DNA of 64,000 nucleotides from Siphonodentalium dalli (Eukaryota; Mollusca; Scaphopoda; Gadilida; Siphonodentaliidae): positions 148,357,379 to 148,421,378 of the forward strand of contig CP136063.1 of assembly GCA_032622095.1 (NCBI GenBank), given 5' to 3'. Shown one piece after another: positions 1 through 64,000 of this stretch. The notes beneath the pieces were generated by a model. The model worked only from the letters and a program-made list of their open reading frames with translations. It searched no databases and had not been told where the DNA came from. The translations under genes and the position numbers were made by a program. Position 1 is the stretch's first letter. Each line of letters begins with the position of its first letter.

Positions 1-2744
1 CTTTTATACAGAACAGAAATTCTAGTGACGTTGTACCCCATTCGTAATTCTTATGAGTAGTAGTTCATTGTGTGAAAGGTCAATCTTATATACTGAACAC
101 AGAAACCCAACGTAAGAAGCGGATTTCAGCAGCATTTTCATATAAGAAGTGGTAGTTTGACCCCGTCCTCTTAAACTGCGGAAATTCGTTATTAATCCAT
201 GAGTTGATGTCTTGGGTTCACCTGCACCCACCAGGATTTAACATTACCCCACTCATTTTCTTCCTCAACATTTAAGCAATGCTAACCACGAAAATGTGGC
301 CGCTTAGACAACAGACAAGATGGCGTCAAAAACATTACCAAATGTATACAAATGTATATACTTTTGTGAAGAAAAGAAAATACGGCCCCCTTTTTATGGC
401 AAACTTGGAACTCTTTGTCCGAGATGGCCGCCAAAATGGCAATCACAAGTGGAAAATATGTATTTTTCACTAATATTTTCTAGATCAGATTCTGTTTGAA
501 ACTGGTGGAAAACTGTTGTTTTATTTTTAATGATCATTTTAACTGATCATTGGATCGTTGAAATATATCATTTGTTGGGTTCATGGTAATCATGCCACTC
601 CGACTACCCAAAAAGTCGCTTTTACGGAACGCTGTTTAAAATTTCACAAACAAATTGGCAATGGGAATCTAGTCAAAAAGAAATTAGCAGAACTGGGTAT
701 TGTAAGTGAATCATACCGTTACCTATAATTATTTCATCTTAATATAACCAAAATTTTCACTTTGGCTTAAAATTGCCACTAACACGGCCAAAATATGGAC
801 AATTGGTAGACTATATTGCCCCAGTGTGCCATGTAATCGCTTCCGAGTTTTGGTTGATGAATAATATTGGCTAATAAAATCCGTCGTGTGTGTGTTGAAT
901 CATAACGTTTCTGGTGCACCTTTGTTGCTTGTGACTATTTTAATCGTTTACACTACCAGAAATATGGACTTTTCTCTCAGAAATTTGATACCAAAATCGG
1001 CAAAATTAACTTTTCTAGTTAGGACCATGTTTTCAAGTAAATGGAAATAGCTTTAGTATCAGATGTGTTTAAACTCTTTTAAGGATGTTACAATGAGAAA
1101 TTATAGACCAAAATGACGCAAGATGGCTTGTAATATGGCAACCAAAATTGAGGAAAAGTCATTTTTCACATATCTTGAACTAACAATATTCTTTGATGTT
1201 CCGAAAATGTAGTAAATTGTGACTCATTTCGTTAATAAACGTGTTAGTTAGTCAACTGCATGACAAATAACCATACTATTCTGGTTAGAACACTTTTTGA
1301 GGCATGACAAATTCATCATAAAGTAATGATTTTGCAGAATATTTTTCGGTATTCTGTCCATGTTTAAAAGAAATGAGCAGAATGGTAAAGGAAATGAAAA
1401 GGACCATAATCTGTGGCCATTAACATTTGTCAATTTAATACAGGGTGGATGTGGCGAGGATAGCCAGATACAAAATATATTTTGCTAAATTTACACTGAT
1501 ATAACTTTCAAGGTGTGGTTTGTGGATTTGTTTTGACCAATGCCCACTTCTACATATGGGACGACTAAATTGGAGTCAGTTTTCCCTTATGCAATAATTC
1601 CTCACACCTCCAGAGAATGAGGTTTTCATTCTGGACTTAGCACATGTTAGTCTATTGGATATAGTATTGCACTATGTATTTCATATTTCTTCCTCGTCTG
1701 TCTATACACACCATATGTGGCTTGGCTACATATCGACATGAACATCCAGTTGAATCGAAGTGCAAAAAAGCGAGGTTGTTTGTGATATAGTTCGTTAATC
1801 TGGCGATATATATGTCAGCCATTTTCCATTGTTATTGCTTTATGCATGTATGCACATCTTGCTGGTGTTGTTGTAATTAAGAACCCCCAGTGACTGTTTC
1901 TGTCAGAATTTAATGGCTTCTCGCCTCCAAGAAAACCAAAATATCAGTATAGCAGATGCCAATACCAACATAACTCAATGCCAGTACATGTAATCTTGTT
2001 GGGTTTCGTGAGAGCACATACAGTAAGTTCCAAGCACAGTACAATTTGTCATCAACTGATTGGATCTATCTGGCAAAAAATCTTGAGTTTTTAATATCAT
2101 CATCTTCATTATATACAGAATCTGAGCAATTAATGAGAAACATAAAAAAAACAATGGATTTTAATACATTTGAGAGGTTGAAAATATTATGTTATTTTTT
2201 GTCCCTTTTGGTACCAAGAATTTCTCAAATAATTACTAATTTCACACAAAACTCCAATTTACGAAATAGTTTATTGTCTTGGCTCTATGAGAGGAGGCTT
2301 CATTTGTATCATAATATTGAGTTAGATTTTTAATTGCATAATATAGCATCATACCCCCATATATTATTATGAAGAATAAAGCAGTCACAAATATTCCAGC
2401 ACAATGAAAACCAAATTTGGTATACAGTCAAGCAGGGAGTAATCAACTGAAATTAGGCCACATTGTTATGATGTAGGGTGGTCAGCATTAGTTTGGTTAT
2501 GAACCTATGACCCAGAACTCATCTCAGCCCATTTTTTCATTCATCAACAGGCATGGCAAGATCATTCTCAAACACAGAAGATTATTTATTGGTTGCCTTT
2601 CTAAATTAAACAAGCAGTCGCAAGACGAAGGTATCCCCCGCCGAATTGTGCAGTTGGGGAAGTGCATTCTCAATAATGTTTGCGTTCTCAGTATGTGCTA
2701 AACAAGAGGTGGGATTTTGTCAAAAAGCCTGGCTTGCGAACTCA
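1..2744. other. AT-rich stretch with no supported gene
   Basis: I see no gene here. Short motifs of the type CAAGATGGC or CAAAATGGC recur near 310, 425-440 and 1115, and look like worn copies of a dispersed repeat. Similar motifs lie inside the terminal repeats of the DNA transposon at 46-51 kb. A 95-codon open frame at 2046-2333 (+) is rich in Leu, Ile and Asn and ends in a normal stop. I do not recognise it, and an AT-rich region of this size could yield it by chance. Confidence 0.6.
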
Positions 2745-3505
2745 TTTTAGGTACTGACATTTGTGGAAATTAGCCATGTGACGTCGTCCATTTGCACCAA
2801 AAATAATAAACAAAGTCCAATAACTCTGCTGAAAATATCCGGCCAGACCTGGTTAGCGAACTCGTTCTAGATACTGGTCATGTGAACTGATATACCAAAA
2901 ATCTTTTAAATCCGTTGACATTTGTGGAAATGAGCCATGTGACGTCCATTTGCACACAAAAAAATAAACAAAGTCCAATAACTCTGCTGAAAATTTCCGG
3001 CCGGACCTGGTTTGCGAACTCGTTCTAGATACTGGTCAAGTGAACTCATATACCAAATACCTTTGAAATCCGTTGAGATTTGTGGAAATGAGCCCTGTGA
3101 CGACGTCTATTTGCTATTTGGTAAATTCGACAAAAATAATAAACAAAGTCCAATAACTCCGGTAAAAATATCCGGCCAGACCTGGCTTTCGAACTCATTC
3201 TATTTAATGGTCAGGTGAAATCATATACCAAATATCTTTGAAATCCGTTGAGATTTGTGGAAATGAGCCCTGTGATGTCGTCTATTTGTATTTGGTAAAT
3301 TCTACAAAAATAATAAACAAAGTCCAATAACTCCGGTAAAAATATCTGGCCAGACCTGGCTTGTGAACTCATTCTAGGTAATGGTCAGGTGAACTCATAT
3401 ACCACAAATCATCTTTGAAATCCGTTTACATTTGTTCAAGTTATGACTCTTACAAATTCGGGACGGACGGACGGACGGAACCCATTACTATATCCCCCGC
3501 AAATT
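2745..3505 (-). mobile_element. Tandem-monomer dispersed repeat with (GACG)n head
   Basis: Four diverged monomers of about 158-177 bp follow one another. The anchor TTGTGGAAATGAGCC starts near 2761, 2922, 3080 and 3255, with a partial fifth at 3432. Each monomer carries CAATAACTC, a GGCCAGACCTGG-like core and GAACTCATTCTAGA. The array is closed on the right by (GACG)n at 3463-3478 and then by TATATCCCCCGCAAATTT. Read on the minus strand, this is a G-rich/TATA head, then (GTCC)n, then monomers. The repeats at 26.2 kb and 34.4 kb have the same architecture. No protein is encoded. The superfamily is not determined. Confidence 0.75.
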
Positions 3506-3561
3506 TTAAATCTTTAAATATCACGAATCAAGAAAAATAAGTCTGCAGGGTGATTTTGCTG

Positions 3562-4031
3562 GCAATGGGACTCGCATATCAATCATGTTTGATATGTTGC
3601 CGAAACGCGAGGCCGATTGCTCAAGCTTGAGTGTGTGGGGTACGCGAACCAGATTGCTCAGCAAAACAGGATAGAAATGTGTGTCCACAACATGTTTGTG
3701 TTAACATTTATTTCTTGTTCAAATGGTGATGTCTGTTCAACTCAATCTGGAATAAACCAACAATATATCATTCGGTTCGGAATGTGACTGATATTTTATG
3801 CCACTATTGTGAATATCTGTATTTTTTCACCGTAGCAGTTAATGAAGGCATAGACAAAATCTACCCCCCCCCCATTATTGAAAATAAACCTGACACGGTT
3901 GTGTGTACGGGGCGGGGGGCAAGTATCACTTTTTAAGTTTCTGGTGATAGTAAGTCGCGTGAAAGCGGTCTGGAATAAATTAAAGCCGTATGGAGTCTGC
4001 GGGAACACGACAGGCTCGCGAGTCCCATTGC
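3562..4031. repeat. Pair of 14 bp inverted repeats about 440 bp apart
   Basis: GCAATGGGACTCGC at 3562-3575 recurs inverted at 4018-4031. The stretch CGATTGCTCAAG is also repeated in direct orientation, near 3613 and 4039. The enclosed DNA has a C-tract at 3865-3873 and no credible protein. It could be a small non-autonomous element, but I cannot define its ends or a target duplication. Confidence 0.35.
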
Positions 4032-4090
4032 TGAGCTCGATTGCTCAAGTCTGCGGGGGCATTTATGATGTAATTGCGGAACTTAAGTTA

Positions 4091-4470
4091 AAGTGATGTG
4101 AAACACTCCGGTAGGGTGATAAAATAGAAATGGAGAATAATGTTGTTCAAAGTAGTTATTTTTACAAATATTATATCTAAATTGACAACACACACCGACA
4201 TTCTTTTATATTATTTAAATGCAGTGACTGCCGATGGCGAAATCGTTTTCGTTAGTTTATCGCCGATAGAAGCGTTTCGATTCGAGTAGTAAATATTTAC
4301 AATTCAGCGTAGTTCAGACAATGTTTTCTATGTCCAGAGTGGTACGGTCGATTTGCTTGAGATTTTCGGTGATGTTAGTAGAATGCTACATTCCTCCAGT
4401 TGACATAGCACCCGAATATTAACTTTTCGGTTTCACGCACCCGAACAAGTACATAATATGTCTTTAATAC
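4091..4470 (+). repeat. Dispersed family A, copy 1
   Basis: A ~380 bp sequence that recurs at 6115-6505 and 39249-39602 in the same orientation. Shared landmarks are AAGTGATGTGAAACACTCCGG at the left, TTGACAACACACACCG, GCAGTGACT, a TCGAGTAGTAAATATT block, TAGTAGAATGCTACATTCCTCCAGTTG, and ACATAATATGTCTTTAA at the right. I see no terminal inverted repeat, poly(A) tail or open frame. The flanks of the three copies differ, so these are dispersed copies and not one large duplication. Confidence 0.8.
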
Positions 4471-6114
4471 TGATTTAAATGATAGCACTGAGTAAAAAAC
4501 GGACCCAGTTTTACTTCGGTGTGAAACAATAAAGAGCTGTGCTTGTTAGTCTATTCCTGATACAACACAAATAAAGAGCGTCTGTCTCGTTTCGCTGTGC
4601 AATAAATTGAGAACAGATTTCTACAAAGAAATCCTGCTGATCAGTAATGTGTATTTAACGACATATATCTTATCCCTCACCCCAAATAACCCATGTCCGT
4701 TCAACGCTAACACACCAGAGAAATCTCACATAAACTGGCTTCTGGATGCTTGCACTCACGTGCAGTGACAATGTGAACCATTTTCAGCAAGCAAACTTAA
4801 AGAACATGCACAAAAAAGTTCGTTTCTAAACATCAATCATTTGATCAACAGACACCGCGCAAGTTTTATTCGGATGTGACTGTGCGTGTTCCTGTCCGAG
4901 TTTGTTATTGTCCATGTCCGTATCACGCAGAACTGAGCTGGAATACATGCGCAGACTGCACGCGAGCTAATAGTCTATCCTCATTTTGTGGAATCGCGCA
5001 GGCGCAGTTGCGGAAATAGTTTCATGTCGGTCTCCGGTTCCTGCATCCTGTTTCTTTGTTTGTAGACGCTCAACTTCCTGGTTACCGTTTCTGACAAATT
5101 GGACTATTTACGCTTCGAGACAGGACGAGGACCAAACACGCGTTTAGTGACGTCGAGCATCCCTACCGCGGTCATACCGGTGCCAGACACTTTCAGTCTG
5201 TATACTGTGTGTATGGCTAATTAGCAGGGGAAATGCTTATTTTTGTTTAAATGTCTAATAGTATAACTCCTACTATACCAACCATAATCGCAATTATGAA
5301 TATTACTCATGTTTTTATAAGGATCGCCTGTATTCCATGTGATATGTATAAATACGAGGAAAATGACTGTATTTCGTGTCCCCTTGTCGTAATTTGACTC
5401 ATTTCATTGTATAACATTTAATTGTAATACACAAGAGTAGACTGAGTGGTCTGATCTCTGAAAAAACAAAGATATTAATTTTGTCCATGATTTGGAGATT
5501 ATTAATAATTTCCTATTCTCACTGTATGGAAACGAAACCATCCATCAACCGAATCAGGATATAGCACAGTAACAAGTTAGGGCCCTGTATTGGTATATAC
5601 TGTTATTGTGGACCCACCTCTTGCTATATTATGGAATGTCTCCTCAATATTCCTCGACGAATCAATGAAGACTCTATATGATGTGTGCTTTGCGAAACAT
5701 ATCGGTAATGGCTGACATGAGGTTTTCGCGAGTGTGCTCAATCATTCCGAGTTCCGATGCCTACGATAACCATTTAAGGTCGAACACACACACACCATAT
5801 ATACACTATGTACATGAGATATTTCAATAAGCATGTTAACATCATATTACATATACGTCTTGATGTTCACTGTGCTCCCTGGTTTAAGTTGCAATGCACC
5901 CTTGTGGGCAACAGCAAAATACAACAGAAAGAGGCAGTAAAGTTAATTAACCACCCGCTTTGTTGTCGTTTTTTGGTATTTGATTGATTGTGGGTATCAC
6001 CGAGGCCAGTGATGCTAACTGTAAGCTGTCTCAGTGCATGAGTATAACCTCTCGACCGTGGTGATGTCAGCAACGGATGGATGTAGTTGAAATATTCCTG
6101 GGTTAATTATTTTA
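4471..6114. other. Unassigned stretch with a GC-richer core
   Basis: No open frame is credible here. The segment 4900-5220 is clearly richer in GC and CpG than its surroundings and holds several vertebrate-style promoter motifs, listed separately. The rest is AT-rich sequence that I could not match to anything else in the window. Confidence 0.5.
4948..5155. promoter_or_regulatory. Candidate TATA-less CpG-rich promoter
   Basis: Within about 200 bp lie an NRF-1-like CGCGCAGGCGCAG (4995-5007), a further GCGCA/CACGCG pair (4948-4964), an ETS-like AACTTCCTGG (5072-5081) and a CRE-like TGACGTCG (5148-5155). These motif types are typical of TATA-less animal promoters. I cannot tell the direction of transcription, and no coding exon is visible on either side. 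The call is inference from motif clustering only. Confidence 0.25.
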
Positions 6115-6505
6115 AAGTGATGTTTTACACCCCGGTATTGTGATCAAATAGAAATTGAAAATAATCTTGCTCAAAGTAGTTCTTTATAAATTTTTTTTAC
6201 AAATAGTATATCAAAATTGATAACACACCGTCATTCTTACATATTAATTAAATACAGTGACTCCCGATGGCGGAAAATATTCATTAATTTATCGCCGATA
6301 GTTACATCCCGAATCGAGAAATAAATATTTACAATTGAGCGTATAGTTCAAACGATTTTTTCTATATGGAGTGGTGCGGTCGATTTGAATGAGAATTTCG
6401 GCGGTGTTAGTATAGAATGCTATATTCCTTCAGTTGGCTTAGCGTCTGATTACTAACTTATTAGTTTCACGCACAAGAACATCTCCATATATATTGTGTC
6501 TTTAA
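6115..6505 (+). repeat. Dispersed family A, copy 2
   Basis: Homologous along its length to 4091-4470, more diverged at the left (AAGTGATGTTTTACACCCCGG). It keeps the GCAGTGACTCCCGATGGCG, ATAAATATTTACAATTGAGCG and AGAATGCTATATTCCTTCAGTTGG blocks. The sequence just downstream, TTTGTAATTGCAG ending at 6527, looks like a splice acceptor, but it leads into no exon I can recognise. Confidence 0.75.
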
Positions 6506-6660
6506 TTCGGACTAATTTGTAATTGCAGACCCTCATCTTTATAGAACAGCAACTTCTACATGGAGACTTGATTGGTACCAAACAAGAAATGTTGGAACCT
6601 TTCATATATGAAATCTTTGAAAAGTTGGTCCAAAAAATGTCGAGATGCCAATACAGAAGA

Positions 6661-6766
6661 ACGCGGTGTTGTTATGACCACACCGGGACTGTGAACCCCG
6701 CTGTGAACAGTGAACGCGGTGTTGGTATGGCCACATCGGGACTGTGAACCCCGCTGTGAACAATGG
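6661..6766 (+). repeat. Two-copy tandem repeat, 53 bp period
   Basis: The block beginning ACGCGGTGTTG and containing GGGACTGTGAACCCCGC is present twice, starting at 6661 and 6714, with a few substitutions. Its GC content is well above the flanks. Short open frames cross it but show no recognisable protein. Confidence 0.8.
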
Positions 6767-8214
6767 ATGCATTCCCCATTATTTCCGAGTGGTTTTTCTG
6801 TTTTACTTGAAAAACACCAAATTAGGAGTAATTCCCTGTTTTCTAGAAATTAGAAAACAGCAATGTCACTCATTTCAAACAATACTTCATGAAATAAAAT
6901 ATGAGGCAAGAGCTTTGGCCTCAGCATGTGCAATGAATACAGCAATACTATATGTATTAATTAAACATATTACAACACATGTATATATTGGTCGTCGTTG
7001 GTAAAGTAAAGAAAGCAAATGCGAGTAGTATATAGATAACATACCTAGTTATGCTGATGCCTAACATACAACTGTTGAAGTATTCTCTTTATACATTTTC
7101 ATACAAGTGGCCGCATATTGTAGTTTATAAGAACACTCAATTTCAGAAAGAATATATATATGTATCGCATCTATCTTATGAGATCGGTTCACTGTAGATT
7201 AGCTTAAAGATTTCAGAGAATGAACATTCCATATACTGGACCCATTGTAGGTTATTTGGGAATCCATTTGTTCACTCAGTTGAGTTGCGTGCAGGAAACA
7301 TCTAACCATCGATGGGCCTCTGCTATATGATCCAAAACACGTGGGCATGTCCACCACGACCCAGCGCCACAACATATCTCAGTGGAGATGAATCTGGTGA
7401 AATCACTTTAACTTAAAAAAAAAACGAATAAATGACATGCATTACATACATTCCAACACATTCCAATTAAACAGAAATTATGCACTGTAAGAATACCACC
7501 ATATTCTTCTAATATCCGAATTGAATGAGAACATTTAGAATTTAGACCAAGCGGATATTACCACAACTCACATGACCTTATGATAAATCCGATTAAACAT
7601 ACGGGTATACCATCCACCCGTTTTAAGAACCCGACTTTGGTGGACCGCCTTGCCTATTAGTCATATAATACATAAAGCATTCCTTGTGGAAAGAGATTCC
7701 GTGGTATACAGGGATGAGCTTCGAAGCCCGTCTTCAGACATATCACTTAAGAGTATTCCTGCAGGCTTTTATATACTTTGGCTAAATGGACTTTTCTGAT
7801 AGTCGTCAAACATACTGAAGTTATTATAATTTTTGTTTTCTGGCTTTATAGCATATCCTTTAGTGGCTTGATAATCCATAATTCGGTTGCTTTATGTTCA
7901 ATAAAACATAATTGATTTTGCCATGAAACATGATTTGAACATTTCTGCTATAATAGACCCGGCAGATATGTGCACTTAGGCAAAACAATACTAACAAATG
8001 TCATTCCTACGATTGCATTCCATAACGGAATCAACTCTCCAAAAAGCATGCGCTAGACATTTATGGTTACTGGTGCTGCATTGTGATGCTAGGAACAAAT
8101 GAAATGTGCTTTGTTTACCGCTGATTCAACGAACCACTTAGCAAGAGTGCTTCAAAGAGAAGTCCATTAGAGAAATTGATACGGATCCAATTTCTTAATG
8201 GAGGTGACCTGTTC
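6767..8214. other. No gene seen
   Basis: AT-rich sequence with microsatellite-like TATATA runs and an A-tract at 7413-7424. I found no supported coding sequence, RNA gene or repeat with a partner elsewhere in the window. Confidence 0.6.
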
Positions 8215-8544
8215 TGGTTGATGTCCAGACTGATGCCGGTGATGCGTCCAGTGTGTGATGTGATATGATGGGTCGTGTATCCATGCTGTGTTGTTGGGGT
8301 ACATTCACACTGAGTGATGCCTGTGATGCGTCCAGTGTATGCCGTGATATGTGTTGCTAGGGTACGTTCACACGGACTTATGCCGTTGTGATGTGATATG
8401 ATAGGTCGTGCATCCATGTTGTGTTGTCAGGGTACGTTCACACAGACTGGTGCCGGTGATGCGCCCAGTGTGTGGTTTGATATGATATGTGGTGCATCCA
8501 TGTTGTGTTGTTATGGGACATTCACCCTGACTGATGCCGGCTAT
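8215..8544 (+). repeat. ~85 bp satellite, first block
   Basis: About four imperfect units carry the succession ACTGATGCCGGTGATGCG, CAGTGTGTG, GATATGATAGGTCGTGCATCC, TTGTGTTG and GGTACGTTCACAC. The same satellite forms the longer block at 9551-10785. Several open frames on both strands run through it (for example 8398-8823 + and 8115-8417 -). They are products of the repeat's composition and not genes. Confidence 0.85.
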
Positions 8545-9550
8545 GCGGGCTTAGTGCCCCGTGGGGTGGGTATAGTTCAAGACGCGGCGCGGAGTGAACT
8601 ATACCCACCCAACTGGGCACTATACCCACGTAGTCAACCACAAGACATGCTATATTTATTATATTCCACCGAACAATTCGAACTTGTAACATGCATACTA
8701 CATAACCGTACCATACTGCTGCTATCCAAACGCAATAGAAATCATCAAGTACCACTCGTTTTACTGAGAACAAATACGATTTTCTTCTTACCGATAAACA
8801 TAACCGTCGCAAGACTGTTTTAAAATCTAGTTCATTAAACCGAAATGCGCAGTATTTAGGTTTTTTTAATGCACGAAACTGTTCACCCAAAATTGTACCA
8901 CAAGGTGAATTCAAACGAATGCTGCCAAGTTGTCGTCGTTCCTGTGAAAACATTGTTCACAGTAATGTTTTAATTTAATTTGGACAAGCCTTAGTAAATT
9001 GGTGGACACATTTCTGTATATTATGCTCTCGAGATTATGGCCTCTGTTCACTGCTTTTTTGCATGTGAGTTTGCTATAGAAGTGTGCTAAATTTAGCCCG
9101 ATACTATTGTACGATGGTATATTGGTGTGCTATATATATTAAAGTTTGGCACACTATACACCATATATGATATCTCACGTGACTTTCTCCTGTTCTGATT
9201 GGTTGCACGCTGCTATTTTGCGTTGAGTACCCCAGTAGGATTCCCAGTAGTACCCCAGTTGGGGTGAAGGAAAAGATTACTCGATCTTTTCGACCATCAC
9301 GGGCGCTTCGCGCCCAACTACTCTCTTTATTATTTATAGAATTCTTACTCGCCTACTATTCTTTTTCTGTTTATAGTAACACTCGTTTCTTGCAATCGGA
9401 TTGCTGCCTGAAGACACGGCCAATCTGAAACTATACATTGTTGGATACTTGTTACAATATCGGTTTATCTTAGGCTTATTGGTGAATTTAAATGATCTTA
9501 TAAATGTCATAGCTATATCCAATGTATTTAATAGTTTGTCCGTTTAGTTG
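8545..9550 (+). repeat. ~1 kb duplicated block, copy U1
   Basis: This block is repeated at 10786-11734 in the same orientation, each time directly after the satellite. Shared landmarks are the hairpin at its left end, CAAGACATGCTATATTTATTATATTCCACCG split over its first 150 bp, a TTTAATTTAATTTGGACAAGCC block, TATCTCACGTGACTTTCTC and a terminal TTTGTCCGTTTAGTTG. The last ~150 bp is open in both copies and ends at the same TAG. The two ~50-residue translations differ at many residues, which argues against selection for protein. Confidence 0.85.
8552..8622. repeat. 27 bp hairpin at the left end of block U1
   Basis: The arms 8552-8578 and 8596-8622 are inverted copies matching at 25 of 27 positions by my count, with a 17 nt GC-rich loop (AAGACGCGGCGCGGAGT). 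The motif GGGTGGGTATAGTTC forms the inner stem. An equivalent but more degraded hairpin stands at 10793-10863 in copy U2. It may be an element terminus or a structured RNA segment. Neither is demonstrated. Confidence 0.8.
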
Positions 9551-10785
9551 CATCCGAATGTGCGGTGTGAAATGATATGTCGTGCATCCATATTGTGTTA
9601 TTAAGGAACGTTCACGCAGACTGGTGGCGGTAATGCGGCCAGTTGTTATGGTATGATGGGTCGTGTATCCATGTTATGTTGTTACGATGTATTCACATAG
9701 CCTTGTATACCGGTGGTGCGTCCACTGTGTTGTGTGATATATATATATTTCTTTACGTTCACGCAGACTGGTGATGCGCCCAGTGTGTGATGTGATATGA
9801 TAGGCCGTGTATCCGTGCGTATAGTGTTGTTGAGGTACGTTCACACTGCTGATGCCAGTGATGTGTCCAATGTGTGTGGTGAGAAATGATAGGCCGCGTA
9901 TCCAAGTTGTGTTGCTAGGGTACATTCACACTGACTGATGCTGGTGATGCGTCCTGTGTGTTGTGTGATATGATAGGTCGTGCGTCCATGTTGTGTTGTT
10001 GAGGTACGTTCACACTGCCTGATGCCAGTGGTGCGTTCAATGTGTGTGCATGGTGTGAAATGATAGGACGTCACATCCAAGTTGGGTACATTGACACTGA
10101 CTGATGCCAGTGATGCGTCCAGTGTGTGGTTTGATATGATAGGTCGTGCATTCATGCTGTGTTATTAGGGAACGTTCACCCAGACTGATGCGCCGGTGAT
10201 GCGCCCAGTGTTCGATGTGAAATGATAGGACTTGCATCCGAGTTATGTTGTTAGGGTACATCAACACAGACTGATGTTGATGATGCGTTCAATGTGCGGT
10301 GTGAAATGATATGTCGTGCATCCATATTGTTACGGAACGTTCACACAGAGTGGTGGCGGTGATGCGGCCAGTTGTTATGGTATGATGGGTCGTGCATCCA
10401 TGTTATGTTGTTAGGGTGTATTCACATATATATATATAGCCTTATGTCGGTATTGCGTCCACTGTGTTGTGTGATATGATAGGTCGTGCATCCATTCTGT
10501 TTTAGGGAACATTCACGCCGACTGGTGATGCACCCAGTGTGTGATGTCATATGATAGGCCGTGCATCAATGTTGAGTTGTTAGGGTACATTCACAATGAC
10601 CGATGCCGGTTATGCGTCAAGTCTTTGTGGTGTGATATGATAGGACGTGCATCCAAGTTGTGTTGTTGAGGTACGTTCACTCTGAATGATGCCGGTGATG
10701 CGTCCAATGTGTGTGGTGTGATATGATATGTCGTGCATCCATATTGTGTTGTTATGGTACGTCCACATTGACTGATGCCGGTGAC
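9551..10785 (+). repeat. ~85 bp satellite, second block
   Basis: About fourteen diverged units of 75-90 bp follow the same motif order as 8215-8544. Units vary by small indels, and one contains a (TA)n insertion at 10425-10438. The block sits exactly between U1 and U2, so satellite plus U form a two-fold higher-order repeat. The open frames here on the minus strand (9674-9925, 9841-10155, 10037-10267, 10591-10821) translate the same repeated peptide and are not genes. Confidence 0.85.
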
Positions 10786-11734
10786 GCGGGCATAGTGCCC
10801 CGTGGGGTGGGTATAGCTCAAGAAGCGGCGCGGAGTGAACTATGCCCACCCAACTGGGCACTATACCCACGTAGTCAACGACAAGACATGCTATATTTAT
10901 TATATTCCACCGAATAATTCGAACTTGTAACATGCATACTACATAACCGTACCACACTGCTGTTATCCTAACGCAACTGCTGGACTGTTCAAATTCCCTC
11001 CATAAGACGTTAATAGAAATCATCAAGTTCAACTCGTTTTACTGAGAACAAATATGATTTTCTCATTACCGATAAACATAATCGTCGGAAGAATGTGTTA
11101 AAATCTAGTTCACTAAACCGAAATGCGCAGTATTGAGATGTTTTTAATGCACGAATTTTTTCACCCAAAATTGTACCACAAGGTGAATTCAAACAAATGC
11201 TACCACTTTGCAAGTTGATGTCGTTCCTGTGAAAACATTATTCACAGTAATGTTTTAATTTAATTTGGACAAGCCTTAGTAAATTGGTGGACACATTTCT
11301 GTATATTATGCTCTCTTATGGCCTCTGTTCACTGCTTTTTGCATGTGAGTTTGCTATAGAAGTGCGCTAAATTTAGCAAGATACTATAGCACTATAGTAT
11401 AGTTGTGTGCTATTATAGTTTAGTACACTACACACCATATATTATATATCACGTGACTTTCTCGCGTTCTGATTGGTTGCACACTGCTATACTATTTTAC
11501 GCAGAGTACCCCAGTAGGATTCCTACTCGCCTACAATTCTTTTTCTGTCTATATATAGTAACAGACTCGTTTCGCGCAATCGGATTGCCGCCTGAAGACA
11601 CGGCCAATTTAAAACTATACATTGTAGGATACTTGTTTCAAAATCTGTATAGCTTAGACTTTTTGATGAATTTTAATGATCTTATAAATGTCATAGCGAC
11701 ATCCAATTTATTTAATAGTTTGTCCGTTTAGTTG
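10786..11734 (+). repeat. ~1 kb duplicated block, copy U2
   Basis: Second copy of the block at 8545-9550. It has a 50-60 bp difference near 10980-11015, where U2 has an extra CAACTGCTGGACTGTTC-type segment, and scattered substitutions. Both copies end in TTTGTCCGTTTAGTTG. After that U1 runs into satellite and U2 into unrelated DNA, so U behaves as a unit with a defined right end. Confidence 0.85.
10793..10863. repeat. 27 bp hairpin at the left end of block U2
   Basis: Arms 10793-10819 and 10837-10863 correspond to the hairpin of copy U1, with two additional mismatches in the stem. The loop is again 17 nt. Confidence 0.75.
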
Positions 11735-12030
11735 ACAAGCGAACACTCCTAATTTCACAATGCCAGTGGGCGTCATTTATATCTTCCTTTTTCATCGAAG
11801 ATAAACACGTTGACTGACATTTCGACAAAATATCTTTGCTGATTACGTATTTATATAGAATCGTGAGGAGATTATGTTATATGTAACCAATGACATAGTT
11901 GTGCTCCCCTGCCCTCGTCAAAATATTGCCGTAAATTGCAAAAGTCTAAGACCGATTTCCAAAAGTCACGGTAAATAAAAAGGTGACACAATCAGACACA
12001 GAAATTGTGTGAGAATTGACACCAATGTTC
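11735..12030. other. No gene seen
   Basis: About 300 bp of AT-rich sequence follow block U2. No repeat partner or coding signal was found. Confidence 0.5.
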
Positions 12031-12109
12031 GATTGCATGTGCATGAAAACACGCTCCCCCTTTCATCGCTCTGGAGTGACACCGTGACCATACAGTCTGA
12101 GTTAGATGT
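12031..12109 (+). repeat. Inverted repeat arm paired with 13128-13206
   Basis: These ~79 bp, starting GATTGCATGTGCATG and ending GAGTTAGATGT, recur inverted at 13128-13206 with few changes. The matching frame is open in both copies and reads LHVHENTLP...LWSDTVTIQSELDV, followed by different sequence. It is either a captured exon fragment or the terminal region of a ~1.2 kb element. I do not recognise the peptide. Confidence 0.75.
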
Positions 12110-12179
12110 TACAATAATTAATGCATGTCTTTTCGATGACTATGCCAAAATAGTGGTCCTCGTGGACTATTCCTCCTCT

Positions 12180-12690
12180 CCAAGTCATGCATCTATACTA
12201 ATAAATCTCAATTTGTTTGTGCGTTTGTTTGTGCGTTGTCCGCTTGTAGGCGACCAAACGGCTGGACCAACAGAGCTGAACATTTGACCAGGGGACGTTG
12301 TTAAGTAGGCTCCGTTGACCCCGGGTGTCTTAAAGGGCACTAATTATTGTTTATATATTTGTTGGCTGTAGGCGACCAAACGCCTGGACATTCATAGATG
12401 ACAATTTGTAAATATGGGTAATTTGACCCGCTGAATCTTATTAGATAGGTCCTGTTGGTCTCAAATGTCTTAAAATGGCACTCTGGTCGGTGAAAATTGA
12501 AACATGCGAGATAAATTGACCCGTGTAGTGTCATCGGATGGGCGCATTTCACCTCTGACTTAAACAGGGGCTAATAAATTATATGATAAATAAAGATATT
12601 TGGGGAAAATTACTGCACAAAAAGTAAAATGACGCGGAGAATGTGTCATGGGTTAGGTGTAAAATGACTTAAAGAGCACTAATAATTAGA
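12180..12690 (+). mobile_element. Tetranucleotide-headed tandem repeat, degenerate
   Basis: The head TATACTAATAAATCTCAA is followed by a (GTTT/GTGC)-rich run at 12210-12240. After that come about three decayed monomers of ~120-170 bp sharing GTAGGCGACCAAACG.CTGGAC and GTCTTAAA..GCACTAATAATT. The layout of head, short tandem and monomers is that of the repeats at 63.2 kb and 63.7 kb. No coding capacity. Confidence 0.55.
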
Positions 12691-12759
12691 AATACAGAGC
12701 GTTTAGTATCAACGTAAAAGATAGATGTAACTTTATATAGAGTCTGCAGTCGCGCAGTA

Positions 12760-12830
12760 CTATTTTTCGCTCAGTTTTGAATCCGTGCAATTTAAATTCG
12801 CGCACCTGTCTGTGCGAATTCAAAACTGAC
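12760..12830 (+). repeat. Palindromic short repeat, copy 1
   Basis: TATTTTTCGCTCAGTTTTGAA leads into an imperfect palindrome in which CAGTTTTGAAT..GTGC pairs with GTGCGAATTCAAAACTG (12812-12828). An inner ATTCGCGCAC/GTGCGAAT stem is also present. A second, shorter copy starts near 13437. Confidence 0.55.
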
Positions 12831-13036
12831 AAAACTATTTTCGTAAAAGTTTTGGACCTGGTGACAGTTCCAGTTCTCAATCGTTTATGAAGATACACGT
12901 GTAAACTATATGCACACGGTGACAGTGGATTTACATCGTGTAAAACATAACTATATCATCAATTTGTTGCGATGATCAATGGATGTTTATATGCTCCAAA
13001 TAATGATTTGATATTGAAGTAGTTATGGACTGGATA

Positions 13037-13369
13037 TCAATGCAATGAACGCGAAAATAGAAACCCACAACTGCGAAGGCAACTGACTTCAGAAAAATCA
13101 ACAATTGTTGTTGTGGGTTTCGATGACACATCTAACTCAGACTGTATGGTCACGGTGTCACTCCAGAGCGGTGAATGGGGGAGCGTGTTTTCATGCACAT
13201 GCAATCCTAATATATGTTCATTTCTTACAAGCATTTCAACATCGTCGACGTTACCATGATTTGTACGTCGCTTGGCATTGAGTAATGGTATTGAATTTTT
13301 GTATATTGGTTGACCGAATGTAAACATCAGACCTACATGTATAGGCATAATTGTTTGCTCAGTGTCCAA
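13037..13369 (-). other. Unrecognised open frame containing the inverted arm
   Basis: A 110-codon minus-strand frame reads through the repeat arm 13128-13206. Its upstream part (residues ~1-50) contains NAKRRTNHGNVDDVEML, which looks more protein-like than most frames in this window. No family is recognised, and there is no splice or promoter evidence that settles its status. It may be a fragment of a transposon protein or a host exon. Confidence 0.2.
13128..13206 (-). repeat. Inverted repeat arm paired with 12031-12109
   Basis: Mirror copy of 12031-12109. The homology stops abruptly at both sides. Confidence 0.75.
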
Positions 13370-13436
13370 CGTAATGTATGTAACGCATCAACATAACGCT
13401 CTTGTTTCCCTGTGGTATATTTTAAATTCAGAGTCT

Positions 13437-13505
13437 TACTATTTTTCTCTCAGTTTTAAATTCGCGCACCGACGGTTGGGCGAAAAATAGTATTGCGCGA
13501 ATATA
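13437..13505 (+). repeat. Palindromic short repeat, copy 2
   Basis: Carries TATTTTTCTCTCAGTTTTAAATTCGCGCACC, split by substitutions from the copy at 12760, followed by GGGCGAAAAATAGTATT and GCGCGAAT that partly pair back. It lacks the ~12 bp segment present in copy 1. Confidence 0.5.
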
Positions 13506-13576
13506 AATACGAGTAAGGTATATTCTCGTGCAAATAAGTCCACATTGGACCTAAATATTGACATTGGTTGATATAT

Positions 13577-14136
13577 ATTGGACTTAATTGATTTTTGAAT
13601 AAGCCCATAGTGGAGCTGAGGGGGTCACTCTCACCAAAAAAAGTGCTGAAGGGTACACAGGATTTGAAAATGTGCCGAAGGGTACACAGGGTTTGAAATG
13701 TCGTTCTAAATTACGTTTAGTTTTCGTATCTGCCATGATTTCTGTTAGAGAATAATTGTTTACGTTCCAATGAACATTAAAATGAACTGAAAACAAACTG
13801 ATAATGGGCACCATACTTTCAGAAACACAGTTTAAGTAACGATGTTAGTGGCGATCACAAACCCTGTGTACCCTTCAGCACATTTTCAAACCATGTGTAC
13901 CCTTCAGCACATTTTCAAACCATGTGTACCCTTCGGCACATTTTCAAACCCTGTGTACCCTTCAGTACTTTGTTTGGTGAAAGTGGCTCCTTCCGCCATA
14001 GTGGACGTTATTTCGTTGCATGACGCGGGTCACAATGTAAGCACTTATAAAGAGCGTGAATATTCTGATGCAACATATCCTGTTGCAAATAGGTTCATAT
14101 TGGACGTATTTGATTGTGATATAAGCCCATAGTGAG
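13577..14136. repeat. Inverted 29 bp minisatellite flanked by direct repeats
   Basis: The 29 bp unit GTGTACCCTTC.GCACATTTTCAAACC occurs about four times on the plus strand at 13859-13970 and twice inverted at 13645-13698. The inverted arms also share the neighbouring TCACC(A)nGTGCTG/CTTTCACCAAACAAAGTACTG segment. Outside them, a ~40 bp block (ATTGGAC.TA.TTGATT..TGA.ATAAGCCCATAGTG) lies in direct orientation at 13577-13617 and 14098-14136. I see no protein. The frame 13842-14132 merely translates the minisatellite. Confidence 0.75.
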
Positions 14137-14140
14137 CTTT

Positions 14141-14938
14141 TTCTTCTTTTAAAAAAAATTAAATCTCAATTTTGACGTTATTACCTCCGCCAGGGTACCC
14201 CGAAGTCACCACACTAAATATGGTTGAAATCGGTCCAGGGATCTGTGAGAAAATTATGTGTTTTCATTCCACAGCAACGCATATATATAATTGGTGGCAA
14301 AATAACCGGAATCATCACAAGCATGAAACAAAGGAGGCTACAATTGTACTTTCAAATGTAAATCACAAATATGAAGTCTCGAATGAAGCTGACTTTGTAA
14401 AACTTAATCACGCACGGAACGCACGGAAGTGAGACAAACGATCTTTATTTACTAGCAAGCAGAAAATAACATAGAGCGCTGGTTATTGTTTCGTGATGCA
14501 GAAAAAAGGGACTCTTTATATTCCCTCTGATATCTTCATACGTTATTTGCTAGTCATGTCAGTGGCCATGTACATATTCCGTATAATAGTATATCGTGTA
14601 ATTATATCGACTTATTATAATCGACTTATCACCGGAACCTGACTAATGTGACGTATGTTTAGAATTTCAGTTTGAGTTTTGATATCCACACCAGTGTCAC
14701 ATTACCGAAAAGAAACGACACGAGCGCTCTTTATATAATACCTTTAATATCGGGACTACAAAGATGACATAATACGCTCTTTATCTTTTACCTTATCGGG
14801 TCATCTCCATAAATATATTAATACTGCACAGTGCGCTCAGAAGCTCCCGGATATTGGTGATGGTAAGATTACATGCAGAGGATTCTGAAGTACCATGAAG
14901 GCTTCATAATCCTACCATGTGAATCAGCCGGTCCCAAG
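14141..14938. other. No gene seen; one short dispersed motif
   Basis: The stretch near 14185-14260 (TACCTCCGCCAGGGTACCCCG, then ATGGTTGAAATCGGTCCAG) has the look of a widespread invertebrate dispersed repeat, but it has no second copy in this window. Nothing else is supported. Confidence 0.4.
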
Positions 14939-15789
14939 CCAGAGTCGTTATTTGGTGGGATAATCTGGATTCAGATTACGGATTAGTCCCCGTACGACGT
15001 GGTTCGGTAATCGAACAGACCAGAATCAGTAAACGGACATACCGTAATCGTAATCAATCGTTATTTCGTCGTAATCCGGATTCAGATTCTGATTCCGATT
15101 ACGGACTCAAACGTTCATTATGTAAACAAACCGAGATTTCGCCACCTCGTAAAACAAGAATCCGTCCCTTGTGTACAAATTATTGCAGAATATAAACGAT
15201 ATATATCAAAGAATTTTAAATGCGGAGACAAATTTGTGTTATCAAGTGTAAACGGGGAGAATATTACTGAAATTAGCCAAATAATAATGTTATTGATAGT
15301 AACGCTGGGGGAGCACTTCGGTTGATGGCGAACTTGAATCAAATCATTGTCAATTTCATTGTCACTTTCATCATGTTCGTTTCATAATTCCATCCATAAA
15401 ATACCGCCCTAACGCATGTCGAGTTCAAATTCGGCGGATACGTCACCATTGACCGAATTCACGTGAACCGGCATTGATATGTCTTCTGCTTTGTTCATTA
15501 TTATGTGTTCCTTCTTATTCAAGAAATAGTATGATTATATGATATCGATGGATTATCAGATACACGTATGTACTATCAAGTCTTATAGCAATTTCATATT
15601 TAAAATGTTTTGTTTCGTTAAATGCAGTCGTTTTGCACAATAGTCTCTGTATAGTGCAGACACGGGCATTTTTTGGCCAATGTGCTGTACATTAGTTGGA
15701 AAATAAAGCTTTGCCCATGAAGCCACAGTTGTGAACGTTCACGTGAACTGCATCTCACAATCGCATAAACAAAATGTAAAGCTTATTCT

Positions 15790-16060
15790 AGGATAGAGGT
15801 TTCACATGGGAGTGCTCCATCAAATTTCCGGCCAACTGCACCCCCCCCCCCCATCCCTGAACTAAACATCAAACTCACAGGTGGCAGAATTCCATTTCCA
15901 CCCCCTAGGAAATATCCAACCTGACACACCCTAAGATTGACCAACTTTTACTGGTTGAAAAATCAAACAATGAGAACAATTCCAACCTATGTATGGTGCC
16001 AAATTAATATCCAACTAATGTTGTGTCAGGCATGGAATTTCTAACTGCTGGGAATGTACA
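15790..16060 (+). repeat. Family X copy, left part
   Basis: The sequence after the C14 tract at 15841-15854 matches the arms of the foldback element at 58.5-60.8 kb. It shares GAAATATCCAACCTGACAC, AAAATCAAACAATGAGAACA, CCAACTAATGTTGTGTCAGGCATGGAA and TAACTG. The match stops near 16050 and resumes at about 16380, which suggests a ~320 bp insertion into family X. Confidence 0.7.
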
Positions 16061-16379
16061 AAAGTTTAGTTTAAACATATTTTTTGTCAAATTTAGATAA
16101 CACACGATATATAACACATACATATGTTTATACAGACAATGGGATTGGAGGACAAGTGCTGACTCACTTAAAATAATAATTAGTAATGGCAAAGCAACAT
16201 GACTACCAAAAACAAGTTGAACAGATAACCGGTCAACCCCTCCCACGAGTTAGTCATAAGTATGTATTTGTTTAAAATCGGGTTTGTTTGTTGCGTTTGC
16301 TGGCTTGTACTTATCATGTTTTTGAATAGTTCGTCAAAAGAATCCTGATTTTCCTCACGTATGAATGACTGTACAGCTA

Positions 16380-16441
16380 AGAAAATTGTTCGGGGGGGGG
16401 GGGTCGAGACACCAACCAACACCTGTCGCCATGTCCCTGTA
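16380..16441 (+). repeat. Family X copy, right end
   Basis: A G-tract (about 13 nt), then TCGAGACACCAACCAACACCTGTCGCCATGTCCCTG. It corresponds to the family X end at 59303-59358 (GTGATCGAGACACACCAAG, C-tract, CTGTCGCCACGTCTCTG) and, inverted, to 35905-35960. Confidence 0.65.
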
Positions 16442-17023
16442 CAACTGACAAGTTTCGTGTGTTCTCCACAACGTCTTCGGAATTTGAATCAGGAGATCTA
16501 GAGCTGTTAGAAATTCTTGCCCTCATCAATAAACACACTTTAACTTGAAAAAAAAGATGCGATTAAGCCGGATTGGCTGCTAATTACGTGCCATGTATAT
16601 ACACATAGAAGAAAAGCATGAATTTCACAACAAACATGAACATTATAAATATAAGATACAAATGATACTTGTGTCAAATATATGAGCCATGTTTGACGCT
16701 GGGAGAACAATAAACATAGTATCGGAGACCACGTGGATTTCAAAATCTGTCCTAGAATCGGGAATTAGCCCCGCCCCCGTAATCGGATTCGGAATCCAGA
16801 TTCCTACGAAATAACGACTCTGGGGAAAGGATGAGAGGAGCTCCAGCAAACAACAGTTCCTATTCTATTGTAACGGCTTCATTTTTAATTTTGCCACAAT
16901 TTACCCGTGAAACGCCGTGTTCATCCGCCAGTAAGGAATATTCCCATTTTTATTACATGTTTCCCATTAAATAGTGTGAAATTGCCGTGGTGTAGAATGT
17001 TATATATATCCATCGCCTGGTCC

Positions 17024-17334
17024 GAGGCGATGGATAACACTGACCTAGGCGATGGATAACACTGACCGAGGCGATGGATAACACTGACCGAGGCGATGGA
17101 TAACACTGACCGAGGTGATGAGGATAACACTGACCTAGGCGATGGATAACACTGACCGAGGCGATGGATAACACTGACCGAGGTGACGAGGATAACACTG
17201 ACCGAGGTGATGAGGATAACACTGACCTAGGCGATGGATAACACTGACCGAGGCGATGGATAACACTGACCGGGGTGACGAGGATAACACTGACCGAGGC
17301 GATGGATAACACTGACCGAGGCGATAGATAACAC
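17024..17334 (+). repeat. 22-24 bp minisatellite, ~14 units
   Basis: Units of GAGGCGATGGATAACACTGACC (22 bp) are interspersed with a 24 bp variant containing GGTGATGAGGATAACAC. The array is preceded by CCATCGCCTGGTCCGAGGCGATGG, so its first unit can fold on an inverted half-unit. A 147-codon minus-strand frame covers it, with a repeated SPRSVLSIASVSVIHRLGQCY peptide in varying length. It is a repeat artefact. Confidence 0.92.
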
Positions 17335-17339
17335 AATGG

Positions 17340-18150
17340 TATTATCCTCTCGGATATCGCTTCCGGTATATAGCGGCGAATCACATTAAGTTTCAACGCA
17401 TATCAATTCCAGTCGGACTATTTTTGCATTTTTTACATTTTTACATTTTTTACATTTTTACATTTTACCATTGTATCATTGAATAGTGTATACATTAATT
17501 TCTCGCATCTTTTCAAAAATAAAACAATAGGGACTATTCTTTTGGCGGATGTGGTAGTATATAGTGGTGATCACCCGATGGGATGTAAACTTTGCCGACT
17601 GTCAAAGTTTTCTAACAATTTGAAATAGAGACCAAAACTATCAGTTTTGGAGAATTTTATAACCTAGCGCATAATATAAAGAACAACGGGGTTTTGTTGA
17701 ATACCCGGATTAGCTCAAGGATAAATAACTTTACCAAATAAAGAGGCTTTTTGATGTTCGTTTATAAATATTGATAGTGGGTAAATTCTCACCTCTGACT
17801 TCTGGAGCAGAAGAATAAGTTATCTTGGGCACATATAAGTTCATATGCAATTACATTGAAATAATTTTTTTCAGAAGTGTAGCACACGAAAGAGATGGCT
17901 TTTTAAACGCACCCTGCTTGTTTTCAGGTCCTCCATGTCCAACAGTTGAAAAGCTGACAAAAATGAAAAATCACTATCAAAATTGATAAATCATAACGTT
18001 TTTTAATTAGAATTATCATAAATTCATGTATAAGTGAAAGCTAGAATAAACTATTGCTTAACACAAAATGTGATGTATGTATTGAGGGTAGATAGTGTTT
18101 AAACCAAGAAGCAGGAGGAGGTGGAGAAGGAGGAAAAGAAAAAAACCACA
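17340..18150. other. No gene seen
   Basis: AT-rich stretch with a TTTTTACATTTTTTACA simple repeat at 17424-17466 and a purine run (GGAGGAGGTGGAGAAGGAGG) near 18112-18142. No coding or repeat structure beyond this. Confidence 0.5.
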
Positions 18151-18152
18151 AA

Positions 18153-18222
18153 TGACGTCATATCGACACGTTCCGCGATATTCGGCCCCTATGTCTACGC
18201 ATAGAAGGAACCCTTATATAAT
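18153..18222 (+). promoter_or_regulatory. Candidate CRE plus TATA promoter
   Basis: A perfect palindromic CRE (TGACGTCA, 18153-18160) lies ~55 bp upstream of TTATATAAT (18214-18222). A start would be expected near 18245-18255. The DNA downstream becomes clearly GC-richer, as an exon might. The spacing is plausible for an animal promoter, but no long open frame follows. Confidence 0.3.
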
Positions 18223-18289
18223 GCGGGCGATATCTATTAGTTTTCTTTGGAACCACAAACTTTTTCTTGGATGACAACCTATAGGTAGA

Positions 18290-18961
18290 GACCACTAAGA
18301 GCTGTATTAACATCTAGTCAGGAGAAAGTTGTACGATATCCCTCTCAGCGTTTTATGTCCCTAATCCACATGCCCCATAAAACAACCAGAGCGACGCTGT
18401 GCTCTCAAATGAAGCCAGATCGGGACATTCGCTAAAAGCATTGGAACCCTAGAGTTCAAGGGATCCACAGATTTTTGTGACATAATCTTATGCAGAGGTC
18501 ATCTCCATCGTGCTAATGGAAGGCGGCGGCGACCATCAATTGATGTGGTGATGAATCGCGACCCGTTATATTCCCCGACAAAGAATGCTTTTAGTGCTGA
18601 TCGATCAAGCGTTGGTTACATTAGCCTAAAAGCAATGCCGTGTTGGATTATCCATCACGGAGAAGAAATCTCAGCGCGTCTCTGCGATGGCTTCCAGGCA
18701 GACGATGCCCCGATGCGATCAGTAGATCGATGTATCTAGATGGTGCGCCTCGGAGGGCAGCGAGCCTCGAGTGGTACAGCGCCTGCTCCGGTTAAGTTGG
18801 GCACTCAATTAATAGCTGTGGATAATGCTTGTATTATTTCTTACCAAATACTCGCAGTATGTCCATTAGATGTGCAAACACATGGACACAAGGGACCGTG
18901 GAGAATCGTGGTGGGTGCCCTGACACCCAGAACAGATTCACCCAGCCGCATGATGCGTTGA
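18290..18961 (+). other. Unexplained GC-richer segment, possible non-coding or broken exon
   Basis: This ~670 bp segment is richer in G, C and CpG than anything within several kb and has no partner in the window. Two adjoining plus-strand frames (18545-18739 and 18740-18961) abut at a single TAG. Their translations are free of simple repeats but match nothing I know. With the CRE/TATA pair upstream it could be a transcribed unit, an LTR-type element or a captured gene piece. I cannot choose between these. Confidence 0.3.
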
Positions 18962-20186
18962 TGGTCAATAACAGTTGGAACTAGCATCCCCACACACAAA
19001 ACACACAGCGGTTGTATATTTCGCGTTAATTGTTGATAGCCTCGAAGCAGCAAGGTCCCAAACTCCATTGTAGTTTTCAAATGACACTGAATTAAATATA
19101 ATAATTCGATATCTGCCAATTTGACATTTCACTGTGGATGACATTCATGATGTAGTCCCACATTTTAAAGGTTCACACGTCAGCTCTTCTCACCAGAGAC
19201 ACTACACGTATAATATAAGTCAAAATTATCGATATATGAATGGTTGCTGTAACAATTGACACTTTAGTGTTCCACACGTTGGAAGTTTATATAATCACTG
19301 CCATCGGTCTTTCCTCCAAGAGGCGATACATATATAAATTATATTTCAAATCTATCTAAATCTATCCTGCATGTAACGATACATATATACTACATGGACA
19401 GTACAATTCATAATCCATTAATTTTCACATATACAGAGAAGCTGGTGTACCACAATCGATGTCAAGTAACCAAGTGTGGCCTATATGATTTGGTCGCCAA
19501 TTTCCACCTTATTTTGGTTGCTATCTAAAAGCCTAATTTATATGAGAGACACGTGCGATTTACAACATTTAACCGGGGTCTGGCGAAAAAAAAGGGTGGA
19601 TGTTCTGGAGCCCAGAAACCCCATTTTTTACGGTGCTTGCAAATTTTTTCCTGATGTTTTTTTCCCTTTATATTATTTACATAATTGAGCAGCATTGAGA
19701 CTGTTTTGTTGTTGAATAGTATAATTAACACCCTTTCTGTTGGGGTGACAACATATCTTGGGTCATAGGTGCTGTAATATGTCAACATTCAACCAAAGTA
19801 CTTTGTGTCATGGCACTTTTGATAAGTTTTGAGAGAACTTTGCAGAACCTTGGAACTTATAATAAGCTGAAGACATATTAAGCAACACAATTGTATTAAC
19901 TTAATGTCTAAAACTGAAATAAATTATATCACAGACTGTTGCTATAATATATTGAATAACACAATATATATTATATCTTAATACATATATCAGGTAATTT
20001 GACAAGACTCATTTAACAACGACATATTTAATGCAGATCGACACATGTATGACAAGTGTTCAGCTGCTCATGCAATGGTAATCGAAAGCCAGCAACAATA
20101 ATAACGATCAACAGCTATCAGAATAGAATATCATTTTAAGGCATACTTTCATAGCAATCACCTGAGGTAATATACCTATAGTATCA
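18962..20186. other. No gene seen
   Basis: AT-rich sequence with scattered TATATA runs. Short frames on both strands show no recognisable protein. Confidence 0.55.
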
Positions 20187-20326
20187 GTTACAGGGCGAGT
20201 TGTTGCCGGATACGGTGTCATATGAGGCGAAGTGAGATTAATATCGGGCGAGGCGCTAGCCGAGCCCGATATTAATCTCGCTGAGCCTCATATGTCACCG
20301 TAGCCGGCAACAACGAGCCCTGTAAC
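20187..20326. repeat. 140 bp near-perfect palindrome
   Basis: Left arm 20187-20249 and right arm 20264-20326 (63 nt each) are inverted copies with few mismatches, around a ~14 nt GC-rich centre (GAGGCGCTAGCCGA). The ends read GTTACAGGGC and GCCCTGTAAC. The central part carries ATTAATATCGGGC and its complement. It is either a foldback MITE or a cruciform-forming site. The size and plan match the palindrome at 37767-37912, but the sequence does not. Confidence 0.9.
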
Positions 20327-20639
20327 GATTTTATCATGTCACCCACATATCATGTTTTCCGTGTGAGAATTTGAATTACTTATACACAGTTCATTACCTG
20401 CCAGTAAGTAAATTTGTTGTCTATGGCTATTAACTTATGTAACGTCACAGTGACGCGTCATGGGCGTTGAACGTCAACGCATTGAGTCAATGGCTAATCA
20501 CCAGAAGCAGGACAACAAACTTGAGTTTGATAGTTAATTTATGAGTGTTTAGAATTTCTCAAATATATCACATGCATGTTTTGGTATATGGTACTATGTC
20601 TTCAAATTAACAGAACTTGATTTCCGACAGATATCCCTT

Positions 20640-20890
20640 TTCTTGGCGCCAAAATACACCGAAAATATACCCGAGGCGGCAGAGTTCCATGAAAAACAAA
20701 ATGGCGGACATCGACCCCATATGGGAACCCTGAGGGGGGATATGGATTCCATATGGGACGGGCTACAAAGATGACGACCGGATTTCTCCTGATATGCCTC
20801 TACCAACGGATCGTCCTCATTGGTCGATCCAACCAGGTGACATGATAATGCTTGGTATGGGCATGATCTGGGTGTTATGTATATAAAGGT
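20640..20890 (+). promoter_or_regulatory. Candidate promoter motifs (E2F, YY1, TATA)
   Basis: TTGGCGCCAAAA (E2F-like, ~20644-20655) is followed by AAAATGGCGGAC (YY1-like, ~20698-20709) and, about 170 bp further on, TATATAAAGG (20880-20889). CCATATGGGA-type blocks repeat in between. Downstream plus-strand sequence gives no open frame (ATGGATCACTGA stops at once). The nearest protein-like sequence points the opposite way. Confidence 0.2.
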
Positions 20891-20929
20891 TGTAAGAGAG
20901 ACCGATCCTTCCAGTACTGATCTAGAAAA

Positions 20930-21500
20930 TTAAATAAGATAACTGATACTGCAGCAAATGGATCACTGAAAAGAGCGTTGAAGAGTGCATCATTCTCATA
21001 AATTCCAAAATAATCTCTTATAACTAAAGACACTAAAAACTTGTCATCAGTCGCACCAATGATACTGAACTGTTGACCATTGACAAAACTGACCAGTACA
21101 CCTTTGTGTAAAATACTTTACTTGAAAATGCACATATTTAATCTGTACCTACATGTGCGACAACTGAAGCATATAAACATGACACACTCTTATCATTAAC
21201 TATTGAAGTGTGTTGTTTAATGCTGGAGTTCAACAGTGCTCAAATGAAAACGTGCAACATTAGACAATGTTCGCCCATTAGAGCTTCGAAGATAAAACTG
21301 TTTTATCACAATGTAGTTTCTTTTTGAATTTCCTTTACACATATACCTTAAATCAATAGCTACTTAACTTATGTATAGATGTGCTGGTAATTTTAATTTC
21401 ATGCAATGCTGAAGTATAAACCAATTTCCTCCTGTTCAAAATTGTGGGTGAAAACACATAAAAACAAAAGAAAACCCATTGGTGGCATACTCTAGATATA
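20930..21500. other. No gene seen
   Basis: AT-rich stretch with no supported feature. Confidence 0.5.
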
Positions 21501-21521
21501 AAACACATACATAATTGGCCA

Positions 21522-24457
21522 TCATGGAATTTCGTTGGCTGTGTTTGCTACCTTTTGATTGTAATATGCAACACATAGCTGGCCATTCGATGTTTCTCTG
21601 AAACAAATACTTTCACTGGACAATTTAGACCTGCATATATAACCTGATAGTGAGATTACATGTGTTATGTCCAGTATACAACAAGCTGGACATGCAGATG
21701 ATCTATTCTGCTTTGACATCTCCACAGGCTTTAAACTGAACTTAACGAATTGTGCAAAGTTAGAAACTGGTATGATCGAATGTTGTGTGTGTATTCTTCT
21801 TTAGTTCCACTGAGCAGCCATGATTCCCACAGAAACCACAAATATTATCGTCCAATTCCTTTCGTATCATATGAGCTCCAATATGTAACCTCCCTAATCT
21901 ATTCTCTATCTGCTTCTTACAAGCTGGGCAGCAAAAGAAATCAGACTTATTCTGGGCCAAATTTCCACTGGCTCCTGAACCTGTTGTACTTCCAATGACC
22001 CCTGAATCTGTTTATGTGTCACCCTAAAAAATACAGGTTGTCCATCAGAGTTCTTGTATGGCAATGCAGATGAAAATGACAGTTTGTGAGTTTTTGGGAG
22101 GTGTTCGAATGTGTCACTCAAACAAGACTGGGACAAAGTTTAACTGACTAATTCTCCATATATCCGTAGGCCCGGTGAAACAACAATACAGTTTAAAATT
22201 CTGTTTCTAGTGCCGCGCCAGTCTCTCCTTGCAGCCAGATATAGTCCCCATCATTGAACTTCAATTTGATGACTCGGCCATTGATAGTCCCCTGTTCACT
22301 AACAGCAAGAAAGCTCTGTTTTTATTGCAGCTATTCTTTATCTCGTCGCAAATCAACAAACATAGCCCATATCCTTAATAATTTCCTGAATCAGTCCCAG
22401 CAATGCATGCCACCACAGCGTTAGCAGTAATATACTGAGTATTATCTAGCCCAATGGAGTCATTTGAGCAACTAGCACCGGGGAATTTTGACATGCCTTG
22501 CAGCCTTCGCAACCTGTCACCTGACTTTCGGTACCAAAGTTACTGGAAATGAGCGTGACGATACTTGATTTACAAACTGGTTACTCGTTAATCAATATAG
22601 TCGGTCTGCGGTTGCAGTTTCATATGACTGTTGTTTTGTCATTATGTAGTATTCATCATCATTAAACATTTCATGTTCAGCAAAAGATGAGATTCCTACC
22701 ACTTTTCCTAATGGTTTCTGCATCGTGACACTGTTTTGTCAGCAATCTTAAACTCACAGTCCTGTGGTAGAGCCGACCGAGCAATGTCTCTTCCTGTCTG
22801 CCACAACTCCTGAAATTTTTATCTGAACATATCAGATTACCTTCCAGTGAAGTGGTGAGGTCTGATCAACTGGGCCAGATATTCTAGTTGGCTTCTGCTT
22901 CCACTCGGGATGCTTGAAATAGTGTCCATTGCAGATGCTCGATGCAGGCGGTTCTCCAACTGATGCGCATCGCATGCCCTGTCGTGTGGTTGAGTTCGGA
23001 CAGATGAAAACAGTTCATCTGCCTGGTCACTTCATAGCTGATAAAATAACATAGGCTTGGCAGGACAGTCCACTATATATTTTACAGATGTGAAGTACAT
23101 GTCTTGTACTGTTGCCTGCAGGTCGTTGTACAATACATTTGGCATTATATTTGTATCTTTCCGGTACATGTAGAACATAATATGTCCCAAAGCACTTGTT
23201 TCAATCAACATCTCCTCAACACAAATACTTGGTCTCGTGAACAGTGAAAGTACTCCGCTGCAAACAATTTTAAATGCATTGACTGCTGGCATCATTTCAC
23301 ATAAACCAGGGTAAATTCTTTCAGTATCAAGGAATCCGCCTTAGCAAATACTTCCAAAAGAGAGACGACTACGGCGGGAACATTTTTGTCCTTTGAGTCA
23401 AGCAGTTGCGTTATTTGTTGCTGACGGTATGATAGTTTAGTCAAGAGTGGTGGTCGGAGATTGAATGAATGGTATTAATTGTACAGTATCGTTAAGACTG
23501 GAGAGGCCATATGTCTGATGTAGCATATATGCAGGAGCCTAGCTCCCCACAACAAGCAAAACTATGCCTGCTATGTCAAAGTCCTTAGTATTTACCCTTT
23601 TGGTGAATAAAGACCTCTGATCGCTTCATTCAGTTGTGAAATGATAAAGGTGACACTCCTTTTCTGACGAACACACACATCGATAACCTGCCGAACCCTC
23701 TGAATATCAATATCTGCAAGAAGTGTTGAGCTTCTTATATAACCCTAGTTTTAGTTCCATATGAGCAATTGTTTGTCCGGATTAGTTAGTTCAGACTTGT
23801 CTTTGATGGGTGTCACAAGTTGCGCATGGTTCATGTAAGCGTGGTTCACATACTTCTACTCCTCTGGAGTTTTCTCACACCTATCCATAATAGTTGTCAA
23901 TTTAGTGTCGTATCTTAAAGCTGAACAGTTGAAACATATGTTATTGTCACCATCATTTTCGAGACATTTCTTTGAATAAACCGCACCATTAAACGGAAGG
24001 AAATCATACATTGATTGTTCATCAGAATGGACCTGGAAGAGATAATGCTTGTAGAAATTCACCTCCTTATCAATATCAAAATTAAAACCTGTGCAGTACT
24101 TCACTATAACTGATCAGGAACAACTTGATTTGGTGGTTCAGTTGTCATGGATTCTCATGCTCTGCTCTGTTTCATGCAGAGTTGGCGGTACTACCTGAGT
24201 CTCAGCTATTGGTTGGGCCTGCGTTTGTTCAGTTGATACTGTTTTATGTTGTGATTGGTTTGTTTTTGCTATTTAACTTTTTGAGAACTATTCAATATCT
24301 GTGTTCTGCGAGGAAGGTCTTTTCCTGCATGCAGTCTCGTGCCTCCGCGTGTTATCATCATTGTCACATGTTTCTTGCAGAATTTGCATTGAAAATCACG
24401 GTATGCACTCATAGATTTACCATTCACCCTACAGAATGTTTCTATGGTTAAAAACAT
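21522..24457 (-). pseudogene. Decayed cysteine-rich, transposon-type protein
   Basis: Several minus-strand frames in succession look protein-like and are separated by frameshifts and stops. From the amino-terminal side: 24269-24457 has C-x2-C-x2-H (FQCKFCKKHV). 23856-24104 includes DEQSMYDFLPFNGAVYS and ICFNCSALRYD. About 23,580-23,700 reads VRQVIDVCVRQKRSVTF before a stop. 23032-23295 is hydrophobic. 21906-22136 follows. 21760-21960 has two CPAC/CGFCG pairs with an intervening RLGRLHIGAH. 21522-21725 has a CPAC. Paired-cysteine segments in a long, broken protein suggest a transposase or transposon accessory protein. No superfamily can be assigned, and no terminal repeats were found. Confidence 0.4.
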
Positions 24458-25316
24458 TACTCAAAATCACAACAAAAACAAAAAAACGATTCAAAGTGTT
24501 ATATTTTTCAATCTTTTTATTTTGTTGGTCAACACTAAAAAAATCGGTAACTGAAAACAGATACACTTACATATAAATTTATTTGCACCAAGCACTGCTC
24601 CAATTGGCCTGAATCTACCAGAACTTGTATATTTCTTGGTAGCAATAGTGATGATTAGATGCTCTAGTAATTTACAGTAATAACTGATGATAGAGAGTAT
24701 AATATGTAAAGCTTATTGCAATGTTTACATTCTAAAAAATAGCAAAAAATATATTTAACAAAAAGTTTTTCACATAGGGTGGTGCCTTGTTGGGTGGCAT
24801 TTTTGTTTCACTCCTCTGTACGGAAATTTTCGTCAAACCGCATCTTAACAACTGAAAAATAGCAAACCCTTTCTCTTTAATGAAATTGACTATGTTGTTC
24901 TTATAAATTGATCGTTACATGATATTGTAAAGTTGGTCATATTCTGGGAAAGGTATATATATGCAGCCGTTTCAGTTGTTTTTGTTTTTTTTATCAGGGA
25001 TACGATTGCGGAAGTAAATCATGACTCAAACCACTGGTGGCATCGAATGAATCACACAATCACATGTTTTGCAAACATTATGCAAACTGGAGTAATCCGC
25101 CCAGTGCAAGTAACGTGTCTGTTCAAGTAACGACGCGGTACCATGCAGACTATCTAGATAAGCTGCCTCGCGGACGAGGCGCGTGCTACAAAGACTACGA
25201 CGTCACTACAGCGGAATGTTGTTTTCAGTTTCTTCGGGGACAATGGCTTTCGTGTACACTATAGCAATACTTGAATTTCATGCAGCTACTATGATTTAAT
25301 TCGAGTTCGGTAAATT
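24458..25316. other. No gene seen
   Basis: AT-rich sequence with A-tracts near 24475-24487 and 24745-24770. The segment 25090-25260 is somewhat GC-richer but holds no recognisable product. Confidence 0.5.
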
Positions 25317-25754
25317 TCATGTGAAGTATACCAGCATCACAAAAAAAAACATTTTAATAATTATTACCTTCAAAGTACGGTCGGTGTTTATCGCGAAACC
25401 ACGAACGTTACCCCGGATGTAAGAGTTTCGGCTCGAGCACTCCCTGCGGACGTTACTCGCCGGCGACAAAGGGGTGCATTCTATTCTTCTTCCGGTCGAA
25501 CTATGATTACTCGCGACAGAAGGGTGGATTCGGTTCTTCTTCCGGACATCGATCATTACCAAGCTAATGTACACATCGATGAGCTTGCGATAAGTTCCGC
25601 CAATCTGATACAAACAGGTGGGCACGCGCAAATCAATATCTACAGGCGATCTTTGGTAAGCCACACCGCTCACCTGTAAACATGATCCCAACTCAGTCGA
25701 GATTCTTTTGTCTGCCATCGGGTGCTTGATAAAAAGTAAACAACAGAAATCCAA
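25317..25754 (-). other. 145-codon open frame, unrecognised
   Basis: A minus-strand frame runs 145 codons through a GC- and CpG-richer patch (25380-25700). Residues ~13-60 (ADKRISTELGSCL... and RSPVDIDLRVPTCLYQIGG) have ordinary protein composition. Residues ~70-105 contain two related basic stretches because the DNA carries an imperfect internal duplication (TTCTTCTTCCGG near 25485 and 25540). The carboxyl end is hydrophobic and lies in AT-rich sequence. It could be a first exon or part of a decayed element. No family is recognised. Confidence 0.2.
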
Positions 25755-26220
25755 TACTGGCCCATCACGTTCCTTCCGTTTGTTTCAAAGCATCCATTTA
25801 CTGCGGGAATGAAATAATAAGCAGCCAATCAATAAAGCCGTTAACTAGCCACGACAAAACAAAGGGACGCAACGCTTGGTTTACTTGTTGGATTCGGTTT
25901 CCCACGCTTTCCTGAAATGACGAACAGCGATCCTTCCTTTCCTCATACTGGAATCAATGATTCTAAAAAGTTCGGATATCGAATTGAGGGGGATCAATTT
26001 CAGCTTCCGTTTGAACTAGTGTCAAACAGATACAGACCTCAACGAAAGTGTGAGCTATTTCAAACTGAACGAATGGTTTCGTCATAGGATTTGACAGGCC
26101 CTGTCTCTCCAATAGATAGATGGAGAACGTATAAGTTGCGTGCAGTTATTAATTCAAGACTGTACCGTAGGCCTCGCAACGTACTAGGCATACTGCCACC
26201 ACTGAGTTTCCTGACTCTCT
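25755..26220. other. No gene seen
   Basis: No supported feature. A short minus-strand frame overlaps the start of the next repeat but is not protein-like. Confidence 0.5.
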
Positions 26221-26870
26221 TATTGTCCCCCGGATAATTTATTTTTGGGGAACTATTGTAATCAGCCGCGTCCGTCTGTGCGCCCCGTTCGTCCGTGCGT
26301 CCGTCCGTCCGTCCGGAGTTATAACTCCAGTAATGATCATCCGATTTCATTGAAACTTGGTATGTAGGTGTCTCAACCAAGAACACAGGTGCTCTGCAAT
26401 TCTGGGTTTGATCCGTTGTTCTTTTATGGAGTTATTTCCCTTTTTTCAACATTTTTTTTCACTTAGAAAATGTCTCACTATTTTCGGTTTCCGGATGATA
26501 TCTCAAGTTTGGATCCTTTAATTGCAAATACCGTTTTCATGTGGATCAGTCATATCAAAATACAGGTTGAATTCGAATTTGAGTTTGATCCGAAGATTGT
26601 TCATAGAGTTATGGACTTTTTTCGACTTAGAAAATTCAATTTTACTTCTTTTTTCTTTGGTTTCCGGATGATAACTCAAGTTTGGATTGTTTAATTGGAA
26701 ATTCTGTTTTTTTATTTTTTATGGGTCGTTCATATCAAAATACAGGTCAAGTTCGAATTTGAGTTTGATCCAATGAGTTTTCCCAGAGTTATGGGACTTT
26801 CGACTTTGAAATTTTGTTTTTATAATTTTTTGTATGAGGGTACCTTCATGGTGTAATCAACTCCTCCTAC
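26221..26870 (+). mobile_element. (GTCC)n-headed tandem-monomer repeat
   Basis: The head ATTGTCCCCCGGATAATT (26221-26240) is followed by a (GTCC)n-like run (26270-26316), then ATGATCATCCGATTTCATTGAAACTTGG. After that come about two monomers of ~174 bp sharing TTTCCGGATGATA.CTCAAGTTTGGAT and TCGAATTTGAGTTTGATCC. The head sequence also occurs alone at 35339-35357, as a solo or truncated relative. The architecture is as in the repeats at 2.7 kb and 34.4 kb. No coding capacity. Confidence 0.75.
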
Positions 26871-28309
26871 AGTTTTGATCGTAGATATTTCAGAGTATTG
26901 TTACCCACATATTGGAGATGTGCAACATGTATATAGATGACGGAAAAATTATTTCTTTACGGAATTATTAACCCTTTCGACTTAGAATATTTCAACAATT
27001 TTTTTAATTTCTTTAACAAAGCGGCGTCGACTTGCCACGTTTTCGGGGGACACTGTGGTCGGTTGACCATTTCTATGATTATTAGTCTCTCGATTTGTTC
27101 TTAATTTCGTTTCAATGATATTTCGCGCGGCTATCAGATTGAATCAGATTAAATCATGATAAATGGGAGGGGCTAAACCGCGATAGTGTAGATTGCTGTT
27201 TGTTTGACAATCGTACTCCTCTTTGAATACCCATCTTTGAACTTTGAAGCCCCCCCCCCACCCATGTAGCGTGTTCCCATGCAATAGGTACCCAATTTGG
27301 TCCCATGTTCTTTCGAAGAAGCGCACCATAGCAATGGAAATTCCACGACCCCCTTATTGCAGCGATTTCTTAAATTTCCAGCATCAAACTTCATCCGCGT
27401 GTTAAACCAACTTTATGCAAGGTTGGTTTCCTACATGTGTGTCTCCTTTTCAACTAATCGGTTGAGATTAAAACGGACGTCATTATGGAGCCACGGATCG
27501 ATATCACAAGGTTCAGCACCAAGGGACCTGACTTGAGTTAGTTCTGTTGTCGACATCCCCTCTGTCCAATAATCTTCGAGCTCCTTCAAAATCGCCTGGT
27601 CATCATATATGTATACCTATACCTGTTCATTGACACTACATGCACATTGTTAGATATGTTAGTTGAACCACTGTCGTTTTGTTCTTTCGTGGATTCCAAA
27701 AACATGATAATCTGAATTTTTTAAGCATGCATTTATTTTTGGTTGCAGCACCAGTGGATGGATGGTCACATCTGTATTAAATAGCTGATCTTACACATGA
27801 TACTATATATATCTTCAGTTTTTTAACTTTCGTCGGATTATTCTACCCTTCATAGTGTGGATTGTCTTTTACAAGCTGGTCTAACTTGATGCGTAAACAT
27901 TTGTGTTTAGAGCATTCAATCTTCACAACTTTAACTCCCCAGATAGGAACCTCTTCTTGAATCATTGCATATTTGCGGAACTATCGCCATCGAAAATCTA
28001 GTTGAAGCTCACACCATGCATCTTTTCTGCAACAAGAAACACATCGACAAGTATGGCTGCGTCCATCGATTGACAGCTGGCGATATATGATTTAAATACC
28101 ATTCATGATCATGAAGACTGATGTTTTTGTTTTTGTTTCGGATGTCCATGTAGAGAATCTCTTTGTATTTTAAACAAAATATATGCCGATAAGTTTCAGT
28201 ATTCTCAAAGCAATGTATATAAAAACGAAGAATCCGTTCCGCATAAATTAAGTATGTGTAATATTATCTGGAATCGTTTACTCACTAACCTCATTTCCTT
28301 CACTTTGTC
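26871..28309. other. No gene seen
   Basis: A C-tract of about 10 nt lies at 27250-27260. Open frames at 27144-27536 on both strands are shadows of ordinary sequence. No repeat partner was found. Confidence 0.5.
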
Positions 28310-28969
28310 AACCCTGTCTTCTTACTCACAGTACACAAATCAAACCGATCTATAACCCTGTCTTCTTACTCACAGTACACAAATCAAACCGATCTATAAC
28401 CCTGTCTTCTTACTCACAGTACACAAATCAAACCGATCTATAACCCTGTCTTCTTACTCACAGTACACAAATCAAACCGATCTATAACCCTGTCTTCTTA
28501 CTCACAGTACACAAATCAAACCGATCTATAACCCTGTCTTCTTACTCACAGTACACAAATCAAACCGATCTATAACCCTGTCTTCTTACTCACAGTACAC
28601 AAATCAAACCGATCTATAACCCTGTCTTCTTACTCACAGTACACAAATCAAACCGATCTATAACCCTGTCTTCTTACTCACAGTACACAAATCAAACCGA
28701 TCTATAACCCTGTCTTCTTACTCACAGTACACAAATCAAACCGATCTATAACCCTGTCTTCTTACTCACAGTACACAAATCAAACCGATCTATAACCCTG
28801 TCTTCTTACTCACAGTACACAAATCAAACCGATCTATAACCCTGTCTTCTTACTCACAGTACACAAATCAAACCGATCTATAACCCTGTCTTCTTACTCA
28901 CAGTACACAAATCAAACCGATCTATAACCCTGTCTTCTTACTCACAGTACACAAATCAATCCGATATAT
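28310..28969 (+). repeat. 44 bp satellite, 15 near-identical units
   Basis: The unit starts AACCCTGTCTTCTTACTCAC and continues AGTACACAAATCAAACCGATCTAT. It begins at 28310, 28354, 28398 and so on to 28926, exactly 44 bp apart. Units look identical except the last, which differs at two or three bases near its end. Each unit contains a polypyrimidine run followed by CACAG, resembling a splice acceptor. No frame stays open through the array, so it is not coding. Confidence 0.97.
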
Positions 28970-29728
28970 AGGTTCTACCTACTGCCAAGCCCTGAAAAAA
29001 ACCATAAGACACAAATGAAAAATCGAAACATGTTACATGGCACTAAAGAAATAACGGGAGAACGAATTCCATAAAATCCATGTGCTTTACTGTTTTTCTC
29101 CCCTCTCATCAGATACATATCACATACATAAATCCCCCAGCACTCATTTAATTATTGTGTAGACCCTTGAATAAATTATTACTTCTTAATCTGATGGGAA
29201 ATAAACAATGTTTTAACCAATCTTCTTTGTGGCAGCACCTATGATGATGGAAACCCCGCCAGTCGCACTGTAAGAATGTTTGTGTATTACATCACAAAAC
29301 TCCCTACTCTCTGGTGTAACCTTTCTCTCCTCACAACATAAACCTACTACATTTCTTTGTGAACACTTTCTTTCCAAATATGACAAATGCCATGCAGTCT
29401 CTATCTTGATGAAAGTGAATCTGCTCATACTTGCCTAGACTATATGTAATGTTTCAGTAAGTTCATTGAGATAACTGCTACCGCACCATGTCACCATTTG
29501 TCCCCAAACTGACCTGGCATTAACATCGAAGAACATTTTGGACCGGAAATCAGTTGCTTTACTAGCAAGAAAGTAAAAAAAAAATGCTTTTAAGACAACC
29601 GCTGCATCTTTTTGCTAACAGAATGGAGGCCAAGGCGTAACTTATATATATATCTTCTGCTATCAGCATGGTATGGTTGTTTGTTGTGGAAGCAATTCTG
29701 GAAATGCAGCAGGACACTAAGCTATATA
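28970..29728. other. No supported gene
   Basis: A 71-codon minus-strand frame (29213-29428) has a mixed, protein-like composition (for example RKVTPESREFCDVIHKHSYSATGG, in shorter blocks). It lacks any recognisable domain. I leave it unassigned. Confidence 0.4.
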
Positions 29729-29863
29729 CAGTAATGCACTAAGTAATCGACTTCTTAACCACAGCAGAATTATGGGTAACTTTTCAGGATTTAGTCGGAA
29801 ATATGGCTTGTTGCCATTCATCGGAAAGCTCTCCCGAGTAAATGATTACTTAGAGCATTACTG
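29729..29863. mobile_element. 135 bp MITE with TA target duplication
   Basis: The terminal inverted repeats are CAGTAATGCACTAAGTAATC at the left and, read inverted, CAGTAATGCTCTAAGTAATC at the right (one mismatch in 20). They are flanked by TA (29727-29728 and 29864-29865). Termini beginning CAGT with a TA duplication are typical of Tc1/mariner-derived MITEs. Because the flanks are TATATA, the exact duplication is slightly ambiguous. Confidence 0.75.
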
Positions 29864-30881
29864 TATATATATGTATGGCAATTTTATTTATGTGGACAGT
29901 GAGATTGAATAGGTCAATAACACGGCAACCTTTTAATGCATTGACTTTCTTTTTATGAAAAAACAAACAAGGCAACGTTCTTGTCTTGCCAACAGTTATT
30001 TTTAACGAAATAAACGTTTCCGTCCGTCACAACCATCATGACCTATCTTAGTCATATTATAATTCATTTCCTTGTGGGACTTATGAACTGATTCATGGCT
30101 TGGTGGAACTGATGAAATAACTTCAGTCTTCTTGAGTCGACTTCTTTTTCGACCGAATCGTCCCTTTCGGGAATATTGGTATCTTCGGGAAGAACCCGTT
30201 TGCTCTACTTATATAATTCGTTTTAAAAGTTATAAACCTACCTGTCCTAATTATATGTATAAACAAAACACTACTAAACGACTCGCACCAAAAGATATCA
30301 CATTTTAGTGATTAAAATATATGACCTGATGATGTAAACAACAAACAATTGATTGCAATTGTAACGCTCAAGTTACTCACCCATTTTTTCAGACATCAAT
30401 GATCGATCAGGTTTAGTAGTCGGATGTTCATTTCCTACCTGTCACAATGCATATATCTCACGTGCAAAACATCTGCGATCGCCCAATTCGGTATATTATG
30501 ATCTCATTAGAAGAAACTAGTTCTCCCCGTAGTCGCCCTTTGCACTGTCTGATTATGTATATAGTTTTTACTTATGATCACTATTGTTTGATAAGGATGG
30601 AAATATATTGTTGATTTGAATTTCGAAATTAAAACATAGGCATAGGCATGTTTGTGTTGCGCCATCGAATATTTCTAAAAACAATCTAAACGTTTCAAGT
30701 GTCTAATTGAAGATAGTTTGAACTTGTCACAGATTAGTATGTTTTGCCCATGAGTTGCGCTTCATTCAATCAATATACAACTATCCATATATACAGGATC
30801 ACTATTTATACACTTCGAAACTATTTGTTACTTCGGTCTGTTTACCTAAATTAGTAGTAAAGACAACTGCTCCTGAGAAAT
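29864..30881. other. No gene seen
   Basis: AT-rich unassigned sequence. Confidence 0.5.
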
Positions 30882-31840
30882 CCACAAGCCCCTGGGGAAA
30901 ATACTAAAATATCAATATAGACTATACCAGTGACAAGGTTCAAATGATCGATTTGGGCTAAAACCGCACAAACTATCAAAGCCCTTATGAATTCTAAAAA
31001 TCGATAGTTGCTGCCAATATATCCTCAGATATGTCTTGTTGGCAATAAAATTCCCTTTCATCTGAAATATAATTTGGCGAAATAGAACGAAGCGACGTCG
31101 ATATATCGTAATCGGAAACTACCGAAATCTACCAAAGAAATCGGCTTGTCAATCTCCCTGTCCGCTCGGAGGCCAATGACCTAGTTATAAAATCAGTATT
31201 TGTTTGCAATAATTTGTCGCGAACGTGTAATTAAACGCGATGACATAACCTATAAATGCTCATATATGTTCCGCAATTCATTCCGAAGCTACCTATACCT
31301 TCTTTTTTTTATTTTACCCAATGTGTTTGTGCCCAATTTTATTCATCAAACGTCTTTTTTTTTTAATTCTTTCGATGAATAAAGTTGGAAAATTGCGTAC
31401 AAACACATCTGATGAAATAAAAAAGTATGGATGTCTTCGGAATGACTTGCAGAACATATATATGGGCATTTATAAGTTATGTCATCGCGTTTAAGTACAC
31501 GTTCGCGACAAATTATTGCTCAAAACTGTTGATTTTATAACTAGGTCAAAGCCTCTGAGCGGACAGGGAGATTGACGACCCGATTTCTTCGGTAGATTTC
31601 GGTAGTTCCAATACGATATATCGACTTCGCTTCGTTCTATTTCGCCGAGTTATATATTAAATGAAAGGGAATTGTATTGCCAATAAGTCACATCTGAGGA
31701 TATTTTCGTTTCAATTATCGATTTCTAGAATTATTAGGGTTTGATAGTTTGTGTGGCTTTAGCCAAAATCGATCATTTGAACCTTATCACTGGTATAGTC
31801 TATATTGATATTTTAGTAATTTTCCCCAGGGGCCTGTGTA
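30882..31840. repeat. Long inverted repeat, ~465 bp arms
   Basis: The left arm (30882-31347) and right arm (31381-31840) are inverted copies over almost their full length, with a spacer of only ~33 bp. Paired landmarks: CCCCTGGGGAAAATACTAAAATATC with GATATTTTAGTAATTTTCCCCAGGGG; CCCTTTCATCTGAA with its complement in 31660-31672; AGAACGAAGCGACGTCGATATATCG with CGATATATCGACTTCGCTTCGTTC; and TTGTCGCGAACGTGTA with its complement near 31497-31513. The arms differ by scattered substitutions and small indels. A transcript would fold into a long imperfect hairpin. No target duplication is evident. Confidence 0.9.
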
Positions 31841-32474
31841 GAAATCAAGTCGGATTTCGACATTGTGGGAATTCGGTAAATAAACACACAATGAGTAAGT
31901 TTTTTGATCGTTCATCACAGAAGCCATATTCATACATCTTTATGTGTGCATGATGAATTTGGTGGTTGTGCCATTTTCTAGAGTTTGCATTCGAAAAAGT
32001 TTCCAAATTCAACAACGAATTAAGCATATTGTCAATGGAAAGTGGGATTTAATTTGGTGTGAACATGTCAAACATGTTCATAGGTCAGTTTGAAAGTCAA
32101 TTGGTGTGTTTGAAATTTTTTGTTTTGTTACATGTATATTTATACTATAGCTCTACATCTACAGACACATAAATTAAAAAGCCTTATTTTTATTTTTTCG
32201 CGAGCGGGAGATGCAGCTCACATCCACATCAGCATTTACCTCAAAGCTGTTTTTCCCAATTCATGCGCACAACACTTGGGCCATAAAGTGTCTGTCATTC
32301 GGCACTACAGGCAGTACCGTGCGTATATAACGACTGCATATAAACGAAATGAAACATTTAAAACAAAATAATCATAAGCCTATATGTAAAACATGCATCT
32401 GATAAACAATTGATAACATAAAAGCATATTGTTTCTTAAATCTAAAAGGAACATATATAGAGGATCTCTAACGA
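31841..32474. other. No gene seen
   Basis: Unassigned AT-rich sequence. No coding or repeat evidence. Confidence 0.5.
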
Positions 32475-32593
32475 GTCGCAATTCTATACGAATTTTTTAA
32501 CCAAGTGCACTAAGTTCGATTCGATCCGAGCTTTATGGAGGCTCGAATCGAATTTAGTGGACGAGGTTAATAAATTTCGTATAGAATAGCGAC
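32475..32593. repeat. ~119 bp imperfect palindrome
   Basis: GTCGCAATTCTATACGAA at the left pairs with TTCGTATAGAATAGCGAC at the right. Inner blocks AACC.AGTGCACTAA.TTCGATTCGA and TCGAATCGAATTTAGTGGACGAGGTTAA also pair, around a loop near 32528-32545 (CCGAGCTTTATGGAGGCTCG, itself able to fold). It is a foldback MITE or cruciform element. Confidence 0.85.
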
Positions 32594-34353
32594 GAATATT
32601 TGATCCATTTTATCATATAATCACATTTTAGCAAGGAAAAACTACCTCGAAACGGCTGGAATTAAAAACAAATTTAATATTGATTTCATTATCACAACCA
32701 AAGAGGAAGTACATACACCTTCAAGAACAAAATATAAACATAATTATATTCTAATGAACATAATAATAATATGCCGGCATCGACATCACTACGCTAAACT
32801 CTGACGTCAGAGCGCGTGGCGATGATATATTCACGTGTGTCTTACTAAAATTTACGGGAGCGTTTCAATGCACAAATAAATGACAATAATCAAACCTTTA
32901 CTAATATGGCTAATCTACAAATATTCTTACTCATATTGAGAACTGGTGAACCCCAACATCTATCATCTGCAACGTGGTGCAATTCTCTACATAAATGGTG
33001 TGAATCCACAAACATCGAAAATGAATATGTTTATGCTACTATATTTATAACCACATTATATTTTATTGTTTTTACATTGCCCTCGAGTGGTAGAATATGT
33101 TAATAAATCTGATCTCATCTTTTAATTATGAACACCATAGCACAAAATGAGCATGATGAAGTGGACAAGCTTATCCCTCTACTACCTCCCGCGAAGAACT
33201 CCCCAACGTCACGAAATATAACGGCTGAATTCATTAAAATACTCCCCGCCCATAGTCGACAATATAAAACCGTTTTAGTTATTTTATGTCGGTCTGGTCA
33301 TTTTAATATACAATAATTTGTACAAAATGAACGACTTTAAGTTGCGAGGTGGTGGAACCCTTGGTTTGTTTACATTATGAATGTTGGATTTCTCAGTTAC
33401 CCGGATGTTCGATTGGCCTAAATACCACGAAAGTACGATTCAGGGTGTTGAGATAAGCATCCAACGATGCTGCTCTCATTTTCCGGAGTTACATGTGCAT
33501 GTTGATTTTTCGTCCGTCCAAGTACCCATATCAGCCTTAAAGATGGTATATTTCTTTGTAAACAAGTGTTATATACTTTCCGGGGTATAACATATAAAAA
33601 TCTCTCTCGCTATCTGATATCGCTTGGACGGTCTATTCTAACATATAGTATCAGATATATGTCTCTTTTATCAGCACATTATTTCATAAAATATTCGAAA
33701 TAAAATCAATATTAATTGATAAGAACGTTTCCGGACAGGGGTTTTCACAATTCATATTTATTATTTTATTCCAACGAAACTATTTCAAATTTGTTATATG
33801 GAGAGAGAATCCATCTTTAAGTTATCGGACCTCGATCAAATTTGGAAATGATGTTATCCATCAGCTGTCTAGTGATGTTGGTCGCATTTTCTGTTCTAGA
33901 ACCGTTGCAGTAAAATGACTTACTGAAGTCATAGAAATTGTCAAAGAGAACACAACGTGTCTCTTCTCTCCGCAGAATATGACAGTAAGGACATTTTTAC
34001 CTTATTGGTAACAAAGTAAGAGCGTTCGTCTAAATCCTGTATGAAAAGCAGTCAATAAATATATTTACAAATAATGCGAGTCACGGGTATATGAGTATAA
34101 GATATTTATCTGCGTGCTATATATACTACTTAGTGTAAACATAATTTATTTCTAAATTAGTACATTCCATAGTTAACAATTACATATAAATATTATTATC
34201 AATGAGAAAACGGATTTGCCGTAAGCTACAACTAAGTACTAGCATTTCGTCGCCAGGAACAGAGTCAAAACATATTGGCCTTTAATTTGAGTTTCTTGCA
34301 ACAGACACTATATATATATATAGTCCAAGGCTGTTGTTGTTGTTGTTTTTTTT
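32594..34353. other. No gene seen
   Basis: AT-rich. Short frames at 32906-33103, 33128-33316 and 33381-33590 show no recognisable domains. No repeats with partners in this window. Confidence 0.5.
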
Positions 34354-35215
34354 TATACCCCGCAACAAAGTTGGGGGGGGGGGGTATACTGGAATTAGCC
34401 TGTCCGTCCGTCGTCCGTCTAGCCGTCCGTCGTCCGTAGACACAAATTTGTCCGGAGTTTTTCACAGTCGTTTTTTTTACCGTTTTCCGTGAAATGAAAC
34501 TTGGCACAGACATAAACCACCATGGGAACCTGTGCACCTGCAATTATGAGGTATGTCGGACCCTGTCGTGCGTATAGCCGTCCGTCGTCCGTAGACACAA
34601 ATTTGTCCGGAGTTTTTCACAGTCGTTTTTTGACCGTTTTCCGTGAAATGAAACTTGGCACAGACATAAACCACCATGGGAACCTGTGCACCTGCAATTA
34701 TGAGGTATGTCGGACTTTTTTTTATGGAGTTATCTCCCTTTTTCTACTTAGAACATTTTTGGAACATGCATAATTTTGTCAGAGCTTTTATTCCTACATT
34801 TTTAGGTCAATGTTTTAGAAACTTTGCACAGATATTTAGTACCATAGAAACCTGTGCACCTTCAATTATGATGTATGTCCGACTTTTTTTGTGGAGTTAT
34901 CCCCCTTTTTCGACTTAGAACATTTTTGGAACATGCATAATTTTGTCAGAGCTTTTATTCCTACATGTTTAGGTCAATGTTTTAGAAACTTTGCACAGAT
35001 ATTTAGTACCATGGGAACCTGTGCACATTCGATTATGATGTATGTCCGACTTTTTTTGAGGAGTTATCCCCCTTTTTCGACTTAGAACATTGTTGGAACA
35101 TGTATAATTTTGTCAGAGCTTTTATTCCTACATGTGTAGGTCAATGTTTTAGAAATTTTGCACATATATTTAGTACCATGGGAACCTGTGCACCTGTTAT
35201 TATGACGTCACCTCT
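34354..35215 (+). mobile_element. (GTCC)n-headed repeat with hairpin head and ~160 bp monomers
   Basis: The head TATACCCCGCAAC-AAAG-TTG(G)nTATA (34354-34387) can fold on itself. It is followed by GTCCGTCCGTC repeats and then five monomers of 154-168 bp. Each monomer contains ACC.TG.GAACCTGTGCACCT.CAATTATGA.GTATGTC.GAC (near 34525, 34679, 34847, 35015 and 35180). The first two differ from the later three, so two monomer types are present. Monomers of the later type share TTTTTGGAACATGCATAA. Open frames across it repeat the same peptide and are not genes. Confidence 0.85.
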
Positions 35216-35889
35216 AGTTTTTTGTGTGTTTTTTATTTGTTGTTGGTGTTGTTAAGATGTTGTTATTGTTGAAATCTTGGGATTTTGATACCTTACTGTA
35301 GCTTTAAGCCTTTAACCTCGGTGTAAGTGTACATCTGATATTGTCCCCCGGATAATTCTTTCCAAGATAAAGATGACAGCGAGCTATCACCATCTCGCTC
35401 GTCTAGACTCGATCACTTTGGACACCGACTTGTTGGTTCCGGTAACTGACCACCGTCGGTTTATTCTGACAAAAGGATCACGATCTTCGTGGCCAGAGAG
35501 TAATTGCTTCACAATTTAGTTCAACTGGACCGCATCTAAATACCGCAAGATATATCCGTACATCAATAACAATCAAAATTACCGATTTTACAATACGGGA
35601 ACTTTTAAAAATTGCCATCAGTTTTGACAAATTTGAACGATTTTCCTAACGGGTCTTTTGAGATACAATCTTCCTCGTACATCAACTTGTTGCTCCATTG
35701 TCAGATAGTGACTAATGGTGGTCAGTTTGGTACATCAAGCGACGATAATTCCGCTCACGATATGTTTGTCGCCTTTCATCTTGGGAAAATTGGATGGCTT
35801 ATCGATGCAGATGAGTATTTTTTTTCCAACATATTCTTCATTTTTCTCAAGAGGATATATACACTGTCTCATGGAGTCGTTTATCCAGA
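35216..35889. other. No gene; solo repeat head
   Basis: ATTGTCCCCCGGATAATTC at 35339-35357 is a second occurrence of the head found at 26221. No monomers follow it. The remainder is unassigned. Confidence 0.5.
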
Positions 35890-36190
35890 CACACTGGTTG
35901 TGCACACCGACGAGGATCCGTCAGGGAGGTGGCGACATGGGTGTTTGGGTGTCTACTTCCCCCAACTTTGGTCATAATGTTCAACAGTTGGAAATTTCAT
36001 GCCTGACACATTAGTTGGAATTTTACACAAGATATAGGTTGAAATTGTTCTCATTTTTTTTATTTTGCAACCAGTAATTAGTGGGGAATATATTGTTTTT
36101 AGAACAACAGTAACATACTTTTCTACCATTGGTCAAACATTTTGGTCTGAAGTGACCATCAGTTGGAAATTTTCCAATATTAGAGTTTAT
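35890..36190 (-). repeat. Family X copy
   Basis: Minus-strand copy: GAGGTGGCGACATGGGTG, a shortened C-tract, CAACTTTGGTCATAATGTTCAACAG, TTGGAAATTTCATGCCTGAC, CATTAGTTGGAA and CAGTTGGAAATTTTCCAA appear in the order seen in the right arm of 58541-60808 (59679 onward). The copy is truncated at its distal end. Confidence 0.75.
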
Positions 36191-36272
36191 ATAGGTACAT
36201 CGAGATATATGGACACTGGTTTAATCCTTTCTATACCAAGTGCTCATTGACGAGTAGTTCCCTTTTGGAAAT

Positions 36273-36330
36273 GTTCAGATAATAAGTTCAAAAACTACCA
36301 CAGGTCGTTTTCTGAACTTATTATCTGAAC
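36273..36330. repeat. Small hairpin, 18 bp perfect arms
   Basis: GTTCAGATAATAAGTTCA at 36273-36290 is repeated inverted at 36313-36330, with a 22 bp loop. It is either a short foldback element or a remnant MITE. Confidence 0.8.
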
Positions 36331-37390
36331 TGTTCCCACCCATGAATATGTATACCCTTCTGCACTTGTATTATCTTTTCGTCTGACTGCTTGTCGTCTG
36401 TGTTATGACTATATATTTAATATAAATTTATAACTCGATATATAGATGTGATGAAGACATATATAATAACACACATAATTATTCACCAAGTTTGGCCATA
36501 TTAAGTATATATTAAATATAACGAATTAAATATTTGTCTCAATTTAAGAGGGATGTATAGTAATCATTGAGGAGAGCTATAGGATTTAATCTTTGTATAA
36601 ATTGTTTATATATTCAACTTACCATTTTCGATGACATGTATAATTCGCAAACATATGCATGGCGACCATAAAATGGATTTTTTTTAAATATCGGGCTTTA
36701 AATGTCATATTATATATGCTATATAAATTATTTTTCTTGTTGGTTCGTATACTGAACGATATGCAACGTATTTTTGCCGTAGGATATACGGTATATGAAT
36801 GGCGCAATTGTACATATGATCACTCAATGTGAACGGCACAGAACGAAGTCCTGAATATGATAACCACGAATTCACGCAAGGGTAGCCAAAGAAATCACGT
36901 ATAATTTATCAGTTGGAAAGTATCTTTATATTTTAGCATTTCTGGATTGCGATTATCAAAAAAGATGCCGACGTTAAGTACTCCACTTAGCGAAAATCGC
37001 CGTTATCGGTCTATCTACCGACAACCGTGTCTCAAAAATCCCCGAAAAATCTTAATTTAGTAATGGATATCATCTTATGCGTGTCCCAATTATGAAGTGT
37101 CTCTTTGATCAAAGCGATGACACTTAAGTAATTTCGAAATCAACGAGCGTGAGAAAAGTAATATATTATGCAAAATATATATTGAAGATACTATATATGC
37201 ACTGCATGTGTTTTTGCGTGCCTTTCTGTTTTCAGATGGGAATTAAAAGTTGGTATCACACATTGAAGAAACTCGTGAAAATTAGCTTCCGAGTATATAT
37301 ATGTATATGCGATTGTAATTCAATTGAGTATTTGTCACTAAAAACAAGCATTCTGATTGGCCGAGAGCGGCTAACTTTAGTTTTCGATTC
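36331..37390. other. No gene seen
   Basis: AT-rich unassigned sequence. The frames at 37149-37499 and 37256-37441 have no recognisable product. Confidence 0.5.
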
Positions 37391-37394
37391 ACAG

Positions 37395-37595
37395 ACATCG
37401 GCCGCTTCAGCGTGCATCAAATCTGAATGTAGCACGGTCAAATTTCATCGGCGCAGAACGAGTAGCGAAACGAGCACACCCGCGTTTTGTTGTCTATAGA
37501 TACCGTTCATCGGCTGCTTCAGCGTGCATTAAATCTGAATGTGGCACGGTACAATTTCATCGGCGCAGAAAGGAGTAGCGAAACGAGCCAACCCG
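37395..37595 (+). repeat. Two-copy tandem duplication, ~111 bp period
   Basis: The ~90 bp block with GCTTCAGCGTGCAT.AAATCTGAATGT and TTTCATCGGCGCAGAA..GAGTAGCGAAACGAGC is present at 37395-37482 and 37506-37595 with scattered changes. It is more GC-rich than its surroundings. No frame is conserved between copies. Confidence 0.8.
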
Positions 37596-37766
37596 CCCCA
37601 CAGGAAATGGTTACGGAGCAGTGTTCCGAGTAACGCAATGAACAAACCCAACAATTTGTGCACGGTGACAACGGCAAAATGAAAGACTCTATTCGTGTCA
37701 TGAAAATGACTAAATGATACTTTTTATACATTTTTCTTCAAATTCCTTGCTAGATTGAATTACAAT

Positions 37767-37912
37767 GGAGATAAACGTACCCTGTTTCGTTGTACATTCT
37801 GGGATTCGAGCATGAAAACAGTTTGTGAACTCGCCGGCAAGCCGGCTCGTTCACAAACTGTTTTCATGCTCGAATCCCAGAATGTACAAACCAACAGGGT
37901 ATGTTTATCTCC
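37767..37912. repeat. 146 bp near-perfect palindrome
   Basis: The arms 37767-37830 and 37849-37912 (64 nt each) are inverted copies with only a few mismatches or small indels (for example TGTTTCGTTGTACA against TGTACAAACCAACA). The 18 nt centre TCGCCGGCAAGCCGGCTC is itself nearly self-complementary, so the whole unit folds. The ends read GGAGATAAAC.TACCCTGTT. It is a foldback element or cruciform site. Confidence 0.92.
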
Positions 37913-38344
37913 TAAATAGATAATCTTCTAGGTTCTTGTTCTCGAGTAAAACGGTGCAATGCAATTATGCAAATAGGCAATATACTCATTATGAGAATCT
38001 TTTCGGGAATTTGGGGATGTGTGATTCATGGTACAGTCGGCAGCGTGTTATATGGTACGTTCATACACTCGCAAATTTTATTTTGGTATAGAAAGCTAGA
38101 GAAATTCAAAAATGCTTATAAAATGCAACTGTACCACAGCTAACTCAGTACGTGCGAAGTAAACACTATGTAGTTCCACTAGTATCTATATTAATATGGT
38201 ATCGAAATTTGCCTGTAAACAACATGCAAATATCTCGCAAGAATGAATCATACAGGTATTTTAAGGCAATGTGTTATATAGTAGCACCATTTATACATGT
38301 GGAACTATCGAAAGTTGACTTCTCATGGCTTGTCAGCGTATATA
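37913..38344. other. No gene seen
   Basis: No supported feature. Confidence 0.45.
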
Positions 38345-38369
38345 TGAACGTATTCTTTAATTAGTTTAC

Positions 38370-38462
38370 ATCACAACGTCACGTGGCAGGTTACGTTGAC
38401 GCAGGTTCGAACCCCGGCTCAGGTGACACTCTGGTGACAAAATAAGGGGGCATCAATTCAAT
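38370..38462 (+). mobile_element. tRNA-derived SINE fragment
   Basis: GCAGGTTCGAACCCCGGCTC contains a full RNA polymerase III B box (GGTTCGAACCCC, 38404-38415). It is followed by CAGGTGACACTCTGGTGACAAAATAAGGGGGCATCAATTCAATG, which has the look of a SINE body rather than a tRNA 3' end. An A box at the right distance upstream is degraded (GTGGCAGGTTACG, ~38383-38395). I read it as a worn SINE. A tRNA pseudogene is the alternative. Confidence 0.5.
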
Positions 38463-39248
38463 GAAAAATAACTGAAATGTTATCCCACAACACATATACA
38501 ATGTATATATATACCTGGGTTGAGCACATACTAGACTTAAAGATTTTGGTACATAATTGTCATTTTAATGGGGGTAGCAAGAGTTATGCCCCTTGATTGT
38601 GTGCCTGAAAAATGAAATTTTGATGCAAAAATTGCCAAAATAAGCGATTTCAAGCCCGTGGGACACAAAACCCAGAAAATCTATGGTATAGCCGCCTATG
38701 TTGTCTGGAAGAACACCGTTTCCTAACAATAATATCAAAACATTCAAACTTCTCACCACTGTAAGTTTAAAAAAAATATTTTTCATGCAGATGACAAATT
38801 TTAGGAGCTAAAAAGTCACGCTGGTGTCTGGAGCCACTGTTTCGCAGAAATCGCTACTACTTCATACTGGTGGGGTCAAGGTCACCTGAAACAATATTTT
38901 TCAAAACTCAAAGACATCCTCTAAAAATCCACAAATTCATAACTAACCTTCTCTCAATAAACATACCACACCCATGGTGACAGAAAACACTGGTACTCTG
39001 TTCTAAGAAATTTACCCCTACTGATCATTCGAAACTGTGGAGTGTCACCTCAGGAATGTTGTCGTCAGTGCGGTATACATGCATTTGTATGTAACGACAA
39101 ATAGAAAGTTGTTTTCTTGTGAAGTGCACCTCTGTCGTTATCATGTGACTCGTTTAACGCCAACGATCAAGCTTTTTCACAGGTAAGCAAGGGCATGCCC
39201 GTTGTTATAAGGTGATCCAGATACACCAAAGAAATCAAGTTTTTTTTC
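38463..39248. other. No gene seen
   Basis: AT-rich. The region 38560-38640 (GGGGGTAGCAAGAGTTATGCCCCTTG) has the look of a dispersed repeat but has no partner here. Confidence 0.45.
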
Positions 39249-39602
39249 AAAGTGATATGAAGCACTCCGGTAGGGTGATCAAATATAAATGGAGAATATT
39301 CCTGTTCAAAGTAGTAATTATTACAAATATTATATTCAAATTGACAACACACACCGTCATTCTTATATATTAATTAAATGCAGTGACTCTCGGTGGCGAA
39401 ACCGATAGATGCGTCCCGAATCGAGTAGTAAATATTCATAATTGAGCGTAGTTCAGACAATGTTTTCTATGGAGTGGTATGGTCGATTTGCTTCAGATTT
39501 TCGGCAATGTTAGTAGAATGCTACATTCCTCCAGTTGGCAGAGCGGCCGAATATTAACTTATCAGTTTCACGCACCAGAACAAGTACATAATATGTCTTT
39601 AA
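39249..39602 (+). repeat. Dispersed family A, copy 3
   Basis: Third copy of the family at 4091-4470. It starts AAGTGATATGAAGCACTCCGG and ends ACATAATATGTCTTTAA. It keeps CAGTTGGCAGAGCGGCCGAATATT near its right end, in which TGGCAGAGCGG resembles a polymerase III A box. No B box follows at a normal distance. It stands ~160 bp before the 39 bp minisatellite. Confidence 0.8.
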
Positions 39603-39761
39603 CCCGAGTGCATCTTCGTTGAACATAACTATATCCGAAGCCATACATAAAAGGCACCAAGAATCTGGAAGTCGAATCCAAATAGCTATAATAACTATAT
39701 ATAGTTACATTCAGCCAACTTTTCCCTGATAATAATTTCGATGCAATCTACTCACGCAGTC

Positions 39762-41195
39762 CAGGGGCCAGTGACAGTGTCCATTACAATTCATGTTAGA
39801 GAGGGACATGTGACACAGTCCATTACACATCACGTTAGAGAGGGGCCTGTGACACAGTCCATTACAATTCATGTTAGAGAGGGACATGTGACACAGTCCA
39901 TTACACATCACGTTAGAGAGGGGCCTGTGACACAGTCCATTACAATTCATGTTAGAGAGGGGCCTGTGACACAGTCCATTACAATTCACGTTAGAGAGGG
40001 GCCTGTGACACAGTCCATTACAATTCATGTTAGAGAGGGACATGTGACACAGTCCATTACACATCACGTTAGAGAGGGGCCTGTGACACAGTCCATTACA
40101 ATTCATGTTAGAGAGGGGCCTGTGACACAGTCCATTACACATCACGTTAGAGAGGGGCCTGTGACACAGCCCATTACACTTCATGTTAGAGAGGGGCCTT
40201 TGACACAGCCCATTACACTTCATGTTAGAGAGGGGCCTTTGACACAGCCCATTACACTTCATGTTAGAGAGGGGCCTTTGACACAGCCCATTACACTTCA
40301 TGTTAGAGAGGGGCATGTGACACAGTCCATTACAATTCATGTTAGAGAGGGGCCTTTGACACAGCCCATTACACTTCATGTTAGAGAGGGGCCTGTGACA
40401 CAGTCCATTACAATTCATGTTAGAGAGGGGCCTTTGACACAGCCCATTACACTTCATGTTAGAGAGGGGCCTGTGACACAGTCCTTTACACTTCGGGTTA
40501 GAGAGGGACATGTGACACAGTCCATTACACTTCATGTTAGAGAGGGGCCTGTGCCAGAGTACATTACACTTCGTGTTAGAGAGGGGCCTGTGACACAGCC
40601 CATTACACTTCATGTTATAGAGGGGCCTGTGGCACATTCCATTACACGTCATGTTCAAGAGGGGCCTGTGACACGGTCCATTATACTTCATGTTAGAGAG
40701 GGTCGTGTGACAGTCCATTACACTTCATGTTAGAGAGGGGCCTGTGACACGGTATATTACACTTCATGTTAGAGAGGGGCCTGTGGCGCAGTCCATTACA
40801 CGTCATGTTCAAGAGGGGCATGTGACACGGTCCATTAAACTTCATGTTAGAGAGGGTCGTGTGATAGTCTATTACACTTCGTGTTAGAGAGGGGCCTGTG
40901 ACACGGTCTATTACACTTCATGTTAGAGAGGGGCCTGTGGCACAGTCCATTGCACTTCATGTTAGAGAGGGGCATGTGGCACATTCCATTACACATCACG
41001 TTAGAGAGGGGCCTGTGACACGGTCCATTACACTTCATGTTAGAGAAGGTAGTGTGACAGTCCATTACACTTCATGTTATAGAGGGGCCTGTGGCTCAGT
41101 CCATCACACTTCGTGTTAGAGAGGGGCATCACAGTCCATTACACTTCATGTTAGAGAGGGGTCTGTGACAGTCCATTACACATCGTGTTAGAGAG
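39762..41195 (+). repeat. 39 bp minisatellite, ~36 units, open on both strands
   Basis: Units read like CATTACACTTCATGTTAGAG followed by AGGGGCCTGTGACACAGTC, with a period of 39 bp and later shorter variants lacking part of the unit (for example near 40700, 40860, 41130). Because 39 is 13 codons, no frame on either strand meets a stop for ~330 codons: plus 39741-40733 and minus 39711-40718 are both open. Early units alternate ATTCATG/GGACATG with CATCACG/GGGCCTG, giving a 78 bp higher-order period. I do not call a protein from either strand. Confidence 0.93.
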
Positions 41196-41524
41196 TATGC
41201 GCCGCCTTGGAACTTTGTAAGGTTATGAGATATGTATATACCGGGGATATTGGATTCATGTTTGCCCTATTTACATGTGTTATCCATAGTTAACAGCGAG
41301 TTGTGCTTCTGTGTCAATGGCTCAGTTGACATGGTACATTGGGCCAACATCAGTCTGGGTGAACGTCGACTCTATATTTGAAATCTAGAGTCTGGAGCTA
41401 ATGTCGCCAAAACCATTTTTATTCAGCGAAGAGCTTACCCAAAATGACGTCACGGATTTTTAAAAATACATCGATGATTGACAGGTGTCCCCACGTGTTA
41501 TCTGTTGTGCTTCGCAATAGCAAT
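41196..41524. other. No gene seen
   Basis: No supported feature. The sequence GGGCCAACATCAGTCTGGGT at ~41342 and GACTGGGCCAACATAAGCC at ~42174 are loosely alike. Confidence 0.4.
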
Positions 41525-41529
41525 GGCCC

Positions 41530-41790
41530 GTGTCGCGACATAAACTTACAGAAGATAATATTTGTCGTGTGTGCGACTATTCTTTTTCGGGAGATGAACT
41601 CGCTGCATCAACCGGAAAGCTGCATCCGAGAGCAAAAAATAAGGTCGTCATCAAAAATGATGCTTTAGAACTATTTAAAAGCATAAAATTAAGTCATTTC
41701 CTCGGTGTTTAACTTTCAGATGACTTTTTTACGACAAATAATTTGATTTGCAAACCATGTTACAATAAAGTAAATCAAATACACGGACGC
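41530..41790 (+). pseudogene. ZAD-like zinc-finger exon with an internal stop
   Basis: The translation reads SRHKLTEDNICRVCDYSFSG and continues to KSIKLSHFLGV. It then meets an in-frame TAA (41710-41712) and continues in the same frame with LSDDFFTTNNLICKPCYNKVN. The two C-x2-C pairs, about 60 residues apart and closing with a C-x2-C-x-K helix, recall ZAD-type or THAP-associated zinc-binding modules at the amino end of transcription factors and some transposases. GTGAGT directly after the last coherent codon looks like a splice donor. It is probably the first exon of a broken gene or domesticated element. The family is uncertain. Confidence 0.4.
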
Positions 41791-41799
41791 GAGTGAGTT

Positions 41800-43189
41800 C
41801 TATTTATATTTATGGGAGGCCAAGTTGATACCATGCGCAGGCATATCTATCAGGTCTAGCACATCCTTCAAATTAATCCGAATCGTACCGAATATATAAT
41901 TTCGAAGCCATTTTTTCTGTCTCTGTTGTATTTGCAAGCATCGCTTTCGATCGGAGAAATACCGACTCTGTTACTATATTTAGAGGTGACATTATGGGAG
42001 TCTCCGCCCACTAACACTTGTTTATTAACCCATGCGGTTTCATTGGACGGAAAATAATTTACGCAATCAATCAGATTACGGAATCCCGAGGACTTGGAAA
42101 TGAGATAGCGATGTTATCCGTCAGACCTAATATTCAATGTTGTAATGAATATTTAGGTATGAGTTTACTCAGACTGGGCCAACATAAGCCGCCCAACAAT
42201 TCCGAAGCTGGTTCTAATCTCGGTGACCGTTGATTTGTGATTCACGAGAAGGCAAGGTAACTTGATATGTATATACATGGGCAATGCTTTCTGTGTATCG
42301 GTGGTTTATATGTGCAGTGAGGGGAATTCCACAGTGAAATTATCGCTCCGTGCGGTCTTTCCTCCATCTACAAAACCGACAACGTGATATGACATGGCGA
42401 CTGATCGACGATAAACCCTAATAAGCTATACCAAACTACAACGAGTAGTTGCACACGTATGCCACACTTGTGTTGTTATTTTTCAAACATAGTTGATGTC
42501 GAGTTGCGCTTCGGTGTCATTAACACTTATTATTCATCAGATATGTATTCTATATGTTAGGGATGACGCCAGGATTCCCTGTTTTCGGTCCGACGGTTTG
42601 TGACCTCAATTATTTTCCCAACAAGACAAAGATTAAACCTTTCCATCAAATAAATATAAAACTGAAAGCCCCCGAGGCAAACCGAAACAACTATAGTCAT
42701 AGTAAATAGTGACAAGTTTAGATTTGACAAACACACATAGATACATAGCCGATAGCTTTCTCTGGGGGAGTCCACCATGCATATCTAACGCATTATCTTG
42801 ATCGTAAATCTGTCCACTAATTGATACTAACTCCCATGTGAAACTCTGTTTACAAGCTGTCTGACAAATTGTTCACAATTCTATGATGGAATTAAAAGAT
42901 AAAATATTCAGTAAAATATAATCCGCCAATCACGCCCTCTATGTCTATATGTATGCAAACCGCGATATCGCCAGTGCGTGTGTAGCTTATTTCACATCTA
43001 GATATGAGAAATATTTCCTAATGAGATATGTGCCAATTATATATTTAATCTCACCATATATATGTGTGTGCAAGAAATGCTGCTTGTCTTTGTTCTGTAA
43101 TTTTTTTTAAGTTTGTCAGTTTAGTATTAGCTTTTAGCTTTGGGGTACTAAAAAGATGGCGTCCGCGCGTGACGTTGACCAGAGGTGGT
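41800..43189. other. No gene seen
   Basis: Unassigned. Short frames at 42018-42233 and 42557-42778 show nothing recognisable. Poly-T at ~43100-43110 may belong to the tail of the adjacent minus-strand LINE. Confidence 0.5.
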
Positions 43190-45690
43190 GAATGTGTTAA
43201 TTGGTAAAGCGGTTAGTAGCGACTATATATTTTTGAACTTCTGCAAATATTAATTTGTTTTTGTTATTACTAATGTTTGTTATACCTTTAAGGAGGTCGG
43301 CGATATTGTATACAGTGATACCCTTTGTTCTAAGCCTGTTAAAAAGCCGTACGCGTTGTGTCTGGTATAGGGGACATAAGAAAAAGTACACAGAATGGGC
43401 TAAGAGCTATGTCGTTTTCGAATTTGTCATGATTTAAGTCGCTGCATTTGTTTCTCAATTTGGTATGTATTATATTGTTTTTTCTGGAACCGGTATAATA
43501 GTAGTTTGGGGGTTTGGGTATGTAGTATATAATTTTGAGGAATATCTTGAATTCATGTAGGCTTTCAGCTTTGGTTACAATGTCGGGGAGTTTGTTCCAA
43601 GTTAGGCACATTTTTGGCATGAACGATTTTCTGAAATGTGCAGTTTCGCAATAATATGCGTAGAAGTCGCCAGGTCTTCTGAAGGAATATACCCGGTACC
43701 TCGCCGGCTCGTGGTGGTAGGAATATGGTTAGATAACTAGGTGCGTCAGCATTTATTATTTTGTAAAGCGTTTGTAATTTGTGAAATTTGCGTCTTATTT
43801 GCAGTGTGGGCCATCCAACTTCAAGCATTAAATCTTAAATGGATGCAGAGCGTGTTAATCCACTGACAATTCTTGCTGCTTCTCTATGAAGGCGATCGAG
43901 TCATTCAGTCTGTTGTTGTGGCGCACAGTCCCAGACAATATCAACGTAGTCCATTAGGGGGGGGAGTATATAAGTTAGATAAATACATTCAAGTGTCTTT
44001 CGGTCAAGCTTATATTTTAGCTTTCTGAGTTGGGATAATCTTGCAGAAACCTTCTTCGCTACATTATCCAGATAATTGTTCCATTTGAGATTATTTTGGA
44101 GTTCCAGACCAAGATGCGTGTGCGAATCTACAAAGGAAACGTCGTTTCCCTGGAATTGCAAGTTGAGATGGGAATTTCCGGATACTATAGGGAGTAAGAT
44201 AGCGCTACAGTTTTTAGTGGATTGAAGGACACTAACCATTTTTGAGCCCATTCGTCAATTTTATTCAAGTCGTTATTTAAATCACTTGTAAGAATATCCA
44301 TATCGTAATGAGAGGCAGTCAAGCATATATCGTCTGCGAACATTAGCGTATCGGATTGGGTGACGTCAGGTAGGTCGTTTATATAGACCAGAAATAGGAA
44401 CGGGCCCAATATTTATCCCTTGGGGCACCCCTGCTGGGATACGTTTCAAGTCAGAATATGTATTATTTACAAGGATTCTTTGGTTTCTGTTGTGTAGATA
44501 ATCCTCCAGCAAGGGCTTTGTTCAATTTGAGGGTTTTGATACTTGTTATGATGTTTTCTCTTGATACTTCAATTTCCGTTATCGTGTTTGAGCAGCGAAG
44601 TTTAAATAACAGGGGGTTGCTGTCTTCACTCGCTAATGTTGAATTTGATATGAAACTCTCGTTTAGAATGTTCGCTTTCTCGAAAGCATCAAATGCATAA
44701 GTATCGGCATGGGTACTATTTATTACAGGTTGATTATATATTGGCGGGATAGTCGCTGTTTTGAATCGTTCATTATACTTCTAGAAATTTGTCATTGAAT
44801 GATCTAACTGCTTGGTCGATGTTTGTCGCTGCAGTTGGCTGGAGGATATGTTCCCATGCAGTCTATGCTATTTAATATATTATTGGCCTTTTCAAAGTCA
44901 GCCCGTTTATAATTCCAAATAGTACGATGGAATGAGGTTGCAGGGGAATAGTCTGATGATATATATAGTGGCATGGTCTGAAACTCCAAGATTTAATGTA
45001 TCGGCATCCAGTACCCTCAAAGAATCACTAACTATCAGTGGATCAAGAAGAGTTTGGGATGTTCTTGCTATTCGCGTAGGTTTTTCAATCACATCTCGCA
45101 GTACGTATATAGTAATCGATTATGCCCTTTAGTTTTAACAATGGGTTCAGGAGATTTGAGTTGAAAACGCCAGTGATTATTAGTTTATGGTTTGCATCAA
45201 GCACGTCATTTATCAAAGTTTCTAAGTTGTCCCAGTAGTTTTGATTACTCTCGCGTTCGGACCTATAGGAAACAATCAGAAGGAATTTGGTGAGTTTTGA
45301 TGTAATTTCAAAGCAGAGTACTGATGTGTCAAATTCAAATTCGGGTCGCCGGCTAAATATAATATGATTTGCAAACATTACACATATCCCTCCACCATGA
45401 GAGTCGCGATCACTCCGCACGGGTTCAGAGAAGTCAAATAGTTTTAGTTTGTTAGAGCTATAAGATGCATCAAGATGAGTCTCGCTGAAACATAAAATAT
45501 CGTAGTCGGAAATCAAGTGAGCAATGCTTTCTAATTTGTTTCTAATACTTCTAATATTGTAGTGTAATATGTTGAGTGTAGCTATATATAGTATCATCGT
45601 GGGGGCCGGGGTGAACCTCAATAGCGCCACCAATTACAAGGAGCAAAGCCATGAAATATATAATAATGTTGATTTTCATTCCCCAAAATG
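43190..45690 (-). pseudogene. Degenerate LINE: 2A-like start, endonuclease, partial reverse transcriptase
   Basis: A non-LTR retrotransposon on the minus strand, of the APE-endonuclease type (CR1/Jockey-like style). From 5' to 3': Met at 45677-45679, a hydrophobic run and a 2A-like motif (45602-45628). Then an endonuclease (45630-45085) with NIRSIRNK, SETHLD and GGGICVMFANH, where the usual GDFN is GVFN. Then a linker (45092-44700). Then the reverse transcriptase, with AGVPQG, LGPFLFLVYINDLP and the catalytic FADD at 44329-44340. The thumb and tail follow to a stop at 43197. The end NKALAGG of the early RT is joined almost directly to YLHNRNQR, so the fingers and the first catalytic Asp block are missing. 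Several frameshifts make it dead. A CR1- or L2-type assignment needs a tree. Confidence 0.9.
45602..45628 (-). other. 2A-like peptide coding motif in the LINE
   Basis: On the minus strand the codons read G-A-I-E-V-H-P-G-P after a hydrophobic LLLVIG run. The 2A ribosome-skipping consensus is D-V/I-E-x-N-P-G-P. Here the D is A and the N is H, so the motif is a recognisable but degraded version. Amino-terminal 2A sequences are known in APE-type LINEs of molluscs, sea urchins and lancelets. A one-base frame change between this motif and the endonuclease frame confirms decay. Confidence 0.7.
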
Positions 45691-45865
45691 CTTATTCGGG
45701 CCCACGTTTTATAATTAGTTTTATATTCAGTAATCTTTTATTTAGATCGAAGATACCAATTGCAGCTCTATGTTGAATCAAAGAGTTAGGCATGAGATTT
45801 TATTCTGGATTTCCAATTGTATATTGTAGATTTCCAATTGTATATTGTATATGTTTCATGTATAG

Positions 45866-46001
45866 GCCCCTACTTACCTCACTAATATATTACCACCCAG
45901 GATAGCCGATATATCCGAGTATAAATTCAGAAACCCCGAATTTTTTTACACATATTTCAGCAATACTGAGCATTACAAAAAGTCATTTTTCACCTCAACC
46001 A
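45866..46001 (+). pseudogene. LINE copy 2, part left of the transposon insertion
   Basis: The plus-strand translation APTYLTNILPPR and then EYKFRNPEFFYTYF...EHYKKSFFTSTI aligns with the minus-strand LINE's APSYLTIFLPPR, YSFRRPGDFYAYY and HFRKSFMPKM segments. It belongs to the carboxyl-terminal region after the reverse transcriptase. The frame runs to the insertion point and continues at 50746. The 5' part of this LINE is absent or unrecognisable (before ~45860). Confidence 0.8.
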
Positions 46002-46004
46002 TAA
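46002..46004. other. TAA target-site duplication, left
   Basis: The same three bases follow the transposon at 50743-50745. Reading the LINE with one TAA removed gives an uninterrupted codon series (STI-KAW). Confidence 0.8.
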
Positions 46005-46175
46005 TAGTAGGGCGGCTAAGTGTAAAATTATGGTAAAATCGTTCAGTTGGTGATACAAGCATGAAATTTGGTATGCATGATCAATATATATTACTAAAAC
46101 AAATTGCTCGACAAACCAATCAAAATGGCAACCGGATTCACGATGGCCGCCATTTTTCAAAATGGCCACCGCATT
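46005..46175 (+). repeat. Left terminal inverted repeat of the 4.74 kb transposon
   Basis: TAGTAGGGCGGCTAAGTG is followed by AAAATCGTTCAGTTGGTG, ATACAAGCATGAAATTTGG, GATCAATAT, TTGCTCGACAAACCA and GATGGCCGCCATTTT. Relative to the right end it has an extra ~10 bp (TATGGTAAAA) after the first 24 bp. Confidence 0.88.
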
Positions 46176-46739
46176 GAACTTCTACCCAATATATAAGATA
46201 CACTAACCACTTTTCGGTTCTTTCTTTGTTACGATATATAATTAAATCATCCCTTTAAAGGTTGCGTTATCATAAGTATGCAAAATTATTATTATTTTTC
46301 GGAATTTATTGATTATTTTCAGATTTTTACAGATTTTTTTCTCAAATTTTTCAAAAAATATCTAGATGACTGACTTTTTCATCAACTATTGTATAGGTCT
46401 ATATGTGGTATAACATAGATACTTAGTTCATATATCTGTTAACGGCATGCAATTTCTTTGGTAGTTCTCTTCTGGAGTTATTGAATTTTGTTAAATGATA
46501 TGTGTAAATAGGCTGTTAACATACATGCGCGAGTTGGTATAGTGTGAGTTAAAATGTTTAAGCTATGCTTGGTGTTGATATTATTGACAACACAATTGCT
46601 AATATTAATAGTGTAATCAATTGTATGCATTTCATATTTGAAGTCATTAAAATACTGTTGACATGTCATTCCATATTTTGTACAAATGGGTCTTCCATAA
46701 TGTATTGATTATTTTCTTAAGCAGATGACAAATTTCTCT

Positions 46740-49700
46740 GAAGGAGGAGCACAAACATGGTCGCGATATGCTTATGACTTTCTCAGATACAGTTAGTTCT
46801 GTACTATCTCAAGCTTGTAAATATTATGAAGTGCTACAACTTGCTGGAGCAGCAGAAATCATTCGTAAACATATGCTTGAACATCATACCAAATTTTACA
46901 ACAAGTTTGAACAAGTATACAAAGTTCTGTATCACAAAGCCTTCTGCAATGTGTATGTATGATCGAGCATGGTGCTGACATCAACAGCTTACAAATGGTG
47001 CAACAAAGTCTGATTTAACAATCGCGCAGTTATTACAATTCAACTGTTTCTCCTCTAGATATAAGGACAAATCATTTTATCATCGCCACTGTAAAGACCG
47101 TGAAAAACCATTCCCTATATACACTGGCATCATTATGTACGCAAAAAACAAGGAAACGAAACCTGATTTTACATGTTCTATGAAAAGTGACTGAGTAATA
47201 TCTTATGATCGTGAGATGGACATCTCAAACCAGCTTGGAAATATTGTTGTTAAACATTATCAAACAGATGGAGTTATGTGTCCACCTATATTGAGAAAAG
47301 GCTTGTTCACCACATCTGCTTTGGACCATAATGATCACAACCCTATATCAACTACCAGCACACCATATGTCCACGGGACAAATATTTTCATGTTTCAGCA
47401 TCCGCATCCAGATAATCAAGGCGAGCAGCAACCTATTGACTCCAGTTCTGGAAAAACTGGAAAAACGAAACAAATCCCACATCTTCCGGTCTCGTATACA
47501 AATGTTCCACCTGTCTACTAGTATTTAAAAGATGTAAAGCCAAACCCACCAACCAACACTGGCTTTGGTCTACCTGGTTCAACTGTTTTTCAAAAACATC
47601 TTCGGCTGGATTATGAGTGGTTGCAAAAGGCCTCGTCAACAGAAGTCATTGATGGTAGTACATCAATAATATGGTCAGCTCATCATGCAACTCAAAAGAG
47701 ATGTCAGCAGTTTGATGTAGCAATAACCTCAATGTTATCTACGTTGCGTGATCAGGCTCACTCATTAACCACCATAAAACATTGCATGCGCAAAATTAAT
47801 GAATCGGTTCAACTTCTAAAATCAGAACGGACACTCAGTGGTCATTACTGCAGACCAGCCTCTGTATGCATTGGCTAAGCAGATACAGTGGCAGTGGCCA
47901 GACTTATATGGTGAGGACAGATATGTTGTTATGCTTGGAGGGTTACATCTGGAATTGGATGCTCTAACGATGGTTGGTTCAGTGCTTCAGGATAGCGACT
48001 GGGCGAGTGCTCTCGTAGAAGCAGGTATAGCAAGCCAGGCACAGCATATTCATTCATCAAAGCTTCATGTATTACAAAAACCCGACAAGCACATCAGATA
48101 ACAGCGTGTAGTCTTTTAAAACTCATGAAATTTGCACACTCAGAATACTGCAGTCGGGATTTATCCCATGTTGATAGTATGCACTCAAATTTCAATGACT
48201 GGTATAAAAGTAAATGTGCTGTTATATAGTCCACAGTTCCAGTTCTGGAGTTTGGTGCTTGACAATTGTACTGCTGGTCAGATCATTTCGAGGAGCAAAT
48301 TTCACTCTGTATCGTGAAGTGGTATCTGAAATAATTCCTTATTTCTTTGCCAATGATAACACTCACTATCCACATTGGCTACTTATTCACAGACATGATG
48401 ACAATAGATAATAAACATCCCAGCATAGCAAATGAATTTCAGAGGAAACTGTGTTGTACACAAGACTGAAAGAAACTTCTCAAGTATGGCAATAAACCAG
48501 GCCCATGAACAGCACTATACAGTCTTGAAAGGGGGTGGAGGAGCAATTGGGATAACTGAGGATGAAGCACACTCAATAGATGGATGGTCGCTAGTCCAGA
48601 ATTATGTTGCGTTATTTCTGATTATGATAAGGATATCACATAAGAAACCAACTATCACGAGGAGACAATTGCATATCAAAAAATGTTTTTCAATAATGTG
48701 AACAACCTCACAGATGTGATACAAGGAATGGGAAATCCGTTTCCTGATGACTCCACAGACCTGTTGGCATTGGACACCAGAAACATTGTAGACCCAGTTA
48801 ATGCTGAACTGATTCACGTTGTCTATAAGAAAGGCAAGGATTTGTCTGCGTCATTCATAAAACGAATGGGAAATCAAAATAAATGTACTTTCTATGATCT
48901 AATCAAAAGACATTCTATTTCAATTTTTCGGTCTTCTCCAGCTTAAATAAAATCAAAGAAAACAAGTACGAAATATGATTGTCAACTCTTCTCTCGATTG
49001 TTCATATCTTGTCAGACCTTTGTGACATTTTTGCACATGAAAACCAGATTTCTCCAGCATCAATCAGTAACGATGGAAAACTCATATGTGCCAGAAATCT
49101 CAATAGATGGATATATTTGAAGCAGAGTTAACACTGCCTGCATGAGGAAGCACACACTGCAGATGCTGTACTGCTAATAGATGGTTCTGACATAATAAAT
49201 GTTCTTCAACCTAATAGTGTGAAAACAATTGATGAATATGCACAAGACGATGTCATTCCTAAAATATACAGACATATTGCCATATATATAAGAGAACTGA
49301 CATCATGTTTGACGTGTACAAGACAGGTAGCTGCAAACAGGAAACTAGGTCAAAGCACGGAAAAGGAATCAGGAGAAGGGTATCAGGATCTAGCAAAACT
49401 CTAGCAGACTGGCATAGCTTTCTTCGCGATGACAACAACAAAACAGAGCTATCCGTAGTTCACTTCCTTGCTGACAAGATCATAACTGTTAATACGGACA
49501 ATGGCATTGTTGTTACCAAAGGTGAACATGTACAAAGTAACCATGAACTTGATTTGGATATTCTTGCACCATGTACACATAAAGAGGCCGATATAGGGAG
49601 TTTTGTGCATGCAAAACACGCAGTTATCAACCAACACAACAGCATCATAATCCAAGCCACCGACACGGATATATAGTGATTATAGATGTAATTGTATACT

Positions 49701-50315
49701 CAAGTTTGAAAGCATTCGGTCATAGAAAGAAATTCAGATGGATTCCGATACGTGAGATTGTTTCATCAATAGGTACAACAAAATGTTATGGAATTCTCTT
49801 TTTCCTTGCAATTAGTGGATGTGATGTGGTTCTGCATTTCGCAGGAAAGGAAAAAAGTCTGCATGGCAGACATGGAATTTTTTTCCAGAAGCTTTATCAA
49901 TTTTCTCCAAACTCAGCAATTCTCGAGTGTCCATCGCAGAACATAACATTGCAGTAATCGAGAGATTCGTTTTTTGCACGGAAACAGAGACCATACAATG
50001 CTATTCCACCTACAAGGTCTGCGCTGTTGCAGCATGTCAAGCGAGCCGCATACAAGGCAGGGCATATATGGGGACGATCATTGGCACGTAAACCAGCCAA
50101 CCTGAGTCCCACAGATTGGGAATGGGCAGAAAATCGCAGTCACTGGGAACCATTTTGGACGGAGCGTCCACCAATTGCCAAATGTTGCAGTCAGTTGACC
50201 AAATGCGGCTGCAAGAAGGCAAATGGTGGGCGATTCACATGCTACCATATTGGGCTTCCATTCACGATTTTATGCAGTTGTTGCTGCCAAGTTTAAAAGA
50301 CTCTAAGAACTGATA
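46740..50315 (+). pseudogene. Transposon protein, frameshifted, of a widespread invertebrate family
   Basis: Coherent blocks succeed one another in changing frames. 46768-46962: KYYEVLQLAGAAEIIRKH. 47020-47170: AQLLQFNCFSSRYKD and PIYTGIIMYAKNKETKP. 47216-47521: RKGLFTTSALDHNDHNP. 47838-48101: TADQPLYALAKQIQW and VVMLGGLHLELDALT. 48140-48225: SRDLSHVDSMHSNFNDW. 48500-48600: AINQAHEQHYTVLKGGGGAI. 48683-48946: MGNPFPDDSTDLLALDTRN. 49305-49676: RSKHGKGIRRRV, LAPCTHKEAD and QATDTDI. 49676-49957: FFLAISGCDVVLHFAGKEK. 50027-50310: HVKRAAYKAGHIWG and a Cys-rich CGCKK tail. I know this block order from many uncharacterised cnidarian and mollusc proteins. The DTD..GCD part looks like a PIN/XPG-type nuclease fold. 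Stops follow DTDI and several other blocks. Confidence 0.85.
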
Positions 50316-50569
50316 GTAATGAATGTGTGTAGATATCCCAGTACTGACATCATATATAGTGTGACGATAAATTGTTTGAAATTGGAATTTTTTTCACAAT
50401 TTGAAAGTTAAGTGATATAAAAATGCCTAAATTTTGAAACGAAACAGCTAAGTTGTTACAATATATTGTTTTAACATACTCATGTTGTGTTTTAATTTCA
50501 ATTCAACCTTTAGAAATGAAATGAGATCTCTTATTTGAGTGATACATCGATAAAATCGGTTAACTTTTC

Positions 50570-50742
50570 AAAATTCGAAAACTGACGTAGCTGAAAATGG
50601 TGGCCATCTTGAAAATGATGGCCATCTTGGATTTTCGCGTGGTTTGTCGAACAATATTGTTTAGTGGCCCATATTGATCATTCGTGCCAAATTTCATGCT
50701 TGTATCACCAAGTGAACGATTTTACACTTAGCCGCCCCACTA
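50570..50742 (-). repeat. Right terminal inverted repeat of the 4.74 kb transposon
   Basis: The inverted counterpart of 46005-46175, ending GCCGCCCCACTA at 50742. It holds two GATGGCCATC-type motifs (50600-50640), like the GATGGCCGCC and AATGGCCACC motifs of the left end. Confidence 0.88.
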
Positions 50743-50745
50743 TAA
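50743..50745. other. TAA target-site duplication, right
   Basis: Matches 46002-46004. The LINE frame resumes with the next base. Confidence 0.8.
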
Positions 50746-51490
50746 AAGCGTGGAACGACATGCCTTCCGCAATAACAGAAGCTCCGACGATTTTCGATTT
50801 TAAAGATTATCTTAGAATAATTGATCCTACCATTAGACCCCCAGTATATTTCTATACAGTAAGTAGGAAATATAATGTATTGCACGCCAGACTACGAAAC
50901 TATTGTAGTGATCTTCAGTCTGATAAATTCCAAAACTATATCTCAGGAAATCCACGTTGTATGTGCGGCAACCAGTGTGAAGATGCCTATCATTACTTCT
51001 TTATGCGTCCCCACTACCATGCAGTCAGAACGAACGGAGATGTTTCACCTGCTACACAGAGAAGGAATTAAATTAACACATATGAACAATCTACTTGTTG
51101 ACATCCCGAATACTCCTAACAAAAAAAATGTGAAACTGTTCAAAATAGTCCAACATTTTATCGCGGAGACTAAACGTTTCCAGTAAAATTTTACGACAAT
51201 AAATTAGTTTATCAATTAACACATATGCTTGTTTTTTTCGCCTCAGCATATCATGCACACTCGGCGTTGGCACCCCCCACCAATCATTCTCATTCTCACC
51301 CTTCCTCAATAACTGTTACAATCTTCCATCATCATTTTTTCCATTCACCACATGCAGCTGTAAATAAGTTACTTATTGTGCCACTTTGTTAAACAAATTG
51401 TTTGTACCAATGTATACCGGAGAGGGGCTCATTAAGTTTTGTAACTTGTGCCCCAATCCATTTTGTATTATACTACAAATAAAATATGAT
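50746..51490 (+). pseudogene. LINE copy 2, carboxyl terminus and 3' UTR
   Basis: KAWNDMPSAITEAPTIF through YTVSRKYNVLHARLRNYC aligns with WNKLPDIVTKAESL and YTGSRKNNIIHTKLRNKC of the LINE at 43.2-45.7 kb. A zinc-binding tail follows (PRCMCGNQCEDAYHYFF). A frameshift near 51035 moves the rest (HLLHREGIKLTHMN to HFIAETKRFQ) into another frame, with a stop ending at 51186. The 3' UTR has GGAGAGGGGCTCATTAAG and GTAACTTGTGCCCCAATCC and an AATAAA at 51478-51483. The LINE is a 5'-truncated, dead copy. Confidence 0.85.
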
Positions 51491-51584
51491 CTCGCTTATT
51501 ACACATTTACAAGTAATATTATTCACGCCCAGGCTTACCCACATGACACACACGGATATCTTTTAAGGGCAATATAAGTGCAGG

Positions 51585-51890
51585 GGTGTCATGGAAACCC
51601 AATCAGGGTCGCTATTAACCCTCAAAATGCCGGCATAGGCGAATATGTTCGCCGCGAATGAAGCTAACAGCCCGGACCGCCCCTGCTGCGTCTAGGGGTG
51701 ATTTTAGTGTCCATATCTGTGCAAGGGTATTAATGAAACACAAATACGCACGGAGAGTGGTCAAGGTCAAACAGAAGTGCCGTTATTAACCCCTAAACTT
51801 GCCAAATTCAGTCAGAATTACAAAATTGTGCCCCCAATAAACAAACTCACAGCCCGGACCCCCTTAATGTCCTCGTACTTCTAATAACTT
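51585..51890 (+). repeat. Two-copy tandem repeat, ~165 bp
   Basis: Unit 1 (from GCAGGGGTGTCATGGAAAC) and unit 2 (from GCAAGGGTATTAATGAAAC) share CGCTATTAACCC(T/C)..AAA.TGCC and AACAGCCCGGACC. They are diverged, and no other copy is seen. Confidence 0.6.
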
Positions 51891-51991
51891 CTTGCATGGT
51901 ACAAAATATGAAGCATGAATAATGGTTGTATGGAGGGGATCCGACATCAAGCATAAAGCTTATGGGGATCGTTTCCGATTACGTGTGAATA

Positions 51992-52098
51992 AGCCCACAC
52001 TGTGGGAATGATGACATAATATTAGGTAATGGTGTTCATAATAATATTTCGAAGATTGTTGTTGGTATAATGTTACTCAGCTACTCACAGTGTGGGCT
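51992..52098. repeat. 107 bp segment with 13 bp perfect inverted ends
   Basis: AGCCCACACTGTG at 51992-52004 is matched inverted at 52086-52098. It is possibly a minimal MITE. No clear target duplication. Confidence 0.45.
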
Positions 52099-54703
52099 GG
52101 ATCGATAGATATGTCAAAATGAGATGTTTTTTCTTCATATGGAGTAATAGAAAGAAATTGATTGAAAGTATAGATCGGTATAGACAAGAGTGTGAGGTGA
52201 CATATCAAACGTTTGGTGGGTCTGATGTGCAGTATAGGGAGGGGAGATGGTGAGTGTAAATGATTAGCTATTGCTTTTATTATAAACTAATTTTGTGTTC
52301 TGACCTAGCATTTTTGCATCCGAGCCGACACCACTATAATTTGGATTTTGTATGAATATTTATTAACATCAACATTAATATTTATATTTCTCGCGCGATT
52401 TTTGACGATATAGGTTGTCGAGATATTATTTGAATCTTTTTGTTCGAATAATATATTTCTGAACTTCTCTGAAAATCGTTATGTTATCTTCCTGCGATAG
52501 CTCATTTGAACCATGTAGAAGTATATTGGTGGTGATGTTACATATATATCAGATACTTCGTTCATAAATAACTATCGTTGCATGTGCACTGTATAATTGG
52601 CATCTATCCTCTATTTTCGTCATGGAGTAAGTCGTATAAGATTGCACAATAAGTCTGCTGCACTGATTTTGAACTTTCAACAGTTTATCATTTAATGTGG
52701 TTGTATGAAGATTCCAAATATAGCAAAAGTATATGATTGATGATTTGTGTGTCGCTTTAAGAAGTAGAATTTTTGGACACCCTTCGCGACATTGCCGCCA
52801 GTCACGTCCCTGTTGTTATAGATATCTCACGTGCGTCAGTCAGCAACAATCCGATTGGTGAACATCACTGGCGATACGGGATAATAAACGTAATCGGCAT
52901 TGTTTCCTGAGGCAATTACACACTACCAACTATGTCATGCTCTCGCGTTACTTTGTTTCGGAAACGCGAGAGATTTCCCGGGGGAGCACTGGTCCTGGTG
53001 TAAAATGGTTGACATATTAATCTGCCTGCGAACAACGTATAAAACCTATTCTCTTGTGGCATTCATTATTCATTCTGTTATTACGATTATTACATGGTAG
53101 AAACAGATAATACCATAGCTTAAGTTTATGGTTATGACCACGAGTCTCAATGATGTCGCTCCCGTGTCGGGCTTTCTCTTTCAGTAAATCCATACAAGCC
53201 AATTTAGAGGGCTTATACAAAACTACGCTGTGCAAATAGAAAGATATATTTGCTTCCATCCGAAATAAATAAAAACGTTTATGTTGAATTAAAACCAAAC
53301 AAAAACAAGTGAGAAACATCGGATAGCACATTTATACTAAATTAAATTTGAAAGGAGTTGATTATCTAAAACCACTAGCGAACCGCGCTGTATTATAAAA
53401 TATATGAACATTTGCTAACCCATAGGAGGCTTAGTGTTGTTTGGCAAGCGATCCGTTAAAATAATCTAGATTATGCCGTGAATATTTACTAAGCTACGCC
53501 CGAAGAGATATGTTCCACCATGCATGCAGTTTAAAACCTGGGAACTTTTTGAAGTTCTGACTGGGAATTATAAAACATCGAACATATAACACAGGTATTA
53601 TATTTCTTTAGTCAATGCCTGTCCTTAACAATGTATGTCGCAGCGGGTGACGCAGCTCGAGATTGCACGATTTAGTCCACTGTTGTGAGCAAATTTCGTT
53701 AGAACTATGAATAAAAGTACCCCATCGAAAGGAATGCAAAGCGGAATCTGCTCACAAAAGCTCATACATCATGTCATCTCAAGTTGGCACTATCATTATC
53801 AAGAAAGGGGTGTCAACTAAGAAATATATTACCGTATTAACAAACAAAAAACAAAAAATTCGATGCTCCTGATAGAAACAGATACAAATTTTCGATGTTC
53901 CCGGTCATAATATTATAGCTCCGGGTCTATTCCTCTCTCTTCTATGTTCACCACATCTCTTTGTCTTCTCTTTCTCGCTTTCCCATGCAGGTTATATGAC
54001 ACAGACAAACATCACATTTTTGTCAAATATAGTGCCGTTGGGCTTCCAATTTAGTTCATATATTCAAAAAGAAGAAAGACACAGTTACTCGTTCTGTTGT
54101 GAGATACTTGGATTGGAATGATGAATATTATGAAAATAGTGATGAAATCCAAGTACCGATGTCCATTACGCATCAATCGGCGACTTTATGCGGAGTCATT
54201 CGGTCGTTTTTCGGTCATTTCCGGCTTTTGTGAATTGCTGACAGTTATCCGCTCACATCGGCATCGTCTGTTGTCCTTGTATTACTCAATCCATTCACAC
54301 AGATCACGTTCCGTGCTACTCCATCAGAAGCCAGAAAAAGAAACTATTGAATGGCTAATATCAAATAACCATTGTCTCTGACATGCTGTTCTTCGTCTGA
54401 GGCATCAATCGGTAATTAGGAAATATCCAAGCAGACACTATCCCCGGGTCAATATCCTGAATACGATACCCATGAGCACAGTAAACTCCTTGCGATATAT
54501 ACACCACCCAATCTGCATTGGCATTTAATTAAGCTGGGTCAGTTATACCCTCGCTATATATAGAGTTGAATCCTGCCATGTAATGATCCCTTATAATTAA
54601 CAAAGTTAGCATTTTATCAAAATATTTACCTACTTATCAATGCATGGCGTCGACATAATATATTGATATATAATCGAAAGTCCATGCACAATTGTCAAAA
54701 AAA
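52099..54703. other. Unassigned; one exon-like patch near 54 kb
   Basis: Mostly AT-rich. At 53925-53991 a long pyrimidine run ends in CCCATGCAG. A second acceptor-like TTTTGTCAAATATAG ends at ~54031. The sequence after it is open to 54234 and reads ...TRSVVRYLDWNDEYYENSDE..., which has protein-like composition. The 87-codon frame at 54118-54381 overlaps it in another frame. No family is recognised, and I give it low weight. Confidence 0.3.
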
Positions 54704-54707
54704 TTAA

Positions 54708-54989
54708 GGGGTTTCCACGCTTGAGCTATATGTCAGGAGGTGGAAAGTTTAAACAGTCCTACACATAAAACTACCTAATTGTTAAGCTTGTGGATTTAAT
54801 AGAGAACAATTGTATTGCTTCAAGACAGTTAACATAAAGTTAAAGTGCTGGAAAGTTGTAAGCAAAATTGTGTGGTCTTCAGATAGCAAATATTCTTGCA
54901 GTGGGGTATTTGCTTAACAATTAATTAGTTTTCTGTGTATGTTCATCTAAACTTTCCACCTCCTGACATAGCTCAAGCGTGGAAACCAC
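54708..54989. mobile_element. 282 bp MITE with TTAA target duplication
   Basis: GGGGTTTCCACGCTTGAGCT at the left end is matched inverted at the right (GTGGTTTCCACGCTTGAGCT when read inward). TATGTCAGGAGGTGGAAAG follows on both sides, and homology extends ~70 bp to an AATTGTTAAGC block. TTAA flanks both ends (54704-54707 and 54990-54993). TTAA duplications are made by piggyBac and Kolobok elements. The terminus does not start with the usual piggyBac CC(Y)T, so the superfamily stays open. Confidence 0.85.
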
Positions 54990-54993
54990 TTAA

Positions 54994-55430
54994 GAGAAAT
55001 CAGAGTCCAAAACACAGATTTATGAAACTTTTTGTCTTCTTGCCACGGCATAAACAGATATATACACATTGTATTGACTGAAGTTGGTAATCGCACGTTA
55101 AAATACTGACCAGTTGGTCACGGGAACTATGTGTGATTGGCTTCGAACTCGGACAGCAAACTGCGCTAATCAGTGAAGGTCAAGAACTAGGATCCCCAAA
55201 TTTTTCACAATATATGCGGGGAAATACCTAATTTTTCGTAAAATACAAGTGGTAATTTATAAATTCAATTTACTCAGTTATAATTGACTTTTTCCATTAT
55301 ATAGGGGATATTATTATCTATAGTGGTCCTCTATTTAGCATAGTATTTCACCGTGTATATATATAATCGATTGTCTCCTATTTACAATTGATCACTGTGT
55401 GGCCATACGCCACCACCGCTGTGGACACAT
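54994..55430. other. No gene seen
   Basis: No supported feature. Confidence 0.45.
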
Positions 55431-57420
55431 TGAATATAGGTTGTAATAACGCGGACCCACTAAATGCCGACCGCACCCGATTGTACCACCCCATGACTCT
55501 GAACTAAAGAGATGCACTATATCGTGCAGAATAGACCTACATGTACCAAAGTTCCCTTCCCCAAGTCCTTAGCTCGAGTGGAACCCCTAACTTATATATA
55601 ATGACGCCTTGTATACGCAAAATATAAGCAAAAAAGGGACCGACCGCACCTTCCCTTGCTGTCTGACCACGAAAGGGATGTATTATCATGCAGAGAATAC
55701 TCATCTACATCCGTGGGCGGTTTCTAGACAAGGCCTTCCGCCTATATAGAATGGGTACATTACCCCATACGTTATTATACGGTCGGATTCGCTATATGCA
55801 TGTACACAAAACACAAAGGGTATACCACCCGATAGTACCGCCCCCAGGAGTCCGAACAAGATGGTTCTTATTGTACTATCGTCCAGAATATACCGGCATG
55901 TACCAATGTTCCATTCCACAAGTCCGTATATAGCTCGAGCGGAACCGCCATGTGGTGTCATCTAAAAATACAGAAATATCGGGTGGGTACCATCGGAAAA
56001 GTCAAAATAATTTGATTTTGCGTCCTGTTATATAGTGGTCGGCAACATCCGGATTCTTAAATGGGAATGGTTCAGGAAAAATGTGATCCCATAAATTTGG
56101 TGATCGAGGGGGTCTCCTGTTGTGCCTATAGGCTGTTACGTCCTGCATGTGAGAAATATATAGACGATATAAAATTAGGTTTTATCGCTTTAATATTAAT
56201 GAAACGAGCCCCAAGAATATTCCGTTTTGCTGTCTCTGGCGAGGAAAATTGGAAAATTCTGACGAGTTTCATAAATATCATATGAGAGAAACAATAAATC
56301 CATATTCTAAATCCATATGCTTGAAATATCCACCCAAAAGTACACGTCTTTGGTGCTTTAGCAAGGAAACATCTCATAAATTACTTTTCTCGCGGCAACG
56401 TGCACTCATGGTCAGACAATTAGGGGAGGTGCGCGGTTGGTGCCATCTGTGTTTTTGAGTACCTGACGGAACCGACCGTAAGTTAGAGGTTAACAATGGC
56501 AGTTCCGCTCGAGCTACAGATTTGGGGAATGGACCTTTGGTACTGTTATGCTTGTTATAGCATATTTTATTCGTACATAAATATACAAAAGGGAACTATG
56601 GTATACATACTATTCTTCACGATAGTACAAGAACCACCCCGTTCGGACCCCTGGGCGGTAAGGTCGGGTTGTATATATAACCTTTGTGTTTTTGAGTACA
56701 TGCATATAGCGAATCCGACCATAGCGTATGGGGTTAATATATCCACTTCCGCCTTATATATAGCTAGTAACTTGTCAGTTCGCCCAGGGATGCAGAGGGT
56801 ATTCGCTGCGTTGTATATAGTATATCCCTTTTGCGGTCTTTCCGTGATCAGACATGCATGCATGCAGCTATATATAGGGGAGGTGCGGTCGATGCCTTTT
56901 TTTCTTATTTTTTTTCGTATATACCTGGCGGAACCGCGCCGTATAAGTTATGGGTTAACACTGACAGTCCGATCGACCTACGTACTTGGGAACTTGAACT
57001 TTGGTATATATATATATACAGGTCTACTGTGCATGAAAGAATCATCCCCTGGGCTCCTGAGGAGGGGTAGCTACCAAATCGCCGCCTTTATATTCGCTGC
57101 ATGTATATATGATATAATATATCCATGCATTTTCGTGGTCAGACAGCTATAGGAAAGATGCGGTCGGTGCCTTTTTGTTTTTGCTTACATCGAGGAACCG
57201 ATAGTAAGTAATGTTTAATAATGCCGATTTCGCTGGAGCTTGGGGAATGGAACTCTGGCACGATATTGCAAGAACCATCTCGTTCGGACTTATGGGGGGG
57301 GGGCGTGCGGTCAGATACGGTCGGATGCGGTCGGCTTTTAGTAGGACCCTATTCCCTGTAACGGAACTATACACTGCATTGCTGAAAACCGTATAACATA
57401 ATTGTCTGCATGCATGTAAC
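55431..57420. repeat. Scrambled array of one repeat in both orientations
   Basis: A recurring unit reads GGTCAGACA, then GGTGCGGTCGGTGCC, (T)nGTTTTT, GGAACCG..CGTAAGTTA, GTTAACAATG, TTCCGCTCGAGCTA, TTGGGGAATGGAACTTTGGTAC and GAACCA.C.CGTTCGGA. Plus-oriented copies start near 56406, 56842 and 57134. Minus-oriented copies occupy 55540-55690 and 55750-55966, so the array is a large imperfect inverted duplication around ~56.0-56.4 kb. CpG and TATATA runs are frequent. The 218-codon frame 56496-57152 crosses three copies and is not a gene. Confidence 0.75.
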
Positions 57421-58140
57421 GTTTTACAGTTCGGGATCCGGAGTTCCAATGATAAATTATTAGTGATGTCGCATATATATAACGTAACAGACGTGCCAAT
57501 TTTAACACGTGTTCAACTCAGATAAACTCTTAACTTGAAATAGGGCCGTAACTCACGCAAGACTTGTATAATAGTTGTGACTGAGAAACACACATACCAG
57601 TTTTCGTTCCGATAAAATAACCGGGATTATCGATCGGAACCAAACATGACAACGGACTGACAGACAGACGGACGGACGGTAACATAACACTACCTTTTTC
57701 GCAAACGGGCCTATAAAAAGCCAGTGGTAATATGAAATTTTGATAAACAAAACTGTTGTTGTAACTAGAAATCAGGAACCCTGAATACATCTTTAGGTTT
57801 AACAAGGTGTTGGTGGCGCGCATGCCAGATGCCGATTCACCTATACCTGGCCACCCGAGTGTGCCTCCGGCAGATTCTATGACAGTAATTTGTTTGGAAT
57901 AACTTCCCATCCCGTATTTATAATTAGCATCTCTCTGCTTTTTGATTGACATATTTGCAAAATAGTTTGTTGAAATATGAAACAAATTATGTGTTGAGTT
58001 CAAAGTCAGGGTATTATCTGCGTTATGTCGCACGAACACACACATAGAATGGTTTTTAAAATAAATAAAAATTACACTCTTTCATCGCCACGTTTATTGG
58101 AAATATCCATTTCAGTGATATGGAACATCTATATCTATAT
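57421..58140. mobile_element. Short (GACG)n repeat remnant in unassigned DNA
   Basis: The segment 57575-57680 (CACACATACCAGTTTTCGTTCCGATAAAATAACC, then GACAGACAGACGGACGGACGG) is the head and start of a tetranucleotide-headed dispersed repeat on the minus strand. The 171-codon minus-strand frame 57530-58045 runs through it. It shows no domain and includes the translated repeat head. Confidence 0.4.
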
Positions 58141-58144
58141 TGGC

Positions 58145-58540
58145 GAATGTCTGTCTGTCTGTCTGTGTTCTATATAAATTCACGGGGGACCATCTAGGTG
58201 GTACCAAATGGGTCGAACGACAGTAACTTTTTACGATGAAGATAGTGGTGCGGGTTATAATTTTCTAAAGTGACGCTGTTGTTGTTTTGGGCAGAAAAGG
58301 GAGAGGGGCAGCAATTATTTTTTTGTCACTGATTTCCACCAAACTTATACATAACCATCTCGATGATATGAGGAATATAATGTTATGGTTTAAAGATGCC
58401 AATAGTGGTGCCGGTCGAGTCAGGGGTGCACGGAAGGGGAGAGCGACACCAAAATCGATACAATAATTCTTTAGCGCTGATTTACACCAAATTGATACAA
58501 ATTATTATCCACGATACCAGGAATCCAATCGTGTGACTTA
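58145..58540 (+). mobile_element. (TCTG)n-headed tandem repeat, left of the foldback insertion
   Basis: GTCTGTCTGTCTGTCTGTG (58150-58168) heads monomers with TT.CACCAAACTTATACATAA.CATC..CGATGATAT. and GTCGAGTCAGG.GTGCAC. The landmark ACCAAA(C/T)T falls at 58338 and 58486. The series resumes after the foldback element at 60812, with landmarks at 60884 and 61071. Confidence 0.7.
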
Positions 58541-58556
58541 GGGCGCGTACACATGA

Positions 58557-58623
58557 AGCTGCAAGAAAATATCTGCAAGAAAATATCAGGTACAATTGTA
58601 CTCTGATATTTTCTTGCTGCAAA
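58557..58623. repeat. Subterminal hairpin in the foldback element
   Basis: GCTGCAAGAAAATATC..CAAGAAAATATCAGGTACAA pairs with TTGTACTCTGATATTTTCTTGCTGC. An equivalent hairpin is at 60726-60793 in the opposite arm. TGATATTTTCTTGC is therefore present several times near each end. Confidence 0.75.
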
Positions 58624-59287
58624 GATTACGCCCGTGAGAAAGCGGCGGGTTAGTTGACGTTGATTGAGCTCAATGTGACTAGTGTTAGTCGTGTTTGTTG
58701 AAGTGAATTACTGCGGACAAACAACCTATAGTCCATATCGAATATTCATAGAGTTATATCAGTGCTATTAGGCCTAATATTAGACCATGGTTCGGCCCGG
58801 CCCGGTGTGCGAAAAGTTTGTAATCTGAACAAGAAAATCGCAAAATCCTACCATCTAGACTAGCCTCAATCATTCCTAGAGTTGGAAATTTCAAACCTGA
58901 CACCCCACTTAGGTTGGAAAATTTACATCTGATGACAATTCCAATGACAATGTTGACCAAATGTATGACAATATTGTTTTCTTAAATTAACTAGCAGTTT
59001 TTGACTTTTGACCCAGGCTGGCCACGGGGGAGGGACCAGGACACAAGCTTTCAAAGTGTTGGAAATTTCCAACCTGTCACCCCACTGAGGTTGGAAAGTT
59101 TCCAACTGATGACCATTTCAGACCAAAATTTTTACCAAAAAAATGGAAAATATGCAAAATAGGTCCAAAAACAATTAATTCCCCCAAGAATTTTTTTGAA
59201 AATCAAACTACAAGAACATTTTCAACCTATTGTTGGTGTGAAATTTCCAACTAATGTTTTGGCAGGTATGAAATGTCCAACTGTTGA

Positions 59288-59676
59288 AATTATTGACCAA
59301 AGTTGGGGGTGATCGAGACACACCAAGCCCCCCCCCCCCCTGTCGCCACGTCTCTGTATACACGTATATACATGTATATATAATACATCAGCGGTTCTGA
59401 CAACCAAGGTAAAATGGAAATACGTAGTATGTTGAAACAGACGATACTATTGATGGATCATAACTCGAGTGCTTGAATTGTTACGATCATATCCCTGCGA
59501 GATTAGTTAACGGATACCGATGGCCACCTATCAAGGTGAACACATATCACCAATTGGCGATACAATATCAGCGCGCTGCCTTCGTCGGATATGTTCCGGT
59601 ATTATTTATTTCATTGGTCAAGTAAGTCACATGGGGCATACCTGATATTTTCTTGCTGGCCATGTGTACGCGCCCT
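59288..59676 (+). other. Unpaired centre of the foldback element with an internal terminus
   Basis: This segment has no inverted partner. It begins with the family X end (C-tract at 59328-59340, CTGTCGCCACGTCTCTG) and finishes with GATATTTTCTTGCTGGCCATGTGTACGCGCCC (59644-59675 in two blocks), which is a copy of the element's own right terminus. The spacer therefore keeps the end of a second element copy. Confidence 0.75.
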
Positions 59677-60811
59677 TTCAACAGTTGGAAATTTCATACC
59701 TGCCAAAACATTAGTTGGAAAGTTCACACCAACAATAGGTTGAAAAAGTTCTTGTAGTTTGATTTTCAAAACATTTCTTGGGGGGAATTAAATGTTTTGG
59801 ACCAATATTTGCATATTTTCCTATTTTTGATAAAAAATTATGGTCTGAAATGGTTATCAGTTGGAAACTTTCCAACCTCATGCAGGAGGGTGACAGGTTG
59901 GAAATTTCCAACACTTGGAAAGCTTGTGTCCTGGTCCCTCCCCCATGGCCAGTCAAAAGTAAAAACTGCTAGTTAATTTAAGAAAACAATATTGTCATAC
60001 ATTTGGTCAACATTGTCATTGGAATTGGAATTGTCATCAGTTGTAAATTTTCCAACCTAAGTGGGGTATCAGGTTTGAAATTTCCAACTCTAGGAATGCT
60101 TGAGGATAGTCTAGATGGTAGGATTTAGCGATTGTCTTGTTAAGATTACAAAATTTTCGCACACCGGGCCGAACCATGGTCTAATATTAGGCCTAAGAGC
60201 ACTGAGGGGCAAGGGGGTGCAAATGGAATTATGGAACACTTGTGTTTGGTCTGATTCTGATTCAAGGGTGGGGTGCAGTTGGAATTTCCCAAGGTGGACA
60301 GCCCCCAACGGAAACCCTCTAGCCACGTCCCTGCGTGTATGGGGATGCTTTATAATTTGGTACCTCACATGCCTTGACTTAGTTGTTTTACTTTAATTTG
60401 GACTGTATGTACGTTTCGAATAAGAAATTGTTGGCGGCTCCTCGCTCTTCTCGCATGTGGGATGTGGCCCAGGGCCGAACACACCAACGTCTGTTTAGAT
60501 GTCGTTTCGTATGTTCATCCCTACTCCAACGATGAGGGCGTATTCCTTTCTCGTTAAAATAGGTGGCATTTTAAATTTTCCATAACACTTTATAACTCTA
60601 TGAATATTCGATATGGACTATAGGTTGTTTGTCCGCAGTAATTCACTTCAACAAACACGACTAACACTAGTCACATTGAGCTCAATCAACGCCATATAAC
60701 CCGCCGCTTTCTCACAGGCGTAATCTTTGCAGCAAGAAAATATCAGAGTACAATTGTACCTGAAATTTTCTTGCAGATATTTTCTTGCAGCTTCATGTGT
60801 ACGCGCCCTTA

Positions 60812-61110
60812 AGGTCTGTTTGTATCATTCGGGTGGAGGGCGGCCACTAAATTTGATAACAATTTATTTAATACCTGATTACCACCAAACTTATACATAA
60901 TCATGTACATGATATCTGGAGTATAATGGTGTGGCTTAAAGGTGTCAAACGTGGCGTTATTCGAGTCAGGTGTGCACTGAAGTGGAGAGGGGCCCCAAAA
61001 TTGATATAAAAAAAATGTTGTCATGGGCAGAAAAGGGGAAGGTCAGCAATTTGTTTCAACGCCGATTTTCACCAAACTTATACGTAATCATCTCCAATTA
61101 AAGATGTACC
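60812..61110 (+). mobile_element. Continuation of the (TCTG)n-headed tandem repeat
   Basis: Monomers continue directly after the right TTA. The interrupted monomer GTGTGAC-TTA-AGGTCTG matches GTGTGGCTTAAAGGTGTC of the next monomer (60930-60950), which fixes the insertion point. Confidence 0.75.
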
Positions 61111-63165
61111 AGCCAATTAAACACCATAAAACTATTATCTGTGTGTGCGCGATCTATATATCTAGCGAGCCTTCTCGTGGAAAATGTTGGTCACTGAATA
61201 TCACCGTTCAAACGAGTATAGTTTTACAAAGTGCCAATGTGTCATTTCAATCGATGCATGACCATTCCATAAGTACTCATAATTTGTTCGCTCAGATTGA
61301 AGCAACAAACACTCATACTGTCAGAGCCATTGCCTTCATAAATCTGATATATGTCATTAATACGCCCTCCTATAGGGTGTGTGTTGGCAAGTATACGGAT
61401 GTGATGGACTAAATGTGATTAAAAACGTACTCGGTATTTGCGTACTTTGGTGGACTAAATTTGATTAGAAACGTACTCTTGCGCACTTGAACCATGTAAC
61501 GAAGTTCGACAACTTTGGCCTGATTATTAGTCTGCATGCTAGTTCATGCACTATTCAGACCTATATTTCTAGAAATTAGAACAAATAAAAAAGAAAAGAT
61601 ACATGCCAGCCGAAAAGAGAACAGAGAAACTACCAGTTTGGTGTATTTGCCGCGAGCTGGCAGCGCGTCAACATAATAACGTGTCAATCGTCAAGGCGTT
61701 TGTCACTTTTTGGCAATGGGTGTGTGGTTATTTGTGTATCAATACAATGGCGGTTGCATACGTTTGGCGATGAACCTTTCAACCAATTGGAACGTATGCG
61801 GGTGGTTCTCGCTTATGGGGAACAATTGCAGTTCAAAAAATGTCAAAAAATAAAACTGCGCTAGGGCAATTGGCGACAACATTTTTTTGTTCTGTTGGAT
61901 ACAAATAATAATAAAAATAATTTTCAGCAACACCATTCAGAGGGATTCTAACATTTGGCTACTTCAATAAAGGTGACACCGATACCTAAATTTGCCTCCC
62001 GATACCTACGTTACCGACTGGTTGATCTTCTGTTAATAGTTATTGTGTTGAAGTTAACAAGAAATTCGACTCCGGAAGCTAACTTATTCCAAAAGAGACA
62101 CAGTTGGTAAATGTAGATATATATTCCCATCTGATTAAGTGGAAAATGAGGAGACTGTGTACCCAACGAATCATATTGATAGAGTACAAAATAGTCGAAA
62201 AAATGACTAATATTTGTGAATTTTATAATTAAAAGTAGTTCAACTGACTCCTGGTTGACAAAGAACCACCTATGTCGCACGGTTATGACAAAATCTTATA
62301 CTGAGATATACTATGTTCGAATAAAATCACGGTGTTACTAATGTCCCTGGCGTATTATTCTACCTCGGAATGGGACAATAATTTGGTAACGTATGTATCG
62401 CTGTGCTACTGCCGATGTTCATATGTGACATAACATGCATTGAAACAACCATGTAAGTTATTGCATATACATTTGCAATATAGTATTGACTTTCTATGTG
62501 CAATGTAGTTAGTTTTCGTACCAAAATACAATATATAACCTACTATTCACATGTTGCACGTGCCTGCATGGCATGCATAACAAGCATCGCAAGAAACGAG
62601 TGTAATGCATAGCTATAGACATATTCTTTAATATGTTACTTTTTCGTCGTACCTGGTGAGATCATTTGAGAATCACTTATAGGAATTCAATCTATATATA
62701 TTTTCTATTTCAATAATTTGGCGAATGACTTACATATATGTGCATGGTAACGTATGTATCACACAGTTGGTGGCACATTGGATAATGGATGAGAGTATGT
62801 ATCATGTAATTTGGAGTTAATGATTAACTTAACTTTTGGAGCGTTCCCTATAGAATCGTGCACTTTTCAACTTGAATGTTCGGAAATTCTGATTTTCACC
62901 GTCATCGTTTCAAATATAAACGATTCAGCGCATCACTGCATTGAGAACATCCGATGAGCTGCGCCCATTGTGTTACACGAGCATGCACGGAACAGTGCGA
63001 CCAACCAAGAGACATGAATGTATAGTCAATATAATTTATGCAGACCCTAATTCGAACAAACGTTTAATTCAACAATTAAAACAGATGGAGAGAGGAAACA
63101 GGTTAAGAGATCGCTATCCAATGATCGGGCGACAATCACTATTGAACCATGCGCAAGCACCCAAC
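61111..63165. other. No gene seen
   Basis: AT-rich, with TATATA runs. A 129-codon plus-strand frame at 61023-61412 starts inside the repeat above and shows no domain. GGTAACGTATGTATC occurs at ~62391 and ~62746, a short coincidental or ancient repeat. Confidence 0.5.
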
Positions 63166-63715
63166 GTGATACCATACTTTCTAATATATTATATATATAT
63201 ATATATCAGTGTGTATATATACTATCTCATATATATTTTGAAGACCTCTGTCTGTCTGTCTGTCTGTCTGTCATTAATACAAATCTACGATTCTCGACCG
63301 ATCGGGACGAAACTTGGTACGTGTGTGTGGTTTGACCAGGCGGTGGTCGTTGTCTTATTGGCGAGCCCGTGCAGCGCATGCGCAGACGAGATCTCGGAAA
63401 CGGGTGGAGCTATCGACTTGAAATTTGCTATGTGAATGTATCTTGCCCCGGATACGAATTTTATCGGGTCGCCGAGCCCGTGCGACGCCAGCTTCGCGCA
63501 TGTGCAGACGAGATCTCGGAAACGGGTGGAGCTATCGAATTGAAATTTGGTATGTGAATGTATCTTGCCCCGGATACGAATTTTATCGGGTCGCCGAGCC
63601 CGTGCGACGCCAGCTTCGCGCATGCGCAGACCAGATCTCTGAAACGGGTGGAGCTATCGACTTGAAATTTGGTTTTTGAATAGCCCGGACAACGTCGGGC
63701 TCATCGGCTAGTCTA
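63166..63715 (+). mobile_element. (TCTG)n-headed tandem repeat, 122 bp monomers
   Basis: (TA)n at 63185-63205 and TATATTTTGAAGACC lead into (TCTG)n at 63248-63271. TCTACGATTCTCGACCGATCGGGACGAAACTTGG follows. Then come ~2.6 monomers of 122 bp (GCAGACGAGATCTCGG at 63382, GCAGACG at 63504, GCAGACCAGATCTCTG at 63626) with ACGGGTGGAGCTATCGA.TTGAAATTTGG and TCGCCGAGCCCGTGCG. Open frames here on both strands repeat one peptide and are not genes. Confidence 0.85.
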
Positions 63716-63960
63716 TTATATATTTTGAAAGATCTGTGTGTTTGTTTGTTTGTGTGTGTGTGTGTGTGTGTGTTTGAAATCGATGGAGTCGAAAACGACT
63801 AAGCCAATTTCGATGAAATTTGGTATTTGGATGTGTTTTCGGCCGGAGACGAACATAGGCATATTTATTTGTCCGTGCGAGGTCAACTTTTCACGTGCGG
63901 AGGTCAAATCTATTTTTACGCCGTTTTTGCGCTAATATATTTCAGTTCGGTGCTCACAAA
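63716..63960 (+). mobile_element. (GTTT/GT)n-headed repeat, truncated at the window end region
   Basis: ATATATTTTGAAAGATCTGTGTG, then (GTTT)n and (GT)n at 63738-63772, then GAAATCGATGGAGTCGAAAACGACTAAGCC and TTTCGATGAAATTTGGTATTTGG. The head repeats the ATATTTTGAA-GA-CTCTGTCTG layout at 63231-63260, so the two repeats lie head to tail. One monomer at most is present. Confidence 0.7.
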
Positions 63961-64000
63961 TCGATTCGATATAGCGCGAATAATAAATTGCCAGTCATAT

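Follow-up and report, generated by a model that had tools for sequence, protein, structure and literature searches.

A decayed transposon with AcademX-like features nested in a LINE of the scaphopod Siphonodentalium dalli

The window, a stretch of 64,000 nucleotides from the genome of Siphonodentalium dalli (contig CP136063.1, positions 148,357,379 to 148,421,378 of the forward strand), contains a 5'-truncated LINE that is interrupted by a DNA transposon with terminal inverted repeats (TIRs). Direct reading placed this nested element at 46005-50742, giving a length of 4,738 bp, with TAA on both sides (Table 1). Across the insertion the window reads CATAA/TAGTAGGGCGGCTAAGTG ... CACTTAGCCGCCCCACTA/TAAAAGCG, slashes marking the boundaries. 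At the tips the inverted arms matched at 24 of 25 bases (46004-46028 and 50719-50743, 96% complementary), further inward they were 83% complementary (46033-46125 and 50633-50725), and by BLAST the whole TIR extended over about 160 bp with 73-74% identity between the arms, so that the left and right ends align in the way a preceding sequence-only reading had proposed. The same reading called the transposon complete, which holds for its ends and not for its coding region, as the latter is broken and has lost about 60 bp. A second, related EN-RT LINE with an Exo_endo_phos match was found just upstream in opposite orientation (window 43600-45633, minus strand). Another repeat is present in three copies in the window (4088-4467, 6111-6505 and 39238-39602) and also upstream of one paralogue of the interrupted LINE (L027).

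Table 1 Features of the interrupted LINE and of the nested transposon (positions in the window)
Feature	Position	Strand	Evidence
Interrupted LINE, upstream part, 5'-truncated	45865..46004	+	6 genomic LINE copies with 89-97% identity
Left target-site duplication, TAA	46002..46004	.	Direct reading; single trinucleotide in 7 uninterrupted LINE paralogues
TIR DNA transposon, 4,738 bp, decayed AcademX-like copy	46005..50742	+	Boundary common to further full copies; genome-wide terminal motif
Left TIR, TAGTAGGGCGGCTAAGTGTAAAAT...	46005..46170	+	Comparison of inverted arms, BLAST
Decayed transposase reading region	47015..50281	+	Equivalent to about residues 401-1527 of L053 (intact, 1,534 aa); 27-34% identity by tblastn, E=1e-101
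FEN/XPG-like acidic motif region (HKEAD ... ATDTD ... SGCD)	49576..49825	+	Alignment to L053; motif level only
Site of private coding deletion of about 60 bp	49970..49971	+	59-64 bp present here in 20/20 other full copies
Cys-rich C-terminal tail, CCSQLTKCGCKKANGGRFTCYHIGLPFTILCSCC	50183..50296	+	Reading frame, alignment to L053
Right TIR, TAGTGGGGCGGCTAAGTGTAAAAT... on minus strand	50594..50742	-	Comparison of inverted arms, BLAST
Right target-site duplication, TAA	50743..50745	.	Direct reading; single trinucleotide in 7 uninterrupted LINE paralogues
Interrupted LINE, downstream part	50746..51488	+	93-97% identical to the same genomic copies; paralogue homology ends at about 51488

Deletion of the element and one TAA in silico produced KSFFTSTIKAWNDMP, and the flanks joined by a single TAA are translated as one open frame, TEHYKKSFFTSTIKAWNDMPSAITEAP, that runs through the junction. 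Seven LINE paralogues from the same genome (92-97% identical) cross CATAA/AAGCG without a gap at this point, the junction reading CATAAAAGCG or CACAAAAGCG in these uninterrupted copies. When the genome was searched with the right flank, 39 of 41 LINE matches started at the first base of the query, position 50746. On the other side, LINE homology begins at 45865 in all six copies compared, and a seventh copy matches from 45928. Thus, the claim that removal of the element and one TAA restores the LINE frame was borne out by the single frame and the seven gapless paralogues. Colinearity with the second LINE of the window, also proposed before, was seen as 46% identity between the two across 101 aa, the second LINE lying on the minus strand near 43.6 kb. 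The frame is restored only locally, because the interrupted LINE carries an additional frameshift near 51.0 kb, downstream of the insertion. Relatives of this LINE encode an RVT_1 reverse transcriptase and have the C-terminal pattern KSF...WN(D/K)(M/L)P in common with it; the host, an EN-RT LINE with RVT_1, is here the target of the insertion and not the transposon.

The genome from which the window was taken (2.2 Gb, 9 contigs) contains at least 40 scored copies of the left end of the element with 95-100% identity, and likewise of the right end. When 20 genomic stretches spanning both ends were compared, homology from copy to copy stopped at TAGTRGGG, the same limits as at 46005 and 50742, apart from one or two ends that are mutated (the right end of L041 is such a case); the ends read from the window are therefore exact. 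Flanking trinucleotides were tabulated at 19 loci, with L034 and L035, almost identical duplicates that have their flanks in common, counted as one. Besides the window copy, in which the proposed TAA duplication agrees with the lone TAA of the LINE paralogues, an exact 3-bp duplication was found in 16 of the 19 other full copies (chance about 4% per copy; binomial tail about 1e-20). The duplicated trinucleotides were TTA and TAA (three copies each), TAT (two copies) and TCC, TGG, AAC, TTC, CTA, AAG, ACA and TAG (one copy each), and the flanking trinucleotides did not match in L033, L041 and L051. L051 and L052 are not independent, since they share the right flank. L052 has two left ends, at L052:317 and L052:1665, which lie 1.3 kb apart and have an identical outer flank; this points to a tandem duplication that arose locally at a single insertion.

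The exact terminal motif occurred 136 times genome-wide and its reversed pattern, used as a control, not once. TAA or TTA preceded 40 of these termini, compared with about 7% expected at 66% A+T, and the remaining 96 were preceded by other trinucleotides; the listed pairs of nearby termini with TAA/TTA at both flanks were all oriented as a direct duplication requires. The target of the family is thus A+T-leaning and not specific for TAA/TTA. At G000:C6:54940516-54946959, two such termini flanked by TTA/TAA lie further apart, 6.4 kb in all, and enclose a 428-aa open frame that is 84% identical to the motif region of the family.

The coding region was read against L053, a relative elsewhere in the genome with an intact open frame of 1,534 aa (G000:C3:20744512-20749114). 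Decay was judged from indels in the alignments and not from raw stop counts in the tblastn frames, which overstate it because one HSP is partly out of frame. Private to the window copy are +4 at 47835, -11 at 48258, +2 at 49669 and the missing stretch of about 60 bp at 49970, of which the +2 at about 49669 shifts the frame of the FEN/XPG-like motif region. The window copy shares three further indels with L033 and L034, namely -1 at 48034, +4 at 48223 and -1 at 49830. The window copy is dead. A genome-wide search for relatives of the encoded protein gave 4,639 first-look candidates and 144 scored matches, the query being an approximate sequence of a generic relative that served as bait and not as evidence of identity. 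Several of these matches, for example L053, have uninterrupted frames of at least 1,500 aa, and the matches point to a large Academ-like expansion in the genome.

AcademX elements have ordered FEN/XPG-like acidic motifs and a Cys-rich C-terminus. In L053, E-A-D ... D-x-D ... G-C-D follow one another with a spacing similar to that of the acidic residues of FEN1-type nucleases; the catalytic role of these residues is putative. The spaced pattern, picked after inspection of the sequence, appeared in 7 of 20,000 shuffles of L053. Both L053 and the window copy have a C-terminal Cys cluster, which may be the defining Cys region of the family. When the motif region was compared by hhalign with a stretch of human FEN1 that matches the deposited FEN1 almost exactly, the result was not significant, the alignment being very shallow with few sequences. 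Pfam returned nothing relevant, XPG included, for fragments of the element, longer fragments of sister copies or the intact L053. Searches of PDB sequences gave chance matches only, no match of L053 to viral contigs was confirmed, and a text search of the literature for the motif returned nothing.

In the summary given by PMC10045372 (after Kapitonov and Jurka 2010; Kojima 2020), AcademX is a lineage within the Academ superfamily that encodes a nuclease and produces 3- or 4-bp target duplications, AcademH duplications being 9-10 bp long; Academ consensus elements of bivalves have a mean length of 5,565 bp (PMC10294476). The window element has TIRs and its family duplicates exactly 3 bp, in the 16 copies and the window copy alike. 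We apply the label AcademX-like because the traits given in PMC10045372 and PMC10294476 match the duplication length and size seen here and the acidic motifs would agree with a nuclease. The element would thus fit an AcademX-type transposon best, judging from its duplication length, a size in the range of about 4-6 kb, the order of its acidic motifs and its Cys-rich tail, the latter two recognised by motif inspection and from general features of the family. The likeness is one to published descriptions, and the name is meant as a probable assignment rather than as proven membership; the element also differs from AcademX in that the window copy is decayed and its family consists largely of deletion derivatives.

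Other identities were weighed against the same data. PIF/Harbinger elements characteristically duplicate TAA/TTA, and the window duplication, together with the excess of TAA/TTA in front of the termini, would suit such an element; however, the likeness is limited to one site, as 10 of the 16 duplications in the family are not TAA/TTA (TAT twice and the eight trinucleotides seen once), most termini lack a preceding TWA and Pfam contained no match to a Harbinger domain. A PIF/Harbinger origin is accordingly most improbable, and was rejected on the non-TWA duplications, unless the copies concerned are chimeric. CMC elements (EnSpm/CACTA-Chapaev-Mirage) can make 3-bp duplications as well, and a CACTA-like string closes the 3' end (...CACTA or ...TACTA), but in the wrong orientation. 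The ends begin with TAGT and not CACT, and no CMC transposase domain appeared in the Pfam results, so that a CMC element, judged here by its ends and by Pfam domains, seems very unlikely; EnSpm/CACTA was rejected since the ends of essentially all copies begin with TAGTR and not with CACTA/CACTG.

That the family, with its XPG-like motifs and 3-bp duplications, constitutes an undescribed superfamily of its own is unlikely. It would agree with the complete lack of matches in the Pfam and PDB sequence libraries, but these libraries hold no repeat references and their silence is expected, and size and duplication length fit AcademX as published (PMC10045372, PMC10294476), as does the motif order with what is known of the family. 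Rather doubtful, too, is a reading in which the family is an XPG-motif lineage, possibly outside the described Academ elements, with thousands of loci, several intact frames of 1,000-1,500 aa and deletion derivatives that spread recently in trans. TAA is frequent in A+T-rich DNA, and a misjoined repeat with a fortuitous TAA on both sides would look similar at this one site; the gapless empty site in the paralogues and the recurrence of these ends in dozens of copies refute such an artefact, leaving chance or misassembly a negligible probability.

We consider it likely that an AcademX-type transposon inserted into the resident 5'-truncated LINE with a 3-bp TAA duplication, was mobilised in trans and decayed later. 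Such a cut-and-paste element would have entered the 3' coding part of the LINE, where a 3-bp staggered cut would have doubled the TAA. Lesions shared with L034 are most likely older than the dispersal of the copies, because L034 lies elsewhere with its own TCC duplication. Shared internal deletions also define three subfamilies (L042/L043/L047/L049, L044/L045/L048/L050 and L037-L039), whose members are 97-99% identical, occupy different sites and differ in their 3-bp duplications. Since frame-breaking indels and internal deletions are shared across different sites, mobilisation in trans is the simplest reading, and the transposase of another copy probably moved the window copy. Further decay, with the coding deletion of about 60 bp and small indels, would have followed the insertion.

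The view that the transposon is younger than the host LINE copy is upheld by the nesting, which dates it in relative terms only. Private substitutions, whose counts vary with the number of relatives sampled, amounted to 62/4573 (1.36%) in the transposon versus 12/876 (1.37%) in the LINE (Fisher p=1), and because private divergence is equal, the two events are not separated in time. In a three-way comparison the transposon's own branch was about 1.9%.

The insertion is an ordinary nested insertion, as had been observed correctly from the window, and the present analysis adds the duplications at the level of the family and the probable Academ identity. The host LINE served as an exact empty site, by which both the ends and the duplication length were fixed independently of a reference database. 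To our knowledge, transposition has not been demonstrated for the Academ superfamily, and this genome appears to hold many Academ-like elements whose open frames are intact.
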